The notes under the pieces: model-generated
What the model was told of the DNA's origin: nothing
The model's input: the letters and a program-made list of their open reading frames with translations, nothing else
The model's database searches: none
Shown: piece by piece, positions 1 through 64,000 of the stretch
How positions within the stretch are numbered: position 1 is the first letter of the stretch
How the letters are laid out: each line of letters starts with the position of its first letter
Position numbers and translations under genes: made by a program
Origin: Sulfitobacter sp. F26204
GTDB taxonomy: Bacteria > Pseudomonadota > Alphaproteobacteria > Rhodobacterales > Rhodobacteraceae
Reading direction: 5' to 3'
Assembly (NCBI RefSeq): GCF_026410305.1
Contig: NZ_JAPMLQ010000001.1
Location: forward strand, 496,001 to 560,000
Length of the DNA stretch: 64,000 nt

Positions 1-105
1 TACGGTGCCAGTAGTGCGGAACGTCTGCCAACCGAAATTGCCATCCGAGACCAGATTAAACAGTTCAAGGGGATGGATGTGAACACGAGAAAGAAAGAGG
101 GTTAA
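1..105 (+). CDS. C-terminal fragment of an upstream gene (possibly PEP-hydrolase-like TIM-barrel protein)
   Basis: Frame 1 is open from the first base and ends at TAA 103-105, giving 34 residues beginning YGASSAERLPTE. The motif GASSxERLPTE followed by a charged helix resembles, from memory, the C-terminus of the PEP-hydrolase-like (PF09370) TIM-barrel family, so the identification is tentative. The stop lies one base before the cupin ATG, so these genes and the M24 gene probably form one transcript. The bulk of the gene lies outside the window. Confidence 0.5.
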   Translation, partial: YGASSAERLPTEIAIRDQIKQFKGMDVNTRKKEG

Positions 106-106
106 A

Positions 107-544
107 ATGGCCAAGATGGACAAGCATTTTGTTTATCCCGCCGGGGTGGACAATTTTGGGTTTGATTGGGGGCGATTGGCGCTGACCTGCGCACCAGAGG
201 TGAATGGTGCCACCCAATTCTCAGCCGGAGTTGTGTTTGTCCCTCCGGGTCAAGGGCACAGCCGTCACAACCATCCCGGCGCGGAAGAGATCATATTCAT
301 CATCAGGGGAACCGGTGAGCAGATGATCGAAGATGCAGACGGCACGCCAGAAACACGCGAAATCGGTGCCGGATGCACGGTGTTCATTCCCGACGGCCGC
401 TTTCACGCTACCCGCAATATCGGAACTGAGCCAATGGAGATTTTCGTAGTTTATTCACCCACGGGGCCGGAAAAGCTGCTGCGCGATGCGCCTGATTTCC
501 GCTTGATCCCCTCTGATGAAGATGACGGAGGGCGCGATGACTGA
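107..544 (+). CDS. Cupin-domain protein
   Basis: This is a 145-residue single-domain cupin, presumably cytoplasmic. The two cupin motifs are visible: G(X)5HxH(X)3,4E(X)6G around residues 49-69 (HSRHNHPGAEE then GTG) and the second motif near FIPDGRFHATRN with its metal-ligand histidine. No partner domain is fused. The ATG follows GAAAGAAAGAGGG and starts one base after the preceding stop. Its own stop overlaps the next ATG by 8 nt, so it is translationally coupled to the M24 protein. The substrate cannot be read from sequence; metal-dependent sugar or keto-acid binding and small-molecule isomerase roles are typical of such stand-alone cupins. Confidence 0.8.
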   Translation: MAKMDKHFVYPAGVDNFGFDWGRLALTCAPEVNGATQFSAGVVFVPPGQGHSRHNHPGAEEIIFIIRGTGEQMIEDADGTPETREIGAGCTVFIPDGRFHATRNIGTEPMEIFVVYSPTGPEKLLRDAPDFRLIPSDEDDGGRDD

Positions 545-1700
545 TCTCAGTTATGATTTCGATCACCTGGACAGCCTCATGGAGGAGGCTGGACTGGATG
601 TGATTTTGGTAACATCCAAACACAATGCCCAATACCTGATGGGCGGATACAAGTTCATCTTCTTTTCCGCCATGGATGCTATCGGGCATGGCCGTTACTT
701 GCCCGTGGTTGTCTATTTCAAGGGGCAGCGCGACCGGACCGCCTATATCGCCAATAAGATGGAGAAAGGGGAACATGAAAACGCACCACTATGGGTGCCG
801 CATTTTTATCCGATGGCCTGGGGCAGTGTGGACAGTATCACGCAGGCGATCAGCCACCTTCACGAAATGGGTTTCAAGGCAGGGCGCATTGGCATTGAAC
901 CACCGTTTTTGCCTTCTGATTCAAAAGAAGTCTTGTTGGACGCCCTGCCAGACTCCGAGTTCATCAATGCTACATCGGTCCTGGAGAATCTTCGCGCCGT
1001 AAAATCTATGGCTGAGTTGTCTCTGCTGCGCGAAGCATCAGAAAAGATCACGGCATCCATGCAAGCAACGATTGCCGCATCAGGAGAAGGAAGTACCAAG
1101 CACGAGATCATCGAACTTTTGCGCCAGGAAGAAACCAAGCGTGGGCTGCAATTTGATTATTGCTTGTTGACCTTGGGTGCCAGCCACAACCGTGCCGGGT
1201 CAGATCAGGCATGGGCCAAAGGTGACATCCTGTCGATCGATTCAGGGGGCAATCTATGTGGTTATATCGGTGACATATGTCGGATGGGTGTGTTGGGCGA
1301 GCCGGACGCCGAACTTGTTGATTTGCTGGGTGAAATACAAGAAATTCAACAGGCGGCTTTTGCAGAAGTGCGCGCCGGGGCAGCGGGCGGGCATGCGATT
1401 GCAGCGGGCCAGGCGGCCTTGGCCAACCAGCCCAATAAGCAATACATCGATTTCTTTGGTCATGGCATGGGGTTGGTCAGTCATGAAGCGCCATTCCTGT
1501 TGACCAATCATCCTGTCGCTTATGAAGGTCGTGATGCAGACAAGCCCTTGAAGGCCGGTATGGTTCTGTCGATTGAAACTCACATGCAACATCCCAAGCG
1601 AGGTTTTATCAAGCTGGAGGACACGCTGGCAGTGACCGAAACCGGTTATGAAATGTTCGGAACCGAAGGGCGTGGTTGGAACCGGAGCGACAAATTCTGA
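537..1700 (+). CDS. M24-family metallopeptidase-fold hydrolase (Xaa-Pro peptidase/creatinase type)
   Basis: This 387-residue protein has a creatinase N-terminal domain (about 1-155) and a pita-bread M24 domain (about 165-385). All five dinuclear metal ligands of M24 peptidases are present: Asp235 (IDSGG), Asp246 (GDICR), His309 (GHGMG), Glu347 (SIET) and Glu361 (KLEDT), so a metal-dependent hydrolase is expected rather than a metal-free creatinase. The start at 537 is preferred over 516 because GGAGG lies 5 nt upstream. Roseobacters also carry the DMSP lyase DddP on this fold, but that protein is longer (about 450 residues) and I see no reason to call this one DddP. It is coupled to the cupin upstream. 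Confidence 0.82.
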   Translation: MTDLSYDFDHLDSLMEEAGLDVILVTSKHNAQYLMGGYKFIFFSAMDAIGHGRYLPVVVYFKGQRDRTAYIANKMEKGEHENAPLWVPHFYPMAWGSVDSITQAISHLHEMGFKAGRIGIEPPFLPSDSKEVLLDALPDSEFINATSVLENLRAVKSMAELSLLREASEKITASMQATIAASGEGSTKHEIIELLRQEETKRGLQFDYCLLTLGASHNRAGSDQAWAKGDILSIDSGGNLCGYIGDICRMGVLGEPDAELVDLLGEIQEIQQAAFAEVRAGAAGGHAIAAGQAALANQPNKQYIDFFGHGMGLVSHEAPFLLTNHPVAYEGRDADKPLKAGMVLSIETHMQHPKRGFIKLEDTLAVTETGYEMFGTEGRGWNRSDKF

Positions 1701-1782
1701 AAATCTATTGCTGGCCGATTGAATTCTTAGCCTGTCGTCAGTTTCGATAGCAAAACCGCAATGAATTGATCTGATGTTTCCG

Positions 1783-1809
1783 TTCAGTCAAGACTGAATA
1801 AACTTGACA
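1783..1809 (+). promoter_or_regulatory. Palindromic operator candidate and -35 box before the gbsR-type/RND operon
   Basis: TTCAGTC-AA-GACTGAA (1783-1798) is a perfect 7+7 inverted repeat with a 2-nt spacer. A TTGACA hexamer follows at 1804-1809, and the regulator ATG is at 1857. A palindrome abutting the -35 box of a gene encoding a MarR-superfamily repressor is the usual arrangement for autoregulation. The -10 match (about 1827-1832) is weak. Confidence 0.45.
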
Positions 1810-1856
1810 ATGAACTTGCGATGCTCCTAAACGCGAAAATTCGTCAGGAGCTTTTG

Positions 1857-2375
1857 ATGTCAGCGGAACAATCCCTAGATGTTATTCGTAGCGAATTCAT
1901 TGAAAAGACCGGCCTAATCAGTCAGGCCGAAGGCTTGCCGCGTATCGCAGGGCGCGTTTTCGGAATGTTGATCTTTGATGGCGATATGGTTTCTTTCAGC
2001 GACTTGGCTACGGGTTTGCAGGTAAGCCGTGCAAGCATCAGTACCAGCATTCGCATCCTCGAAGAGCGCGGTCTGGTGAAGCGCATGACCAAACCCGGCG
2101 AGCGGCAGGATTATTTTCAACTGGCCCCCAATCCCTATGCAACCATGTTGACTGGTATTCAGAAGCGCACTCTCGCAACCAGATCCGAGATCGCAGATAC
2201 CATCAGCAAATTGCCAGCGAATGCCAGTGCGGCCGATCGTTTGGCGGCCTATGCGGATTTCTATGCCTCGCTGGATTCCGCGATAAAACTGGCGTTGGAT
2301 GAATTGGACGCTCCCACAACTTCAAAATCGGGGCAACATCCCGCAGCCTCAAAGGATCTGAGCGATGACAGGTAA
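1857..2375 (+). CDS. GbsR/MarR-family transcriptional regulator
   Basis: This 172-residue winged-helix protein has its helix-turn-helix around residues 48-70 (FSDLATGLQVSRASISTS) followed by the wing (RGLVKRMTKPGERQDYFQL), the signature of the GbsR branch of the MarR superfamily. The ATG at 1857 has AGGAG 6 nt upstream; the more upstream ATG at 1821 lacks this. The stop overlaps the RND adaptor start by 11 nt, so regulator, adaptor and permease form one operon. By family analogy it is probably a repressor of the efflux genes acting at the palindrome at 1783-1798. Confidence 0.85.
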   Translation: MSAEQSLDVIRSEFIEKTGLISQAEGLPRIAGRVFGMLIFDGDMVSFSDLATGLQVSRASISTSIRILEERGLVKRMTKPGERQDYFQLAPNPYATMLTGIQKRTLATRSEIADTISKLPANASAADRLAAYADFYASLDSAIKLALDELDAPTTSKSGQHPAASKDLSDDR

Positions 2376-3573
2376 ACCGGCAACCACTGGCAAAAAGCCA
2401 AAATCGCCAAGTGCAGCTGATGCAGCCAAGTCCAAGGAACGAATGACCAAAGATGATGCTGCGGCACATCAAATGCAGCAGGAATTGGTTTTTACATCAG
2501 ACAAGGGCGCCGCGCGCTCAACCTGGATCGCGGCATTTCTTGTGCTGGCCATTGTCGGCTGGATGGGTAGCGGGTTCATATTCCCAACCGAAAAGGCCTC
2601 ATCTGTTGCGCGCCGCGAAGATCCTGCACCTGTATCCGTCGCGGTCACAAATTCAGTGGCGGACACAGTAACTCAATATTATCAGGCAGAGGGTCAGGCC
2701 TTGCCGGATCGTGATACGAAACTGCGCGCAGAGATTTCAGGTGACATTGCCGAAGTCCTTGTCGTCAAGGGCCAGGATGTCAAAGCGGGATCCGTCATTG
2801 CACGTTTCGATCCGACAAATAACGAGGCTGACGCCAAGCGTGCAGCAGAAGAACTTGCCCGTGTGCAGCGCGAATTTGACAATGCCGAAAAACTGCTTGA
2901 GCGTGGTGTCGCGACGGCAGACCGTGTCGTGCAGGCCCGCGCCGCACTGGCAAGCGCGCAAGCGCAGGTGATCGCGGTCGCCCAGTCTGCAAAGGCACTG
3001 ACCATTACAGCGCCCTTTGACGGGCGGATTGAAACACTTGATCTGGATGCCGGTGAATTTGTCTCTTCTGGTGCCGAAGTCGGTCGTTTGGTTGACATCA
3101 CGCCCTTGACCGTTGCCATTCAGGTGCCTCAGCAATCTCTTACCCGTCTTGCTGTCGGTCAAACCGCGAAGGTGAAATTCATTACCGGAGAAGAGCGCGA
3201 AGGAACCGTCACCTTTGTCGGCAGCGCGGCCGCATCCGAAACCCGAACGTTTCTGGCGGAAATCGAAGTCGCCAATGAAGATGGTGCGATTCCAGCGGGG
3301 ATTTCTGCAGAAGTTGTGATACCGACGGGCGAGGTCGTGGCGCATTTCCTGACCGCCTCGATCGTATCACTGGATACTTCCGGCACGCTTGGGGTCAAAA
3401 CCGTCAATGCTGACAAAGTGGTCGAATTCTTCCCGATCGAGATCGTGCGGGCGCAGATTGACGGTCTTTGGGTGACGGGATTGCCAGAAACGGTTGATGT
3501 GATCACCGTCGGTCAAGGCTATGTCAATGATGGTGAGACTGTCGTGCCCTCAGCAGCGGAGAAACCCCAATGA
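2365..3573 (+). CDS. RND efflux periplasmic adaptor (HlyD/MFP family)
   Basis: This 402-residue membrane-fusion protein links an inner-membrane RND pump to an outer-membrane channel. A cytoplasmic, charged N-terminus (about 1-50) precedes a single membrane anchor (about 51-72, STWIAAFLVLAIVGWMGSG). The lipoyl half-motif, an alpha-hairpin coiled coil (about 155-210), the second lipoyl half (ITAPFDGRIETLDLDAGEFV) and the beta-barrel/MP domains follow in the usual order. It is anchored by a transmembrane helix rather than a lipid. The unusually long Lys/Ala-rich cytoplasmic tail is atypical. It overlaps the regulator by 11 nt and the permease by 4 nt (ATGA). No outer-membrane factor gene is adjacent, so a shared TolC is presumably used. 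Confidence 0.88.
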   Translation: MTGKPATTGKKPKSPSAADAAKSKERMTKDDAAAHQMQQELVFTSDKGAARSTWIAAFLVLAIVGWMGSGFIFPTEKASSVARREDPAPVSVAVTNSVADTVTQYYQAEGQALPDRDTKLRAEISGDIAEVLVVKGQDVKAGSVIARFDPTNNEADAKRAAEELARVQREFDNAEKLLERGVATADRVVQARAALASAQAQVIAVAQSAKALTITAPFDGRIETLDLDAGEFVSSGAEVGRLVDITPLTVAIQVPQQSLTRLAVGQTAKVKFITGEEREGTVTFVGSAAASETRTFLAEIEVANEDGAIPAGISAEVVIPTGEVVAHFLTASIVSLDTSGTLGVKTVNADKVVEFFPIEIVRAQIDGLWVTGLPETVDVITVGQGYVNDGETVVPSAAEKPQ

Positions 3574-6500
3574 ATGCCATCATCGACGCGGCCTTTTCGC
3601 GGTCGCGCGTTGTCGTGATGGCGCTTTTCATGGTGCTGACCGTCGGCGCGCTTGCCTATGTCTCTATCCCGAAAGAAGCCAACCCCGAGGTACCGCTGCC
3701 GCTGTTTTATGTTTCCACCGGTCTGGATGGTATCAGCCCAAGCGATGCCGAACGCCTGTTGCTTGAGCCGATGGAAACTGAATTCGCTTCGATTGCCGGT
3801 CTCGACAGTATGAAGTCCGATGCTGCGGAGGGGTTCGCGAGCATCCAGCTTGAGTTCCTGCCAGGGGGTGACAACGACGAAGCGTTGGACAAGGTCCGCG
3901 AAGCGGTGAACCGTGTGGAATCCGAATTGCCCGAAGACGCACGCGATATTACGATCACCGAGATCAACACTGCGCTTTTTCCGATCATTACGGCAATTCT
4001 GTCCGGGCCATTGCCGGAGCGCACATTGAATTCACTTGCTGAGCGGCTTCAGGAAGAAATCGAAGGCCTGGAAGGTGTGTTGGAGGCTGAAATCGGCGGG
4101 CAACGGTTTGAATTCCTTGAAGTGCTGATCGATCCCACCGTTTTTCAAACCTACAATCTGTCATTTGACGAACTGATCGGGCAAATCCAACGCAACAACC
4201 GCCTGATCGCGGCTGGCGCCATTGAAACGGGGTCGGGGCGGATTGTGTTGAAGGTTCCCGGCCTGATCGAAAATCTGAGCGACGTAATGAACATGCCGGT
4301 CAAGGTGCGCGGCAATGCCGTAGTGACGTTTGGCGATGTCGCCACGATCCGTCGCACGTTCGAGGATCCTGATTCCTTTGCCCGCATCAATGGCCAACCT
4401 GCACTGGCGCTTGAGGTTACCAAACGTTCGGGCGCGAACATTATCGATACCGTAGCTGACGTCAAAGCCCTGGTGGAAGAGTTGCGCGTCGACTGGCCCG
4501 ATAATGTTGAAATCACCTATCTGCAGGACCAGAGCAAGCAGGTTAAAGACATGTTGAGCGACCTGGAAGCGAACGTGATTGCAGCGGTCATTCTGGTTAT
4601 GATCGTCATAGTTCTGGCGCTGGGCATAAGATCTGCCATCCTTGTCGGACTGTCGATTCCAGGTGCCTTTCTGGCGGGCGTCATCGCGCTTTGGATGATG
4701 GACTATACAATGAATATCGTTGTGCTGTTCTCGCTGATCCTCGTTGTTGGCATGTTGGTGGACGGGGCGATTGTCACAACCGAACTTGCTGACCGCAAGT
4801 TGCAAGAGGGAGTATCGCCAAAAGAGGCCTATGCATATGCCGCCAAACGCATGTCCTGGCCGATCATTGCTTCTACTGCGACGACCCTCAGCGTGTTCTT
4901 TCCTCTGCTCTTCTGGGCAGGCATGGTGGGTGAATTCATGAAATTCCTGCCCACAACCGTGATACTGACGTTATCGGCGTCATTGTTTATGGCGCTGATT
5001 TTTATCCCTGTTGTTGGCGGTTTGATCGGTAAACGTCAGCCGCAGCCGGCCAAGGCCAAGCGCGCGTTGCATGCGGCCGAAATCGGTGACCCTCGTGAGA
5101 TGGGCGGCTTTACCGGTGCATATGTACGTCTGTTGGCCTGGGCCATTGTGCGCCCTGTCACGACGTTGTTGCTGGCGGTTGCGCTTTTGCTGGGCGGTTT
5201 CGGCCTGTATGGTCAGTTCGGTAAAGGCATCAGCTTTTTCCCCTCGGTCGAACCAGACTTCATGCAGGTTCAGGTACGTGCGCGGGACAATTTCTCGATC
5301 TTTGAACGTGATGCATTGGTCCGAGCGGTCGAAGATCGCATCCTGGGATATGATGAGATTGCCAGCATTTATGCACGATCCATGATGAGCGCCGGGAGAG
5401 GCGATGAGGAAACCATTGGTACGCTGCAACTGGAATTAACCCCCTGGGACACCCGCCGCACTGCTGCCGAAATCGGAGAAGACATCCGCAAAAGCGTGTC
5501 GGACATCGCCGGGATCGATGTGCAAGTGCAAACCGAAAGTGGTGGCCCTTCCGCTGGAAAGCCCGTGAATCTACAGATCACCGCACGTGACCCACAGGTG
5601 CAGGGCAAGGCGGTGCAGCAAATCAGGGACATAATGGACAGAATGGGTGGCTTTACCGATGTGACGGATACCCGTCCGGTGCCGGGGGTGGAGGTTTCGA
5701 TCCTTGTGGACCGCGCCGAAGCGGCACGTTTTGGCGCGGATGTCAGTTTACTGGGGCAAGCTGTTCAGCTTTTGACCCAGGGCATTACCGTGGCGGATTA
5801 CCGCCCCGAAGATGTGGATGGATCGCTTGATATTCGTGTGCGTTTCCCCCGCGAGGAACGGTCCCTGGCAGAGCTTGCCGGACTGCGCGTTCCAACGACA
5901 TCCGGTCTGGTTCCGATTTCGAATTTCGTGACCTTTGCCCCGTCCGAGCGTACAGGCGTTATCCGTCGGATCGACGAAAAGCGTGTGACCACGATCGAGG
6001 CCAATGTGGCCCCTGGTGTTCTGGTGAACGATCAGGTCGTCGCTTTGACCGCATCATTGCAAGCTACCGATCTGCCGGAGGGCGTGGAATTCAGCTTTGC
6101 AGGTGAGGCCGAGGATCAGCAAGAAAGCATGAATTTCCTCATAGGTGCCTTTTTCGCCGCAATTTTCATGATGTTTGTCATCCTCGTGATCCAGTTCAAC
6201 AGTTTCTTTCAGGCCGTTGTCGTGATGAGCGCCATCGTCTTTTCAATTGCAGGGGTCTTGTTGGGCCTGATTGTCACTGGGCGGCCCTTTGGTGTCGTGA
6301 TGGGGGGAATTGGGGTGATCGCATTGGCGGGCATTGTTGTGAACAACAACATTGTACTGATCGATACTTATAATGACCTGCGGAAGGCCGGGCGTTCCCC
6401 GCGAGAGGCAGCGCTGCGTACAGGTGCCCAACGCCTGCGCCCAGTGATCCTTACATCGGTGACCACCGCGCTGGGATTGATGCCGATGGTCATCGGGCTG

Positions 6501-6692
6501 AACCTGAACTTCTTTACCCGCGAGATAGTCTATGGGGCACCTTCAACCCAGTGGTGGACCGAGCTTTCCTCTGCCATCGCGGGCGGACTTGTCATTGCGA
6601 CGGTGTTAACACTGGTGGTTACACCTGCGATGCTGATGCTTGGAGAACGGAAAACGAACCGCAAGGAGCAGCAATTACAGCCGGCTGGGTAG
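3570..6692 (+). CDS. RND efflux permease (AcrB-like superfamily)
   Basis: This 1040-residue protein is the normal length for a 12-TM RND pump. It has TM1 at about 10-30, a first periplasmic loop, the TM2-6 block (about 335-480), a second loop and TM8-12 (about 855-1020). Relative to E. coli AcrB, the TM4 Asp-Asp relay pair is Asp-Gly here (GMLVDGAIV) and the TM10 lysine position reads Asn (VVNNNIVLID). The proton relay therefore differs from the drug-efflux archetype and resembles divergent RND clades. ATGA overlap with the adaptor implies a fixed complex. Substrate is unknown. The 3' end converges on the FAH gene after about 50 bp. Confidence 0.9.
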   Translation: MNAIIDAAFSRSRVVVMALFMVLTVGALAYVSIPKEANPEVPLPLFYVSTGLDGISPSDAERLLLEPMETEFASIAGLDSMKSDAAEGFASIQLEFLPGGDNDEALDKVREAVNRVESELPEDARDITITEINTALFPIITAILSGPLPERTLNSLAERLQEEIEGLEGVLEAEIGGQRFEFLEVLIDPTVFQTYNLSFDELIGQIQRNNRLIAAGAIETGSGRIVLKVPGLIENLSDVMNMPVKVRGNAVVTFGDVATIRRTFEDPDSFARINGQPALALEVTKRSGANIIDTVADVKALVEELRVDWPDNVEITYLQDQSKQVKDMLSDLEANVIAAVILVMIVIVLALGIRSAILVGLSIPGAFLAGVIALWMMDYTMNIVVLFSLILVVGMLVDGAIVTTELADRKLQEGVSPKEAYAYAAKRMSWPIIASTATTLSVFFPLLFWAGMVGEFMKFLPTTVILTLSASLFMALIFIPVVGGLIGKRQPQPAKAKRALHAAEIGDPREMGGFTGAYVRLLAWAIVRPVTTLLLAVALLLGGFGLYGQFGKGISFFPSVEPDFMQVQVRARDNFSIFERDALVRAVEDRILGYDEIASIYARSMMSAGRGDEETIGTLQLELTPWDTRRTAAEIGEDIRKSVSDIAGIDVQVQTESGGPSAGKPVNLQITARDPQVQGKAVQQIRDIMDRMGGFTDVTDTRPVPGVEVSILVDRAEAARFGADVSLLGQAVQLLTQGITVADYRPEDVDGSLDIRVRFPREERSLAELAGLRVPTTSGLVPISNFVTFAPSERTGVIRRIDEKRVTTIEANVAPGVLVNDQVVALTASLQATDLPEGVEFSFAGEAEDQQESMNFLIGAFFAAIFMMFVILVIQFNSFFQAVVVMSAIVFSIAGVLLGLIVTGRPFGVVMGGIGVIALAGIVVNNNIVLIDTYNDLRKAGRSPREAALRTGAQRLRPVILTSVTTALGLMPMVIGLNLNFFTREIVYGAPSTQWWTELSSAIAGGLVIATVLTLVVTPAMLMLGERKTNRKEQQLQPAG

Positions 6693-6744
6693 CGAGACAG
6701 AGATCCCGTATCAGTCGCCATATCTATTGGTGACCTGTGTAAGG

Positions 6745-7593
6745 TCAGGCATCCTGCCCGACCTTCTGTCGCTGTTGACCCAAACCCTGGATTCCCAGTT
6801 CCATCACATCCCCGACCTTCAGGAATACAGGCTCCGGCTTTACGCCCAATCCGACACCAGGTGGCGTGCCCGTCGCGATCACATCGCCGGGGTGCAATGT
6901 CATCAACCCGGAAAGGTGTTCGATGATTTCAGCCACCGAAAAGATCATTGTCCTGGTATTGCCGTTTTGCATCCGTTTCCCGTTCACATCGCAATACATC
7001 GACAGGTTCTGTGGGTCCGGCACCTCGTCCCGCGTGACCAGCCATGGACCTGTCGGACCAAAGGTGTCGCATGATTTGCCCTTGGTCCACTGGCCGCTTA
7101 ACCTGGATTGAAAATGCCGCTCTGACACGTCATTGACGATGCAGTAGCCTGCAACATGGTTCAAGGCCTCTTCTTTCGAGACATATTTGGCGGTTTTGCC
7201 AATGACGACTCCCAGTTCAACCTCCCAGTCGGTACGGGTCGATCCGCGTGGCATGATCACATCGTCATAGGCACCGACAATTGCGGAGTTCGCTTTGAAA
7301 AACAGTATCGGATGTTCGGGGATCGCAGCACCGGTTTCGGCGGCGTGATCGGAATAATTCAACCCGATACAGAGGAATTTTCCGATATTTCCAATGCAGG
7401 GGCCGATGCGCTGTTCACCCTCCACAACCGGCAGGCTCGCAGGGTCGATGCCGCGCAGTTTCGCAAGCGTCGCATCATCCACTGTTGCGCCTGTGATGTC
7501 TGCCACATGTGCCGAAAGATCGCGCAGAAGGCCTGCATTGTCCAACAAACCGGGTTTTTCCGCGCCTGCAGGTCCGTATCGAAGTAGTTTCAT
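6745..7593 (-). CDS. Fumarylacetoacetate hydrolase-family protein, probable 2,4-diketo-3-deoxy-sugar-acid hydrolase
   Basis: This 282-residue protein has the FAH fold with metal ligands Glu124 and Glu126 (DWEVELGVV) and Asp155 (CIVNDVSERH), and the FAH C-terminal signature DVIATGTPPGVG. Close relatives are often misnamed ureidoglycolate lyase. The genetic setting (downstream of an IlvD/Edd dehydratase and an SDR of the 2-keto-3-deoxy-fuconate dehydrogenase type) argues for cleavage of a 2,4-diketo-3-deoxy-aldonate to pyruvate plus a hydroxyacid. The ATG at 7593 has AGGA upstream and lies 11 nt after the dehydratase stop. It is the last gene of a three-gene minus-strand operon. Confidence 0.82.
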   Translation of the reverse strand: MKLLRYGPAGAEKPGLLDNAGLLRDLSAHVADITGATVDDATLAKLRGIDPASLPVVEGEQRIGPCIGNIGKFLCIGLNYSDHAAETGAAIPEHPILFFKANSAIVGAYDDVIMPRGSTRTDWEVELGVVIGKTAKYVSKEEALNHVAGYCIVNDVSERHFQSRLSGQWTKGKSCDTFGPTGPWLVTRDEVPDPQNLSMYCDVNGKRMQNGNTRTMIFSVAEIIEHLSGLMTLHPGDVIATGTPPGVGLGVKPEPVFLKVGDVMELGIQGLGQQRQKVGQDA

Positions 7594-7604
7594 GAGATCA
7601 TCCT

Positions 7605-9404
7605 TTAGTGGTTGTCACGCGGCATGAATTTGCGCGCGATGTCCTGATATTTGTCCGCCCCTTGCAGTGTCATGCCGTGATCAAGTCGCCCGACCTTCTC
7701 GCGGAATATTTCCTGCCAGGGGGATTGGCTTGCGGGGATGTCATACCCGCCATTGGCGGCTAATTTGCGCGCACGGTCATTCAACGTATCCAGCGGCACC
7801 AGCATGTTTACCGTGCCCCTGGCGAGATCGATCCGCACGGGATCGCCGTTTTGTAACAGGGCAAGCCCTCCGCCATCCGCCGCCTCGGGAGCGGCGTTCA
7901 GAATTGAAGGACTACCAGAAGTTCCAGACTGCCGCCCATCGCCGATACAGGGCAATGCCTCGATTCCCTGTTTGATTAGGTAGGAGGGTGGACGCATGTT
8001 CACCACCTCGGCGGCACCGGGATAGCCCTTGGGGCCTGCGCCGCGCATGACAAGAATACAGTTTGCGTCGATATTCTCGGCTGTATCGTCGATCCGCCGG
8101 TGAAAATCCTCAGGTCCGTCAAAAACCACAGCCCGGCCTTCGAAGGCTTCGGGGTCGTCGGGGTTGGATAAATAGGATTTGCGGAACGCCGGTGAGATTA
8201 CCGAGGTTTTCATGATCGCGCTTTCAAACAAATTGCCTGACAGGTTCAGGAATCCTGCCTGCGCTTTCATTGGATCATTCACAGACTTGATCACATCGGT
8301 ATTTTTTGACCGTTGCATCGCGCAATTGTCGAATATCGAAAATCCATTGACCGTCATCGCCTGCGGGTGCGGCAACAGACCAGCGGCAACCAATTCGCCT
8401 ATCACCGCTGGCACGCCCCCGGCCAGTTGATAGTCTTCGCCCAGATATTTGCCCGCCGGCTGCATGTTGACCAATAGTGGAATGTCGTGGCCGTGTTCCT
8501 GCCAATCGTTGTTGTCCAGGGAAACACCCAGGTGCCGTGCAATGGCGTTCAAGTGAATTGGGGCATTGGTGGATCCCCCGATGGCAGAGTTTACCACGAT
8601 GGCATTTTCAAAGGCCTCGCGGGTCATGATCTGCGTTGGCCTCATGTCTTCCCAGACCATGTCGACGATCCGCTTGCCTGTCTCATAACTGATCTGCCCG
8701 CGTTCACGGTAGGGGGCGGGAATTGCAGCGGCACCGGGCAATTGCATGCCCAGGGCTTCGGCCAGCGAATTCATCGTCGTCGCTGTGCCCATGGTATTGC
8801 AATAGCCGACCGAAGGGGCAGAGGCGGCGGCGATCTCCATGAACTCATCGGTGTCGATGTTGCCAGCGGCCAACTGCTCGCGTGCTTTCCAGATGACCGT
8901 GCCGGAACCGGCTCGTTCGCCTTTCCACCACCCGTTGAGCATCGGCCCAACTGACAAGGCGATGGCGGGAATATTCACCGTTGCCGCCGCCATCAGCAGG
9001 GCGGGGGTTGTTTTGTCACATCCGATGTTCAGAACAACACCATCGAGAGGATAACCAAACAGTGTTTCAACCAAGGATAAATAGGCAAGGTTGCGATCGA
9101 GCGACGCAGTCGGGCGTTTGCCGGTTTCCTGAATCGGATGAACCGGGATTTCGATACATGTCCCACCTGCGGCGATGATCCCGTCGCGCACGCGCTTGGT
9201 CAACTCGATGTGATGCCGGTTGCAGGGCGACAGGTCGCTGCCGGTTTGTGCAATCCCTATCATCGGTTTGCCCGATTGCAGTTCGTCGCGGGTCAGCCCG
9301 TAATTCAGGTACCGTTCAAGATAAAGCGCCGTCATTTCCAGATTGTCGGGGTTCATGAACCATTTGCGCGAGCGCAGATCGCCGATGTCGATTTTCCGTT
9401 TCAT
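7605..9404 (-). CDS. IlvD/Edd-family aldonate dehydratase (D-xylonate/L-arabinonate dehydratase type)
   Basis: This 599-residue protein removes water from a sugar acid to give a 2-keto-3-deoxy acid. The Fe-S cysteines of the family are at Cys61 (SPCNRHH), Cys129 (IGCDKTTP) and Cys202 (GYCNTMGTA). The N-terminal pattern [20 protein letters not shown] and the ending with [14 protein letters not shown] match the aldonate dehydratase subgroup typified by Caulobacter D-xylonate dehydratase better than dihydroxyacid dehydratase. The ATG at 9404 overlaps the SDR stop in an ATGA motif; a TTG 12 nt further upstream is less likely. Exact sugar specificity cannot be read. Confidence 0.88.
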
Positions 9405-10159
9405 TGGCCTGACCAACCTCCGTCGATGATGTGGGTATGTCCGGTCGTAAAGCCGCTTTCGTCACTGGCAAGGTAAACAACCAGTGCCGCGATTTCTTTG
9501 GCTGATGCGACGCGGCCCATTGGCTGGCGGGTCACGAATTGTTCCAACGCCTTGTCGTAACTTCCCAAGGCGTCGCCGAGCGCGCGCACACGTTCATGCC
9601 AGGAGGGGCTTTCGACCGTACCGGGGCAAATGCAGTTACAGCGGATACCTTGTTTGATATAATCAACGGCGACGGATTTGGTGAGTCCGACAACCGCTGC
9701 CTTGGTTGTGCCATAGACAAACCGGTTGGGCGCACCAATGACAGAGCCTGCAGCGGATGACATGTTGATGATTGACCCGTTTCCGCGCGCCAGCATTCCT
9801 GGAAGCGCGGCGCGAATAGTGCGCATCATGGATCGCACATTCAGGTCGAATGCATCAACCAATTCATCATCAGTGGCGTCCAATACGGTTCCGTGATGCA
9901 CAAAGCCTGCACAGTTGAAGAGAACATCCGGATCAGCCCGTTCCATGCCGTTCGCGATACTCTTGGGATCCAGGACATCCAATTCCATGATCTCGATATT
10001 CCCAGCTGTTTCTTCCCGAATCGTGGACAGAGTTTTCAGGTTCACATCCGTGGCGAAAACCTCAGCACCTTCGTGTGCCATAGCAATTGCACTGGCACGC
10101 CCAATTCCCTGCGCTGCTGCCGTGATCAATACGCGTTTGCCCCTAAGTCGTTGACCCAT
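9401..10159 (-). CDS. SDR-family dehydrogenase, probable 2-keto-3-deoxy-sugar-acid 4-dehydrogenase
   Basis: This 252-residue classical short-chain dehydrogenase has a [11 protein letters not shown](P) motif (13-20), an NCAG motif, Ser135 and the catalytic YGTTK (Tyr149, Lys153). The segment [15 protein letters not shown] and the conserved [15 protein letters not shown] are typical of the DHRS6/BDH2-like subgroup that includes bacterial 2-keto-3-deoxy-L-fuconate dehydrogenase. In context it should oxidise the product of the dehydratase at C4 to a 2,4-diketo acid for the FAH protein. It is the first gene of the minus-strand operon, divergent from the kinase across 225 bp that should hold the promoters and LacI-type operators. 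Confidence 0.85.
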
Positions 10160-10384
10160 ATCGCTAAACCATCCCTTAATGCCGCCACGACCTTGCGCGT
10201 CCTCAAAGCATTCTCTGCAGACTCTGAAAACGATGCGGTTTGTCGCTCTTGCTTGCCGGCACCCTATGCGCCTGTGTTAGCGTATGACAGAGATTGGAGT
10301 TTGGCCATCACCCGACTGCGTTCATGCGCCAGCCCAGAACATCGGCCTTCAGCGGGTCGAACCAATTTGGAAAAGAAGCCAGGG
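10160..10384. promoter_or_regulatory. Divergent control region between the sugar-acid operon and the kinase
   Basis: The 225 bp between the SDR and kinase starts must hold both promoters. TGTTAGCGTATGACA (10275-10289) is an imperfect inverted repeat with a central CG step, which is the general form of LacI-family operators. I could not define -35/-10 boxes with confidence. The LacI-type gene at 11373 is the obvious candidate binder. Confidence 0.3.
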
Positions 10385-11254
10385 ATGACGCGTGTGGCAT
10401 GTATCGGGGAGGCGATGATTGAATTGTCAGTGGCAGAGGAGGGTACACTTCTTGGCGTTGCGGGCGACAGCCTGAATACAGCGATCTATTTGCGCCGCAC
10501 TGCCCCCGCGCTAGAGATTGAATATGTGACCTGCCTGGGGGATGATCCGTTTTCTCACCGCATTCTGGATTTTATCAAAGACCGGGAAATTGGCACGTCT
10601 TCAATCAGCCAGATCACAAACAAGTCACCGGGCCTATATGCGATTACGACCGCCCCTGACGGTGAGCGCAGCTTTACCTATTGGCGTGGTGATTCCGCTG
10701 CCCGGGACCTGTTCGCAGATGGCGATTTTGCATTTCTTGGCGGTTTTGACATCGTATATCTATCGGGTATTTCACTCGCAATCCTGCCTCATCCCGTCAG
10801 GCTGGACCTGCTGAACTGGCTGAAGAAGTCGAAAGTTTCTGTCGCCTATGACAGCAATTACCGCGCGCGACTCTGGGACAATGTGGCACATGCCCGACTG
10901 ATCACCGATGCTTTTTGGAAACGCGCCGACATCTTACTGCCTTCGATCGATGATGAGATGACGCTTTTTGAGGAATCCGAATCCGAGGTCCTGGTACGAT
11001 TTTCCGGATAAAAAGGTTTCGGTGCGCTGAAACGCGGTGCCGACGGACCTTTGTCTTTGGGCTGCGATCTTCGCCAATCCTACCCGCCTGCCACCCGGGT
11101 TGTGGATACCACCGCCGCCGGTGACAGCTTTAACGGCGGCTATCTGGGTGCGTTGTTGGCTGGAAAAAACCAGGCAGAGGCACTGATGACGGGACATCGT
11201 CTTGCTACACAGGTTGTCCAGCATCGCGGCGCGATTGTCCCCGCATCCATTTAA
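10385..11254 (+). pseudogene. kdgK: 2-keto-3-deoxygluconate kinase-like (PfkB family), interrupted by an in-frame stop
   Basis: Read through one stop, this encodes a nearly full-length PfkB-family sugar kinase of about 289 residues. The N-terminal substrate motif (GEAMIEL then GDSLNTAIYLRR), the KRGADGPL strand and the C-terminal ATP/anion-hole motif DTTAAGDSFNGGYL with the catalytic Asp are present. TAA at 11009-11011 breaks it just before KGFGALKRGADG, and the same frame continues without frameshift to TAA 11252-11254. The 5' fragment lacks the catalytic base and the 3' fragment lacks substrate-binding residues, so neither should be active. A small in-frame deletion near the stop is also possible because the protein is slightly short for the family (about 300-310). 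The start ATG at 10385 follows AGCCAGGG; the open frame extends further upstream without homology. Confidence 0.8.
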
Positions 11255-11372
11255 CAAACCGGCGACATTGGTTGCAGTGAAGCCTGGATCAAGCGCGCGG
11301 GATTTGCTCTGGCCGCTTGTACGTTGGTCATGCTTCGCGCTAACTGTTGACTGAACAACCGAGGTACCCAAA

Positions 11373-12407
11373 TTGACAACTTCTGCCAAACGCCCCCTTA
11401 CTCTACGGGATGTCTCTGATGCTTGCGGTGTTTCTGAAATGACAGTCAGTCGGGTGCTGCGAAATCGGGGTGACGTATCAGTGGCAACGCGCAGCAAGGT
11501 GCTGGCCGCAGCCAAGGAACTTGGCTATGTGCCCAACCAGATTGCAGGTTCGCTTGCGTCACAGCGGGTCAATCTGGTGGCTGTGATTGTCCCATCCCTG
11601 AGCAACATGGTTTTCCCGGAGGTTTTGACTGGGATCAACCAGATTCTCGAAAATTCGCCACTGCAACCGGTGTTCGGCGTGACGGATTACCTGCCTGAAA
11701 AGGAAGAGCGTGTTCTATACGAAATGCTTTCGTGGCGGCCCTCCGGCGTGATTATCGCAGGGTTGGAACATTCCGAGGCAACCTGCGCCATGCTGTCGAA
11801 TTCGGGTATTCCTGTGGTTGAAATAATGGATACGGATGGCAAGCCGGTGGATGCCATGGTCGGAATTTCGCACCGCCGGGCAGGGCGCGAAATGGCGGCG
11901 GCGATCCTCAAGGAAGGGTATGAACGGATCGGCTTTATGGGCACGAAGATGCCTTTGGATCATCGCGCGCGCAAACGCTTTGAAGGGTTCACTGAGGGTT
12001 TGGCCAAGGCAGGTGTCGAGATTGAAGATCGTGCCTTTTATTCGGGTGGTTCTGCGCTTGCCAAGGGGCGCGAAATGACACAGGAAATGCTTGAGCGCTC
12101 TCCCGATCTCGATTTTCTGTATTATTCCAACGATATGATCGGTGCCGGAGGGCTGCTTTACCTTATTGATCAGGGCATCGATGTGCCGCAACAAATCGGG
12201 CTGGCCGGTTTTAACAATGTGGAATTGCTGCAAGGATTACCGCGCCAGTTGGCGACGATGGATGCCTGTCGCATCGAGATTGGGCAGGCGGCAGCCAAGA
12301 TCATTCTCAACCAGACCCTGGAAGATCCAGACCCGGATGTTCCGAACCAACTGACGTTGACCCCGAAATTGTCTTATGGGGATACACTGCGCCGTAAACG
12401 TCTTTGA
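11373..12407 (+). CDS. LacI/GntR-type transcriptional regulator
   Basis: This 344-residue protein has an N-terminal LacI helix-turn-helix (about 8-32: LTLRDVSDACGVSEMTVSRVLRN), the hinge helix (IAGSLASQR) and a periplasmic-binding-protein-like effector domain to the C-terminus. The overall pattern is closest to gluconate-type GntR repressors. Translation starts at TTG 11373 with GAGG 8 nt upstream. It lies downstream of the broken kinase and most likely controls the adjacent sugar-acid genes in response to an aldonate or keto-deoxy acid. The effector is inferred, not seen. Confidence 0.88.
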   Translation: MTTSAKRPLTLRDVSDACGVSEMTVSRVLRNRGDVSVATRSKVLAAAKELGYVPNQIAGSLASQRVNLVAVIVPSLSNMVFPEVLTGINQILENSPLQPVFGVTDYLPEKEERVLYEMLSWRPSGVIIAGLEHSEATCAMLSNSGIPVVEIMDTDGKPVDAMVGISHRRAGREMAAAILKEGYERIGFMGTKMPLDHRARKRFEGFTEGLAKAGVEIEDRAFYSGGSALAKGREMTQEMLERSPDLDFLYYSNDMIGAGGLLYLIDQGIDVPQQIGLAGFNNVELLQGLPRQLATMDACRIEIGQAAAKIILNQTLEDPDPDVPNQLTLTPKLSYGDTLRRKRL

Positions 12408-12408
12408 T

Positions 12409-13629
12409 ATGTTGACGCTGACCAACGGGCAGGCGCGCCGGGTTTTTCTGGATCGCCACAGATTGTCGGAAACCCCGCAAGGCGCGGCAACCGGTGATGA
12501 CCTGTTGGCACTGATCAGTAGCCTCGGCTTTGTTCAACTCGATAGCATCAATACTGTTGCGCGGGCGCATGATCTGATCCTGTTTTCACGGCGTCCCCGG
12601 TATCGGCCCAATGCGCTCAAGGCGCTTTATGAAAAGCACCGGCGTTTGTTTGAACATTGGACACATGATGCGGCGGTCATCCCTTTGGCGTTCTACCCGC
12701 AATGGGAATTGCGTCGTCAGCGTGATGCTGCGCACCTGCGCCGGCGCTGGAAAAAGGATAGGCGCGACGGATTTGAAAAGCAGTTCCAGATCATTCTGGA
12801 TCAGATTCGCACGGAAGGGCCGGTCTGTTCGTCGGATGTTGGTATGGGGGAAAAGCGCGGTTCGGGTGGCTGGTGGGATTGGCACCCCTCCAAGACGGCG
12901 CTGGAATACCTCTGGCGCAGCGGTGCGTTGTGTGTGGTGGGGCGAAATGGCTTTCAGAAACAATATGATCTGACTGATCGTGTATTGGATCAGGTTCTTC
13001 TTGATCCGGCAAATGTCCCTGACACCCAGACCACGATAGATTGGTGCTGTGATCAGGCGTTGTCACGGCTTGGCTTTGCGACACATGGGGAAATTGCGGC
13101 TTTCTGGGCGCATGTTTCCCCCGCTGAAGCGCGGATATGGTGCCAGCATGAACAGGCCGCTGGTCGACTGGAACAGGTCCAGATTACAGGTGCAGATGGG
13201 ATTCCGAGACCGGCCTTTGCCCGACCGGGACTGGATCAGGATGCAGCGCTTGAACTGGTGCCCACAAATCGTCTGCGTGTGCTTAGTCCGTTTGATCCTG
13301 CCCTGCGGGATCGCAAACGGGCAGAGCGCTTGTTCGGGTTCAAGTACCGCGTCGAGATGTTCGTGCCGGAACCGCAGCGCCGCTTTGGCTATTATGTCTT
13401 TCCTGTTTTGCAAGGGGACCAGCTTGTCGGGCGAGTCGATATGAAAGCGTTCAGGCAAGAAGATACCCTGCGGGTGCGCGCCCTTTGGAGCGAAGGCTCA
13501 ATCCAGTGGGGCAAGTCGCGTCAAGCAGCCTTTGAAGCAGAGCTGGAAAGGGTCAGGAAGCTGGCAGGAGTCAGTCGGATTGAGTTCGAGGATGGCTGGA
13601 TTCGTGGCTCAGCGCAGCATCATCTCTGA
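12409..13629 (+). CDS. YcaQ/AlkZ-type winged-helix DNA glycosylase family protein (HTH_42)
   Basis: This 406-residue protein belongs to the DUF1006/HTH_42 family, whose E. coli member YcaQ (AlkX) unhooks interstrand DNA crosslinks and whose actinobacterial member AlkZ protects against azinomycin. Three tandem winged-helix-like segments are expected. The catalytic-loop motif is QLD (GFVQLDSINTVARAHD, about residues 42-57), the YcaQ-like form rather than the Q-x-Q of AlkZ. Other family signatures are RPRYRPNALKALYEKHRRLFEHW and the C-terminal LSPFDPALRDRKRAERLFGFKYRVEMFVP. The ATG at 12409 is used because it begins right after the LacI stop. The gene overlaps the convergent IclR gene by 21 nt. 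Confidence 0.85.
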   Translation: MLTLTNGQARRVFLDRHRLSETPQGAATGDDLLALISSLGFVQLDSINTVARAHDLILFSRRPRYRPNALKALYEKHRRLFEHWTHDAAVIPLAFYPQWELRRQRDAAHLRRRWKKDRRDGFEKQFQIILDQIRTEGPVCSSDVGMGEKRGSGGWWDWHPSKTALEYLWRSGALCVVGRNGFQKQYDLTDRVLDQVLLDPANVPDTQTTIDWCCDQALSRLGFATHGEIAAFWAHVSPAEARIWCQHEQAAGRLEQVQITGADGIPRPAFARPGLDQDAALELVPTNRLRVLSPFDPALRDRKRAERLFGFKYRVEMFVPEPQRRFGYYVFPVLQGDQLVGRVDMKAFRQEDTLRVRALWSEGSIQWGKSRQAAFEAELERVRKLAGVSRIEFEDGWIRGSAQHHL

Positions 13630-14400
13630 CAGATCGTCAGCAGCGCGGTGCAGGCGATCCAGATTTTCCTTGAGGTAATCCAGGCTGGCCCGTTGGTGGG
13701 GGGCGTGAATGGACAAGGTAGAGGTCAACCGCCCCAAATTGTCGAGGATCGGCACCGCAATTGCGACCATCCCTTCCATGAATTCTTCATTGTCCGTGGA
13801 ATAGCCCTTGCTGCGGATCTGATCAATTTCCTGAACCAGCATATCGGGTTCGGTCAGCGTGTGCTCTGTATGGGAAACCAGAGGGGCATTGGATAGATAT
13901 TTCGCCAAATGTCTTGGTGGCAATGTCGATAGGTACATTTTGCCGCTGGCTGTGCAGTGAAATGGTACCGTCGTACCGACAGGCATCTGGATGCGCAGCG
14001 GCCATTTGGTTTCAACCCGGTCAATATAGGTCATGCCATTTCGGTCGGGTGTGGCGAGGTTGCATGTTTCACCGACATCTTCTGTCAAGGCATTCAGTAC
14101 CGTCAGTCGCAAGGTGCGCAAACGGGTTGTCGACATTACGTTGATCGAAAGCGCGCGCAACCGTTGGCCAGGGGAATAGGACCGCCCGTCGATGTCTCGC
14201 TGCAAGAATCCTTCTTCTTCCAGTCTGTGGAACAACCGGTGTACGGTGGGTTTGGGCAGGCCCAGAACCTCGTTTGCAGATGTCGGTGTGACGGGCACGC
14301 CGACCCTCGCGACTTCTTCCAGCAACAATAGCAACCGCAAGTTGGTTGGGATCGTTTTGTCCGAGGTGCTTGCGTCGGGCATGACTGGTGTCGTCCTCAT
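13609..14400 (-). CDS. IclR-family transcriptional regulator
   Basis: This 263-residue protein has an N-terminal winged helix (about 20-80: TSANEVLGLPKPTVHRLFHRLEEEGFLQRD) and an IclR effector domain (about 95-258) with typical segments MPVGTTVPFHCTASGKMYLS and GYSTDNEEFMEGMVAIAVPI. It points toward the racemase/dadA locus. IclR members commonly control neighbouring catabolic genes, so control of the divergent 14.7-24 kb cluster is a reasonable inference. The 281 bp between its start and the racemase stop hold no gene I can support. Confidence 0.88.
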   Translation of the reverse strand: MRTTPVMPDASTSDKTIPTNLRLLLLLEEVARVGVPVTPTSANEVLGLPKPTVHRLFHRLEEEGFLQRDIDGRSYSPGQRLRALSINVMSTTRLRTLRLTVLNALTEDVGETCNLATPDRNGMTYIDRVETKWPLRIQMPVGTTVPFHCTASGKMYLSTLPPRHLAKYLSNAPLVSHTEHTLTEPDMLVQEIDQIRSKGYSTDNEEFMEGMVAIAVPILDNLGRLTSTLSIHAPHQRASLDYLKENLDRLHRAADDLSEMMLR

Positions 14401-14681
14401 GTGTTAACTGCATCGCACGGCAGTTTAGGTTATCAGGTTTCCCTTGCCGGAGAGGAACCCAAATATAGCCCGCCCCGAAGAAGCAATTTGGCAAGTGCCG
14501 GACAGGCGCAAGGCCGAACCATACAATGACCAATGAGTTTAGATAGAGTGATGCGTAGCGCAACGGTCGCTAATACGGAACCCCCGTTGCTCCCGCCGGT
14601 GTCCTATCGGTTCGAGCCGCGGTGCAGGGAGGTCGCGCCGATCGGTGCATGGATTGGATGATCCCGTGCAATGGCCCGGCA

Positions 14682-15389
14682 TCAAGGGGAGGGGGCGTCA
14701 AAGGCCGCCGGTGCCAAGCCTGCCTGGAACCAACAGAGGTATGAATAGACAGAAAACACTGGCCGCCCAGTGACCCTTCCAATCTCAGCCGCATAGGGAA
14801 CCATGTTGGTACATTCCAAAATGATCGCTCCGACGTCTGGATATTCTGTGATCAGCCGGGATGCTGCCGCTGCCATCTCGATCCGTGCGGCGGCGACATC
14901 CAATGTCGTTTGGTTCCTCAGGATTGAGCGTGCGAAACTGCTGCCTTCCATACCTTGGATTGGTGTTTGGGCTGGGACCCCTGCCGCTGCCAGATGAGCG
15001 GGCGACAATGAGTCGGCGGAAATGGTTACAATGCCCAGGCGTTTATCCGGTGCCAACATTGGCAACACCTGCCCGGCCTGTTCCAATGCCGAGGCGGCAA
15101 CCGGAACGCCAAGAGCCGCAACCAACCGGGGCCTGATCAAAGCCAGAAATCCGCAGGTTGTTGCGATGCCAGTGCACCCTTGTGCGATCAATTCGCGCCC
15201 CTTGTCGACAAAGGCCTGAACAAAGGGTTCCATATCGTCGCAGACAATCGCTTGCGGTGTTGCCCCGTCGACGACGCCATAGCGTACCTGAAAGGGCCAT
15301 GTCCGGGCATTCCCGACGTCACCTGGAATACGCGGAAAGCGGGTGTCGAGCATGAGGATGCCCAGTGTTTTCTGTGTGGTATTTTTCAT
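14682..15389 (-). CDS. Aspartate/glutamate racemase-family protein
   Basis: This 235-residue protein has the two catalytic cysteines of the cofactor-independent Asp/Glu/hydantoin racemase superfamily, one in GIATTCGFLA (about residue 80) and one in IILECTNMVPYA (about residue 192), each in the conserved context. It belongs to the less-characterised branch whose substrates are mostly unknown. It is transcribed divergently from a D-amino-acid dehydrogenase/TRAP/5-oxoprolinase operon, so interconversion of amino-acid or pyroglutamate enantiomers is the likely job. The ATG at 15389 is the only good start. Confidence 0.8.
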   Translation of the reverse strand: MKNTTQKTLGILMLDTRFPRIPGDVGNARTWPFQVRYGVVDGATPQAIVCDDMEPFVQAFVDKGRELIAQGCTGIATTCGFLALIRPRLVAALGVPVAASALEQAGQVLPMLAPDKRLGIVTISADSLSPAHLAAAGVPAQTPIQGMEGSSFARSILRNQTTLDVAAARIEMAAAASRLITEYPDVGAIILECTNMVPYAAEIGRVTGRPVFSVYSYLCWFQAGLAPAAFDAPSP

Positions 15390-15560
15390 GACTGTCCCAA
15401 GCTGTGGATCTTGAAACCATGCTCAGGGATCAGGGCGTGAACAAGAAAAAAGCACACAATGACAATTTGTAAACATTTTGTTGATGTTTTGATTTTTTTT
15501 GACATGATGCCTTAGGGGAGAATCGATTTTGCGGAACAGACAGTTTTCAGGGATGGTCAG
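15390..15560. promoter_or_regulatory. Divergent promoter region, racemase / dadA-TRAP-pxp operon
   Basis: The 171-bp AT-rich gap contains overlapping near-repeats of TTTTGT/TTTTGA (15470-15492), a run of eight T (15493-15500) and a TTGACA hexamer (15499-15504) pointing toward the operon; the -10 match 17 nt later is poor. The base composition contrasts sharply with the flanking genes, as expected for a regulated promoter. Confidence 0.35.
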
Positions 15561-16799
15561 TTGACCCGTCACGTAGCGGTCATCGGGGCGGGGATCGTTG
15601 GTGTATCCGCTGGCATCTGGTTGCGCCGGGCAGGAATCGACGTCACCATTATTGACCGTGGATTGCCGGGCAGCGGTACCTCGCACGGAAATGCGGGTGT
15701 GCTGGCGGCATGTTCGATGGTACCCGTTACTGCACCCGGTTTGTTGGCAAAAGCACCCGGCATGTTGATCAATCCCGATTCTCCTTTGTTCATGCGCTGG
15801 CGCTACCTGCCCAAGCTATTGCCATGGCTGGGCAGGTATCTGGCTCATGCCAATGACGCTGATACACGTCGCATTGCGCTGGGACTCACCTCCATTGTCG
15901 GCGACTCGGTTGAGCAGCATCAAAGCCTTTGTGACGACCTGGGCTTGAGCAGTTGGATCACCCAAAGCGATTATTGTTTTGCTTACAAGGACCGCGCAGC
16001 GTTTGACGCCGAAAGCTATACTTGGGCGCTGCGCCGCGAAGCCGGTTTTGCGCCGCAACTGATTGAAGGGCAGGAGATCCGCGATTTTGAACCCGCACTC
16101 GGCCCCGATATTACTTGCATGGCGATCATGAAACACCATGGCTTTATCCGTAATCCTGGTGGCTATGTGCAGGCACTGGCCAAAGCGTTCACCGAAATGG
16201 GTGGAACGGTCCTGCAAGCCGAAGTCATGGATTTCGACCTGAGCGGCGGCACAGTGTCTGCCGTGCAAACCACGCATGGCACGGTTGCCTGTTCCGAGGT
16301 CGTGCTGGCCACAGGTGTTTGGTCAAGATCCATGATGGCAAAGCTGGGCTTGAACGTCCCACTCGAGGCAGAGCGCGGCTATCACATCGTGTTCGAGGAG
16401 GCGACAGGCGGGCCATCACGGCCGACAATGATTGCCAGTGGTAAATTTGTTGCAACCCCGATGGATCAGGGTCTGCGCTGTGCGGGTATCGTGGAATTCG
16501 GCGGGTTGAGTGCCGGTCCATCCAAGGCGCCGCTTGCCCTTTTGCGCAGACAGGCGGCACGTGCCTTTCCCAACCTCAAGGCGAAATCCGAAATTGAATG
16601 GCTGGGCCACCGGCCTGCCACCTCCGACAGCTTGCCGTTGATCGGACAGGTTGGCGAAACGGGTGTCTATACCGCCTTTGGCCATCAACACATTGGCTTG
16701 ACTGGTGGGCCAAAAACGGGCCGACTGGTGGCAGGACTGATCAATGGGGAGCAGGTCAATACCGATCTGACACCCTATCACCCACAACGCTTTTCATAA
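15561..16799 (+). CDS. FAD-dependent D-amino-acid dehydrogenase (DadA-like)
   Basis: This 412-residue DAO-superfamily flavoprotein has the FAD Rossmann motif at the extreme N-terminus (GAGIVGVSAGIWLRRAG) followed by GSGTSHGNAGVL, characteristic of DadA, and the C-terminal FAD-binding segment with GHQHIGLTGGPKTGRL. It should oxidise D-amino acids to 2-oxo acids, passing electrons to the respiratory chain. It starts at TTG 15561 with AGGGA 7 nt upstream. It is the first gene of a nine-gene operon and is divergent from the racemase, so racemisation plus D-specific oxidation could form one route. Confidence 0.85.
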   Translation: MTRHVAVIGAGIVGVSAGIWLRRAGIDVTIIDRGLPGSGTSHGNAGVLAACSMVPVTAPGLLAKAPGMLINPDSPLFMRWRYLPKLLPWLGRYLAHANDADTRRIALGLTSIVGDSVEQHQSLCDDLGLSSWITQSDYCFAYKDRAAFDAESYTWALRREAGFAPQLIEGQEIRDFEPALGPDITCMAIMKHHGFIRNPGGYVQALAKAFTEMGGTVLQAEVMDFDLSGGTVSAVQTTHGTVACSEVVLATGVWSRSMMAKLGLNVPLEAERGYHIVFEEATGGPSRPTMIASGKFVATPMDQGLRCAGIVEFGGLSAGPSKAPLALLRRQAARAFPNLKAKSEIEWLGHRPATSDSLPLIGQVGETGVYTAFGHQHIGLTGGPKTGRLVAGLINGEQVNTDLTPYHPQRFS

Positions 16800-16831
16800 A
16801 ACCACAGAAAACCAAAAAAGGGAGACGACAA

Positions 16832-17821
16832 ATGAAACTGACAACCAAACTCATGACAGGGGTGGCTACAGCGGCTGTCGCACTGGCCGGCGCTTTGCCT
16901 GTAATGGCCGCTGAGAAATGGGACATGCCAATGGCATATTCCGCCTCGAACTTTCATTCCGAAAACGGAGTTGAATTTGCAAAATGTGTTGGTGCCGGTA
17001 CCAATGGTGACATCGAAATCACCGTACATCCCGGCGGTTCACTGTTTGCAGGGGCTGACATCAAACGCGCAATTCAAACCGGACAGGTGCAGATCGGCGA
17101 GCGTCTGCTGTCGGGGCACCAGAACGAAAATGCGGTCTTTGGATTTGACAGCGTTCCGTTCCTTGCACCCTCGTTTGACGATAGTGCAAAACTGTTCAAG
17201 GCAGCCAAGCCGAAACTGGACGAAGTTCTGGCAGAGCAGAACCTGACCATGCTTTATGCCGTGCCATGGCCACCGCAAGGCTTGTACTTCAACAAAGAAG
17301 TCAACAGTGTGGCCGATATGGCCGGGACCAAGTTCCGTTCGTATAACTCAGCCACAGCGCGCTTGGCCGAATTGACCGGCATGTTGCCCGTGACGATCGA
17401 AGCGGCGGAAATCTCGCAGGCCTTTGCGACCGGGGTCGCGGAATCCATGATTTCCTCTGGCGCAACGGGCTATGATCGCAAGGTTTGGGAAAGCCTGACG
17501 CATTTCTACGAGGTAGATGCCTGGCTACCGTATAACTACGTTTTGGTGAACAATGATGTCTGGTCGGATGTTTCCGACGCAAACAAAGCGGCGATCACTA
17601 CATGTGCGAACGAGGCATCGGCGCGCGGTTTGCAGGCCTCCAAGGATTATACGCAATTTACCATGGATGGTCTGGCCGAAGGCGGCATGACCGTAGGTCC
17701 AGCAAACGACGCGTTTATGGCGGAACTGCGTGAAATCGGCGCAACGATGACGTCAGAGTGGCTTGAAGCTGCCGGTGAGGATGGCAAGGCCATCGTCGAC
17801 AGCTTTAAGGCGATGCAATAA
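16832..17821 (+). CDS. dctP: TRAP transporter substrate-binding protein (DctP family)
   Basis: This 329-residue periplasmic binding protein has a Sec signal peptide (about 1-26, cleavage after ALPVMA). The family's carboxylate-binding arginine is Arg169 in AGTKFRSYN, followed by the conserved helix and the IEAAEISQAFATGVAESMISS segment. GGGAG precedes the ATG. A stem-loop follows directly (17841-17861), as is common after dctP to raise its expression over the permease. The downstream 5-oxoprolinase genes suggest pyroglutamate or a related amino-acid derivative as ligand; Bordetella DctP6/DctP7, members of the TRAP family, are known to bind pyroglutamate. Confidence 0.9.
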   Translation: MKLTTKLMTGVATAAVALAGALPVMAAEKWDMPMAYSASNFHSENGVEFAKCVGAGTNGDIEITVHPGGSLFAGADIKRAIQTGQVQIGERLLSGHQNENAVFGFDSVPFLAPSFDDSAKLFKAAKPKLDEVLAEQNLTMLYAVPWPPQGLYFNKEVNSVADMAGTKFRSYNSATARLAELTGMLPVTIEAAEISQAFATGVAESMISSGATGYDRKVWESLTHFYEVDAWLPYNYVLVNNDVWSDVSDANKAAITTCANEASARGLQASKDYTQFTMDGLAEGGMTVGPANDAFMAELREIGATMTSEWLEAAGEDGKAIVDSFKAMQ

Positions 17822-17840
17822 ACGCAAAACAGAAAAGGCG

Positions 17841-17861
17841 GGGTCGCTGCGCAAGCGGCCC
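17841..17861 (+). terminator. Intercistronic stem-loop after dctP
   Basis: GGGTCGCT-GCGCA-AGCGGCCC forms an 8-bp stem with one G-T pair. No T-run follows, so it is better seen as an mRNA-stabilising or attenuating hairpin than a full terminator. Confidence 0.5.
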
Positions 17862-17872
17862 TGATCTATCCA

Positions 17873-18679
17873 ATGACATTTGATGCATTCATTTCTGCAG
17901 AACGCAACGGTTGGCACAGCCGTGCAGAAATATATGCAACTCATACCGCATATGCGACCTTGCAGATTGTTCCGGCAATGCTGGATGCGCTCGGCCTCCG
18001 CCCGGGTATGCGCATGTTGGATGTAGCATGTGGCCCCGGCTATGTGGCTGGTGCCGCTGCCGCACTCGAGATGGATGTGCAGGGCATCGACTATGCCACG
18101 GGCATGATCGCCGCTGCGCAAAAGCGGTTTCCAGATTTGTCATTCAAGGTCGGAGATGCCGAGGCGTTGCCCTTTGCAGATGCAGATTTCGACGCGGTGG
18201 CCTGTAACATGGGCTTGTTCCATATGGCTGACCCGCTGCAGGCAATGCGCGAAGCTGGACGTGTGCTGCGCAATGGTGGCCGGTTTTCCTTTAGCCAATG
18301 GGCTGCGCCGGGTGAATCGACCCTCTATGGTCTGCTGTTTGCCGCTCTCAAGGAAACAGCAGACCTCAGCCGCGCTGATCCCGCACCGGATGCCTATGTG
18401 TTGTCGGATGTGAAAGTCGTGCAGGACATGCTTTCCAAGGCGGGATTTACAGACATCAAAACCACACGACTTGAAACCGTATTGATTGCTCATGGGGCCG
18501 ACTTCTTTGATTTTTTTATGAAATTTGGCGTAAGGGTGCCGCTGATCGTTGGGGCGCAAAACCCCGATGTGCAGCAACGTCTGCGCGACCGGATCAACGC
18601 CGACATGGCCCCGTTCGCAACTAATAAAGGTTTCGAAGTCCCGATGCCCAGCCTCCTATATACTGGAACCAAAAAATGA
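17873..18679 (+). CDS. Class I SAM-dependent methyltransferase
   Basis: This 268-residue UbiE/Methyltransf_11-type enzyme has motif I MLDVACGPGYVAG (about 49-61), an acidic end of strand 2 (VQGIDYATGM), motif II/III GDAEALPFADADFDAV, and the post-motif VLRNGGRFSFSQWA. It sits between dctP and dctQ. Its stop overlaps the dctQ ATG (ATGA), so it is translated as part of the transporter operon rather than being a stray insertion. The substrate is unknown; methylation or modification of an imported metabolite is one possibility. The start at 17873 has only a weak ribosome-binding site. Confidence 0.82.
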   Translation: MTFDAFISAERNGWHSRAEIYATHTAYATLQIVPAMLDALGLRPGMRMLDVACGPGYVAGAAAALEMDVQGIDYATGMIAAAQKRFPDLSFKVGDAEALPFADADFDAVACNMGLFHMADPLQAMREAGRVLRNGGRFSFSQWAAPGESTLYGLLFAALKETADLSRADPAPDAYVLSDVKVVQDMLSKAGFTDIKTTRLETVLIAHGADFFDFFMKFGVRVPLIVGAQNPDVQQRLRDRINADMAPFATNKGFEVPMPSLLYTGTKK

Positions 18680-19197
18680 CAGTTCTGCGCCGCACTCTCG
18701 ATTTTCTCTATCGCGCGGCGGGAGTCCTTGCCGCCGTTTGTCTAATCGTAATCCTGTTGCTGATCGTGGTTCAGATGCTTGCGCGGTGGACGGGTGCGAT
18801 ATTCCCCGGTGCCCCGGATTACGCCGGCTATGCCATGGCTGCTGCCAGCTTTTTTGCCTTTGCCAATGCATTGAACCGGGGGGCGCATATCCGGGTTTCT
18901 GTTGTTCTCAATGCTGTACCTGCAGGTATCAAATATTTGCTTGAAATCTGGTGTTTCGGTCTTGCAACGGCAATCGTCTGGTACTTCACTTATTACGCCT
19001 ATTGGTTTGTCTACTGGTCATGGAAGTTCACCGAGATCAGCCAGGGGCAGGACGCCAGCCATCTCTGGATACCGCAATCTGTCATGGTGATCGGTGGTGG
19101 ACTATTGGCCGTCGCGCTTACCGATAATCTGGTTAGCGTATTGCTGAAGGGCGAGCATCGCATCGTTCGTGATACCATCGAAAGCCACGGGGAATAA
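18676..19197 (+). CDS. dctQ: TRAP transporter small permease (DctQ family)
   Basis: This 173-residue inner-membrane protein has four predicted helices (about 15-37, 52-70, 85-110, 130-150) and the DctQ pattern R-GAHIRVSVVLN. It pairs with the large permease 4 nt downstream to form the membrane part of the TRAP transporter. It overlaps the methyltransferase by ATGA. Confidence 0.88.
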   Translation: MTVLRRTLDFLYRAAGVLAAVCLIVILLLIVVQMLARWTGAIFPGAPDYAGYAMAAASFFAFANALNRGAHIRVSVVLNAVPAGIKYLLEIWCFGLATAIVWYFTYYAYWFVYWSWKFTEISQGQDASHLWIPQSVMVIGGGLLAVALTDNLVSVLLKGEHRIVRDTIESHGE

Positions 19198-19201
19198 CGC
19201 C

Positions 19202-20512
19202 ATGACAGAACTTTATGCCATCGGTCTTTTCCTTTTTGTCCTGTTTTTGCTGCTTGGCACCGGCGTTTGGGTTGGCCTTGCCCTGATGGGTGTTGCCTGG
19301 GTTGGAATGGAGTTGTTTACCACTCGACCAGTCGGAGATGTGATGATCACGACAATCTGGGCCTCCTCATCTTCCTGGACATTGACCGCCTTGCCCCTGT
19401 TCATCTGGATGGGCGAGATCCTGTATCGCACGCGATTATCCGAAGATATGTTCAAAGGTCTGTCTCCTTGGCTTGCGCGTTTGCCTGGCGGTTTGGTGCA
19501 TACCAATATCGTGTCCTGCACCGTCTTCGCCGCGGTCTCCGGGTCCTCGGCAGCGACGTTGACGACCGTGGGTAAAATGGCAATTCCCGAACTGCGAACG
19601 CGTAACTATCCCGAAAAGATGGTGATCGGCACGCTCGCCGGTGCGGCAACCCTTGGGCTGATGATTCCGCCGTCGCTGGCGCTGATCGTATATGGCGTGA
19701 CAGTTAACGAAAGCATCACCAAGCTGTTCTTTGCAGGTGTTTTCCCCGGTCTTGTGCTGGCCGCGATGTTCATGGGTTATGTGGCCATCGTCAGCGTCAC
19801 CTCCAAGGACTGGAATCCCAAGGTTGAAAACGGGATGAGCTTTTCTGAAAAGCTTTCCAATTCCCGATTCCTGATCCCGGTCTTTGCGCTGATCACCGTT
19901 GTCATCGGATCAATGTATGCGGGACTTGCGACCGCTACCGAAGCGGCCGCAATCGGTGTGATCGGCGCATTGGCGCTGGCCTTGATGCAGGGGTCATTGA
20001 ATTGGGGAAGTTTCCGCGAAAGTCTGATGGGAGCGACACGCACCTCTGCAATGATCGCGCTGATCCTCGCAGGGGCTGCCTTTCTGAAACTGTCGATGGG
20101 GTTTACCGGTTTACCTCGTTCGCTGGCCGATGGCATCGCGGCGATGGAACTCACCCGCTTTCAATTGCTGATGGCGCTTTTGATGTTCTACATCGTGCTG
20201 GGCATGTTCCTTGATGGGATCTCCGCCATCGTGCTGACCATGGCGGTTGTCGAACCCATGGTGCGTGGCGCAGGCATTGATTTGATCTGGTTCGGTATTT
20301 TTGTCGTTGTCGTCATCGAAATGGCGCAAATCACGCCACCGATCGGCTTTAATCTTTTTGTCCTCCAGGGCATGACAGATCATGAAATGGGATACATCAC
20401 CAAGGCTGCCTTGCCGATGTTTGCAATCATGGTCCTGATGGTTTTCGTGCTGATCTGGTTCCCTGAAATCGCGACCTGGTTGCCTGACAATATGCGCTCG
20501 GGTCCGTCTTGA
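19202..20512 (+). CDS. dctM: TRAP transporter large permease (DctM family)
   Basis: This 436-residue, multi-helix protein of the ion-transporter superfamily has typical DctM features: GTGVWVGLALMGVAW at the start, the SGSSAATLTTVGKMAIPELR loop, IPPSLALIVYGV and the C-terminal QITPPIGFNLFVLQG. The ATG at 19202 follows GGGGAA. It provides Na+-dependent uptake of the DctP ligand. Confidence 0.9.
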   Translation: MTELYAIGLFLFVLFLLLGTGVWVGLALMGVAWVGMELFTTRPVGDVMITTIWASSSSWTLTALPLFIWMGEILYRTRLSEDMFKGLSPWLARLPGGLVHTNIVSCTVFAAVSGSSAATLTTVGKMAIPELRTRNYPEKMVIGTLAGAATLGLMIPPSLALIVYGVTVNESITKLFFAGVFPGLVLAAMFMGYVAIVSVTSKDWNPKVENGMSFSEKLSNSRFLIPVFALITVVIGSMYAGLATATEAAAIGVIGALALALMQGSLNWGSFRESLMGATRTSAMIALILAGAAFLKLSMGFTGLPRSLADGIAAMELTRFQLLMALLMFYIVLGMFLDGISAIVLTMAVVEPMVRGAGIDLIWFGIFVVVVIEMAQITPPIGFNLFVLQGMTDHEMGYITKAALPMFAIMVLMVFVLIWFPEIATWLPDNMRSGPS

Positions 20513-20524
20513 GGGTGATGGTAC

Positions 20525-21460
20525 ATGCACCGTATCCTTTGGCTGGCGTCGATACATGCGCGGCTCTGTCTCATTGCCGGGCTTGTAGGCGGGCTGTTGT
20601 TTCCTTCCTTTGCCGCGATGCTGGTGCCATGGCTGTCGCATCTGGTGGCAATTCTACTGCTTGTCACCGCGCTGCGTATCGGGCATCGCGCAGCGCTGGG
20701 AGCGGTCTCCGATCTGCGCTGGGGCCTCTGCGCGGTGGCAGTGTTGCAGATGATCGTGCCTTTGGCGTTGCTGGGCCTTTTGACCCTGGCGGGTCTGGCA
20801 CAGACACCCGCTACACTTGCCATCGTGCTCGCTTGCGCTGCGCCGGCAATCACCGGCAGCGTCAATCTGGCGCTGTTGCTCAGGCTCGACGCGGGACGGA
20901 TGATGCAACTTCTGGTGCTGGGCACGGCGGCCTTTCCACTGACCGTGTTGCCTGTCCTGGCCTTCCTGCCCCAGGCCGGCCCGCCCGCCGTCGTGATCCT
21001 TGCGGCCGTCAACCTGTTGCTGGTGATCATCTTGGCCGCAGGGCTTGGGTTTGCCCTGCGCAAACTGCTTTTTCCAAGGCCGACCGAAGGACAGATAAAG
21101 GCGCTCGACGGGTTATCGGTACTGGCCTTCTCTTTCATCGTCGTGGGGCTGATGGCTGCGCTGACGCCTGCTCTGCGCAGCGACCCTTGGACCGTGGCAA
21201 AATGGGCTTTGCTTGCATTTGCGATCAGTTACCTTTTGCAACTCCTGACGCTGCTGGTCTTGCGCCAAAGCCGCCTTCGCGCCTTGGCCGGACCCTTGGC
21301 CATCGGCGCCGGAAACCGCAATATCGCAATCTTTCTGGTGGCACTGCCCATCGAAATTCTGGCGCCGTTGATGGTGTTTATTGGCTGCTGGCAATTGCCG
21401 ATGTACCTCACACCCATGCTGCTGCCGCGACTTTACCATTGGGCGCTCAACCATGACTGA
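20525..21460 (+). CDS. BASS-like (bile acid:Na+ symporter superfamily) membrane transporter
   Basis: This 311-residue hydrophobic protein has about ten predicted helices. The segment IGAGNRNIAIFLVALPIEIL matches the GNRNxxLA crossover motif of BASS/ACR3-type carriers, and CAAPAITGSVNLALLL corresponds to the first crossover helix. It lies between the TRAP permease and pxpB, overlapping the latter by 8 nt. A second transporter in the same operon might export a product or act on a related substrate. The family placement is by motif and the substrate is unknown. Confidence 0.7.
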   Translation: MHRILWLASIHARLCLIAGLVGGLLFPSFAAMLVPWLSHLVAILLLVTALRIGHRAALGAVSDLRWGLCAVAVLQMIVPLALLGLLTLAGLAQTPATLAIVLACAAPAITGSVNLALLLRLDAGRMMQLLVLGTAAFPLTVLPVLAFLPQAGPPAVVILAAVNLLLVIILAAGLGFALRKLLFPRPTEGQIKALDGLSVLAFSFIVVGLMAALTPALRSDPWTVAKWALLAFAISYLLQLLTLLVLRQSRLRALAGPLAIGAGNRNIAIFLVALPIEILAPLMVFIGCWQLPMYLTPMLLPRLYHWALNHD

Positions 21461-22190
21461 CTGGCCGCTAATTCGTAGTGTTGGACTGTCGGGTATTCTT
21501 GTTACCTTCGCAGAGACCATGACGGAACCCGCCAACCGGGCCGCACTCGCCTTTCGTTCGGCTGTAGATGCTCAAGACTGGCCGGAAGTATCAGAAACCA
21601 GCACCTCACTGGTTTCGACCTTCCTTGAGGTCGACCTGGCCACCACCCCGTCAGAAGCGATGACCGAGCGGTTGCAAGACCTGTTGCAAACCCAGGACTG
21701 GTTTGCTGCGGATCTCCCTGCGGGGCGCATGCTTTGGCATGTTCCGACGCTCTATGGTACTGATCTTGCACCGCAGCTTGAAGAGGCGGCAGAGGTCGCA
21801 GGTGTTGATCCCGATGCGGCGGTGGCGGAAATCTCGACCAGTCGTGTGCGTGTCTTGACTCTCGGCTTTGCCCCGGGACAGCCCTATATGGGAGAACTCT
21901 CCGAAACCTGGAATATTCCGCGCCAACAAGGGCTTACCAAGTCTGTTCCGGCAGGTGCCCTGATCATTGCAATCCGCCAGCTAATTGTATTCACCAATGC
22001 CGCCCCGACGGGTTGGCGCCATATCGGCCAGACAATGTTCAAAACCTTTCGACCTGAGGCAGAGGCACCCTTTACGTTATCGCCCGGTGACGAGCTGATC
22101 TTTCCGTCGATTACACGCCGCGAATTCGATGAGATTGCGACCAAAGATACCTCCGGTCTTGGCGGCGCAACCCATGAGCCCCTGACATGA
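21453..22190 (+). CDS. pxpB: 5-oxoprolinase subunit B (KipI/PxpB)
   Basis: This 245-residue protein of the allophanate-hydrolase-subunit-1 family has the hallmark VLTLGFAPGQPYMGEL (family form GFxPGFxYL), then IPRQ, VPAGAL and WRHIGQT. With PxpC and PxpA it forms the prokaryotic ATP-dependent 5-oxoprolinase converting 5-oxo-L-proline to L-glutamate. The start at 21453 overlaps the preceding stop by 8 nt, and the ATGA at its end couples it to pxpC. Allophanate hydrolase relatives share this fold, but the complete B-C-A set favours oxoprolinase. Confidence 0.88.
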   Translation: MTDWPLIRSVGLSGILVTFAETMTEPANRAALAFRSAVDAQDWPEVSETSTSLVSTFLEVDLATTPSEAMTERLQDLLQTQDWFAADLPAGRMLWHVPTLYGTDLAPQLEEAAEVAGVDPDAAVAEISTSRVRVLTLGFAPGQPYMGELSETWNIPRQQGLTKSVPAGALIIAIRQLIVFTNAAPTGWRHIGQTMFKTFRPEAEAPFTLSPGDELIFPSITRREFDEIATKDTSGLGGATHEPLT

Positions 22191-23215
22191 GCGCTCATTT
22201 GACTATCATCCAGGCTGGTCCGGCGATGAGCCCGCAGGATCAGGGCCGCCCGGGTTTTCGGGCCAGAGGCTTGACCATCGGCGGTGCACTGGACCGGACG
22301 GCCTTGTTCGAAGGGGCGGCCCTGCTGAACCAGCCCGCCACCCTGGCGGCGATCGAAATGGCTGGCAGTGGCGGCAGCTTTCGTAGCGATGCAGACATCC
22401 GCATTGCGCTGACCGGTGCAACCATGGCTGCAAGCATCGAAGGCGAGAACATCGCCTGGGGGGCCAGTCACCTGTTACCGGCCGGCGCACAATTGAGTAT
22501 CGGCGGCGTACGAAATGGGAGCTATGGTTATCTGCATGTGGGTGGCGGTTTTGCCACGCCGCTGATCATGGGGTCGCGGAGCAGTCATTTGGCCTGCGGT
22601 ATTGGTGCTGTGCTCAAGGCAGATGACAGATTGCCACTTGGTGCTGACACCGGCCAACAAACTGCGATGACTCTGCCTGCCTCCGACAGGTTTGGAGGGG
22701 GCAAGGTCCGAGTGGTTGCATCGATGCAGACTGCTTCATTCGATGACAGCACCATCGATCGTTTTACCGCCACGACCTTTCGGCGCGATGCCCGCGCAAA
22801 CCGGATGGGGGTGCGCATGGATTTTGACGGCGAGGGCTTTGCAACCGGGGCGCAACTGAGCATCGTTTCCGAAGTGGTGGTTCCCGGCGACATCCAGATT
22901 TCGGGGGATGGGGCTCCTTATGTCCTGATGCATGAATGCCAGACAACGGGAGGGTATCCGCGTATTGGATCGGTCCTGCCCTGCGATTTGCCAAAGGTCG
23001 CGCAGGCGCAATCCGGCGCTGCACTCACGTTCGAATTTGTCGACATGGATGAGGCGGTTCTGTTGCAAAGCCGCCATCTTGCCGCATTGAAATCATTGCC
23101 TAAACAGTGTCAGCCGCTGATCCGTGATCCCGTACTGATCCGTGATTTGCTATCGTATCAATTGGTTGGCGGAGCGATCAGCGCCACGGCCGACCCTTTT
23201 CAAGAGGAACCTTGA
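22187..23215 (+). CDS. pxpC: 5-oxoprolinase subunit C (KipA/PxpC), biotin-dependent carboxyltransferase family
   Basis: This 342-residue protein of the allophanate-hydrolase-subunit-2 family opens with IIQAGPAMSPQDQGRPGFRARGL and continues with RTALFEGAALLNQPATLAAIEMA and the late VLMHECQTTGGYPRIGSV, all conserved. It is the partner of PxpB, to which it is linked by an ATGA overlap. Length is normal. Confidence 0.88.
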   Translation: MSAHLTIIQAGPAMSPQDQGRPGFRARGLTIGGALDRTALFEGAALLNQPATLAAIEMAGSGGSFRSDADIRIALTGATMAASIEGENIAWGASHLLPAGAQLSIGGVRNGSYGYLHVGGGFATPLIMGSRSSHLACGIGAVLKADDRLPLGADTGQQTAMTLPASDRFGGGKVRVVASMQTASFDDSTIDRFTATTFRRDARANRMGVRMDFDGEGFATGAQLSIVSEVVVPGDIQISGDGAPYVLMHECQTTGGYPRIGSVLPCDLPKVAQAQSGAALTFEFVDMDEAVLLQSRHLAALKSLPKQCQPLIRDPVLIRDLLSYQLVGGAISATADPFQEEP

Positions 23216-23217
23216 AG

Positions 23218-23985
23218 ATGAAATCCGTAGATTTGAATGCCGATATGGGCGAAAGCTTTGGCGCATGGCACATGGGCGATGATGCGGCGCTGTTGAATAT
23301 CGTGACCTCGGCCAATATTGCCTGTGGCGGCCACGCCGGAGACGCGGATGTGATGGCTGCGACAATGACGCTGGCGCATCGGAATGGTGTTGGTATCGGG
23401 GCGCACCCCGGTTTCATGGATCTGGCTGGATTTGGCCGCAACCGCATGGCCGTGCCACGTGCAACATTGCAAAACCAGGTGCGCTTTCAGGTCGGCGCGG
23501 CCTTGGGTATGGCACGGTCGGTCGGTGCAACCGTGCGTCATCTCAAACTGCATGGTGCCATGGCGAACATGGCGTCCGAGGATGTGAGCCTGGCGAAAGA
23601 CCTGTATGAAGCCGCGCTCAGTGTTGCGCCCGATCTGATTATCATGGTCCTTTCCGCAACCGCACAACAGCAGGCGGTTGAAACCCTCGGTTGCGCCTGG
23701 GCGGGTGAAATCTTCGCTGATCGGGCTTACAATGATGATGCAACCCTCGTGGATCGTTCTTTGCCAGGTGCAGTCATTCATGACGCGGAAATCGCCGGTG
23801 CCCGTATGGTCGAAATGATTCAGGCGGGGGCCATCATCACAGAAAACGGCAAACATATCGAAACGCGGATCGACACGATTTGCCTGCATGGCGATACTGC
23901 TGAAGCGGTCCAGATCGCATCTTCCGTGCGTCGCCAGCTTGAGGCCGCGGGCATCACCCTGGCGCAGTTCTCCGGTGTGACCTAG
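23218..23985 (+). CDS. pxpA: 5-oxoprolinase subunit A (LamB/YcsF family, PxpA)
   Basis: This 255-residue LamB/YcsF protein has SVDLNADMGESFGAW at the N-terminus, TSANIACGGHAGD, IGAHPGFMDLAGFGR, HLKLHGAM and the late TICLHGDTAEAV, a full set of metal- and substrate-site motifs. The ATG at 23218 has AGAGGAA 8 nt upstream and is preferred to a TTG 6 nt earlier. Subunit A is the last gene of the operon and completes the oxoprolinase complex. Confidence 0.9.
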   Translation: MKSVDLNADMGESFGAWHMGDDAALLNIVTSANIACGGHAGDADVMAATMTLAHRNGVGIGAHPGFMDLAGFGRNRMAVPRATLQNQVRFQVGAALGMARSVGATVRHLKLHGAMANMASEDVSLAKDLYEAALSVAPDLIIMVLSATAQQQAVETLGCAWAGEIFADRAYNDDATLVDRSLPGAVIHDAEIAGARMVEMIQAGAIITENGKHIETRIDTICLHGDTAEAVQIASSVRRQLEAAGITLAQFSGVT

Positions 23986-24144
23986 GCGCAGGCCTCTCTA
24001 CCTTGAATCATCAATGGCCGGCAGGTTTGTCGGAAGACACCTGTGTTGTTGCCATGTGTGATGGAACAACTCGTCCTGCCCGGGCCGGCCTCGTCATGCG
24101 CGAAGTCTGATACAGGGATCGCCCAGAATAATGGGGTTCTGTGA

Positions 24145-27100
24145 TTATGAAACGTAGCCCGCGACAACCTGCAACAGCCGGTAGGCCGTGCGGGCATCGC
24201 TGCCTACCACGTCAAGGAATTCTTCCGCACCGATGCGTAGGCAGGTCAGTTCCGTTGCTGCCCGCATGTCCAGCGCGCGTGGTTCGTTTCGGATCAGGCC
24301 CAATTCCCCGACCAGCTTGCCCGGTCCTGAAGTGGCTATCAGAATATCGTCACCATCGGCGACCGGCAGCAACAGGTCAGCCGTCCCTTCGGTAATCAGA
24401 TATGCACCGCTGGAAGGATCGTCATCCTTGTGGAACACATAGTCGCCCGGTTTTGCGGTGTACCAGCGGGCACTGAATGCCAGCAGACGTAGCTGTTTGC
24501 GTTCCAGTCCCGCGAACAGGTCGGTTTGCTCCAGAGCGCGAAGTTTGCGGGACAAATCGGCACTGACGGTGTCGTCTTCGTCAGCGGTAACATCACTGTC
24601 GAGGTTGGACATACGCCCTTGTTGCAATACGAATTGAGCGTCAAACCCGCTAATGTCCTCAAAGCTGGGTTGCAGAACGATGATCGTGGTTTCGGGAAGC
24701 AAGCTACGCAAGCGTCTATGCAGCCCCGCACGGGTTGGCGCATCGAAACTGGATAGCACGTTGTCGAGGATCAACACCTGTGGTCGCTTGATTGTGGCGC
24801 GGCTGATCGCGAGTGTTTCAGTCAACAATGCAGAGAGGTTGGTGCCGCCCAGGGTCAGCGGCAGATCAAAGATCAGATCCAGGACCAGTCCTTCCAACTG
24901 CACGGCATACAGCGCGTCAACAGCAGCGTTTCGGACTGCATCAGCCTGGGCACCGGCTGTTTCGGCAATCTTGCCGAACAAGACATTCTCCATCACGGTC
25001 AAACCTGCGACGGGTTTGTCAGCGGCGATCGGATTCATCAGCTCTGACAGGCTGTCCTGAAGATCTGCGGCATGGGTTCGGCGGATTTCGAGGACCCGAT
25101 CAATGATCTTGTCAGGAAAGGCCGAACCGAGCTTTTCTGCTGAGATGGCAAAGGTGACGGCCAGAAGCGAGGCTTTGTCGACGACGCTGAGTTCGGCACC
25201 GTCGCGTTGCTTGGTCCGCAAGCTAACAGCGGCTTCGAAGGTTTCTGTATCAAGCCCGAGTTTGCGGAAAAGGGGATGATCGGTGCCGTCTACGCCAAAG
25301 GTTTGGCGTAAAACATCGACCGTATCGACGGCGAGTTGAAGCAGGTCCCGTTCGAGATCAAGGGTGGCCAACAGATCGAGAAAGACAGTCTGTTCCTGCA
25401 AAAGAGCGGGGGTCATCCGGACCTTGGGCGTGGCAAAAATCAGATTTTCGGCAACGGGCAATGCTGGATTGAACTGCTCTTTGTCAAAGATATGTACATG
25501 TTCAGCCAGATTTGCGGCTTTGAGGTTTTTCGCGACGCTTGTGCGTAGATCGACCAGCGCCTCGGCGAGTTTGGGGTGTGCCTCAGCTTCGAACCGTTGA
25601 TCCATGCCGCGTGAAAACAGCGTCCTGTCGATTTCCATGCCTTTGATCAGGGTCAGCCACCAGGCCCGCAATTCGTTTTCGTTTTTGATCTTCAACTCCA
25701 GAAGATCAAGCCAGTCGGCCCCTGATGCATCGGTGCTGTTGCCGGCTGTGGCGCTTTCCAGAGCCATGGCCGACAAGGGCCCTCCGTCCTCTTTCGGGTG
25801 CATCTTGAGAGGAAGAACCACGTTGTCGCCAAAGCTTCCCTGAAACATGACTGGTCGCGAGGTGGCATAGCCGATGCGTTTTGCGATTGTCGCTTGATGC
25901 AGAGTTGACAGGGGCTCTCCCGCAAGGCTGACATTTCCGGCCGAAGGGGTCACTTCGCGCAGCAGCACTTCTGCAAAGGCACGGCGATCCTCATCACTGA
26001 GCGCGGTGATCGCAACAGTGCTACCCGGGGCGAAGCTGACGCTGATTTCTTCGAGCACCGCGTTGCCGTCTGCATCCTCGACGCTGATGTTCCTGAAGGT
26101 GACATCTCCGACCAGCAATGGGATGTCGCCGGGGTCGCTGGTAAACAGTTGGTCGTCAATCATGCCACTTGGCGCAAAACGTTCGATGATGGTGTCCCAC
26201 CGCAAGGACATGTCTTGTGTCTGGTTGTAATAGGCCAATAGTTCCTTCCACGGGCTGGACAGGTCCTTGTAGGCGGCAAGTGCTGCAACCAATGCACCCA
26301 CGGTCACCTCACCTTTTATCGTCAGATAGCCGCCAATGGAATAAAAGAAGAAAGGGGTAAGTTGCCCGATGAAGTTGTTGAGAAACTTCATAAAGAACTT
26401 TTTCTGGAAGATGTCGAACCGGATGGCATAGAGCCGCCCCAATCGTTCCGAGATCAATGCCAGACGGTACCGCCAGCCGCCATTGGTGCGTAATGTGCTG
26501 GCCCCTGCCGCCCCTTCGCCAATCTCCGCGGCGAGTCCACGGATCTGGATCACGCGTTTTTTGTTCAGAAGGTTGATTTTCTTTTGAAGTTTGGGGATGA
26601 GCCAGGCCTGCAAGGGGATCAACGCACAGGCAGCAAGACCAAAGGCAATGCTCTGAATGAACAGGAATACGAGGATTGTCAGCATCTGCCCGGCCTGCAA
26701 CACGGGCTGGGCGATTGCATCCCCCATCAATCCGCCCATGGGTTCGGATTCCGACGTGACCATGGACACCAGTTCACCCTGGCTGGTGCGTTCGAAATAG
26801 GGTGCGGGAAATCGCAGGATACGGGCGATCAATGTATATCGCAGACGGCGTAGCATGCGCTCGGCCAACACCCCTTTCATGGTGTTGATGCGCATTTTCA
26901 TGATGCCGTGGGCAAAAACCGACAACAGGAATATCCCGCACAGGATCAGCAGAAATGTGATCTGATCCACGTTGATGCCATAGAAATTTATATTGTCCGA
27001 TGTCGCACCGATGGCATCATTGATGATGCGTTTGGGCAGTTCCAGTGTCAGGAATTGAAACGGGAACAATGACAGCGTAACCACCAACAGGATCAGTTGG

Positions 27101-27159
27101 TCGCGCTTGGAATACTTCCAGATGAATGTGAAAAGCGAGCGTTCGATGGAAATGTCCAG
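24145..27159 (-). CDS. ABC-transporter-like membrane protein with degenerate ATPase and C-terminal cyclic-nucleotide-binding domain
   Basis: About 1004 residues from the proposed CTG, or 980 from the first TTG at 27087. From the TTG numbering: ABC exporter-type TM domain (about 1-300), a nucleotide-binding-like domain (about 325-830) and a cNMP-binding beta-roll (about 850-975, with GKLVGELGLIRNEPRALDMRA). The P-loop is lost (GSTVAITALSDEDRRAF, no GKS/T), the signature is NLSALLTETLA instead of LSGGQ, Walker B ends LILDN and a roughly 250-residue insertion separates the two halves. The frame is open upstream of the TTG to TGA 27181-27183 and encodes RSLFTFIWKYSKRDQLIL, typical of the conserved cytoplasmic N-terminus of this transporter type, so the true start is upstream at a non-ATG codon (CTG 27157-27159 or ATT 27151-27153). 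Confidence 0.75.
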   Translation of the reverse strand: MDISIERSLFTFIWKYSKRDQLILLVVTLSLFPFQFLTLELPKRIINDAIGATSDNINFYGINVDQITFLLILCGIFLLSVFAHGIMKMRINTMKGVLAERMLRRLRYTLIARILRFPAPYFERTSQGELVSMVTSESEPMGGLMGDAIAQPVLQAGQMLTILVFLFIQSIAFGLAACALIPLQAWLIPKLQKKINLLNKKRVIQIRGLAAEIGEGAAGASTLRTNGGWRYRLALISERLGRLYAIRFDIFQKKFFMKFLNNFIGQLTPFFFYSIGGYLTIKGEVTVGALVAALAAYKDLSSPWKELLAYYNQTQDMSLRWDTIIERFAPSGMIDDQLFTSDPGDIPLLVGDVTFRNISVEDADGNAVLEEISVSFAPGSTVAITALSDEDRRAFAEVLLREVTPSAGNVSLAGEPLSTLHQATIAKRIGYATSRPVMFQGSFGDNVVLPLKMHPKEDGGPLSAMALESATAGNSTDASGADWLDLLELKIKNENELRAWWLTLIKGMEIDRTLFSRGMDQRFEAEAHPKLAEALVDLRTSVAKNLKAANLAEHVHIFDKEQFNPALPVAENLIFATPKVRMTPALLQEQTVFLDLLATLDLERDLLQLAVDTVDVLRQTFGVDGTDHPLFRKLGLDTETFEAAVSLRTKQRDGAELSVVDKASLLAVTFAISAEKLGSAFPDKIIDRVLEIRRTHAADLQDSLSELMNPIAADKPVAGLTVMENVLFGKIAETAGAQADAVRNAAVDALYAVQLEGLVLDLIFDLPLTLGGTNLSALLTETLAISRATIKRPQVLILDNVLSSFDAPTRAGLHRRLRSLLPETTIIVLQPSFEDISGFDAQFVLQQGRMSNLDSDVTADEDDTVSADLSRKLRALEQTDLFAGLERKQLRLLAFSARWYTAKPGDYVFHKDDDPSSGAYLITEGTADLLLPVADGDDILIATSGPGKLVGELGLIRNEPRALDMRAATELTCLRIGAEEFLDVVGSDARTAYRLLQVVAGYVS

Positions 27160-27273
27160 ATCTAAATACAGTAGATGTTGTCACCCACAGGCTTAGCAAC
27201 AGCTTGCCTTTGAAATCAAATGAATTGCGCCTTCTTGTGAAACCACTACCATAAGGATCCAGGAGGATGGCTC

Positions 27274-27663
27274 TTGGATACGGTGCTGCAAACGGCCTTA
27301 TTGTTGATGATATTGCTGCAGGTGAAACACCTGTTTGCTGATTTTTTCCTGCAGACGCCCCGCATGTTGTCAGGGCGTGGTGTCTATCTGCATCTGGGCC
27401 GCGCGGAACATGCGGTGCTGCATGCGATCTTGTCTTTTCTGGCTCTGATGCTGTTTGGCGCGTCCACGGCCTGCGCTGCCACGCTTTGCCTGCTGGAATG
27501 GATCATTCATTATCACATCGACTGGGCCAAGGGCCGCCATTCCGAAATCAAGAAGTACAGCCCGGCCGATGCAGGATACTGGCGTGCTTTTGGTGTGGAT
27601 CAACTGATGCACCAGATCACCTATGTTGCAATGATCTGGGCCTGGGCCAAATACGTTGCCTAA
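27274..27663 (+). CDS. DUF3307 family membrane protein
   Basis: This 129-residue protein has three to four hydrophobic helices and the DUF3307 pattern: HLFADFFLQTPRML near the N-terminus, HAVLHAILSF, and a late DQLMHQITYVAMIWAWA. Function is unknown. The start is TTG at 27274, fixed by a perfect AGGAGG 7 nt upstream; the nearer ATG at 27267 is out of frame. It is divergent from the ABC-like gene and followed by 256 bp in which I see no gene. Confidence 0.8.
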   Translation: MDTVLQTALLLMILLQVKHLFADFFLQTPRMLSGRGVYLHLGRAEHAVLHAILSFLALMLFGASTACAATLCLLEWIIHYHIDWAKGRHSEIKKYSPADAGYWRAFGVDQLMHQITYVAMIWAWAKYVA

Positions 27664-27919
27664 CACGTCGAATAGCGACTGACTCGCTCTGATCCTGCAA
27701 TACCCTCAAAATCACTGTTGCCTACTCACGAACAAACCATTTCCAGCCCTGCCATTGTAAGGCAAAAATATGGCCAATTTTGTTCAAATCGACATATTTT
27801 ACCGGATATAAACGAAATGCTTGAAGAGTGACTCTCAATTCTGGCAATTTCGGGGCAGTGGGTGCCGTGCTTGAATGGTAGCGCCAGTTCCGCTGGTTGT
27901 GAGTTGAGGTAAACCGCCA

Positions 27920-30070
27920 ATGTCATCTATGACGCTTTCAAATCTTCGGAAGACAGGCCAATTCGTATCTGGAGAAATGTTTGGCGCCAATGCGGTTTTC
28001 CAAGCGACCGATAGCGGCCTGCCGACGGCGGAATATACCGATGCGGCGGAAGTATTGGGCGTCCAGAACATTCGGTTCGGCGGTGGTCAGGCCGATCTGG
28101 ATCTGACGAAACCCAATGCGGCTGGGGCGTTACCTGTTCCGGGTGAAAATGCAATCAACATCGTTGAGATGACCAACGGCCAACTCTGTGCTGAATTGGT
28201 GACCTTTCTTGACTGGTGTTCGGCGGCAACTGCGAACGGTACACCCACCAAAGCTACGCTGATCATTCCGACCAAGCATCTGAACAGCACGGATTATGCC
28301 CTCTTCGCAGATCAGATAGAGGTTTTTGCAACCGCTGTCATGCTTCAATACGGCGATGTGATTTCAGCCTTTCAGATGGGCAATGAATACTGGGAGATGG
28401 GCGAAACCGCCTATGGCATCAAGGCATCACTGGGGGCCGAAGCACTGGGTCGCGGCATGGTAGCGGCCGGCGTGATCGGTGCGGACCAGCCTGATGTCCT
28501 GGTGCAGATGGGTACGGCCGGGAATATGGGGTCCGAATTTCCCGCAACACCTGGCGTTTCAGATTTTGCTGCCCGCAATCAGGCCGCCAACCACCAGATC
28601 ATTGACCAGCTAAGCGATGAAGCAATTGCCATCATAGATGGCGTGACCGAACATTATTACTACAATAAACAGGACTACACATTTGCCGACATCGACAACG
28701 GGGTCAAAAATATCAATAAGGATTATGAAATCTGGGCTGACCGTCTGAGCGATGATCTTGATTTGCACATCACCGAATGGAATGTGAAAACTACCGCTGA
28801 AGCACAGCACGGCATGGCCGCGGGATCCAGTATTGTAAAGCAATTCGAAAACATGATCGCCATCGGCGTGGATGGTGCCCATGTCTGGGCGCTGGACTAT
28901 CATTCGCGCACCGCCTTGACCTTGGATACCGATGAAGGTGTTCGGCTGGATGCGCAGGGGCGTTTGACCAATTCCGCCCAGGGCGCGGTTTTCGGTCTGA
29001 TGTCCGATGCTTTGGTCGGCAAGGAGTTGATCAAGACCAGTTTTGCCAATGCACTGCCTGACATCGCCGTTACTGCCTATGTCGATGCGCAGGAAATGGT
29101 ATTTTACATCACATCACGCAGTTTCGAGACAACCGCGTTTACATTGGATCTTGCTTCAAGATTGCCGACCTATGCGCCGGTCACCGGTGTTCAGATATCC
29201 ATGGATCTGAACAGCTCAAACGGCTTGCAATGGAAAGCTGGCGTCAAGGCCGATAGCGTGCAGATCAATGGGCAACCATATTTTTATAACGAACATGATG
29301 TTGATGTGATCCTGAACGACATGGTTTTTGCCGATGCCAGCCAGATCGCGTTAGAGTTGGACCCCTTTGAAGTGGTCGAGCTGACAGTCGCCCTCGGCGG
29401 GCCATCCGTGCCTTCCACAGCCGATCAACCAGACTCGATTGGGGCGGTTGACCACAGTCATTTCCGGGGCGACGACAGCGACAACATGATTCAGCTTTCG
29501 GACAACCTGACCAATGTCGACGGTGGCGCAGGGATCGATACCCTTGTCGTAAACCTCATGCGGGCAGAGGCGAGCCTCACTTTTGACAATTCCGGCAGCG
29601 CGGTCTTGTCAACCGCCAGATCCGCATCTCACGTCACGTTGAGCGACGTGGAGCGGATCAAATTTGTTGATGGCACACTCGCACTTGATGTCTCTGGGAA
29701 CAGCGGCCAGGCATATCGTCTCTATCAGGCCAGTTTCGATCGTACGCCGGATCAGGCTGGGCTTGAGTTCTGGATGAAGCAACTTGATAGTGGATCGCTT
29801 TCCCTGATCGACATTGCGGAAGAATTCCTGACATCCGCGGAATTTGCCGAGGCTTATGGTCAAAATGAAGCGTTGTACGACACACAGTTCATTGATCTTC
29901 TCTATGAAAACGTACTGGATAGATTGCCTGATGAGGCCGGATACGCATTTTGGCAATCGCAGGCAGCCCTCGATCTGACGCGCGAGCAAATGCTGGTTTC
30001 TTTTTCGGAGAGTGTTGAGAACAAGGCGAATGTGGCCCTCGAAATCAGCGATGGTATCTGGTTCGGCTAA
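27920..30070 (+). CDS. DUF4214 protein with N-terminal glycoside-hydrolase-like domain, probably exported by a type I system
   Basis: This 716-residue protein has no signal peptide. Residues about 1-370 look like a clan-A retaining glycosidase barrel: FGGG, a strand-4 Asn-Glu pair (MGNEYWEMG, Asn155-Glu156) as acid/base, and ITEWNVK with Glu286 as nucleophile. Residues about 370-490 are beta-rich. An RTX-like single repeat (DGGAGIDTL, about 535) precedes a DUF4214 region (about 597-705) with two copies of the xxNRxPDxxGxxFW-type motif. DUF4214 and RTX motifs occur in alphaproteobacterial type I substrates, so export without a Sec signal is likely. Substrate and precise GH family are unresolved. 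The ATG follows GAGG. Confidence 0.72.
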   Translation: MSSMTLSNLRKTGQFVSGEMFGANAVFQATDSGLPTAEYTDAAEVLGVQNIRFGGGQADLDLTKPNAAGALPVPGENAINIVEMTNGQLCAELVTFLDWCSAATANGTPTKATLIIPTKHLNSTDYALFADQIEVFATAVMLQYGDVISAFQMGNEYWEMGETAYGIKASLGAEALGRGMVAAGVIGADQPDVLVQMGTAGNMGSEFPATPGVSDFAARNQAANHQIIDQLSDEAIAIIDGVTEHYYYNKQDYTFADIDNGVKNINKDYEIWADRLSDDLDLHITEWNVKTTAEAQHGMAAGSSIVKQFENMIAIGVDGAHVWALDYHSRTALTLDTDEGVRLDAQGRLTNSAQGAVFGLMSDALVGKELIKTSFANALPDIAVTAYVDAQEMVFYITSRSFETTAFTLDLASRLPTYAPVTGVQISMDLNSSNGLQWKAGVKADSVQINGQPYFYNEHDVDVILNDMVFADASQIALELDPFEVVELTVALGGPSVPSTADQPDSIGAVDHSHFRGDDSDNMIQLSDNLTNVDGGAGIDTLVVNLMRAEASLTFDNSGSAVLSTARSASHVTLSDVERIKFVDGTLALDVSGNSGQAYRLYQASFDRTPDQAGLEFWMKQLDSGSLSLIDIAEEFLTSAEFAEAYGQNEALYDTQFIDLLYENVLDRLPDEAGYAFWQSQAALDLTREQMLVSFSESVENKANVALEISDGIWFG

Positions 30071-30380
30071 TCAAATGCCGGCGCTGGAAATGGCTTGAAA
30101 CCAGACGCGGTTCCACCGCGTAGTTTACCCCCCCCCTTTCAGATTTTTGCGTAATTGCTATTGACCCCTAGGGTGCGAACCCCGTGCGTACCGGGGTCCT
30201 GTCCGGCTGAGGCGATTGGCAGTCGGCTCCAGTTTTGCCCGCAAAAATTCGCCTTGTCTGAGTGCCAGAATCGTTCCACCCTGAGCAGGCTATTTTGGGG
30301 CGTTTATTTTCCGAGCTGTCGACCGCGCTTTTTACTCCTCCTTTATTGCCCGAGACTATTCGTTCAAAAGGAATTCGCAT
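30071..30380. other. Intergenic region upstream of the subtilase, with hairpins and a C9 tract
   Basis: The 310 bp hold no gene I can support. ACGCGG-TTCCA-CCGCGT (30105-30121) is a 6-bp hairpin just after the DUF4214 stop and may end that transcript, though no T-run follows. A run of nine C occurs at 30128-30136. ACCCCG-TGCGTAC-CGGGGT (30179-30197) is a second hairpin. The subtilase ribosome-binding site AAAAGGAA lies at the right end. A promoter is expected but no clear -35/-10 pair was found. Confidence 0.4.
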
Positions 30381-33300
30381 ATGCTGAGCAGCGCCGAAAT
30401 CATTGCCCGCTATTATGTAGGCTACTACAATCGTGCGCCTGATCCGCTTGGCTTCGCCTTCTGGATCAATGCCTACAATGAAGGAGTAGCAACGCTCGAC
30501 ATCGCGAATTTCTTTGCTGATCAGGCAGAAACGCGCGCGCTTTATCCCTATTTTTCTGATCCGGCCACTTCGACGCCAGAGGCTTTTATCACCTCGATCT
30601 ACCAAAATCTTTTCAACCGCGATCCCGACGGGGCAGGCGCGGCGTTCTGGCTTGATGCTTTGACCACCGGCGCGGTGAACACGGGCCAGATGATCGAAGC
30701 AATCATCGGCGGCGCGACAACCAATCCCGATTTGGCAGTGGTTCGCAACAAGGTGAGCGCAGGGATCTATTGGGAAGATCAGGCCAATAATTTTACTAAT
30801 TTTGAATATTCCCAAACAGCGGCGGAATCGGCAACCACCATACTGGATATTGTCACCGACAAAACCGCCAGCCTCACGGAGTCCCGTGCCCAGACCAACA
30901 AGTTTTTTGCCACTCTGACAGAGGACAAGGGTACGCCCGACGACGGGCTGACAAATGATGGCAATGAAGAAGACAAGATTGGCCTGTCCGATCAGGGCCC
31001 CTTGTCAGAACAGATAGCTTCAGAGGATGAGATCGGCCTGTCGACGTCGCAATCGGCAGATGTCCTGAACCTGACGGCGTTTCGCAATGATGGACGGTTT
31101 TCGGGGATTGACGGGCAAGGGGGCACGGTGGTTGTGATCGACACCGGCATTGACCTGAACCATCAGGCGTTTGGCCCCGACGCGGATGACAACGGCGTTG
31201 CGGACAGAATAATCTATGCGCGTGATTTTACCAGCGAAGGTGATGGCACCGCCAATGATGTCCAAAGCCACGGATCACATGTGGCATCCATCATCGGATC
31301 GTCCGAAGTGGGCTATCTTGGCGTTGCGCCCGGTGTGAATATTGTCGCCTTGCAGGCGCTCGACAATGGCGGTAGCGGCACCTCACGCAGCATAGAAGAC
31401 AGCCTCAGATGGGTCATCGACAACGCCGAAGCGCTGAACATTGTCGCTGTGAACATGTCGTTAGGTACTGATGAAAACGTGAACATTCAAACGGTGCACC
31501 CTGTCTATGGCGATGAATTGCGGTTCCTGGACAACCAATTGGGGGTGACGACCGTTGTTGCTGCAGGAAACTCCTATGAACTTTACGAATTTGAGGGGGC
31601 GACGCCCCTGGCAGCAGACCCCTACACGCTCGCGATCGGGGCCGTTGGCGGTCAAGTAATTTCAAGCGGCGACATTGCGGCCTTTTCACAGCGTTCCGCC
31701 GATATTCCGACGATTTTCGCACCGGGCGTAGGTATCAATGCCGCAATCCCGGGCGGTGGTGCAGCACATAAAACCGGCACCAGCATGGCTGCGCCACATG
31801 TGGCAGGTATGGTCGCGCTGGCTCAGCAACTTGCGCAACAGGAATTGGGGCGATTCCTGTCATCGGGAGAAATGCGCCAGTTGCTGACGCTAACCGGCAC
31901 CCGTTTCGTCGATGATGCAAATCCTGATGACCGTGTTTTCAACACCGGCGCTGAATATGGGCGTGTCGATATGTTTGAAATGGGGTTGGCGATCCTTGAA
32001 CTGGCAGGTAGCGGTGGCTCGTTGCCCCCGTCTGACCCTGAAACTCTGCCGCGCAACGGGGACACCATTCCAGACTCTATAGCCACAGATGCCAGAATTG
32101 CAGTAGATGGATTTCTGCAAAGCACTGTCAATTACGGAGGCGACCTTGATTATTTCGCGGTTTCGCTGGAGGCGGGGACCTATGAGATTTCACTGAATGG
32201 AGCGGCCACAAACAGCGGTACCCTCAGCGATCCGGTGCTGACACTGTTGTCGGGGTCGGGGGCGTTTTTGGCCACCAATGATGATGGGGGCACGGGTCTG
32301 AATGCGCTGATCGCATTCACTGTCAGCACAGGCGGGGAATATTACATCAGCGCAGGCGCTTATGGATCAGCAACCGGCAGTTATGAACTGGCGGTTGTTC
32401 AGACCGGCGGACACGACAGTGAAATCGGCGATACGGCTGCAACAGCCAGCCTTCTCACCATCGGTCAGCCCGTCACAAACGCGCTGGAATTCGGCGCAGA
32501 CCGCGACTGGTTTGCGATCGATCTTACGGCTGGTCAAACCTATGTTTTTGACATGGTTGGTGGCACTTTGGCAGATCCATTTCTGTTCTTGTACAACGCA
32601 GATGGATCTGCGGTGGGTGCCAATGATGACGGCGGCGCGGGGCAAGATGCCAGTCTGGAATTCACCGCAAACCGTTCAGGAACCCATTACCTTTCGGCAG
32701 AGGCCTATTCGAACGCAATGACCGGAACCTATACTCTGTCGGTGGCATCATTGGGCAGTGGCAGTGACGATTTTGCCGATAACATCAGTACAACGGGCGT
32801 CCTGATTGCCGAAGGTGGTGCCGCCACAGGCAGGTTAGAACAAAGCGGTGACAGCGATTGGTTTCGCGTCGATGTACAAGGCAATACCACCTATGATTTC
32901 CGGCTTGTCGGCACCGGAGGCACCGATACATTGGGAGACCCCTATCTCTACCTGTACGATTCAACTGGAGGGCTGATTGGCTCTGACGATGATGGCGGTG
33001 AGGGGCTGACTTCACTCATCAGCTACAGCACCAGCACAAACCACACGATCTATTTGGCCGCTGATGCATTTGGGTCCTCGGCGACCGGGGCATACAGGCT
33101 TGAGGCGACGGTAACTTCCCGCACGCAGGTTGATATCGCGGGTGACACCACTACCACTGCGACGCTCGCACCGGGACAATCGATCTTGGGCGCATTGGAA
33201 ACCCCCGGAGATGCGGACTGGTATGTCGTTAACGTAAACGCGGGGCAGACCTATGACTTTAGCCTAAGCAGAAGCGGCCTTGACCCGATCAACGATCCCT

Positions 33301-33893
33301 ATCTGATCTTGTTGGATGGGTCCGGTAACCTCATTGGTATCGACGATGATGGCGGTGAGGGGCTGAATGCCATGTTGTCCTTTCAGGCTCATGCAAATGG
33401 TCGCGTATTTGTCTCGGCCGAAGCCTTTGATCTGGAAAATGACGCAGGCACATATGAAATAAGTTTGGCGTCAACACCGTTTGGCAATGTGGATACCCCG
33501 TCAAACACATCTACCACCGTTGGGATTGCGCCGGGCCAATCGTTGATTGGTACGTTGGATGGTCCGGGTGACACAGATTGGTATTTCCTCGATATTGTCG
33601 CAGGCCAGAGTTACCAGATTGATCTGACGCGCGGCGGTTCCGCCCCGATCGTCGATCCCTTTCTAGTGATTTTTGATGGTGCGGGTGCCTTTGTCCTATC
33701 CGATGACGATGGAGGCAACGGCCTGGACGCCCATTTGGCCATCACGGCCAACACAACCGGCCGTATCTATCTTTCTGCCGAAGCCTATGACATAAACAAC
33801 GATCTCGGGACTTACGAATTAAGTGTTTTGCAAGGGGTTAGTACGACCTCACTGCAGGGCGTGTCGCATGGTTCCAGTGGTCTGTATGAATAG
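30381..33893 (+). CDS. Secreted-type subtilisin-like protease with N-terminal DUF4214 and five PPC repeats
   Basis: This 1170-residue S8 peptidase is organised as two DUF4214-type units (about 5-110), a linker rich in acidic residues (180-225), the subtilase domain (about 240-545) and five beta-sandwich PPC (pre-peptidase C-terminal) domains (about 554-1152). The catalytic triad is intact: Asp254 (VVVIDTGID), His297 (QSHGSHVAS) and Ser468 (TGTSMAAPHVAG), with oxyanion Asn397 (VVAAGN). There is no Sec signal or prodomain at the N-terminus. Export, if any, must rely on another route, and the DUF4214 units shared with the upstream protein are the likely tag. The ATG has AAAAGGAA upstream. The stop overlaps the next ATG by 8 nt. 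Confidence 0.85.
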   Translation: MLSSAEIIARYYVGYYNRAPDPLGFAFWINAYNEGVATLDIANFFADQAETRALYPYFSDPATSTPEAFITSIYQNLFNRDPDGAGAAFWLDALTTGAVNTGQMIEAIIGGATTNPDLAVVRNKVSAGIYWEDQANNFTNFEYSQTAAESATTILDIVTDKTASLTESRAQTNKFFATLTEDKGTPDDGLTNDGNEEDKIGLSDQGPLSEQIASEDEIGLSTSQSADVLNLTAFRNDGRFSGIDGQGGTVVVIDTGIDLNHQAFGPDADDNGVADRIIYARDFTSEGDGTANDVQSHGSHVASIIGSSEVGYLGVAPGVNIVALQALDNGGSGTSRSIEDSLRWVIDNAEALNIVAVNMSLGTDENVNIQTVHPVYGDELRFLDNQLGVTTVVAAGNSYELYEFEGATPLAADPYTLAIGAVGGQVISSGDIAAFSQRSADIPTIFAPGVGINAAIPGGGAAHKTGTSMAAPHVAGMVALAQQLAQQELGRFLSSGEMRQLLTLTGTRFVDDANPDDRVFNTGAEYGRVDMFEMGLAILELAGSGGSLPPSDPETLPRNGDTIPDSIATDARIAVDGFLQSTVNYGGDLDYFAVSLEAGTYEISLNGAATNSGTLSDPVLTLLSGSGAFLATNDDGGTGLNALIAFTVSTGGEYYISAGAYGSATGSYELAVVQTGGHDSEIGDTAATASLLTIGQPVTNALEFGADRDWFAIDLTAGQTYVFDMVGGTLADPFLFLYNADGSAVGANDDGGAGQDASLEFTANRSGTHYLSAEAYSNAMTGTYTLSVASLGSGSDDFADNISTTGVLIAEGGAATGRLEQSGDSDWFRVDVQGNTTYDFRLVGTGGTDTLGDPYLYLYDSTGGLIGSDDDGGEGLTSLISYSTSTNHTIYLAADAFGSSATGAYRLEATVTSRTQVDIAGDTTTTATLAPGQSILGALETPGDADWYVVNVNAGQTYDFSLSRSGLDPINDPYLILLDGSGNLIGIDDDGGEGLNAMLSFQAHANGRVFVSAEAFDLENDAGTYEISLASTPFGNVDTPSNTSTTVGIAPGQSLIGTLDGPGDTDWYFLDIVAGQSYQIDLTRGGSAPIVDPFLVIFDGAGAFVLSDDDGGNGLDAHLAITANTTGRIYLSAEAYDINNDLGTYELSVLQGVSTTSLQGVSHGSSGLYE
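32040..33836 (+). repeat. Five tandem PPC-domain repeats in the subtilase
   Basis: Each copy is 115-120 residues and contains a D-x-DWF/Y strand, the motif DP(F/Y)L-L-(Y/F/L)(N/D), a DDGG turn and a closing AEA(Y/F)-TGxYxLSV strand. Approximate residues are 554-675, 678-792, 794-913, 914-1031 and 1034-1152. The copies have diverged at DNA level, so this is an old duplication rather than a recombinogenic repeat. Confidence 0.75.
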
Positions 33894-34332
33894 ACGGGCT
33901 ACAACTTTGGGTGGCTGTTTTGCCATGTTGATGACGGGCTGCACACCGGCTTTCGTGCCGATGGCTCAAGGCATTGATCTTGCGACATTGGATGAAGGGT
34001 TCTTTATGTCCGAACAGAAAACCGTGCCATCCAGATCGGGAACGGTTTCGGTCGATGGAGCAACGCTGGAATGGACAGTGGCAAATTCTGTCCTGAACTA
34101 CAAAATCGCGGTCGAGGTTGTGAATGCCTGTTACAAGGCAGGGCCGTTGACGGTTGAATTTGCCGAAGGGCTTGTTGTTTTGAATGCGGCCCTTGCCTAT
34201 GAAAAAACAATCTGTGCGCAAGTCTTGCAACAGGTCACCTATGAGGGGAGTCACGAGGTCCCGACAGAGAGCTTTGCAGTGGTTGCACATGTTCATGATG
34301 AACGAAGCGGACGTATTACCCAGATCAAATAG
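33886..34332 (+). CDS. Small putative lipoprotein coupled to the subtilase
   Basis: This 148-residue protein has a lipoprotein signal (MNRRATTLGGCFAMLMTGC, lipobox LMTGC, lipidated Cys19), then a beta-rich domain with two further cysteines (NACYKAG and KTICAQ) that could pair in the periplasm. I do not recognise the family. The ATG at 33886 lies inside the last codons of the subtilase (8-nt overlap), so the two are co-translated; a role as a periplasmic partner or inhibitor is possible but unproven. The open frame runs further upstream inside the subtilase without a signal sequence, which is why 33886 is chosen. Confidence 0.65.
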   Translation: MNRRATTLGGCFAMLMTGCTPAFVPMAQGIDLATLDEGFFMSEQKTVPSRSGTVSVDGATLEWTVANSVLNYKIAVEVVNACYKAGPLTVEFAEGLVVLNAALAYEKTICAQVLQQVTYEGSHEVPTESFAVVAHVHDERSGRITQIK

Positions 34333-34340
34333 TGATGCGC

Positions 34341-35468
34341 CTATACCTGTCCAAGGCGGCTGGGGCCGACCGTTTCGGGATCAAACCCCTGATCGGTAAT
34401 ATAGGCAGGTATCTGACGACCAAGGATCTGCGCCGCGGCAACTTCTGCCAACGCGGGCGCAGACTGTATGCCATATCCGCCCTGTCCGGCGAGCCAGTAA
34501 AAACCATTCACAGAACCCGAAAACCCCGCCACCGGTGCCCCGTCCGGAACAAAACTGCGCAGTCCTGCCCATTTGTTTTCGATCCGGCGCACCTGTAGGT
34601 CAAAAGCGGTTTCAATCCGGTCCACACAAATCGCCACATCCAGTTCATCTGGCTGCGCATCACAGGGATCGCTTGGTGTTGCATCTGCGGGCGATACCAG
34701 CAGCCGTCCTGCGTCCGGTTTCAGGTAGAATTGTTCCTGCACATCAATGGTAATCGGGTAGTCGCCTATGGCCATCTTGTCAGGCGCAGCAATGATCAGG
34801 GCGGTCCGGCGCTTGGGTGTCAGACCGATGTGTTCGGCCCCCGCCCCTTGGCCAATCATACCTGCCCAGGCCCCTGCCGCGTTCACAAGGATTTCGGCAC
34901 GTATGTCACTGTGTCTGGTTTCAATCTGCCAAGGGTCGCTTTGGGTGATCTTTTGTGCTTCGGCATTGGTGATCAATATTCCGCCCGCCTCTTTGAACTG
35001 ACGCAAGAACCCCTGGTGCAAGGCGCTCACCTCGATGTCCTGTCCGGCTGTATCAACGAGGGCAGCCTGAGCATAGTTGCTGCGCACCAGCGGGTTCAGG
35101 GCGCGCAAACCTGCTTCATCGACAATGCGAACGGTGTCGGTTTTGACTTCGCCTTCCAGCTGATGCAGCGCCGTCAACTGGTCGGCGCGCGCGATCATCA
35201 TCATGGTGCGCGGCGTAAAGAGAGGGGTGTCGCTAAATCCATCCGGCGGGTTGGTGAAAAACGCTTTGGAGGCGCGGGTCAATGCACGGATCGGGGCGGG
35301 GCCATAGCTGGGGGCATAGACAGCGGCTGAACGACCGGTGGTGTGATACCCTGGCTGGCTTTCCATTTCCAACAGGGCGATGCGCTTGCCTGCCTGGGCC
35401 AGATAGGCGGCGACCGATGCGCCCGCGATGCCCGCACCGATCACGGCGATGTCGAATTCCTGTGCCAT
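34341..35468 (-). CDS. FAD-dependent oxidoreductase (DAO family)
   Basis: This 375-residue flavoprotein has the FAD motif IAVIGAGIAGASVAAYLAQAG at residues 6-26, Glu34 at the end of strand 2 (ALLEMESQPG) and the TTGRSAAVY segment of glycine/D-amino-acid-oxidase-like enzymes. It ends with FYWLAGQGGYGIQSAPALAE. Substrate is unknown; sarcosine, D-2-hydroxyacid and D-amino-acid oxidation all occur in this family. It converges on the lipoprotein gene and is separated from leuB by a strong terminator. Confidence 0.8.
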   Translation of the reverse strand: MAQEFDIAVIGAGIAGASVAAYLAQAGKRIALLEMESQPGYHTTGRSAAVYAPSYGPAPIRALTRASKAFFTNPPDGFSDTPLFTPRTMMMIARADQLTALHQLEGEVKTDTVRIVDEAGLRALNPLVRSNYAQAALVDTAGQDIEVSALHQGFLRQFKEAGGILITNAEAQKITQSDPWQIETRHSDIRAEILVNAAGAWAGMIGQGAGAEHIGLTPKRRTALIIAAPDKMAIGDYPITIDVQEQFYLKPDAGRLLVSPADATPSDPCDAQPDELDVAICVDRIETAFDLQVRRIENKWAGLRSFVPDGAPVAGFSGSVNGFYWLAGQGGYGIQSAPALAEVAAAQILGRQIPAYITDQGFDPETVGPSRLGQV

Positions 35469-35580
35469 GGCATCCTCGATGAAAGTTTCCCGGTGTTCTG
35501 ACCTTCATTTGCTACGCTGGATCCGCCTTTGGCAAGCATGAGGATCTCGCTACGATCAAAGGTAATTGGCCAACAACGAG

Positions 35581-35618
35581 ATCAGGCCGCAAGTTCCGAT
35601 TGGAACTTGCGGCCTGAT
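35581..35618 (-). terminator. Terminator hairpin downstream of leuB
   Basis: A perfect 17-bp stem (arms 35581-35597 and 35602-35618, loop GATT) starts 22 nt beyond the leuB stop. There is no long T-run on the minus strand, but stem strength and position make a terminator the best reading. Confidence 0.7.
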
Positions 35619-35640
35619 CCTTCCAATTCGCGGACTTGGT

Positions 35641-36747
35641 TTACAGGCTGGCTTCCAGAGCGGCGAGGATAGCATCGCCCATGTCTGTCGTACTGATCGG
35701 TGTGCCGCCTTCCGGGCCCATCAGGTCAGCTGTCCGCGCACCGTCGGCCAATACCTTTTCAACAGCGCTTTCCAGACGGGTGGCTTCTGCGCCCTGATCA
35801 AAGGAATAGCGCAGTGCCATGGCAAAGCTGAGAATACAGGCAATGGGATTTGCCTTTCCCTGTCCGGCAATGTCCGGAGCAGAGCCGTGAACCGGTTCAT
35901 ACATTGCTTTGGGGCGGCCCTCGGCATTGGGGGCACCAAGGGACGCAGAAGGCAACATGCCAAGCGAGCCGGTCAGCATCGCAGCACAATCAGACAGGAT
36001 GTCACCAAAGAGGTTGTCGGTGACGATAACGTCAAACTGCTTGGGCGCGCGAACCAATTGCATTGCACCATTATCTGCGTACATGTGGGACAACTCGACA
36101 TCGGGGTAATCTTCGTCGTGAACCTTTTGCACGACTTCGCGCCACAGGATGCCGGATTCCATCACGTTGGCTTTTTCCATTGAACAAACCTTGTTGCTGC
36201 GACGGCGTGCCAGTTCAAATGCAGAGCGCGCAACGCGGTCGATCTCTGATTCCGTATAACGCTGGGTGTTTATTCCTACACGTTCGTTGCCCTCTTCAAT
36301 GATGCCACGGGGCTCACCGAAATAGACCCCGGAGGTCAGTTCGCGTACGATCATGATGTCGAGGCCTGCAACCAATTCGCGCTTGAGCGAAGAGAAATCG
36401 GCCAGCGCATCAAAGCACTGTGCAGGCCGTAGGTTTGAAAACAGGTCCATTTCCTTGCGCAGGCGCAGCAGGCCGCGTTCTGGTTTCACGCTGAAATCAA
36501 GGTCATCGTATTTCGGGCCACCGACGGCACCCAGCAGGACAGCGTCCACCTCCAGAGCGCGCGCCATGGTGTCGTCATGTAGTGGGGTACCGTGCTTGTC
36601 ATAGGCCGCGCCACCGACAAGATCATGCTCAACATCAAAGGGCAGGTCGCGCTTGGCACCGAACCAGTCGATGATACGGGTTACCTGACCCATGACTTCG
36701 GGGCCGATGCCGTCACCGGCAAGGATAAGAAGGGTTGGGTTGGCCAT
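35641..36747 (-). CDS. leuB: 3-isopropylmalate dehydrogenase
   Basis: This 368-residue enzyme catalyses oxidative decarboxylation of 3-isopropylmalate in leucine synthesis. Family marks include [28 protein letters not shown]-type ([21 protein letters not shown]), the catalytic [14 protein letters not shown], the metal site [10 protein letters not shown] and [12 protein letters not shown]. The start at 36747 is fixed by AAGGAG upstream; an ATG 18 nt earlier overlaps that site. It is separated from leuD-leuC by two unrelated genes. Confidence 0.96.
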
Positions 36748-36814
36748 AGGGCGCTCCTTGAACATATATGTATTGGGCGGACGTAGCCTGATGGGCTCTG
36801 AGGGTCAAGAACGC

Positions 36815-37786
36815 CTAGCGCGTGAGGTCAACCCAGACAAGTGAATGACGGCTTGCGGTGGGATCCGCCATCACAACCTTGGCATCCGCAACTTTCCAGT
36901 CTGCGGAAGGCAGAACATAGTCCACACGCATCGGACCGGTCTGAGCGAAGGTGACGGTTGGCTGCCCCGGAAGCGGATCTTGCAACCGCGGATCGTTCAG
37001 CAAGTTCCGCATGGCAATGCTGCGCCCTTCGCCCCTGTCCGGGTCCAGGTTGGCACCGCCCATCAGGATGAACCGTGCTTCGGGCGAGGGGCCAAACGCG
37101 CCATCGAGGTAGTGGCTCCAAAACGCTGTCTCATCGTGGTTGCGTTTTCCGTTGCGATCTTCGGGCCCGTCAAACACCGGTGGCGCGGCATGGTAGGCAA
37201 GGATCGTAACAGGGCCCAGGGTCGGATGATCAATCGGTATGACCCAGTGCCCATGAGAGGACAGTCGCTGAACCGCTCGGGCCTTTGCACTGGGGTAGGG
37301 TAGGCCATCTGTCTCTGGCGACAGGGCGTGCGGCAGGTTCTGCCACAGCATTTCAGAATGGTCCTGAACATCATGCAACAATACTGGATATTTCGACAGT
37401 AACGCCATGCTGCCTTGCCCGTAAAAGTGGCCGTAACTCTGGGCATCGCCCGGCCCGCCGGTGTTACCATCCCCGTCCATGTCATAGGCAGTCATGCGGC
37501 CAGCGTTGGGCGGAGCGGAAAAATGGTGAGGGTAGTCTGCCTCTTGCGCCAGAGCGGCCAGTGCAAGGTTTTGCATGTCATAGTCGATGCCTTGCAGGAT
37601 AATCACATCCGGCCGGGCGTTGGTGATCTGTGCCAGGACTGCATTGATCTGCGCATCCGTGCCGGCAAGTATGTCACGTAGCAACAGGCCGGGGCCTTTG
37701 CGAGAGAGGTCAGTATTGAAAGTCGCGACACGCAGTGTGTCTGCGGTTGCCAAAGTCCCCAGAAGGCTTAGGCAAAGGGCGATCAG
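36815..37786 (-). CDS. Secreted endonuclease/exonuclease/phosphatase-family protein
   Basis: About 323 residues. After a hydrophobic signal (LIALCLSLLGTLATA) the mature part begins TLRVATFNTDL, the EEP-family opening with Asn as metal ligand. VIILQGIDYD replaces the usual LQEV, so the classical metal-binding Glu is absent here. Later motifs are AYHAAP, FILMGGANLDPD (usually GDFN/GDxN) and a C-terminal SRHSLVWVDL with the catalytic His. The only upstream ATG (37906) would read 124 nt of the membrane-protein gene in another frame and give an Arg/His-rich leader. A CTG at 37786-37784 overlapping the upstream TGA as CTGA fits better. Confidence 0.72.
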   Translation of the reverse strand: MIALCLSLLGTLATADTLRVATFNTDLSRKGPGLLLRDILAGTDAQINAVLAQITNARPDVIILQGIDYDMQNLALAALAQEADYPHHFSAPPNAGRMTAYDMDGDGNTGGPGDAQSYGHFYGQGSMALLSKYPVLLHDVQDHSEMLWQNLPHALSPETDGLPYPSAKARAVQRLSSHGHWVIPIDHPTLGPVTILAYHAAPPVFDGPEDRNGKRNHDETAFWSHYLDGAFGPSPEARFILMGGANLDPDRGEGRSIAMRNLLNDPRLQDPLPGQPTVTFAQTGPMRVDYVLPSADWKVADAKVVMADPTASRHSLVWVDLTR

Positions 37787-38655
37787 GCCGCTTGCATGCC
37801 ATCTTCGGCCTCGGCGTATGTTCTGCGGCGTTTGTCTTCGATCATCTCTGCCACACGGCCCATCGCGATGCCGCGCATGATCATGCTTGCAGGAAGAAAG
37901 GCCCATGCGGTGATTGTCCAGATGATTGTTTGCGGGTTCTGCAATGAAATCGGGTCTATCAGATCAACCGCCGCTTTGACCACTGCGGGGATGAGGAACG
38001 GAAGCAGGAAGCCGAGGGCAATATTCACGCGCGCATCACGCTGAAGCCGGTTCAACACATCGCCGCCAGCGGTTGGATCGAACAAAGGTAGATTGACCCA
38101 AACGTTGAATGCTCCCTGACGGGCTGGCCACCCCATGATGCGCACCAAGATCAAAAAGGCGGTCATCGCGATAAGAGAAACAAGATAGGCGATGCCTGCC
38201 GTAATGCGCATGGAGGACACCAGGGTAGGCTCTGAATCGGTGGGCAACATCAGCACGACAAGACGTACCGGCGAATAGGGGAAATCGATGGCGTTGCCAA
38301 TGATCGTGCCAAGTGATGTCAAACCGTCGGTCAATAACGAGGGCTCTGACTGGCCTTTGAAGATGAGGCTGAGCATCATGACCGTGGTTGCTAAAGCAAT
38401 GAAACGCAGACGGTTGAATGGTGGCGCGTCGCGGAATTCGACAATGCTGGGCAGGGTGGAATTATATTCAACAAAGGTCAGGAACGCGGCCAGAAAGGCC
38501 ACCAAAACAGTTATTTGCGTGGAGTCTATCGCTGCATCTGGCAGCAAGAGCGCCGGTGTGGCAATCAAAATGGCCACCATCAGACCCCGCGTTGCCGCGC
38601 CTGTCATTCGTCCTATCACTACTTTGCCCTTCCAAATCGGCCAGACGCGATACAT
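37783..38655 (-). CDS. Conserved multi-pass membrane protein, unknown function
   Basis: This 290-residue protein has about six predicted helices (near 20-37, 45-65, 88-105, 152-178, 210-235, 242-262) and charged C-terminal tail EDKRRRTYAEAEDGMQAA. No known family was recognised. Its stop overlaps the probable start of the EEP-family gene, so the two are likely co-expressed. The start at 38655 is chosen because hydrophobic sequence begins shortly afterwards; an ATG at 38718 is possible. Confidence 0.6.
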   Translation of the reverse strand: MYRVWPIWKGKVVIGRMTGAATRGLMVAILIATPALLLPDAAIDSTQITVLVAFLAAFLTFVEYNSTLPSIVEFRDAPPFNRLRFIALATTVMMLSLIFKGQSEPSLLTDGLTSLGTIIGNAIDFPYSPVRLVVLMLPTDSEPTLVSSMRITAGIAYLVSLIAMTAFLILVRIMGWPARQGAFNVWVNLPLFDPTAGGDVLNRLQRDARVNIALGFLLPFLIPAVVKAAVDLIDPISLQNPQTIIWTITAWAFLPASMIMRGIAMGRVAEMIEDKRRRTYAEAEDGMQAA

Positions 38656-38886
38656 GCCGCGTTCTTGTCCCAACTTGTCGTCCCCAGAAACCCGGAGACT
38701 TGCCTCATTTCTGCCCAATTTGTGCCTTCTTTCGCCTCAGTCCTCAAGTCACTGGTCAACGATCGGTAATAGCTAGGGCGATTTGAGGGAGAGGGTGGTG
38801 CGTTCTTGCATCTATTTCAGGGCAGAAAAAAGGCGGGTCGCAAGATATTGTGGGCACCGCAGGAGTGCCCACAAGGTTCGCGTAAA

Positions 38887-38903
38887 ACGTGTGCGGCACA
38901 CGT
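38887..38903 (-). terminator. Intrinsic terminator downstream of leuD
   Basis: On the minus strand ACGTGTG-CCG-CACACGT is followed by TTTACG, 20 nt beyond the leuD stop. A second perfect 10-bp hairpin (38848-38857 with 38865-38874) lies further downstream and may back it up. Confidence 0.65.
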
Positions 38904-38923
38904 GTTAATTGATCAACGCATTC

Positions 38924-39529
38924 TCAGACCCAGGGCCGGCTTTGAGCGGCGGCGGCCTCAAAGGAATCGATGGCGGCGGCTTTTTCCATGGTCAGTCCAA
39001 TGTCATCGAGGCCATTCATCAGGCAATGCTTTTTGAAGGAGTCGACTTCAAACGAGAAGACTTCGCCGTCCGAGGTGGTCACGGTCTGTGCTTCAAGGTC
39101 GATGGACATACGGGCGTTGGCCCCTTTTTCTGCGTCCTTCATCAGAACATCGATTTGTTCCTGGGGCAGGGCGATGGGCAAGATGCCGTTCTTAAAGCAG
39201 TTATTATAGAAAATATCGGCGTAGCTGGGCGCGATGATACAGGTGATGCCAAAGTCGGCGATGGCCCATGGCGCGTGTTCGCGTGAGGACCCACAGCCAA
39301 AGTTATCGCCGGCCACAAGGATCTGCGCATCGCGGTACTGTGGTTTGTTCAGCACGAAATCCGGGATCTCGTTGCGGTCGTCATCATAGCGCATTTCATC
39401 AAACAGGTTCACCCCAAGGCCGGAGCGCTTGATGGTTTTGAGGAACTGCTTGGGAATGATCATATCGGTATCGATGTTGATCAGCGGCAGGGGGGCGGCG
39501 ATGCCGGTCAGTTTGTCGAATTTGTTCAT
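38924..39529 (-). CDS. leuD: 3-isopropylmalate dehydratase small subunit
   Basis: This 201-residue protein is full length. It has [27 protein letters not shown] and the swivelling-domain motif [16 protein letters not shown] that shapes the substrate pocket of isopropylmalate isomerase. It pairs with LeuC encoded 139 bp upstream on the same strand; that gap carries several GC-rich hairpins but no gene. Confidence 0.96.
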
Positions 39530-39668
39530 CTTAATGAACTCCTAATTTTGAACCACAAGATGTGGTGGTGTGGGGGAGATGTTTCAGGGGGTGCCACCTG
39601 TGCACCCTGCGTACACCCCCCATGCACCGCCGCAGTGCGGCATGCGGCACGGGAGGTGGGGCAGTGCC

Positions 39669-41075
39669 TTACATCATCTCCCGCACATCGGTCAGCTTGC
39701 CTGTGATCGCCGCTGCTGCGGCCATCGCGGGTGACATCAGGTGGGTGCGTCCGCCCCGGCCCTGACGGCCCTCGAAGTTGCGGTTGGATGTTGCCGCGCA
39801 GCGCTCGCCGGGGGAGAGCTGGTCGGGGTTCATCGCAAGACACATGGAGCACCCGGCAAGGCGCCATTCGAATCCTGCGTCAATGAAGATTTCGGCAAGT
39901 CCTTCTTCCTCGGCCTGGGCGCGGACAAGGCCGGAACCGGGGACAACCATCGCGCGGATGCCGTCTTTCTTTTTCTTGCCCTTCAGGATTTCCGCGGCGG
40001 CACGCAGGTCTTCGATGCGGCCATTGGTACAGGACCCGATAAATACGGTGTCGATTTCGACGTCGGCCAGCGGTGTCCCGGCGGTCAGCCCCATGTAATC
40101 GAGCGAACGCTGTGCGGCCTCTACCTTGCCACCCTTGAAGTCGGAAGGGGCAGGCACATTTGCCGTGATGGGCAGAACGTCCTCTGGTGAGGTGCCCCAG
40201 GTCACGACCGGTGCAATGTCTTCTCCCTTGAGTGTGATCACCTGATCCCAGACGGCATCATCGTCAGAATAGAGGGTCTTCCACCAGTCCATCGCGGCCT
40301 CCCATTGTGCACCCTTGGGGGCGTGGGGACGACCCTTGCAATATTCAAAGGTTTTTTCATCGGGCGCGATCAGGCCGGCGCGCGCGCCGCCCTCAATCGC
40401 CATATTGCAGACGGTCATACGTCCTTCCATGGACAAATCGCGAATCGCCTCGCCACAATATTCGATGACATAGCCGGTGCCGCCAGCAGTGCCGGTGACG
40501 CCGATAACAGACAGGGTGATGTCTTTGGCCGTGACACCGGGGCGCAGTTTTCCGGTGATCTCAACCTTCATGTTTTTGGACTTTTTCTGGATCAGTGTTT
40601 GCGTTGCCAGCACATGTTCGACTTCGGAAGTGCCGATACCATGAGCCAATGCGCCGAATGCACCATGGGTGGCTGTGTGGCTGTCCCCACAAACCACGGT
40701 CATGCCGGGCAGTGTCCAACCCTGTTCTGGGCCGACGATGTGAACAATGCCCTGACGTACGTCAGACACCGGATAATAATGGATGCCAAAATCCTTGGCA
40801 TTCTTGTCGAGCGCTTCGACCTGAATGCGGCTGTCTTCGGTCATGGTGGCAGCATTGGCGCGATCAAGCGTGGTGGGTACGTTGTGATCAGGCACGGCGA
40901 TGGTTTTGTCGGGGGCGCGCACAGTGCGGTTTGTCATGCGCAGACCTTCGAATGCCTGTGGGCTGGTCACTTCATGAACGAGGTGACGGTCGATATAGAG
41001 CAGGCAGGTGCCATCTTCGGCCTCATGAGCGAGATGGGCATCCCAGATTTTATCATAGAGCGTTTTGGGGGACAT
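39669..41075 (-). CDS. leuC: 3-isopropylmalate dehydratase large subunit
   Basis: This 468-residue aconitase-fold enzyme opens with [12 protein letters not shown] and contains [49 protein letters not shown], and the [4Fe-4S] cysteines in [13 protein letters not shown] and GCSMCLAMN. The ATG at 41075 is supported by GGGAGTGG upstream and by family length (E. coli 466). The ATG 39 nt further upstream is not. Confidence 0.96.
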
Positions 41076-41143
41076 TTGGTCCACTCCCGTATTGTAAGGT
41101 TGATAAGCAGTCAAAATGCGGCGCAGCCGCGGAAGGCGGGCGT

Positions 41144-41230
41144 TTATAGCTGGGCCAGCACTGTGCGGGTCGCCCCGAAGAAGCGTTCGCGCAAGCGGTC
41201 ACGGTCTGTTGAATCGATTATGCGTTTCAT
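41144..41230 (-). CDS. Putative 28-residue leader ORF upstream of leuC
   Basis: A short frame on the leuC strand begins ATG 41230 and stops at TAA 41146-41144, encoding [17 protein letters not shown] followed by 11 residues. A GC-rich inverted repeat lies between it and leuC (around 41117-41140). It is not leucine-rich, so classical attenuation is not indicated. It could be a small protein or chance. Confidence 0.25.
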
Positions 41231-41325
41231 AGGTCTCAGATACCTGTCAAAGGCATGTGCTGCAAGGGCCGCAGGGTTGCAGACACGCGGTGTGCATGCA
41301 ACGATTTCTGTAAACAGGAGAAGTC

Positions 41326-42666
41326 ATGAACGAAGTCACCGACCCCTTTGCCGAATTTGTTGCAACGATTGAAACGCTTTGGGTCACTGCCATCAACTTT
41401 CTGGCTGGTGTGGCAACGCCGGGATGGAAGCAAAACCAGTTGTTCATCCTGATCGGACTGGTGGCAATCGCATGGCTTTTGCATGCCAGCAGCGGCAATT
41501 TTGTGGAGCGCTATGTGCGGTCGCATGAAGGTTGGGCCAAGTGGCAGTTGCGGATGATTGTCCAGATCAAGCGGCAGCTTGGCTTGATCTGGTTCGCCCT
41601 GATGGCATGGACGGTCTATCTGGTGATGCAGAACATCACCTGGCCTTCGCGGTCCTATCTCATCGGGTTGGCGGCGACCTTGACTGCGGTTTGGGTGTGT
41701 ACGGCCTTTGCATCCCGTCTTGTGCGCAATCGTCCGCTCAGGCGGACTGTCAAATGGGCGATGTGGATCTATGCCACGCTGTATCTGTTGAACGTATCCG
41801 ATGATGTTGCAGTATTTCTGGACAAGGTCGGTCTGGAGCTGGGTGGTTTCCGGCTGTCCCTGTTGACGCTGCTTACCGCTGTTGTGGTGATAGGGGTGTT
41901 GTTCACAATGGCACGGATCATCAGTCAGGCGACCTCATCGACGATCCGCAAGAACGAAGACATCAGCCCATCAATGCAGGTTCTGGCGGTCAAGGGTGTG
42001 CAACTGGCGCTTTATGGCATGGCCTTCTATCTGGGGGTCAAGGCGGTTGGTATTGATTTGACCGGTCTTGCGGTGTTGTCGGGTGCGATTGGTGTCGGCC
42101 TTGGTTTTGGCTTGCAGAAGGTGGTATCCAACCTTGTGTCGGGTGTGATCATCCTGTTGGACAAGTCAATCAAGCCCGGTGATGTGATCTCTCTCGGAGA
42201 GACCTTTGGCTGGATACAGACACTGGGTGCGCGCTATGCCTCGGTGGTCACGCGGGACGGCAAGGAATATCTGATCCCGAATGAGGATCTGATCACCGGA
42301 CAAGTGGTCAACTGGTCCCATTCCAATGATTTTGTGCGTTTGGATATTCATTTCGGCACCGCATATGGCGATGATCCGCATCAGGTGCGCAAGCTGGCGG
42401 TTGCTGCGGCGGCGGGTGTGGAGCGCGTGTTGAGTTTCAAACCGCCCGTCTGTCATATCGTGGGATTTGGCGACAGTTCGGTGGATTACATCCTGCGCTT
42501 CTGGATCAGGGACCCCACAGGCGGTTTGACGAATATTCGCGGCAATGTGTATCTGGCCTTGTGGGACACCTTTCAGGAACATGAGATTTCTATCCCCTTC
42601 CCGCAGCGCGAGGTGTTGATGCTGGACAACAGCAAGTTGTCGGTCAGCACGCCCGACAAGGATTGA
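41326..42666 (+). CDS. MscS-family mechanosensitive channel
   Basis: This 446-residue inner-membrane channel has an extended N-terminal membrane region (helices near 35-55, 80-100, 110-130, 145-165, 175-200) before the conserved core. The MscS core begins at VLSGAIGVGLGFGLQKVVSNLVSGVIIL (pore helix and its Gly/Ala-rich face), followed by the beta domain DVISLGETFGWIQTLGARYASVVTRDGKEYLIPNED and the alpha-beta vestibule. The ATG is preceded by CAGGAGAAG. Confidence 0.92.
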   Translation: MNEVTDPFAEFVATIETLWVTAINFLAGVATPGWKQNQLFILIGLVAIAWLLHASSGNFVERYVRSHEGWAKWQLRMIVQIKRQLGLIWFALMAWTVYLVMQNITWPSRSYLIGLAATLTAVWVCTAFASRLVRNRPLRRTVKWAMWIYATLYLLNVSDDVAVFLDKVGLELGGFRLSLLTLLTAVVVIGVLFTMARIISQATSSTIRKNEDISPSMQVLAVKGVQLALYGMAFYLGVKAVGIDLTGLAVLSGAIGVGLGFGLQKVVSNLVSGVIILLDKSIKPGDVISLGETFGWIQTLGARYASVVTRDGKEYLIPNEDLITGQVVNWSHSNDFVRLDIHFGTAYGDDPHQVRKLAVAAAAGVERVLSFKPPVCHIVGFGDSSVDYILRFWIRDPTGGLTNIRGNVYLALWDTFQEHEISIPFPQREVLMLDNSKLSVSTPDKD

Positions 42667-42721
42667 ATTGCGGCGGGCACCGGGTACATTGCGCGGGATG
42701 GATGAAGGAGCGACGACAGGC

Positions 42722-43447
42722 ATGACGGACAGGCGACCGGTTGTGTTGATCCTGGGCAGCGGGCCGAATGTGACGGTAGCGACGGATTGGCCCGCATCAT
42801 GGTTTGATCGCATTGTCGTGATGAACAATGCCTGGCGGGTGCGCCCGGATTGGGATGTTCTGGTCTATCCCGAGGATTTTCCCGGCCGGAAAATGCCGCC
42901 TGCGGAGTGCTGGGATCGGCAATTGATCGGGGCGGCGGCCTTTGTGCCGGCACAGAACCTTTATGGCGGGTTTGTGCATGCGGGGGCGACGATGGCCTTT
43001 ACCACGGCCTATTGGGCATTGGCCGCGCTGGACCCTGGTGTGTTGGCGTTCATGGGCTGCGATATGGTCTATCCCGTGACGGGTGACACCCATTTTTACG
43101 GCAAGGGCAAGGCGGATCCGCTGCGAAAGGACATTTCCCTGCGGGATCTGGGGGCGAAATCGGCACGGTTGGCGATGATCGCGGCAGCGCAACATTGCGC
43201 CTGTGTGAACCTGTCGACAGGCGAATCGTCGTTGGTGTTCGAGCGGGCCAGACCGGAGCGATTGCGCGGCGGAATCGCGCCGGTGCAGGTCAACCGTGGC
43301 AAGGTGGCCGCCCTGCGCGAGCGGGAAGCTGCGCTGGGATATGAAACGCCCACCGGGCGCTACCGGAACGATGTGGCGGCCTATGATATGGGAGAATTGG
43401 AACAAATTGATGCGGGCTGGCGTGCGCTGCTGATCGAATCGAGCTGA
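42722..43447 (+). CDS. Conserved protein of unknown function with Rossmann-like N-terminus
   Basis: This 241-residue protein starts with a hydrophobic strand and glycine turn (VVLILGSGPNV), then IVVMNNAW-VRPDWDVLVYPEDFPG, VLAFMGCDMVYP and YGKGKADPLRKDISL. This layout recalls GSGP-motif nucleotide-sugar-handling proteins (DUF115-like or glycosyltransferase-like), but I cannot assign a family. The ATG at 42722 follows AAGGAG at 11 nt, slightly long; an ATG at 42698 is the alternative. Tail-gates the MscS gene by 55 nt. Confidence 0.55.
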   Translation: MTDRRPVVLILGSGPNVTVATDWPASWFDRIVVMNNAWRVRPDWDVLVYPEDFPGRKMPPAECWDRQLIGAAAFVPAQNLYGGFVHAGATMAFTTAYWALAALDPGVLAFMGCDMVYPVTGDTHFYGKGKADPLRKDISLRDLGAKSARLAMIAAAQHCACVNLSTGESSLVFERARPERLRGGIAPVQVNRGKVAALREREAALGYETPTGRYRNDVAAYDMGELEQIDAGWRALLIESS

Positions 43448-43603
43448 GCGGGGACATGGGGCTGGTCATCTGCGATTGTTTTGTGCCAATGACGGCCGGT
43501 AATGTCACAGTTGTGCCCCTTGTCATTGAAAAGTTACGTTGGCGTTGTTAAACTTAGGTATTCCCCAGCGCCGGGGGCAAGGCGGCGCGCCCAAAGGAGG
43601 ACA

Positions 43604-43660
43604 ATGTCCTGGCTCTACATACTGACGCATCCCTGCATGCGAAACCAGAGGCGGCGCTGA
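43604..43660 (+). CDS. Putative 18-residue ORF coupled to rsfS
   Basis: An 18-codon frame begins ATG 43604 directly after a strong AAAGGAGG (43593-43600, spacing only 3 nt) and ends at TGA 43658-43660, sharing the A with the rsfS ATG (TGATG). rsfS itself has no comparable ribosome-binding site. The frame may serve translational coupling, or the strong site may belong to an N-terminally extended RsfS in another frame. Confidence 0.3.
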   Translation: MSWLYILTHPCMRNQRRR

Positions 43661-44028
43661 TGGCGCGTACTTCTGATATGACTTCAAGCGACGCGCTGTT
43701 GGTCAGCATCCTTCAAACCCTTGAAGACGACAAAGCGGAAGACATCGTGCAGATCGATCTGCGCGGCAAGACCGAGATCGGCGATCACATGGTGGTGTGT
43801 TCGGGTCGTTCGACCCGTCAAGTTTCCGCGATTTCGGAAAAGCTGGCGCAGATGATCAAGGATGAGTTCGGCCGTACCCCCAAGATCGAGGGCAAGGATG
43901 TCGGCGACTGGGTTCTGATTGATGCAGGCGACGTGATTGTACATGTTTTCCGTCCCGAAGTTCGCGAATTCTACCAGTTGGAAAAGATGTGGATGGACGG
44001 CGGCGAAGTCGCTGCGCCGCAAAGCTGA
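43660..44028 (+). CDS. rsfS: Ribosomal silencing factor RsfS
   Basis: This 122-residue member of the RsfS/Iojap family binds uL14 and blocks subunit joining in slow growth. It has the core DKAEDIVQIDLRGKTEIGDHMVVCSGRSTRQV, then GDWVLIDAGDVIVHVFRPEVREFYQLEKMW, all conserved. The start at 43660 overlaps an upstream 18-codon frame; an ATG at 43678 is also possible. rlmH follows after 18 nt, the common bacterial pairing. Confidence 0.93.
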   Translation: MARTSDMTSSDALLVSILQTLEDDKAEDIVQIDLRGKTEIGDHMVVCSGRSTRQVSAISEKLAQMIKDEFGRTPKIEGKDVGDWVLIDAGDVIVHVFRPEVREFYQLEKMWMDGGEVAAPQS

Positions 44029-44046
44029 TCTGACAGGCCGCGCATC

Positions 44047-44517
44047 ATGCGCATTCATATCTGTGCGGTGGGCCGTCTGAGGGCGGGCCCCGAGAAGGAA
44101 CTCATCGACGACTATCTGAACCGGTTTGAGCGGACGGGACGGTCCTTGGGCCTTGGCCCTGCCCGTATCGTCGAGGTCGAAGACAAGAAGGGTGGCGGCA
44201 TGGCAGCCGAAGCCGGTTTGCTGGAACGTGCGCTGCCCAGCGGTGCGTTGATCTGTGTGCTGGATGAACGCGGGCGCGTTGAAACCTCTCCAGATTTCGC
44301 AAAACGTCTGGGTGGCTGGCGCGACATGGGGCGCGGCGACGTTGCCTTTGTCATTGGCGGGGCGGACGGTATCGACAAGGCGTTGCGGGGGCGGGCCGAT
44401 CATGCGCTGTCCTTTGGCAAAATGGTCTGGCCGCATATGATGGTGCGGGTGATGTTAAGCGAACAATTGTATCGTGCGACGTCCATTCTGGCGGGCGGGC
44501 CGTATCACCGGGTCTAG
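44047..44517 (+). CDS. rlmH: 23S rRNA (pseudouridine1915-N3)-methyltransferase
   Basis: This 156-residue SPOUT methyltransferase modifies helix 69 of 23S rRNA. It opens [23 protein letters not shown] and has LDERGR, the knot motif [12 protein letters not shown] and the C-terminal [18 protein letters not shown]. It is slightly shorter in layout than E. coli RlmH but complete. Confidence 0.95.
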
Positions 44518-44524
44518 AGGTGTA

Positions 44525-44552
44525 CATGGACAGACCTTTGTGTCTGTCCATG
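44525..44552. terminator. Bidirectional terminator between rlmH and the VOC gene
   Basis: CATGGACAGAC (44525-44535) pairs perfectly with GTCTGTCCATG (44542-44552) across a 6-nt loop. It lies between convergent stops at 44517 and 44564. Confidence 0.7.
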
Positions 44553-44563
44553 CTGTGATCGGC

Positions 44564-44944
44564 TTACTTCATAGAATTAAGGCCGAACATATTGCCTTCG
44601 CTGTCCTGACAGACACAGACCCAGCCATATTCGCCAATTGAAAACTTGGGTTGAATGACCTTGCCCCCGGCCACCTCAACGCGGGCTTGTTCGACAGCGC
44701 AATCCTGGGACGCGAAATAGACGATGGTGCCGCCGACGCCCGGTTTTGCATGTGGCGCTTTGGTCAAGGCACCGGCGGCACCGTAGTTGCCCATGTCCGC
44801 GGGAAAACTCATCATCTGGGATTCGCCGGTTGGATCACCCATCGACTCAAGCTTGCGGTCCAGCACGGTCTCGTAAAAAATGGTGGCCCGATCCAGGTCG
44901 TCCACGTAAATGTCAAACCATACAACTGCGTTCATCCGAGACAT
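44564..44944 (-). CDS. VOC-superfamily (glyoxalase/bleomycin-resistance fold) protein
   Basis: This 126-residue single VOC domain opens MNAVVWFDIYVDDLDRATIFYETVLDRKLE and closes EYGWVCVCQDSEGNMFGLNSMK, the typical paired beta-alpha-beta-beta-beta modules. The ATG at 44944 has AAGGA 7 nt upstream. Such proteins of the PhnB/glyoxalase-like group are often regulators of metal or small-molecule stress; the substrate here is unknown. Confidence 0.82.
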   Translation of the reverse strand: MSRMNAVVWFDIYVDDLDRATIFYETVLDRKLESMGDPTGESQMMSFPADMGNYGAAGALTKAPHAKPGVGGTIVYFASQDCAVEQARVEVAGGKVIQPKFSIGEYGWVCVCQDSEGNMFGLNSMK

Positions 44945-45012
44945 GTTCAATTCCTTCTTATGTCGTTCGTGAGGCAGATCTAGCGGGGCTGGACCCTCAA
45001 GTATTGTAGATT

Positions 45013-45753
45013 TCAGACATCAAATTTTTTCGCGTATTTTCCAGGCGTGTACCCCGTGGCTTTGCGAAACGAGTGGATAAAGTGGGACTGATCGGCATAG
45101 GACAGCGACGGATCACCGATCAAGGCCTGTTGCAGGCGCAGCACCTTGAGAAAGTCATGCGGGGTGAATCCGGTTGTCCGTTTGAGCGTGCGTTGGAGTT
45201 GGCGGGGAGACAGGTTTGAAACCTCAGCCATATCCGCAACAGAGTAGATGCTATCGAGGTGGTTGAAAATTCTCTCGGTGACGGGGTTGGAGACTACGAA
45301 ACCCTGTTCGACCAGACCTTCAACCAAGGCCGTCAGGACGGATTGGTTTGCGGCGAAATCCTGTTTCACCAGCGATTGATTGGTCGGGATCAAGGGCAGA
45401 TCACCGGTATAGGGGCTGTCGATCATGCCGTAAGACACCTGTTCAAGAGCGTTCTGCCAGACACCGGGCAGAAAGCGGATGTTGATGTAGCGGAAGATGC
45501 GGCCGAGGTTCAGCTCTTCGGAAGAGGCGCGGAGTTTGGTGACGCCAGTTACCTGCGGGTTGAGCTGGTCAAATACTATGTAGGTGCAGGCATCCGGCAA
45601 TGCGTGAAAGCGGTAGTCGTCGGGCAGGGCCCCTTTGGTATCGAGTTCCAGAAACCGATGCACAATGCCGCGTAGGTGCTCTGGTGGTTCTGTTTCAACA
45701 AAGCTGACGGATTTCGCCGTCTTTTCCCTGCTGTTGCCCTTGGGGTTATACAT
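45013..45753 (-). CDS. AraC-family transcriptional regulator
   Basis: This 246-residue protein has a DUF6597-like or related N-terminal effector domain (about 20-135) and a C-terminal AraC/XylS double helix-turn-helix (about 160-242), with SVADMAEVSNLSPRQLQRTLKRTTGFTPHDFLKVLRLQQAL and a second helix ending GYTPGKYAKKF. It lies directly upstream of the VOC gene on the same strand (about 68 bp) and may control it. Confidence 0.88.
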   Translation of the reverse strand: MYNPKGNSREKTAKSVSFVETEPPEHLRGIVHRFLELDTKGALPDDYRFHALPDACTYIVFDQLNPQVTGVTKLRASSEELNLGRIFRYINIRFLPGVWQNALEQVSYGMIDSPYTGDLPLIPTNQSLVKQDFAANQSVLTALVEGLVEQGFVVSNPVTERIFNHLDSIYSVADMAEVSNLSPRQLQRTLKRTTGFTPHDFLKVLRLQQALIGDPSLSYADQSHFIHSFRKATGYTPGKYAKKFDV

Positions 45754-45865
45754 CTTGCTGCGCTTCTTGTTCGCTTGGGTTTAGGTCAGAAGGGCGGCTA
45801 TTCGTTGCCGTATTTCGGGACGGCAAGCATGTCGAGGCGCCGTTTTCGCGGGCAGGAGTGACAGG

Positions 45866-46219
45866 TTACCTGAGTTTCACCTTTTTAATTTCTTGCGACC
45901 AACCGTTGACGGTATCGTGCGCCTGAATGCCGACTTCGCTAAGTTCGGCTGGCAGTTTCACACCTGACAGGGAGCGGGTGAAAGGTTGTTCGGTGACATG
46001 GGGGTGCGCGAGGTTGCGCAGGCCCAGGACATTACCCTGCATATCGACAATACGCCAAGCGTCGACATAATCATCCCATCCGGTGTCGTTGTGGCGCAAG
46101 GTGACATCGAAGGTCCAGGTTGAATCGACCTTTCTGACGGAGACCTCCTGTATGGTGGGGGCATCCGCAAAGGCGGTCGAACAGCTGAGGACAAGAACGG
46201 TAAGACAGCGTTTGAACAT
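45866..46219 (-). CDS. Small exported protein of unknown function
   Basis: This 117-residue protein has a Sec signal peptide (MFKRCLTVLVLSCSTAFA, cleavage before DAPTI) and a beta-rich mature domain with DVTLRHNDTGWDDYVDAWRIVD and a closing AHDTVNGWSQEIKKVKLR. I do not know a function. The start at 46219 gives a clean signal sequence; an ATG at 46234 is in frame, and neither has a good ribosome-binding site. Confidence 0.7.
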   Translation of the reverse strand: MFKRCLTVLVLSCSTAFADAPTIQEVSVRKVDSTWTFDVTLRHNDTGWDDYVDAWRIVDMQGNVLGLRNLAHPHVTEQPFTRSLSGVKLPAELSEVGIQAHDTVNGWSQEIKKVKLR

Positions 46220-46264
46220 GCTAAAACCAATCATGATATATTGGGTATATAATCCACTGTACCA

Positions 46265-46951
46265 TTATTCCAAGAGTATGCCACGTGACTGGGAAGCGAA
46301 TTCTCGCCGCCAGATCACAATAAGTGTCAAAATTGCACCAGCCAGCAGCAGGAGGGCGCCACCCAGCCAGCAAATCGCGGCCAGTGCAAAATAAACGGAG
46401 CGCAGTCCGCGATTGAAGCTGCGGGCCGCTGTGACATTCACTTCGCCGGTTTTATGGGCCATTTTGGGAGCGTTGGGATGTGCCGGATCATTTGGCACTG
46501 CACCCATGAGGACGGAGCAATAACCAAATAGGCGGTTGGACCAGACGAATTTCAAAAAAGCGTTGGTGAGAAAGAACACAACCAACAGGAGTTTGATTTC
46601 AAAAACGACCGGCGGTTGGTGCATCAGCGTGAGATCTTGAGCGACGCCCACGAGGCGTTCTGAATTGCCGATAACAGCCAGAGTACCGCCAAGGGCGATC
46701 ATGGAAGTGGAGGCAAAGAAGGACGTACTTTGCCGCAGGGTCGCGAGGGTCTGAGCGTCAAAGATGCGCGGGTCACGGGTGAGCATCTGTTGCATCCATT
46801 CGCGACGATAGTCGGCCATGAGGCGCGAAACCGATGGTTTGCGGCTGCCGTTTTCGATCCGCCAGCCGATCAACAGCCAGAGGGTCAGGAGCGTCGCAAC
46901 AGCGGCGAGATCAAGGGCGGAAAACAGGGCAAGGCGATCGGTCCAGTTCAT
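46265..46951 (-). CDS. DUF599 family membrane protein
   Basis: This 228-residue protein has four hydrophobic segments (about 12-30, 78-95, 112-135, 188-215) and the DUF599 features REWMQQMLTRDPRI, STSMIALGGTLAVIG and the amphipathic RSFNRGLRSVYFALA. Function is unknown. It lies close to, and on the same strand as, the small exported protein gene. Confidence 0.8.
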   Translation of the reverse strand: MNWTDRLALFSALDLAAVATLLTLWLLIGWRIENGSRKPSVSRLMADYRREWMQQMLTRDPRIFDAQTLATLRQSTSFFASTSMIALGGTLAVIGNSERLVGVAQDLTLMHQPPVVFEIKLLLVVFFLTNAFLKFVWSNRLFGYCSVLMGAVPNDPAHPNAPKMAHKTGEVNVTAARSFNRGLRSVYFALAAICWLGGALLLLAGAILTLIVIWRREFASQSRGILLE

Positions 46952-47052
46952 GTTACCGTCTTAGGGCGAAGAGATGCGGCTTGCCAGTGGGTATGATTGG
47001 TCATATTAATTTACCAAAATAGCGCGCGGGAGTGCCGTCAAGGAGACAAGTC

Positions 47053-48501
47053 ATGCAAATGCCCATCCCGAATGCTGATGTGATTGCCCGCAAGGCCCGT
47101 GTTGTCGCGCGCCTGCTAAAGGTTTTGCCAGCGGATGCGGTGATACATGCTGAGCGCGAGACCAAAGCCTATGAGTGTGACGCACTGACGGCCTATCGCT
47201 GTCCGCCCCTGATTGCGGTGTTGCCGTCATCGACCCGTGAGGTGTCCGAAGTCTTGCGCATTTGTCACGAAGAGGGTGTGCCGGTGGTGCCGCGTGGTTC
47301 GGGCACTTCTTTGGCGGGGGGGGCCTTGCCGACGGCGGATTGTGTGATTCTCGGTGTGGCGCGCATGAATGAGGTGATCGAGACGGATTATGACAACAGG
47401 CTGATCCGGGTACAGGCGGGGCGCACGAATTTGTCGGTGACCGGCGCGGTGGAAGCGGATGGTTTCTTTTACGCACCGGACCCGTCGTCGCAGCTGGCCT
47501 GTGCCATTGCGGGCAATATCGCGATGAACTCCGGCGGGGCGCATTGTTTGAAATACGGAGTGACCACCAACAACCTGCTGGGCGTGACCATGGTGATGAT
47601 GGACGGTGAGGTGATTGAAATCGGCGGTGGGTATATGGATGCCGGCGGGCTGGATTTGCTGGGTGTGATCTGCGGGTCTGAAGGGCAGTTGGGAGTGGTC
47701 ACCGAAGCGACCCTGCGCATCCTGCCAAAGCCCGAAGGGGCGCGGCCCGTGCTGATGGGGTTTGATGACAACGCGGTTGCCGGGGCCTGTGTGAGCGACA
47801 TCATCAAGGCGGGTGTTTTGCCGGTTGCGATTGAATTCATGGACCGGCCCTGTATCGAAGCGACCGAGGCCTTTGCCAAGGCGGGCTATCCGATGTGCGA
47901 GGCGCTGCTGATCGTCGAGGTTGAAGGGTCCGATGCGGAGATCGATCACCAGTTGGCAATGATCATGGAGATCGCCCGGCGGCACAATCCGGTCGAGCTG
48001 CGCGAGAGCAGGTCGGCGCAGGAGAGTGCGGCGATCTGGCTCGGGCGGAAGTCGGCCTTTGGCGCGATGGGGCAAATCAATGATTACATGTGTCTGGACG
48101 GGACGATCCCGGTCAGTGCTTTGCCACAGGTGTTGCGCCGTATCGGCGAGATGTCCGAGGCCTATGGGTTGAATGTGGGGAATGTGTTTCATGCGGGGGA
48201 TGGAAACATGCATCCGCTGATCCTGTTTGACGCCAACAAACCCGGCGATCTGGAGCGTTGCGAGGCCTTTGGTGCGGAGATTCTGAAGCTATGCGTTGAG
48301 GTTGGCGGCTGTCTGACGGGCGAACATGGGGTCGGCATTGAAAAGCGCGACCTGATGTATGTGCAATATGACGCGGCAGATCTGGAAGCACAGATGGCGG
48401 TGAAGGATGTGTTTGATCCTGCCTGGTTGTTGAACCCAGCCAAGGTGTTCCCGCTGGATGCATCGGCGGCACGACGTGTCGGGGCGCTGGCGGCGCAATG
48501 A
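47053..48501 (+). CDS. glcD: Glycolate oxidase subunit GlcD (FAD-linked)
   Basis: This 482-residue FAD/VAO-type dehydrogenase has the FAD-binding PVVPRGSGTSLAGGALP and AIAGNIAMNSGGAHCLKYGVTTNNLLG, and the C-terminal active-site segment NVFHAGDGNMHPLILFD with GGCLTGEHGVGIEKRDLM. It oxidises glycolate (and D-lactate) to the oxo acid, feeding electrons to GlcE/GlcF. The ATG at 47053 is preceded by AAGGAGA; a GTG 21 nt upstream is not needed. First gene of glcD-glcE-ORF-glcF. Confidence 0.93.
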   Translation: MQMPIPNADVIARKARVVARLLKVLPADAVIHAERETKAYECDALTAYRCPPLIAVLPSSTREVSEVLRICHEEGVPVVPRGSGTSLAGGALPTADCVILGVARMNEVIETDYDNRLIRVQAGRTNLSVTGAVEADGFFYAPDPSSQLACAIAGNIAMNSGGAHCLKYGVTTNNLLGVTMVMMDGEVIEIGGGYMDAGGLDLLGVICGSEGQLGVVTEATLRILPKPEGARPVLMGFDDNAVAGACVSDIIKAGVLPVAIEFMDRPCIEATEAFAKAGYPMCEALLIVEVEGSDAEIDHQLAMIMEIARRHNPVELRESRSAQESAAIWLGRKSAFGAMGQINDYMCLDGTIPVSALPQVLRRIGEMSEAYGLNVGNVFHAGDGNMHPLILFDANKPGDLERCEAFGAEILKLCVEVGGCLTGEHGVGIEKRDLMYVQYDAADLEAQMAVKDVFDPAWLLNPAKVFPLDASAARRVGALAAQ

Positions 48502-48556
48502 CCGCGGGCGGGTGGCGTCCGACGCGAGTGCGGACGGTATATAAGGCCAAAAAGAG

Positions 48557-49675
48557 ATGAATGTCGTGACAGAACAGGAACTGGCGGAATTTGTTGCGCA
48601 GACGCGGGAGCCCTTGTCGGTACGGGGCGGCAATTCGCGGCGCATGGCGGGCCGTGGCGCGCCCCTGTCGGTGGCGGGGATGACGGGCATCACGTTGTAT
48701 GAACCCGGGGCCTTGACGATGGTGGCGCGGGCCGGGACACCGCTGGCCGAGATCGAAGCGGCGCTGGCGCGCGAGAACCAGAGGCTTGCCTTTGAGCCGA
48801 TCGATCACAGCGGGTTGGTCGGTGCACCGGCCGCAGCCACGATCGGCGGTGTCTTTGCATCGAACGCAAGCGGGCCGAGACGGCTTGTTGTGGGTGCGGC
48901 GCGGGATTTCCTGTTGGGTGTCCGCTTCGTTGACGGACGGGGTGTGGTGGTCAAGAATGGCGGGCGGGTGATGAAGAACGTCACCGGTTATGATCTGGTC
49001 AAGCTTCTGGCGGGGTCCTTTGGGACATTGGGCGTTCTGAGTGAAGTATCCTTCAAGGTGATGCCGCGGGTCGAGACGCAGATTTCACTGGTGTTGCAGG
49101 GGCTTGACGATATGGCGGCGGTTGCGGCCATGAGCCGTGCCATGGGCAGCCCCTATGAGGTCACCGGGGCGGCGCATGATCCGGCGGCGGCGCGGACGGT
49201 GCTGCGGCTTGAAGGGTTCGAGGCGAGTGTTGCCTACCGGAGTGCGCGGTTGCGCGAAATGTTGAAAGAGTCCGGGGCGGAAATGACCCTACTGGATGAG
49301 GCCGGCTCCGATGCCTTTTGGTGCGCGCAGCGGAATGTCGCGGCCTTTCAGCAAGAGGTGGGAGATGTCTGGCGTGTGTCGTGTAAACCCTCTGATGCGC
49401 CGGGGCTGGTGCAGCGGGCGCAGGCACAGGCGCATTTGCTGGATTGGGCGGGTGGCCTGATCTGGGTGCGGCTGCCGGCGGGCAGCGACCTGCGTGCCAG
49501 ATTGGGTTCCTTTACCGGGCATGCGACCCTGGTGCGCGGTACGGATGAAACAAAGGTGCGCCTGGGTGTGTTTCAGCCGCAGCCGGCGGCAATTGCGCGG
49601 GTAAGCGCAGCCGTGCGGGCCAAGTTTGATCCAAAGGGTCTGTTCAACGCCGGTTTGATGGATGCGGTTGGATGA
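48557..49675 (+). CDS. glcE: Glycolate oxidase subunit GlcE (FAD-binding)
   Basis: This 372-residue GlcD-like protein with shortened C-terminal domain has LSVRGGNSRRMAGRG, DHSGLVGAPAAATIGGVFASNASGPRR and VVKNGGRVMKNVTGYDLVKLLAGSFGTLGVLSEVSFKVMP, the classic FAD-binding order. It is the partner of GlcD. An ATGA overlap couples it to the small membrane ORF. Confidence 0.93.
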   Translation: MNVVTEQELAEFVAQTREPLSVRGGNSRRMAGRGAPLSVAGMTGITLYEPGALTMVARAGTPLAEIEAALARENQRLAFEPIDHSGLVGAPAAATIGGVFASNASGPRRLVVGAARDFLLGVRFVDGRGVVVKNGGRVMKNVTGYDLVKLLAGSFGTLGVLSEVSFKVMPRVETQISLVLQGLDDMAAVAAMSRAMGSPYEVTGAAHDPAAARTVLRLEGFEASVAYRSARLREMLKESGAEMTLLDEAGSDAFWCAQRNVAAFQQEVGDVWRVSCKPSDAPGLVQRAQAQAHLLDWAGGLIWVRLPAGSDLRARLGSFTGHATLVRGTDETKVRLGVFQPQPAAIARVSAAVRAKFDPKGLFNAGLMDAVG

Positions 49676-50028
49676 CGCTTTTCCTGCTTTTTCTGGTTTT
49701 CTTTATCGGTGGACCGCTGGCGTTTCGCGGGTTGACCGGCGGGACCCTGGGGCAGGGCAGTTTGGGGATCGGGACCGCGGTCTGTGCCGCAACCGGCCTT
49801 GGGTTGCGCTATGGTTTGCCGGATCTTTGGGGGTACAATCCAGTGCTGACGGTGGCTTCGCTTGCATTGATCTGGTTCGCCTGGATTGGCGTGCTGGCCT
49901 ATGGCGCGCAGAAACTGCGCCAGCTTGATGGCGGGCTGCGGATGCGGCGCTGGACCGGTATGATTGGTGCGGCGGGAACAACGATGCCGTGGTTCGGGCT
50001 GGTATCGGCAAATTTAATTCAGGGGTGA
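49672..50028 (+). CDS. Small membrane protein between glcE and glcF
   Basis: This 118-residue protein has three predicted helices (about 1-18, 31-45, 55-76) and a Trp/Gly-rich end (RRWTGMIGAAGTTMPWFGLV). It overlaps glcE by ATGA and precedes glcF by 24 nt. Function unknown; a membrane anchor or quinone-side partner for the soluble GlcDEF complex is one possibility suggested by position alone. Confidence 0.65.
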   Translation: MTLFLLFLVFFIGGPLAFRGLTGGTLGQGSLGIGTAVCAATGLGLRYGLPDLWGYNPVLTVASLALIWFAWIGVLAYGAQKLRQLDGGLRMRRWTGMIGAAGTTMPWFGLVSANLIQG

Positions 50029-50052
50029 TCCCCGCAGGTTTTCGGAGCTTTC

Positions 50053-51396
50053 ATGCAGACCACTTTTACCGAAGAGCAACTGAGCGATCCGGCCATCCGG
50101 CGCAGCAACGAAATATTGCGTGCCTGCGTGCATTGTGGGTTTTGCACTGCGACCTGTCCGACCTATCAGGTTCTGGGGGATGAGTTGGACAGCCCGAGGG
50201 GGCGGATCTATCTGATCAAGGACATGCTGGAAAACGCACGCGAACCGGATGAGAAAACGGTCAAGCATATCGACCGCTGCCTGTCCTGTCTGGCCTGTAT
50301 GACGACCTGTCCTTCGGGTGTGCATTACATGCATCTGGTCGACCACGCACGGGAATATATCGACCAACGGTACAAGCGCCCCTTTGCGGATCGTGCCTTG
50401 CGGTGGATGCTGGCGCGGATTCTGCCCCATCCGATGCGGTTTCGAGTGGCGCTGTTGGGGGCCAAGATCGGCCGCCCCTTTGCCCGCTTCATGCCGGATG
50501 CACGGCTGAGGGCGATGTTGGAGATGGCACCGCGGCATGTTCCGCCGGTCAGCCGCAATGATGATCCGCAGACCTTTGTTGCCGGAGGTGTGAGGCGAAA
50601 GCGTGTGGCGTTGATGACGGGCTGTGCACAAAAGGCGCTGAACACGGATATCAATGACGCGACCATCCGGTTGCTGACGCGCCGGGGCTGTGAAGTCGTG
50701 GTAGCCGAAGGCGCCGGCTGTTGCGGCGCCTTGACCCATCATATGGGCAAAACATCAGAGAGCCACAAGAGCGCCGCCAGGAACATTCGGGCCTGGGTGG
50801 CCGAGATTGACGGAGAAGGGTTGGACGCGATTGTGATCAACACCTCGGGCTGTGGCACAACCGTCAAGGATTACGGGCACATGTTTCGCAACGACCCTGA
50901 CCTGAGCGCGGATGCGGCGCGGGTATCTGCCCTTGCCAAAGATATATCCGAAGTTCTGGTCGACCTGGATAATGGTCTCCCCCGACCGGTTGTTGCGGCG
51001 GTGGCTGACGGGCTGACCGTGGCCTATCATGCCGCATGTTCATTGCAGCACGGGCAACAGATCAAGACTTTGCCGAAGGAGCTGCTGAAACGGGCGGGAT
51101 TTACGGTGGTGGAACCGGCTGAAAGCCATCTGTGTTGCGGTTCGGCGGGAACCTACAATCTGATGCAGCCTGTGATTTCGGGGCAGTTGAAAGAACGCAA
51201 GCTGCGCAATCTTGAGGCCCAAAAACCGGACATTATCGCGGCGGGGAATATCGGATGCATGATGCAGATCGGCTCGGCGGCTCGCGTGCCGGTCGTGCAT
51301 ACCGTTGAACTGCTGGATTGGGCATCCGGAGGGCCAAAACCCCCGGCCATAAATGACGGAAATTTGCAAAATTCCGCAATTCCGCGCCTTAGTTGA
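50053..51396 (+). CDS. glcF: Glycolate oxidase iron-sulfur subunit GlcF
   Basis: This 447-residue protein has two [4Fe-4S] motifs (CVHCGFCTATCPTY and CLSCLACMTTCPSGV) followed by two CCG domains, each with a paired-cysteine signature (GAGCCGALTHHMG and HLCCGSAGTYNL). It transfers electrons from the GlcD/GlcE flavoproteins to quinone. It ends the glycolate oxidase operon. Confidence 0.94.
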   Translation: MQTTFTEEQLSDPAIRRSNEILRACVHCGFCTATCPTYQVLGDELDSPRGRIYLIKDMLENAREPDEKTVKHIDRCLSCLACMTTCPSGVHYMHLVDHAREYIDQRYKRPFADRALRWMLARILPHPMRFRVALLGAKIGRPFARFMPDARLRAMLEMAPRHVPPVSRNDDPQTFVAGGVRRKRVALMTGCAQKALNTDINDATIRLLTRRGCEVVVAEGAGCCGALTHHMGKTSESHKSAARNIRAWVAEIDGEGLDAIVINTSGCGTTVKDYGHMFRNDPDLSADAARVSALAKDISEVLVDLDNGLPRPVVAAVADGLTVAYHAACSLQHGQQIKTLPKELLKRAGFTVVEPAESHLCCGSAGTYNLMQPVISGQLKERKLRNLEAQKPDIIAAGNIGCMMQIGSAARVPVVHTVELLDWASGGPKPPAINDGNLQNSAIPRLS

Positions 51397-51466
51397 CACA
51401 TTTTGCCCTAATTTTGCCGCAAGTCGCAGCTATCAGCGAGGTTTCAGGCAAAAGCGGGGATAATCT

Positions 51467-52282
51467 GTGCGACGATGGGTGGCTCTTACCTTGATGATGA
51501 CGGTCATCACATCCACGGCCCTGGCGCAGGATGCTCGGCTGAAACGTCTGGATTCAGGCGTGAATGCGACGGCCTGGGAAGCGGTGGGACGCCTGGATAT
51601 AGGCGGCACCGGTTTTTGCACGGGTGCGCTGATTGCACCGCGGCTGGTTTTGACAGCGGCACATTGCCTGTTTGACCGTGATACCAAGCAACGGATTGAT
51701 CACGGCAGTGTCCAGTTTCTGGCCGGGTGGCGCAACGGGCGCGCCGGAGCCTATCGCGACATAAGACGTGCTGTTGTGCACCCCGAGTTTATTTATGACG
51801 GTGATGTTTCTTCGGATCGCGTGCGCAATGACCTGGCTCTGCTGGAATTGCAGCAGCCCATACGAAATACCACGATCAAACCTTTCAGCACGGCATCCCG
51901 GCCGCGGCCGGGAGATTCAGTTGGCGTTGTGAGCTATGCCAAGGATCGTTCCGAGGCACCTTCCTTGCAAGAAGTCTGTAAGGTGCTGGCTCAGCAGGAA
52001 GGTGTACTGGTTACCTCCTGTTCGGTTGATTTCGGGTCAAGCGGCGCACCGATATTCTCGTTTCAGGACGGGGAGGCACATATCGTGTCTGTCGTGTCAG
52101 CCAAGGCCGAAGTGGACGGCAAGCGTGTATCACTGGGCACGGCGCTGGGTGCGACCTTGGCGGTGTTGCAGGCGGAACTGGTCGCCGGAAAAGGCGTTTT
52201 TCATGACGGCACGCCGCGGCGCAAACGCGTTCTGGTGGGGCAGGGCAATACGAATACCAGTGCAAAGTTTGTGAAGCCATGA
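51467..52282 (+). CDS. Secreted trypsin-like serine peptidase (S1), first of a tandem pair
   Basis: This 271-residue protein has a Sec signal (about 1-20, ending TALA), and a chymotrypsin-fold domain with triad His66 (LTAAHC), Asp122 (RNDLALLEL) and Ser192. The usual GDSG reads GSSG (VDFGSSGAP), so the oxyanion-loop Asp is Ser; the same change occurs in the paralogue. Cys pairs at 51/67 and 171/185 should form disulfides. The tail ends TNTSAKFVKP. GTG start with GGGGA 6 nt upstream. It overlaps the second protease by ATGA. Confidence 0.85.
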   Translation: MRRWVALTLMMTVITSTALAQDARLKRLDSGVNATAWEAVGRLDIGGTGFCTGALIAPRLVLTAAHCLFDRDTKQRIDHGSVQFLAGWRNGRAGAYRDIRRAVVHPEFIYDGDVSSDRVRNDLALLELQQPIRNTTIKPFSTASRPRPGDSVGVVSYAKDRSEAPSLQEVCKVLAQQEGVLVTSCSVDFGSSGAPIFSFQDGEAHIVSVVSAKAEVDGKRVSLGTALGATLAVLQAELVAGKGVFHDGTPRRKRVLVGQGNTNTSAKFVKP

Positions 52283-53097
52283 TGCGGTTTGGTTTTATTG
52301 CAACCGCCCTGTGTCTGGTCCTGTCGACGCTGCCGGCGCAGGCGCAATCAAGCAAGTTGCGTGCGCTGGACACCCAGAACGAGGCGGCGGTGTGGCAGGC
52401 GGTTGGCAGGTTGAACATCAGCCGATCCGGGTTCTGTACCGGTACTTTGATCGCCCCTGATCTGGTGCTCACGGCGGCGCATTGCGTTTACAACAACGCG
52501 GGCGAGTTGGCCCGTGCAGATAATATCGTGTTCGAGGCCGGATTGACCCACGGCAAAGCGGCGGCAGTGCGCAAGGTTGCCCAGATCGAGGCGCATGAGG
52601 GTTATGATCCGAAGCGCGGTCTCAACATGGATAACGTTCGTCATGATGTGGCGCTCGTACGTCTGGAGAAACCGATTCCGACGCACGAATTGGACCCCTT
52701 TGTTGTGCATCAGGGAAATGTGCCTGGTGGGCCAGTGAGTGTCGTATCCTATGGCCGGGGGCGTTCGGATATGCTTTCGCGTCAGAAGCAGTGCCAGGTT
52801 CTGGATCAGCGGGACCGCATCGTCGTGCTTGATTGTGATGTGACATTCGGGTCCAGTGGTGCGCCGGTATTCACGCATCTGAACGGGCGGGGGCGCATTG
52901 CCGCTGTCATTTCGGGAATCGGAAAACATCGGGGCAAGAAGGTCGCCTTTGGTATGACATTGCCAGTGTTGGTGTCGGAACTGAAACGTCAGATGCGGGC
53001 AAATAAACCACAATTTGGTGTGAAAATGCGCCGTGTGACAATCGGTGGCAACAAATCTTCTTCCAGCGCGAAATTTGTCCCTGCCAAGGGGTCTTGA
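52279..53097 (+). CDS. Secreted trypsin-like serine peptidase (S1), second of a tandem pair
   Basis: This 272-residue paralogue of the preceding gene has a signal peptide ending TLPAQA, triad His68 (LTAAHC), Asp123 (RHDVALVRL) and Ser193 in VTFGSSGAP, with matching cysteine positions. Both have the same N-terminal segment (KLRALD / RLKRLD then WQAVGRL) and end in S-x-AKFV. The copies are well diverged, so duplication is old. Substrates are unknown; periplasmic protein quality control or processing is plausible. Confidence 0.85.
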   Translation: MMRFGFIATALCLVLSTLPAQAQSSKLRALDTQNEAAVWQAVGRLNISRSGFCTGTLIAPDLVLTAAHCVYNNAGELARADNIVFEAGLTHGKAAAVRKVAQIEAHEGYDPKRGLNMDNVRHDVALVRLEKPIPTHELDPFVVHQGNVPGGPVSVVSYGRGRSDMLSRQKQCQVLDQRDRIVVLDCDVTFGSSGAPVFTHLNGRGRIAAVISGIGKHRGKKVAFGMTLPVLVSELKRQMRANKPQFGVKMRRVTIGGNKSSSSAKFVPAKGS

Positions 53098-53224
53098 ATC
53101 CGCAAACCAGCCTCACCACATGAGTGATGTCGAGATGCCTAGTCAGGGTCTCGGCAACTGAGAAAAGGCCTGTCCAATTGTGGAAGGTCTGAACATTCAA
53201 TCGCTCTAAAATGAGGATGAACAT

Positions 53225-53695
53225 ATGCGTACTTATGATTTTGCACCGCTTTATCGATCCACTGTCGGATTTGACCAGATCGCCAACATGATGGATCGTG
53301 TGCTGAGCGCCGAGACCGCCACCCCAAGCTATCCCCCTTACAACATCGAAAAACTGGATGATGATGCCTATCGTATTTCGATAGCGGTCGCGGGTTTTTC
53401 CGAAGCCGATCTGTCGGTCGAAGTGCGTGAAAAAGCCTTGATTGTCTCTGCGCGTAAAGCAGAAGAGGACGAGGCCAAGTCGTATCTGCACCGTGGCATT
53501 GCAACCCGGGCGTTCGAACGCCGCTTCCACCTGGCCGATCACGTACAAGTGACCGGTGCCGAGCATGTTGACGGGATGCTGCATATTGAGCTGGAACGTC
53601 AGGTGCCCGAAGCCCTGAAACCACGCCAGATCCAGATCGCATCGGATGTGAAGCGGGTCGAAAAGGATGTCGTGGACGCCAAAGCCGTCAACTAA
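53225..53695 (+). CDS. Hsp20/IbpA-type small heat-shock protein
   Basis: This 156-residue protein has the class A proteobacterial sHsp N-terminus (MRTYDFAPLYRSTVGFD) and an alpha-crystallin domain (about 36-140) with YRISIAVAGFSEADLSVEV, RGIATRAFERRFHLADHV and a closing LERQVPEALKPRQIQI carrying the I-x-I type oligomerisation tail. ATP-independent holdase chaperone. GAGGA precedes the ATG. A strong terminator follows. Confidence 0.92.
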   Translation: MRTYDFAPLYRSTVGFDQIANMMDRVLSAETATPSYPPYNIEKLDDDAYRISIAVAGFSEADLSVEVREKALIVSARKAEEDEAKSYLHRGIATRAFERRFHLADHVQVTGAEHVDGMLHIELERQVPEALKPRQIQIASDVKRVEKDVVDAKAVN

Positions 53696-53786
53696 AGTGG
53701 GTGCTACCTGCGCCGAACTGGCGCAAGGGGCCCTTGTTGGAAGACGGTGACAGAGGTCTTGTTTTCCTCCCCCGAAACAGACCCTG

Positions 53787-53821
53787 AAAGGTCCGGTGCA
53801 ATTGCACCGGACCTTTTTTTG
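53787..53821 (+). terminator. Intrinsic terminator after hsp20
   Basis: A perfect palindrome of 13+13 bp (AGGTCCGGTGCAA / TTGCACCGGACCT, 53789-53814) is followed by a run of T to 53821. It is about 95 nt beyond the Hsp20 stop and forms a textbook rho-independent terminator. Confidence 0.9.
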
Positions 53822-53914
53822 TTGAAGGTAGACAGGGTTTTCTGTTGTGCCAGGTCGGGTCAATTTGACCTGAGTGGTCGGCAGACCCGGAGAGGTGGGC
53901 CTGCCGATCCTGAT

Positions 53915-55828
53915 TCAGTTTTGCGACAGGCTTTCTGCCAGGCGCATAAGTTGGATCGCTTCGGTGCGGTATCCAAAGGGATCGTCGCCTTTGGTGCGGG
54001 TGGCGAGAGCGATGGCATCGGCATAGGACCAATCGCCAGTATATGTGCCGTCGCGCAGCAACTGTCCAAATCCCGCGATGGCAGCGGCGAAGGATGCATT
54101 ACCCACATCAGAGGTCGTAATAGCGGTTTCGATCAACTGGCTGCTGGCGTCGCCGGGTGCCTTGTAGCGCAGGCGCAGGAAGGCAAGTTCGTCATTTTCG
54201 CCTGTCGACGCTGCACTTGTTTCGGCGGAGCCGTAGCGCAGGGGGCTGTTGCGTTCTGCGGGAGACCCCTTGGGGGTGACCTCATAAATCGCGGTGACCT
54301 GGTGGCCTGCACCGATGTCGCCAGCGTCTACCTTGTCGTTGTTGAAATCCTCGCGGTTCAGGGCGCGGGTTTCATATCCGATCAGGCGGTATTCCGATAC
54401 GGTGGAGGGGTTGAATTCGACCTGAATCTTGACGTCATCGGCAATCGGGAACAGTGCGCCGGAAAGTTGATCGACCAATACCTTTTGCGCCTCTGACAGG
54501 GTGTCGATATAGGCAGCCTGACCGTTGCCGTTCTGGGCCAGTGCCTGCATCGTGGCGTCATCAAGATTGCCCCGGCCAAAGCCCAGGACACTGAGGTAGG
54601 TACCGGAGTCACGCTTGTCTGCGATATAATCCTTGAGCGCCTCGGGATCGTTCAGCCCGACGTTGAAGTCACCGTCCGTGGCGAGGATCACGCGGTTTAC
54701 ATCACCCTTGTTGGCCATGGCGGCGGCGGTGGCATAGGCCTGTTGCAGACCTGCCTGACCCGCGGTTGATCCCCCCGCGCCGAGGTTGTTCAGGGCGTTA
54801 AGTATGGTTGCGCGTTCCGAGGCCGCTGTGGGGGCAAGAACCTGACCCGCACTGCCCGCATAGGTGACGATCGCGACCTGGTCTTCGGGGCGGAGTTGTC
54901 CCAACATCAAGCGGAAGGATTGCTTGAGCAACGGTAGTTTGTTGGGCTGTTCCATGGAGCCTGACGTGTCGATCAGGAAGACAAGGTTGAGCGGTGGCCG
55001 GTCGGCCAGATCAGGCAAGGCACCCTGGATACCGATTTGCAAAAGCTGGGTGTCGGGATTCCAGGGGGTCTGGGTGATGGACACAGTCGGGGAGAAGGCC
55101 GCATCACCCTGAGGCGCGGTGTAATCGTAAGGGAAATAGTTGATCATTTCCTCCACCCGTACGGCGTCTTTGGGAGGCAATTGGCCGTTGGTCAGGGAAT
55201 TGCGGATCACGGAATACGAGGCGGTGTCAACGTCAATTGAGAAAGTCGAGACCGGGGATTCAGTGGTTATGTTTACCGGATTCGTGTCGGCGTTGGCAAA
55301 GGCTTCGGTGTCCGCCTCGGGCAAGATCACTGGCGGTTCCATGACCAACCCACTTGCTGCCGGTGCCGACATCTTGGCGCGGCTTGACGGGGCGGGGGCA
55401 CCAAGCATGTTGTCGCTTGCCATCTCCATTGTGACCATCGGGGCGGTATGCTCAACGATCACGGGGGCTTCTACAACGGGTTCCGACATCTCTACCGGTT
55501 TTCGCAGTTCGGCTGGCGCGTAAGGCGCGTCGGGGGATTGTGGCAACACCCGGTCGCCCAAGGGCGACAGCATCACAAGACCAACAGCAACAATGGCGGT
55601 CGAGGCCGTAAGGCCAGCGCGGGAGGTAAGGGTATTCAGCATATTTCTAACTCCTGAGACAAGGCCCGTTTTCGGGCGATCAGAAGTAAGACGTGCGCCA
55701 TCCCGCGATCCTTGGAGATCCGCGAAATTTTTTTGCGCGAGGGTGATGTTTTCTGCGCGGCGGGCAGGATCGGGGGGCGGTGTTGCACCGCTCATCAGGG
55801 ATTTCAGATCGTCGAGGTCGTCGCTCAT
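53915..55828 (-). CDS. Membrane-anchored von Willebrand (YfbK-like) vWA protein, putative anti-sigma partner
   Basis: This 637-residue protein has a cytoplasmic N-terminus (about 1-70, with DDLDDLKSLMSGATPPPDPARR, reminiscent of anti-sigma proteins), one TM helix (about 72-91), a Pro/Ala-rich periplasmic linker (95-185), a YfbK N-terminal module (STFSIDVDTASYSVIRN), a vWA domain with MIDAS Asp287-x-Ser289-x-Ser291 (FLIDTSGSM) and Thr-Asp (ATDGDFN), and a C-terminal DUF3520-like region. It overlaps the ECF sigma gene by 4 nt, which is the standard arrangement for a sigma factor and its anti-sigma. That role is inferred from position and N-terminus only. Confidence 0.85.
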   Translation of the reverse strand: MSDDLDDLKSLMSGATPPPDPARRAENITLAQKNFADLQGSRDGARLTSDRPKTGLVSGVRNMLNTLTSRAGLTASTAIVAVGLVMLSPLGDRVLPQSPDAPYAPAELRKPVEMSEPVVEAPVIVEHTAPMVTMEMASDNMLGAPAPSSRAKMSAPAASGLVMEPPVILPEADTEAFANADTNPVNITTESPVSTFSIDVDTASYSVIRNSLTNGQLPPKDAVRVEEMINYFPYDYTAPQGDAAFSPTVSITQTPWNPDTQLLQIGIQGALPDLADRPPLNLVFLIDTSGSMEQPNKLPLLKQSFRLMLGQLRPEDQVAIVTYAGSAGQVLAPTAASERATILNALNNLGAGGSTAGQAGLQQAYATAAAMANKGDVNRVILATDGDFNVGLNDPEALKDYIADKRDSGTYLSVLGFGRGNLDDATMQALAQNGNGQAAYIDTLSEAQKVLVDQLSGALFPIADDVKIQVEFNPSTVSEYRLIGYETRALNREDFNNDKVDAGDIGAGHQVTAIYEVTPKGSPAERNSPLRYGSAETSAASTGENDELAFLRLRYKAPGDASSQLIETAITTSDVGNASFAAAIAGFGQLLRDGTYTGDWSYADAIALATRTKGDDPFGYRTEAIQLMRLAESLSQN

Positions 55829-56364
55829 TGCGTTTCCTCCTGTCGCAGGGCTGCGAGGTGTTTCTTGGCCTGGGAAATGCGCCAGCTAATGGTGCCTTCG
55901 GGAACTCCCAGGATGTCGCTTGCCTGGGCATGGGTCATATCATCGAGAACCAGCGCCAGTGTATCGCGCAGATCGTCAGGCAAGCTGCGCATGGCGGTTG
56001 TCAGCCAGTCGATTGCCTCTTCGGTTTCGGCCTCTGCGGCGCGGCGGTTCACTTCCCAATCGCCCCAGCCACTGGCTGCTTTGGCGTGGGTGGCGGCGCG
56101 GCGGCGACGGTCGTGGGCGGCGTTGACGCAGAGGCGGTAGGCCCAGGTGGTGAATGCGGCCTCGCCCTTGTAGCTTTGCAGTTTGGCCGGTAGCGCGGCA
56201 CAGATGTCCTGGGTCAGATCTTCGGCTTCGGCCTGTGATCCGGTCAGGCGGAAGCACAGACGGAACAGGCGGTCATACTGACGCTCGATCAGCGTGGCAA
56301 AGGCCGCGCCATCGCCGCCAGCGGCCGCCAGGGCCAGAGAGGTATCATCGGTTTTCATCAGCAT
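55825..56364 (-). CDS. ECF-type RNA polymerase sigma factor
   Basis: This 179-residue protein has sigma region 2 (about 16-80: AFATLIERQYDRLFRLCFRLTGSQAEAEDLTQDICAAL, with AFTTWAYRLCVNAA) and region 4 (about 115-170: LPDDLRDTLALVLDDMTHAQASDILGVPEGTISWRISQAKKHL), the compact ECF design. The start is uncertain among ATG 56364, ATG 56358 and further-upstream codons; no strong ribosome-binding site is seen. It is translationally coupled to the vWA protein. Confidence 0.9.
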   Translation of the reverse strand: MLMKTDDTSLALAAAGGDGAAFATLIERQYDRLFRLCFRLTGSQAEAEDLTQDICAALPAKLQSYKGEAAFTTWAYRLCVNAAHDRRRRAATHAKAASGWGDWEVNRRAAEAETEEAIDWLTTAMRSLPDDLRDTLALVLDDMTHAQASDILGVPEGTISWRISQAKKHLAALRQEETQ

Positions 56365-56485
56365 CACCAAAGTATGACGGATGTCATTGGTCAATTCTTG
56401 GCCGATGACAATATTTTTCTGGTCTGAACGGCTTGGCAACCTTTTTGGGCGATTTAGGGCAGGTCTTTATCTGGCTGGAGTGCTG

Positions 56486-57175
56486 ATGCGTCTGATTATA
56501 CTCACCTTGATCTATTTCAGCCTGTTGGTCGGTGGTGTCCGGGGACAACCGGTTTCCTTGTTGGGGGGTGTTGGGGCAAAGTTTGTGTCGGCGCGGCCGA
56601 CATCCGACCCGAATGCGCCGGGTCTGTTTATTGGCCAGCGGGTGGTCGTCACGGCGCGTTTGAAAATGCCGTCGCCGACGGGGTTGCAGGGAGCGGATGT
56701 TGAGGTGATCCGCACCATGATCGAAGAGGCGGAATCGCGTCGTGACGGCTATGATGCGGTGCAATTCGGGGCGGTGGTCAAACCACCCAAGCGGCCGACA
56801 GAGATGACATTGGCCGAGATTTTCACATGGATTGACAGCACACCGGGGCAACCGCATGCGATCGGCTTATATCAGTTTGTGCCCGATACACTGCGCCGTG
56901 TGGTGCAGGACACGGGGATCGAAGAAAATGAAAGGTTTGGGACAGCGGTACAGGACCGCCTGGCTGATGTGTTAATCATCGAAGCCGGTTTGCAGGATTT
57001 TCGCGCCGGCACGCTGGGGCGGACGGAGTTCATGAACAATCTGGCGAAAATCTGGGCCGGTTTGCCGAATTCGACCGGAAAGTCGCATTACCATGGATAT
57101 GCAGGCAACAAGGCGTCGGTGACCTGGACCCGCTTTGAAGAGGTGATGGCACGGATCACACCCGAAACCGGGTGA
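56486..57175 (+). CDS. Exported muramidase/lytic-transglycosylase-like protein (lambda R-like fold)
   Basis: This 229-residue protein has a signal peptide (MRLIILTLIYFSLLVGGVRG) and a helical C-terminal domain (about 90-225) that resembles phage lambda R / GH104-type lysozymes: the helix-loop IGLYQFVPDTLRRV, QDRLADVLI and the closing GYAGNKASVTWTRFEEVM. The catalytic acid is probably a Glu near AEIFTWIDS, but I cannot align it with certainty. GGAG precedes the ATG at 56486. Divergent from the sigma operon, so it may be among the genes under that sigma factor. Confidence 0.65.
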   Translation: MRLIILTLIYFSLLVGGVRGQPVSLLGGVGAKFVSARPTSDPNAPGLFIGQRVVVTARLKMPSPTGLQGADVEVIRTMIEEAESRRDGYDAVQFGAVVKPPKRPTEMTLAEIFTWIDSTPGQPHAIGLYQFVPDTLRRVVQDTGIEENERFGTAVQDRLADVLIIEAGLQDFRAGTLGRTEFMNNLAKIWAGLPNSTGKSHYHGYAGNKASVTWTRFEEVMARITPETG

Positions 57176-57183
57176 AGGGTGGA

Positions 57184-57205
57184 AAGGCGGGGATAACCCC
57201 GCCTT
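57184..57205. terminator. Bidirectional terminator between the muramidase and gabD
   Basis: AAGGCGGGG-ATAA-CCCCGCCTT is a perfect 9-bp stem located between convergent stops at 57175 and 57210. Confidence 0.75.
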
Positions 57206-57209
57206 ACAA

Positions 57210-58679
57210 TCAAACGCTCATGCAGATGTATTTCATCTCCAGATAATCCTCGATGCCGTGGTGCGAACCTTCACGGCCAAGACCGGATTGTTTCACACCG
57301 CCAAAGGGGGCCACTTCGGTAGAAATGATTCCGGTGTTCACGCCGACGATGCCGTATTCCAGTGCCTCGGCGACCTTGTACACGCGGCTGAGGTCCTTGG
57401 CATAGAAGTAGCTGGCCAGACCGAAAATCGTGTCATTTGCCATGGCAATCACTTCGTCTTCGTTTTCGAATTTGAACAGAGGGGCGAAGGGGCCAAAGGT
57501 TTCGTCCTGAGCGACCATCATGTCCTGTGTTACGCCGGTAACGATGGTGGGGGGCAGGAAATTGCCGTCCATCGCGCCATTGCCGCCAAGGATAACAGTG
57601 GCACCCTTGGCAACCGCATCGTCGATGTGTTCCTTGACCTTTTCACCGGCGGCGGGGTTGATCAGTGGTCCGAGGTCGACGCCTTCTTCGAGGCCGTCAC
57701 CGATTTTCAGTTGTTCGACACGAGTCTTCAACCGGGCGGCAAAGTCGTCATAAACGCTGGCTTGTACATAGATCCGGTTGGCGCAAACGCAGGTTTGGCC
57801 ATTGTTGCGGAATTTGCACAGGATGGCACCTTCGACGGCCGCATCCAGATCGGCATCATCAAAGACGATAAAGGGCGCGTTGCCACCCAGTTCCATGGAG
57901 CATTTCATCACCTGATCGGCCGCTTGCTTCAACAGGATACGCCCGACCTCTGTTGAGCCTGTGAAGGTGATCTTGCGCACAGCGGGGTTTTCGCAGAATT
58001 CTTTGCCGATGGCAGAGGACGACGACGAGGGCACCACGTTGAAGACGCCAGCAGGAATGCCGGCACGTTCCGCCAAGACGCCCATGACAATGGCGGAAAG
58101 TGGTGTTTCGGCGGCAGGGCGGGCGACAAAAGAGCAGCCGGCAGCCAGTGCTGGGGCAGCCTTGCGGGTGATCATCGCATTGGGAAAGTTCCAGGGCGTG
58201 ATCGAGGCGGCAACGCCAATGGGTTGTTTGAGCACGGTGATACGCTTGTCGCGCTGATGACCGGGGATGGTTTCGCCGTAAATACGCTTGGCCTCTTCTC
58301 CGAAAAACTCGATGAAGGACGCGCCATAGCCGATTTCGCCCTTGGCCTCAGCCAGAGGTTTGCCCTGTTCGGCGGTCAGGATGACGCCGAGATCATGCTG
58401 GTTTTCCATCATCAGATCGAACCATTTGCGCAGGACGGCGGCACGTTCCTTGCCGGTCCATTTGGCCCATTCCTTTTGCGCTGTTTCAGCCTGTGCAATG
58501 GCACCTGCAACCTGTGCGCGGCTCAGGTTTGCAACCTTGGCAATCACATCACCACGGGCGGGGTTCAATACGTCGAAGGTTCCGTCGTCGCCATCCACCC
58601 ATTTCCCACCGATGTAGGCGCGGGTTTCCAGCAGGGTTGGATCGGTCAACAGGGATTTCAGGTCGGTTTCATTGGTCAT
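57210..58679 (-). CDS. gabD: NAD(P)-dependent succinate-semialdehyde dehydrogenase
   Basis: This 489-residue aldehyde dehydrogenase has the catalytic ELGGNAPFIVFDDADLD (general base Glu) and NNGQTCVCANRIYVQ (nucleophile Cys about 287), GSTEVG of the cofactor loop and the FGPFAPLFKFENEDEVI segment. The VARPAAETPLSAI-ALAERAG arrangement matches GabD rather than betaine aldehyde dehydrogenase. The ATG at 58679 follows GGAGA; the longer frame to 58757 has no support. It would finish GABA or 4-hydroxybutyrate breakdown into succinate. Confidence 0.88.
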   Translation of the reverse strand: MTNETDLKSLLTDPTLLETRAYIGGKWVDGDDGTFDVLNPARGDVIAKVANLSRAQVAGAIAQAETAQKEWAKWTGKERAAVLRKWFDLMMENQHDLGVILTAEQGKPLAEAKGEIGYGASFIEFFGEEAKRIYGETIPGHQRDKRITVLKQPIGVAASITPWNFPNAMITRKAAPALAAGCSFVARPAAETPLSAIVMGVLAERAGIPAGVFNVVPSSSSSAIGKEFCENPAVRKITFTGSTEVGRILLKQAADQVMKCSMELGGNAPFIVFDDADLDAAVEGAILCKFRNNGQTCVCANRIYVQASVYDDFAARLKTRVEQLKIGDGLEEGVDLGPLINPAAGEKVKEHIDDAVAKGATVILGGNGAMDGNFLPPTIVTGVTQDMMVAQDETFGPFAPLFKFENEDEVIAMANDTIFGLASYFYAKDLSRVYKVAEALEYGIVGVNTGIISTEVAPFGGVKQSGLGREGSHHGIEDYLEMKYICMSV

Positions 58680-58944
58680 TGGTGTTCTCCGCTTGGTTGC
58701 GGGACTCCTTTCAATTCTGGTTCGGTTTGTCCAGTTTTTCTTGGCCCATCGGCGCATTCGGGGTTTTTGTGCCGATGCTGACCAACGGGCTGCGCAATGA
58801 CTACTGGACGCCGTGCCCTATGACGTTGAAAGTAGCGGGCATGAGCATGATGGACGTGATCAGCGCATGGAGACCTAAAAAGGAGGGGCCCTTTGGAAAT
58901 GGGGGAGGCATGACGCAGGTCAGACGCAATGTAGTGCAAAGGAA

Positions 58945-60168
58945 ATGAGCGTTTCAGCTGCCATGATGCGCAACGTCACATTGTATCCTTGGTTCAAGTT
59001 TGCGCAGAATTTGTTGTTCTGGCAGGCGGTCTGGTTCCTTTATTTTCAGACGGCACTTTCTGCAGCCGAGGCCATCATGCTCTATGCGGTATATGATGTC
59101 GCAACCACTGTGTTGGAAGTGCCGTCCGGCTATCTGTCGGACCGGATCGGGCGCAGACGCACCTTGATCTTGGCTTGTGTGGCGGGCGCATTGGGTGCAG
59201 CGCTGATTGCGGGGGGGCAAGGGTTCGTCGTTTTTGCAGTGGCACAGGTCTGTCTGGGGACCAGTTCGGCCTTTGCTTCGGGAACCGACAATGCGATTTT
59301 ATACGAATCCCTGGCTGCGGACGGTCGGCCCGAGCAGGTTGAAGCACAGGAAACACGCGGCTGGCGGGCGTCCCTGACCGGTCTGGCGTTGTCGGCGGTC
59401 ACAGGTGGTGTTCTGGCCAGTTATTCATTCGAATTGGCCTTTGCGGCGGGTGCGGTGGCGATGCTGGTTTGTCTGGCCCTGGCCTGGTCGTTTAGCGAAC
59501 CTGCCCATGATGCCACCGGGGCAGATCATTTCGGAATGGCGGCGCAGTGGCGGTATTTCAGGCACTCGATGAGGCAATCCGTTCTTGTCTGGCTCTTTAT
59601 TCTGTCGGTTCTGATGTACGGGTTCAGCCATGTTCCCTTTGTTTTTGGTCAGCCATTTATCGCGCAGGCGATGGAGGGGGTGGTCTGGCCTGTCGAAGCC
59701 CCGGTGGTCAGCGGGGCGGTGTCTGCCATGATGATGCTGGTGTCGGTTGTTGCCTCGTTGATTGCAGTAAATTTACGGGCGCGGATCGGCCTGGCGGGGA
59801 TCCTGTTGCTGGCATTTGCGATACAGATCGGGCTTATTGCCATGCTGGCGCTGACCAGTTCGGCGCTGGCGATTGGTGTACTTTTGTTGCGGATGGTCCC
59901 GAACTCTTTTGCGCGACCGTTTATCGTGGCACGGATTCAGCCCCTTCTGGGAGATCAGGGGCGGGCAACCTATCTGTCATTGCAGAGCTTTGCGGGAAGG
60001 TTGTTGTTTGCGGGCAGTTTGCTGTTTGCCGCAGCCTATGCGCCGGCGGGGGCAAGCATGGCCTATGGCGATATTCAAACGACATTGGCAGGCTATGCGC
60101 TTGCCGGTGCTGTGGGCTTTGCGCTGTTGTTTACATTGGTGCGCTGGGCGAGACTGGAAACCGACTGA
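58945..60168 (+). CDS. MFS transporter
   Basis: This 407-residue major facilitator protein has 12 predicted helices and the loop-2-3 signature YLSDRIGRRRTL with the preceding helix VPSG. Typical small-molecule exporter layout, no recognisable substrate class. The ATG at 58945 overlaps a 57-codon upstream frame ending at 58948, which I do not think is real. An ATG at 58963 is an alternative start. Confidence 0.82.
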   Translation: MSVSAAMMRNVTLYPWFKFAQNLLFWQAVWFLYFQTALSAAEAIMLYAVYDVATTVLEVPSGYLSDRIGRRRTLILACVAGALGAALIAGGQGFVVFAVAQVCLGTSSAFASGTDNAILYESLAADGRPEQVEAQETRGWRASLTGLALSAVTGGVLASYSFELAFAAGAVAMLVCLALAWSFSEPAHDATGADHFGMAAQWRYFRHSMRQSVLVWLFILSVLMYGFSHVPFVFGQPFIAQAMEGVVWPVEAPVVSGAVSAMMMLVSVVASLIAVNLRARIGLAGILLLAFAIQIGLIAMLALTSSALAIGVLLLRMVPNSFARPFIVARIQPLLGDQGRATYLSLQSFAGRLLFAGSLLFAAAYAPAGASMAYGDIQTTLAGYALAGAVGFALLFTLVRWARLETD

Positions 60169-60275
60169 CCCCTTTTCAAGCGCATGCGGTTTTGCGACAG
60201 TTATAACAAGGAGGGATGTAAATAGTTTTTACATCCCCTATATTACGTCTAACTTATTGAAAACGGGAGTGCCGC

Positions 60276-61352
60276 ATGGCCAATTTAGACGCACAGGTCA
60301 GGGAATCGCAAAGCCAGGTCGCCGAGGCACAAAGCAAGATTGCCGAATTGACCAGCCGGATCGAGACCGCGCGTAACAAACTCAAGAGCGGCGACGATGC
60401 GATGATGGACATCGAAAACGCCACTCTGGAAGATGTTCATGCCCATACCGAAGTGATGAATGCGAATATCGCCGAGTTGATCATGGGGCTGGACGATGTC
60501 ACCGCCGGATTCAGCCGTGATTTTGACGAGATGCGGAACAAGACGGGCTGGGAGAGTTTTGTCGGGATTTTCGCCCGTGCCAAGTCGGATGCAATGCGCC
60601 AGGAACGTGTGCGCTCTGCTTCCATCGATGACAAGCTGCAGGATCTTATTTCCAAATCCGATACGATTGTGAATTTGCTCGAAGGGCAGTTGGCGATGCT
60701 GGAAGAACAGAAGGTCAAGGTCGAGGACAACCTGACCGAAACGCTGGACGAGCGGGAGATGACTGTTTCCGAACTGGAAACAATCCGAAGCGATATTCAA
60801 GGCATGGATCCGACCATCATCAAGCTGGAAAACGCGATTGCATCGGAAATGGATGCGGCCAAGCGCACCAAGCTGGAGACCGAACTGGCCGAGGCAAATA
60901 CAAAGTACAACGCGCTGGTGCAGGACGAACAGGTGAAGCTGGCGAAGTCACAGACGCTGGAGAGGTATATCGAAAAGGGCAAGACCTGGATCGATTCGCT
61001 GCAAAATCAGGCAGCGACGCAGATGGTGCTGATCAACAAGTTGCAGACGGATACCAAGCAACGTGTTGTTCTGTATGACGCTTTGACCAAGTCGCTGAAG
61101 ACCGCACAGCAGCAGGACGTGGCGCACCGGATCAACGAGATCGGCGTCAAGACGGATCAGGAGGCGCAATCGGCCATGGCCGGGATTGGTGCGGCGACCA
61201 ACGCGCGCATGGCCGAGATGATGGAGAAACACGAGGATCACATGGTCTTCGCGCGTGAGGTACTGGAGGCGAAAGCCAAGGCCGACGAGAGGTTCGCACG
61301 GCGGTTCCAGAAGATCATCGAGAAGCATGACAGCAACCAGTATGGGGCGTGA
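60276..61352 (+). CDS. Coiled-coil protein, distantly TelA-like, first gene of an AAA+ operon
   Basis: This 358-residue, nearly all-helical protein has heptad-rich segments at about 1-45, 105-165, 170-260 and a charged tail. It contains IFARAKSDAMRQERVRSASIDDKLQDLISKSDTIV followed by long helices with a TWIDSLQNQAATQMVLINKLQ motif; the order and spacing recall TelA/KlaA tellurite-resistance proteins, but the similarity is weak and read by eye. No membrane segment. ATG with GGGAG upstream. The stop overlaps the next ATG by 11 nt. Confidence 0.6.
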   Translation: MANLDAQVRESQSQVAEAQSKIAELTSRIETARNKLKSGDDAMMDIENATLEDVHAHTEVMNANIAELIMGLDDVTAGFSRDFDEMRNKTGWESFVGIFARAKSDAMRQERVRSASIDDKLQDLISKSDTIVNLLEGQLAMLEEQKVKVEDNLTETLDEREMTVSELETIRSDIQGMDPTIIKLENAIASEMDAAKRTKLETELAEANTKYNALVQDEQVKLAKSQTLERYIEKGKTWIDSLQNQAATQMVLINKLQTDTKQRVVLYDALTKSLKTAQQQDVAHRINEIGVKTDQEAQSAMAGIGAATNARMAEMMEKHEDHMVFAREVLEAKAKADERFARRFQKIIEKHDSNQYGA

Positions 61353-61542
61353 GACATTAGGAAGATCAGCTTGGCTGTTTGCCACGGCTGGCATTCTTGT
61401 TTTTCCCCTGTTGTTTGTAGATGTAATTTCCGAAGGGTTTCCGCTGCCTTTCGAGATCGTGGTTGCTGCCTTGCTTTTTACGTCTGCTTTCGTTTTCCGG
61501 GAACCGGGCCGTTCCTGGTTTAGAGGTGATCAAATTGACTGA
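61342..61542 (+). CDS. Small two-helix membrane protein
   Basis: This 66-residue protein has hydrophobic helices at about 9-25 (AWLFATAGILVFPLLFV) and 31-49 (PFEIVVAALLFTSAFVF). Function unknown. It begins inside the coiled-coil gene (11-nt overlap) and its stop overlaps the next gene by 8 nt, so it is an integral member of the operon. Confidence 0.65.
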   Translation: MGRETLGRSAWLFATAGILVFPLLFVDVISEGFPLPFEIVVAALLFTSAFVFREPGRSWFRGDQID

Positions 61543-62656
61543 CCTCGTTCACGATCATGTCGACCTTTCCGGTACCTATGGGTCGCGCCGGTATTTCCGT
61601 AAATTCGAAAACATCATGCAGTATATGTTGCATGTGGCGGGTGTGATGGAGGCCGAGGGCAAGCTGAACCCTGACGAGGTGAATATCCTTACCCGCTATG
61701 CGGCGAAGTTAAATCATACGTTCAAGGCTTTGGGCTTGAAATATCTGCTGGCTGGGCGTGAGACAGGGCGGTTCTTTGGTGCGCTGACCATGGATGTGCG
61801 CGACAGCGGTTTTCCGGTGGCCGAAGAATTGATGACCATGGCAAATGATGCCCAGCGGGCGCAGAGGCTGTTGGAGGATATGGCCCCGGTCGAGGCGTTG
61901 AAGGACCAGATGGTGCAGACCATTCTGAGCGAGCGCAAGGTGCCGACGAAGCTGCAGTTTTCTCTTTCCCAGCGGCTCTATTACGAGGAATTGGCGAAGG
62001 GTGATCTGTTTTGGGTCCAGAATGATGCGCAGTCGCAGTGGTTGGGCAACATCGCCGAAAGACGACGCCAGTTCCGACTGCATTGGGCGACTTATGACAG
62101 TCAGGTGAACTTGCCGGTGATTTACATGATGGAGGTGGAGGACAGCGGGCGCATTGGCTTGCCCAAAGACCAGCGGCGCTGGCCGGAGGTGCAGGCGCAC
62201 CTGAGTGCGCAGGCGCTGGGCGGGCTGAAGCTGTTGACCATCGCCAAGGGGTTTGACGAGGATTTCGACGATCTGCACCCCAAAAGATTGCGGCGGTTCC
62301 ATCTGGGGCCGATGTATTCGCATTCCTACACCCGTCAGGCAGGGCCGTTGCGTTCGGTTCTGGCGGAGGCCAAGGCCCCCGAAGGACAGGACTGGGCGTT
62401 GGTCTGGACCGAGGAGGAACTGGTCTCGGATCGGGTGGTTGCGCAGAAATCAGGTTGGTTTTCGACGGTGGAGCGTGAAGTTTTCGCGCTTGATCCCTTT
62501 GCGGCCAACGGGCCGGATCTGGGGGCCACGCGGCAGGAGCGGTCGATCATTCTGCCGCAGCGGGTGTTTCAGGTGCTGGATGAAAAACAACCTGCGGGGT
62601 TTGCCTCGGTACGCAAGTTTGTGGTCAGTGCCAAGGGGCGGGTGTTGCAGTATTGA
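61535..62656 (+). CDS. Operon protein of unknown function (possibly DUF6638)
   Basis: This 373-residue protein has no signal peptide or membrane helix and no motif I can name with certainty; it may match the DUF6638 family found in Rhodobacterales. It opens TDLVHDHVDLSGTYGSRRYF, followed by helices to about 110, then a mixed alpha/beta half with LFWVQNDAQSQWLGNIAERRRQFRLHWATYDSQVN. It starts at TTG 61535 with AGAGGTGAT about 7 nt upstream; other in-frame starts (GTG 61526, ORF start 61463) overlap the membrane gene more deeply. Translationally coupled upstream and followed by the AAA+ ATPase. Confidence 0.6.
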   Translation: MTDLVHDHVDLSGTYGSRRYFRKFENIMQYMLHVAGVMEAEGKLNPDEVNILTRYAAKLNHTFKALGLKYLLAGRETGRFFGALTMDVRDSGFPVAEELMTMANDAQRAQRLLEDMAPVEALKDQMVQTILSERKVPTKLQFSLSQRLYYEELAKGDLFWVQNDAQSQWLGNIAERRRQFRLHWATYDSQVNLPVIYMMEVEDSGRIGLPKDQRRWPEVQAHLSAQALGGLKLLTIAKGFDEDFDDLHPKRLRRFHLGPMYSHSYTRQAGPLRSVLAEAKAPEGQDWALVWTEEELVSDRVVAQKSGWFSTVEREVFALDPFAANGPDLGATRQERSIILPQRVFQVLDEKQPAGFASVRKFVVSAKGRVLQY

Positions 62657-62728
62657 CCTGCGGGCGCGGTCTGTGTGGTTTTGTGTCGGATTCGAGTTTA
62701 TTGGCAAGATGAAAGAGGGGGACGCGCG

Positions 62729-64000
62729 ATGAGCCGGACGTCAGATGCGATGGAACTGCGCGAAGAGGATATTGCCGGTCATGTGGGGATGGCACAGGCT
62801 TTGTTGGAGGGGTTCGACCATGCGCCGCGGATCGGCACGGGGGCCGGTGGCGAGGCGGTGGAGCGGTCTTCGGGAATCGGGACGCGGCGGCGGTTCCGGT
62901 CGACCACGCCGGGGTTGGTGACCCGGCGCCGGGTGACGCCGGGGGCGGTGTCCCTGATTGCGCGGGTCGAGGGCGCGGATGGCGATGATGCGCTGATGTC
63001 CCCCCTGCAGGCGACGGTGTTGCATGGGCTGCGCCGCGCGATTGCGATTGCCCTGGCGGTAGCTGAGAATGTTGCGGAACAATCGGGCTTGGGCGACCTG
63101 AAGCGGGCGAACCTTGAGGGATCTTTGCCTGCGGCGCGCAGGGGAGAGTTTGCCGAATTGCTGGCGGCGGAGGCCCTGGTCACGCTTTATGTCTTTGGCA
63201 ATGCGGCGGCCTATTTTATGTCGGCGCATGTGCCGGAAGTTGCTGTCGAGGTCGGTGAGGTCGAGGAGGTGTTGATCGACAACGGGCAGACCGCATTGCA
63301 TGGTGCACTATGGGAATTGGATCAGAAGATTTCGGCACATGGCGCGGATGATGCCCATGTGGTGGCGACGGTGGCAGCGTTTGCCGAATCCTTGATGGAG
63401 AAGGTTGCGCTGCGTGCGCAGACCGCATCGCGGTTGGAGGGGTTCAAGGCGGCAAGCTGGCGCGTGGAGGCGGATGATTTCACCGTTTCGGGGTTTTCGC
63501 CTGCGTCCAAGGCGAAATCGACCACGCTGACGATGACGTTCAAAAAACCCAACGAGGTTGTCGGCAACCATATTGCCAAATATCAGGCGATGAAGTTGGC
63601 GAAGATGCTGATGGCCTATGACTTTGACCGGCGGCTCAACCCTTTTGCGGAGTTGGGCGGATTCATCTTTACCTTCATGGGGGATGGCGCGCCGGGGACG
63701 GGCAAAACTACGCTGATTCAGATGATGGCGGGGTTGATTTCCGAATACTGCAATAACGCGGGCTATCCGTTTCGCTATCAGAACCTGAGCACGGATAATA
63801 TCGACAGCTATCAGGGCAAATCGGGGCAGAACGCGAAGGCGTTTATCAATAATATCATTGATCCTGGCGTCATTGGTTTTGGCACGATTGACGACATCGA
63901 CCAGTTGGCGGGCAAGCGCGGCGACAGGCAATCCTCTGCCGGACAGTTGGAGATTACCGCCGTGCTGATGGAGAGTTTTGCGGGGGCCAATACCGTTGTG
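62729..64000 (+). CDS. AAA+ ATPase (3' end outside the window)
   Basis: At least 424 residues, in frame to the last base. The N-terminal half (1-270) is a helical domain of unknown type with Arg-rich RRRFRSTTPGLVTRRRVT. The AAA core follows: Walker A GAPGTGKT (320-327), YQNLSTDNIDSYQGKSGQNAK, and Walker-B-like GVIGFGTIDDID (380-391), where the usual hhhhDE reads TIDDID. The sequence after TFMGDG resembles FtsH/Vps4-class AAA modules. ATG at 62729 is preceded by GAAAGAGGGG at short distance. It is the fourth gene of the coiled-coil operon. Confidence 0.8.
   Translation, partial: MSRTSDAMELREEDIAGHVGMAQALLEGFDHAPRIGTGAGGEAVERSSGIGTRRRFRSTTPGLVTRRRVTPGAVSLIARVEGADGDDALMSPLQATVLHGLRRAIAIALAVAENVAEQSGLGDLKRANLEGSLPAARRGEFAELLAAEALVTLYVFGNAAAYFMSAHVPEVAVEVGEVEEVLIDNGQTALHGALWELDQKISAHGADDAHVVATVAAFAESLMEKVALRAQTASRLEGFKAASWRVEADDFTVSGFSPASKAKSTTLTMTFKKPNEVVGNHIAKYQAMKLAKMLMAYDFDRRLNPFAELGGFIFTFMGDGAPGTGKTTLIQMMAGLISEYCNNAGYPFRYQNLSTDNIDSYQGKSGQNAKAFINNIIDPGVIGFGTIDDIDQLAGKRGDRQSSAGQLEITAVLMESFAGANTVV

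Follow-up and report, generated by a model that had tools for sequence, protein, structure and literature searches.

The window analysed here, 64,000 nt of Sulfitobacter sp. F26204 (GCF_026410305.1, NZ_JAPMLQ010000001.1, positions 496,001-560,000, forward strand), ends in a tightly packed series of genes that an earlier note on this DNA had taken for one machine, raising the question of which of these genes form a unit and what that unit might do. We designated the conserved unit A, C, D and F, the occupants of two variable slots B and E, and the adjoining genes H and G; coordinates are positions in the window, and those past 64000 are window-equivalent positions.

Organization of the locus

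Gene A (60276..61352, + strand), a confirmed ORF for a coiled-coil-like protein of 358 aa, overlaps B (61342..61542, +; 66 aa, two TM segments) by 11 nt. B lies in variable slot 1, between A and C, and overlaps by 8 nt gene C (61535..62656, +; 373 aa), whose TTG start is consistent with the beginnings of its aligned homologues, a GTG at 61526 being a possible alternative. The AAA+ ATPase gene D (62729..64000 in the window, +) begins with ATG 72 nt past C; of the three stop-start overlaps previously described two are present, beside this one gap. D is not the last gene, as had been supposed, and the operon runs on past the window, which holds 424 of the codons of D. D encodes 645 aa, with its true end at 64666, and is followed by E, the cargo of slot 2 (64663-65268, 201 aa), by F, a DUF6638 gene (65414-66754, 446 aa), by H (66751-67017, 88 aa), which overlaps F by 4 nt and fills the gap between F and G, and by the DUF1523 gene G (67023-67661). 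An aldehyde-dehydrogenase-like gene, named from its ORF reading (57210..58757, -), served as the site marker flanking the locus. A search of Rfam over 19 kb returned no match.

A, C, D and F are conserved as a unit

In a sample of 196 genomes of the family Rhodobacteraceae, A, C, D and F were each matched in 113, the set of genomes being the same for all four when the tables were compared by eye. The four genes were missing from the other 83, including 5 of 13 from the window's own genus. The order of the four genes was kept without exception in the 130 fetched Rhodobacteraceae loci that contain D together with F, and also in 18 of 18 loci from other families, two Vibrio megaplasmids among them. 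In this sample, A-C-D-F is an all-or-none four-gene unit. The earlier proposal that several components form a dedicated unit around an AAA+ motor is supported by conserved co-occurrence and order for A, C and D, with F as a further member. B drops out of it: among 140 fetched loci, only that of the window has a homologue (E ≤ 1e-3).

The core genes are highly conserved across the sampled loci. Intact copies of A from the 196 genomes show 71-96% identity to that of the window, and their C-terminal half is almost invariant. Translation of 60 fetched copies of the four core genes showed no internal stop; apparent in-frame stops in F were alignment run-through, and the check excluded the degraded copy of one genome (G123), in which all four genes are fragments only. 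Five of five inspected genomes of the genus that lack A-F keep both flanks, the aldehyde-dehydrogenase-like gene and G, and by eye the flanks of the locus look like ordinary genes and not like a defence island. We found no sign of a phage origin: D was absent from 50,697 phage records, and A from viral contigs.

Families, motifs and folds of the core proteins

D matches PF00004 (AAA) with 43.4 bits (cut-off 21.2, E 5.6e-11). By eye, we assigned a Walker A motif (GDGxPGTGKT), YQG at the position of pore loop 1, IDDID at Walker B, which reads DD and not the usual DE, and RQRA.R near the position of the arginine finger; across 11 diverse sequences, GDGxPGTGK, YQG, IDDID and ALRQRA vary little or not at all. 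Among PADLOC models D matched TRIP13 (E 1.3e-5), a general AAA similarity, and its solved relatives by sequence amount to a weak match to an i-AAA protease (E 0.0009). F is a clear member of DUF6638 (PF20343; 756 bits, cut-off 27), and G of DUF1523 (PF07509; 227 bits, cut-off 23). Both families are without an assigned function; the literature searched names DUF1523 in four papers and DUF6638 in none.

A and C have no Pfam or NCBIfam family above cut-off, in agreement with the earlier description of C as lacking a recognised domain. That A is weakly TelA-like, as also suggested, was not confirmed, since TelA (PF05816) is absent among its Pfam matches at E ≤ 1 and its comparison by hhalign with a genuine TelA of the genus, both profiles being shallow, gave a probability of 0.6% (E 0.09). 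Searches by sequence gave no significant solved relative for A, C or F. Beyond D with TRIP13, no core protein matched a PADLOC model: all other matches were weak (E ≥ 0.002), with a best E of 0.0023 for A, and C, F and G had none at E ≤ 1.

The AlphaFold2 model of C (pLDDT 87.5) has a helical N-terminal and a beta-rich C-terminal half. The latter gave weak T-fold-like matches to uricase, DHNA, PTPS, QueF-like and GCH I structures (Z 3.5-4.9; rmsd 2.8-4.5 Å for most), with a best Foldseek E of 0.13 overall. The model of F, built on the S. noctilucae copy, reached a pLDDT of 81.3. Against the PDB, Foldseek found no match at E ≤ 0.001 for either model; VIA structure matches were also weak (Z ≤ 4.9 for C, and for F one of Z 6.2 over 57 residues), as was the best match of C in BFVD (E 0.0024, TM about 0.1). 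The idea that C and F are mutual homologues was rejected (hhalign probability 0.9%).

Two junctions receive variable genes

Slot 1 contains diverse small membrane-protein ORFs in 76 of 133 distinct loci, as judged by simple hydropathy without a control, and in one locus (L070) a ParDE-like pair. For slot 2, between D and F, we used the 122 distinct loci with complete D and F, after removing six duplicates and a degraded copy (L089). Cargo ORFs were called on the operon strand when they had at least 55 aa and either a codon score above 0 or, with GC below 0.52, more than 450 nt. They were termed AT-rich when their GC lay more than 6 points under that of their locus, and were clustered by blastp (E ≤ 1e-4 over half of the shorter protein).

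Called cargo was present in slot 2 of 98 of the 122 loci. The slot also takes small 3-TM proteins, and 52 loci have exactly one AT-rich gene there, from 18 sequence clusters; no core gene lies more than 6.8 GC points under its locus. None of 52 flanking control genes was AT-rich, but they were picked with a codon-usage filter favouring native genes, and this is therefore not independent evidence. The AT-rich gene is the sole gene of the slot, without a partner, in 43 of the 52 loci, and its product has predicted TM segments in 31. In 33 of these 43, its stop lies in an ATGA that overlaps the start of F; 4-nt overlaps are found in 0 of 139 cases at A/C and 0 of 132 at C/D. On the D side, overlaps of the cargo are mostly GTGA (19 of 24), although these depend on the choice of start.

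Most cargo belongs to no known family. The recognisable ones among the 52 are putAbiC (four), DUF2971/PDC-S31 and DUF4145 (two each), and DUF3825, DUF5677 and HEPN_RiboL-PSP (one each), and PADLOC and family searches found CARF and HEPN matches in the cargo. Matches to members of PADLOC models were equally numerous for the 52 cargo proteins and the 52 flanking controls (16 and 16), those of the controls being mostly to generic ATPase and regulator models, and we therefore dropped such enrichment as an argument for defence. Homologues of four cargo types were searched for on plasmids, and none was found.

Occupancy is not universal. In 24 of the 122 loci the core is kept without called cargo, six of them with gaps of more than 250 nt, and in the other families a slot ORF of at least 80 aa occurs in only 4 of 18 loci, which indicates that the core can persist without cargo.

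Cargo turns over between close relatives

Where D is at least 93% identical, 26 of 33 pairs carry different cargo labels. Ten of these 26 set one AT-rich family against another, six of them within one Tateyamaria group, and in no pair do both members have the same AT-rich family. In two Tateyamaria loci (L127 and L120), the core genes have 92-96% DNA identity and the cargo 47%. Turnover is not fully random, with 79 cargo changes on the D tree as compared with 87.1 for shuffled labels (range 79-92). The slots, the fast turnover and AT-richness of the cargo, and the coupling of its stop to the start of F are features of the locus as observed. In keeping its core while near relatives differ in cargo, it resembles a modular system with exchangeable effectors.

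A putative platform with exchangeable effectors

On these sequence data, the reading that we tentatively favour, although giving it somewhat less than an even chance, is that A-C-D-F is an AAA+ platform not described before, which carries exchangeable effectors and is probably related to defence or stress. The core would be a machine with plug-in slots, lying upstream of one or two resident genes for membrane proteins (H-G/DUF1523, or DUF2333). Slot 1 (here B) would receive fast-diverging small membrane proteins, and slot 2 (here E) small 3-TM proteins and/or one AT-rich gene, apparently acquired horizontally and read as part of the operon. D would form a ring, presumably a hexamer that remodels its substrates, and may act on A, C and F, as sensor or actuator at the membrane, with the slot-2 protein as an exchangeable effector under its putative control. 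The target would most likely be phages or other invading elements, in a response resembling abortive infection. We would sooner doubt than accept, though not by much, the specific form of this proposal, a new modular immune or invasion-response machine with an AAA+/coiled-coil/C/DUF6638 core on resident membrane proteins and a translation-coupled single-effector slot, in which a single sensing and motor core could be rearmed by exchanging one gene.

A connection to the membrane is plausible, considering the TM ORFs of slot 1, the 3-TM cargo and the linked H-G/DUF1523 or DUF2333 genes. DUF1523 itself is present in 189 of the 196 genomes, and H adjoins it in 7 of 12 regions from genomes without the system, which rules out DUF1523 as a private component. 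The membrane-associated remodelling complex suggested in the earlier note is plausible in its membrane part, remodelling as such being without direct support.

The strong conservation of the core, its position beside widespread membrane genes, its ordinary-looking flanks, and the loci lacking called cargo or a slot ORF would also suit a housekeeping or stress machine, for the envelope or proteostasis, working with H-G or DUF2333, whose steadily expressed operon would be a tolerated docking site for unrelated accessory and defence genes. We take this, the main rival, for a real possibility, if a rather doubtful one, since its absence in 83 of the 196 genomes, 5 of the 13 from the window's own genus among them, is unusual for housekeeping genes, the cargo stop is precisely coupled to the start of F, and an occupied slot holds one AT-rich gene and not a multi-gene island. 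Even as a housekeeping machine, the conserved core would join an AAA+ ATPase to two families without a name in Pfam or NCBIfam (A and C) and to DUF6638 as a third.

Two further explanations appear less probable. Remodelling of the ESCRT-III/Vps4 kind, with A forming membrane filaments that D disassembles, would be a specific form of the idea in the earlier note and would fit the predicted coiled-coil-like nature of A and its nearly invariant C-terminal half, the PF00004 kind of D with YQG at the pore-loop position, and the many linked TM proteins. We consider it unlikely, given that in Pfam, at E ≤ 1, A matches neither PspA/Snf7 nor TelA, that it has no solved relative, that the Pfam search reported no MIT-type domain in D, and that C, F and the cargo slots would be left unexplained. 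It is very improbable that the slot serves to take up toxin-antitoxin-like addiction genes through which the operon is stabilised, their exchange being selfish turnover: the ParDE-like pair of L070 and the HEPN-like cargo point that way, but the former is the one clear toxin-antitoxin pair in all, and most AT-rich cargo genes have no partner in the slot and many encode predicted TM segments.

Comparison with known systems

In the modular anti-phage systems Lamassu, CBASS and Zorya, a conserved core is combined with effectors that vary. A-C-D-F resembles them in its conserved core with an ATPase, patchy presence and exchangeable partners in the same operon, and differs in that its core has no PADLOC match beyond general AAA or coiled-coil similarity to these systems and many of its loci are without cargo. 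Accessory defence genes, such as BrxU, have been described inside BREX loci, which are similar in nesting foreign defence-type genes in a conserved multi-gene locus with an ATPase. Unlike BREX, the A-C-D-F operon has no PglX/PglZ/BrxC-type gene (Pfam, NCBIfam and PADLOC) and takes, at a single fixed junction, one gene that is predicted to be co-translated. ESCRT-III/Vps4 and PspA share with it a coiled-coil-like protein and a PF00004 AAA ATPase, whereas A has no profile match to them and the locus adds two core proteins and cargo slots. The TelA/XpaC tellurite-stress locus also places a long helical soluble protein beside membrane proteins, but the true TelA locus of this genome (G000:C20) is on another contig and has, by eye, no AAA+ gene within 12 kb.

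If the AAA+ core does operate the slot protein as an effector, more than half of the genomes sampled from this major marine family would carry an undescribed platform, and its slot would be a natural catalogue of effectors, with 18 AT-rich clusters in 122 loci, mostly without a known family. Some pairs of strains combine near-identical cores with different cargo (loci L128/L129 and L127/L120), making the role of the cargo directly testable.

A candidate operator upstream of A

A candidate operator/promoter of the operon (60215..60243, +), 32 nt before the start of A, consists of an imperfect palindrome, GATGTAAAT..TTTACATC, followed by CCTATAT. In its strict form, the operator-like pattern occurs upstream of A in 34 of 134 distinct loci, where 50 mononucleotide shuffles gave a mean of 0.0 and a maximum of 0. 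Upstream of C, D, F and G it was found in 0 of 133, 0 of 126, 0 of 122 and 0 of 82 cases, respectively.

Gene layout and conservation of the operon

The earlier note had proposed a dedicated machine of four genes, all of which are present on the plus strand as it placed them: A, coding for a coiled-coil-like protein (60276–61352); B, for a 66-aa protein with two transmembrane (TM) segments (61342–61542, overlapping A by 11 nt); C (61535–62656, TTG start, 8-nt overlap with B); and D, an AAA+ ATPase gene of 645 codons on the contig, which starts at 62729, 72 nt after C, and runs past the window end. Beyond the window (G000:C11:496001–560000 in the assembly) follow E (201 aa), which overlaps D by 4 nt, F (DUF6638), H (88 aa, two TM; 4-nt overlap with F; window-equivalent 66751–67017, L002:8752–9018) and G (DUF1523).

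We compared 60 regions from at least 57 genomes, the window genome's own locus and 80 named loci, taken from a scan that confirmed at least 556 relatives; omitting the degraded L089 left 140 loci. The order A-C-D-F was unbroken in all of them, and 130 contained both D and F. Removal of six duplicates gave 134 distinct loci, of which 122 have D and F complete. The proposed unit is dedicated, conserved and undescribed, but its membership was wrong: the conserved set is A, C, D and F. None of the other 139 loci holds a homologue of B. Across the 140 loci, gaps were 5–1291 nt for A-C, 11–626 nt for C-D (plus one of 958 and one genome with 5587), 14–2709 nt for D-F and 271–433 nt for F-G. A strict pattern of a palindrome plus CCTATAT lies about 32–35 nt upstream of A in 34 of the 134 distinct loci, and no locus has it upstream of C, D, F or G.

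In Roseovarius nubinhibens ISM (L130, ~12206–17605) a 5.6-kb insertion between C and D interrupts the operon. By eye, the three long ORFs on the insertion's plus strand (219, 492 and 1144 aa) resemble an imuA-imuB-dnaE2 SOS mutagenesis cassette.

Protein families and models

A, B and C gave no family over cut-off in Pfam or NCBIfam, and H none in Pfam. Profile scores place D in PF00004 (AAA), F in PF20343 and G in PF07509; a literature search found no paper naming DUF6638. The best PADLOC match was D to TRIP13 (1.3e-5), everything else being weaker. PHROGs matches were weak and AAA-type for D, at 1.2e-6 for G and at 3e-4 for E. A shows 83% per-column identity (21 sequences). The motifs that D conserves, assigned by eye, are Walker A, YQG in the pore-loop position and DD at Walker B, together with a strongly conserved C-terminal NRYADSEFR stretch, largely retained even in Vibrio. 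The structure model of C was good (pLDDT 87.5), and its C-terminal half recurrently, if weakly, matched T-fold entries in structure comparison; the model of F was moderate (pLDDT 81.3), and structure searches with it gave no useful match.

A genuine, separate TelA gene occurs in the window genome (G000:C20 376000–388000, L207), next to genes that by eye resemble TerC, XpaC and SPFH genes.

Distribution in Rhodobacteraceae

Our sample of 196 genomes, drawn from the order, lies entirely within the window's family (f1). Each of A, C, D and F was found in 113 genomes and 52 of 87 genera, with identical genome handles in the four match tables (compared by eye); among these, G123 retains only fragments of the four genes, with stops, and in G137 D is divided between two contigs. 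The set was carried by 8 of 13 sampled genomes of the window's genus, and in all five of its system-less genomes that were read an aldehyde-dehydrogenase-like gene and G still occupy the site, without A, C, D and F. DUF1523 was present in 189 of 196 genomes. H accompanies the system in 124 of the 126 loci fetched, and also occurs in 7 of 12 DUF1523 regions from system-less genomes.

Genome G074 (G074:C2 3442500–3461500 = L181, and L049) has a pair of DUF1523 genes: the first is linked to the system, and the second lies elsewhere, where it flanks an aldehyde dehydrogenase gene on the same side, which suggests that the system is able to move along with its own G.

Exchangeable cargo between D and F

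The exchangeable slot between D and F (slot 2) is the most useful new fact from this analysis. We called as cargo ORFs on the operon strand of at least 55 aa with a codon score above 0, or with GC below 0.52 and longer than 450 nt. Cargo was present in 98 of the 122 distinct loci, amounting to 133 ORFs: 52 AT-rich ones (GC more than 6 points below the locus), one per locus in 18 clusters, and 81 of native GC in 22 clusters. Core genes were at most 6.8 GC points below their own locus. TM segments were predicted in 78 of the 81 native-GC ORFs versus 31 of the 52 AT-rich ones. E, which fills the slot in the window genome, belongs to an AT-rich cluster spanning 8 loci; its profile matched 7 of the 196 genomes, in 5 of them in slot 2, and one match was a frame-broken gene in a system-less genome.

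Where an AT-rich cargo was alone in the slot, it ended in ATGA on the F start codon in 33 of 43 cases; on the D side a 4-nt overlap occurred in 24 of 43, 19 of these being GTGA and dependent on start choice. Where cargo is lacking, the distance from D to F is -4 to 890 nt, mostly 28–139 nt, indicating that the overlap between cargo and F does not merely preserve the ancestral junction. In 33 pairs of loci D is at least 93% identical, many of the pairs being within one Tateyamaria group and not independent; the cargo label differed in 26; ten of these had two different AT-rich families, and no pair had one in common. Core DNA identity is 92–96% between L127 and L120 and 91–94% between L128 and L129, and in both pairs the cargo is unrelated. 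Cargo labels changed 79 times on the D tree versus a shuffled mean of 87.1 (range 79–92), indicating that some inheritance of cargo remains.

Pfam assigned the 52 AT-rich proteins to putAbiC (4), DUF2971 (2), DUF4145 (2) and DUF3825, DUF5677, HATPase and HEPN_RiboL-PSP (1 each), others being weaker, and PADLOC to AbiP (4), PDC-S31 (2), PDC-S14, DrmA, CARF-HEPN and Csx1/Csm6 (1 each). Matches to PADLOC model members summed to 16 in these proteins and equally to 16 in 52 flanking control genes, so that the case for defence rests on the identity of the families and not on match number. We tentatively favour A-C-D-F as a modular effector platform, whose effectors would be the cargo, over a housekeeping machine whose operon offers a docking site, which we consider somewhat less probable.

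Members of cargo cluster CL1 (L033, L050, L096, L111 and others) have a common N-terminal two-TM segment, PPNEIGDTLAG..LAF.WIIVTV.LQS.EL, but diverge in their C-terminal parts, which in some are putAbiC; the cargo thus looks modular in its own right.

In slot 1, the A/C gap, ORFs of 50 aa or longer for which simple hydropathy (no control) predicts a TM segment occur in 76 of 133 distinct loci, with at least two such segments in 56. Slot 1 of L070 (7361–7908) holds a ParE-family toxin gene adjoining a ribbon-helix-helix antitoxin-like gene.

Occurrence outside the family

A class-wide search with D matched 5 of 289 genomes, one of them (G416) outside the window's family; there A, C, D and F are tightly packed together with a DUF1523-like G. 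The phylum-wide search matched 26 of 398: 14 from the window's family, 10 from family f160, one from f165 and one from another class. A search of plasmid proteins with A retrieved 11 records (Sinorhizobium 4, Vibrio 4, Rhizobium 2, Shinella 1). A, C and F were in order in all 18 D-containing loci read from outside groups. DUF2333 directly follows F in Sinorhizobium, Shinella and f160 loci (by Pfam for L214, by eye for the others), and in two Vibrio loci an annotated mfd gene does.

On the R. leguminosarum plasmid pSK03 (L217:11794–14148), a distant solo A adjoins DUF2333 without C, D and F, and the neighbours of the site are the same as in Sinorhizobium. On the megaplasmids of Vibrio vulnificus (L215, 925 kb) and V. 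parahaemolyticus (L216, 882 kb), A-C-D-F has no cargo and immediately precedes the annotated mfd gene. In the loci read outside Rhodobacteraceae, the slot-2 ORFs of at least 80 aa encode only short endonuclease-like proteins, annotated as such in L214 and similar by eye in L248, L251 and L255.
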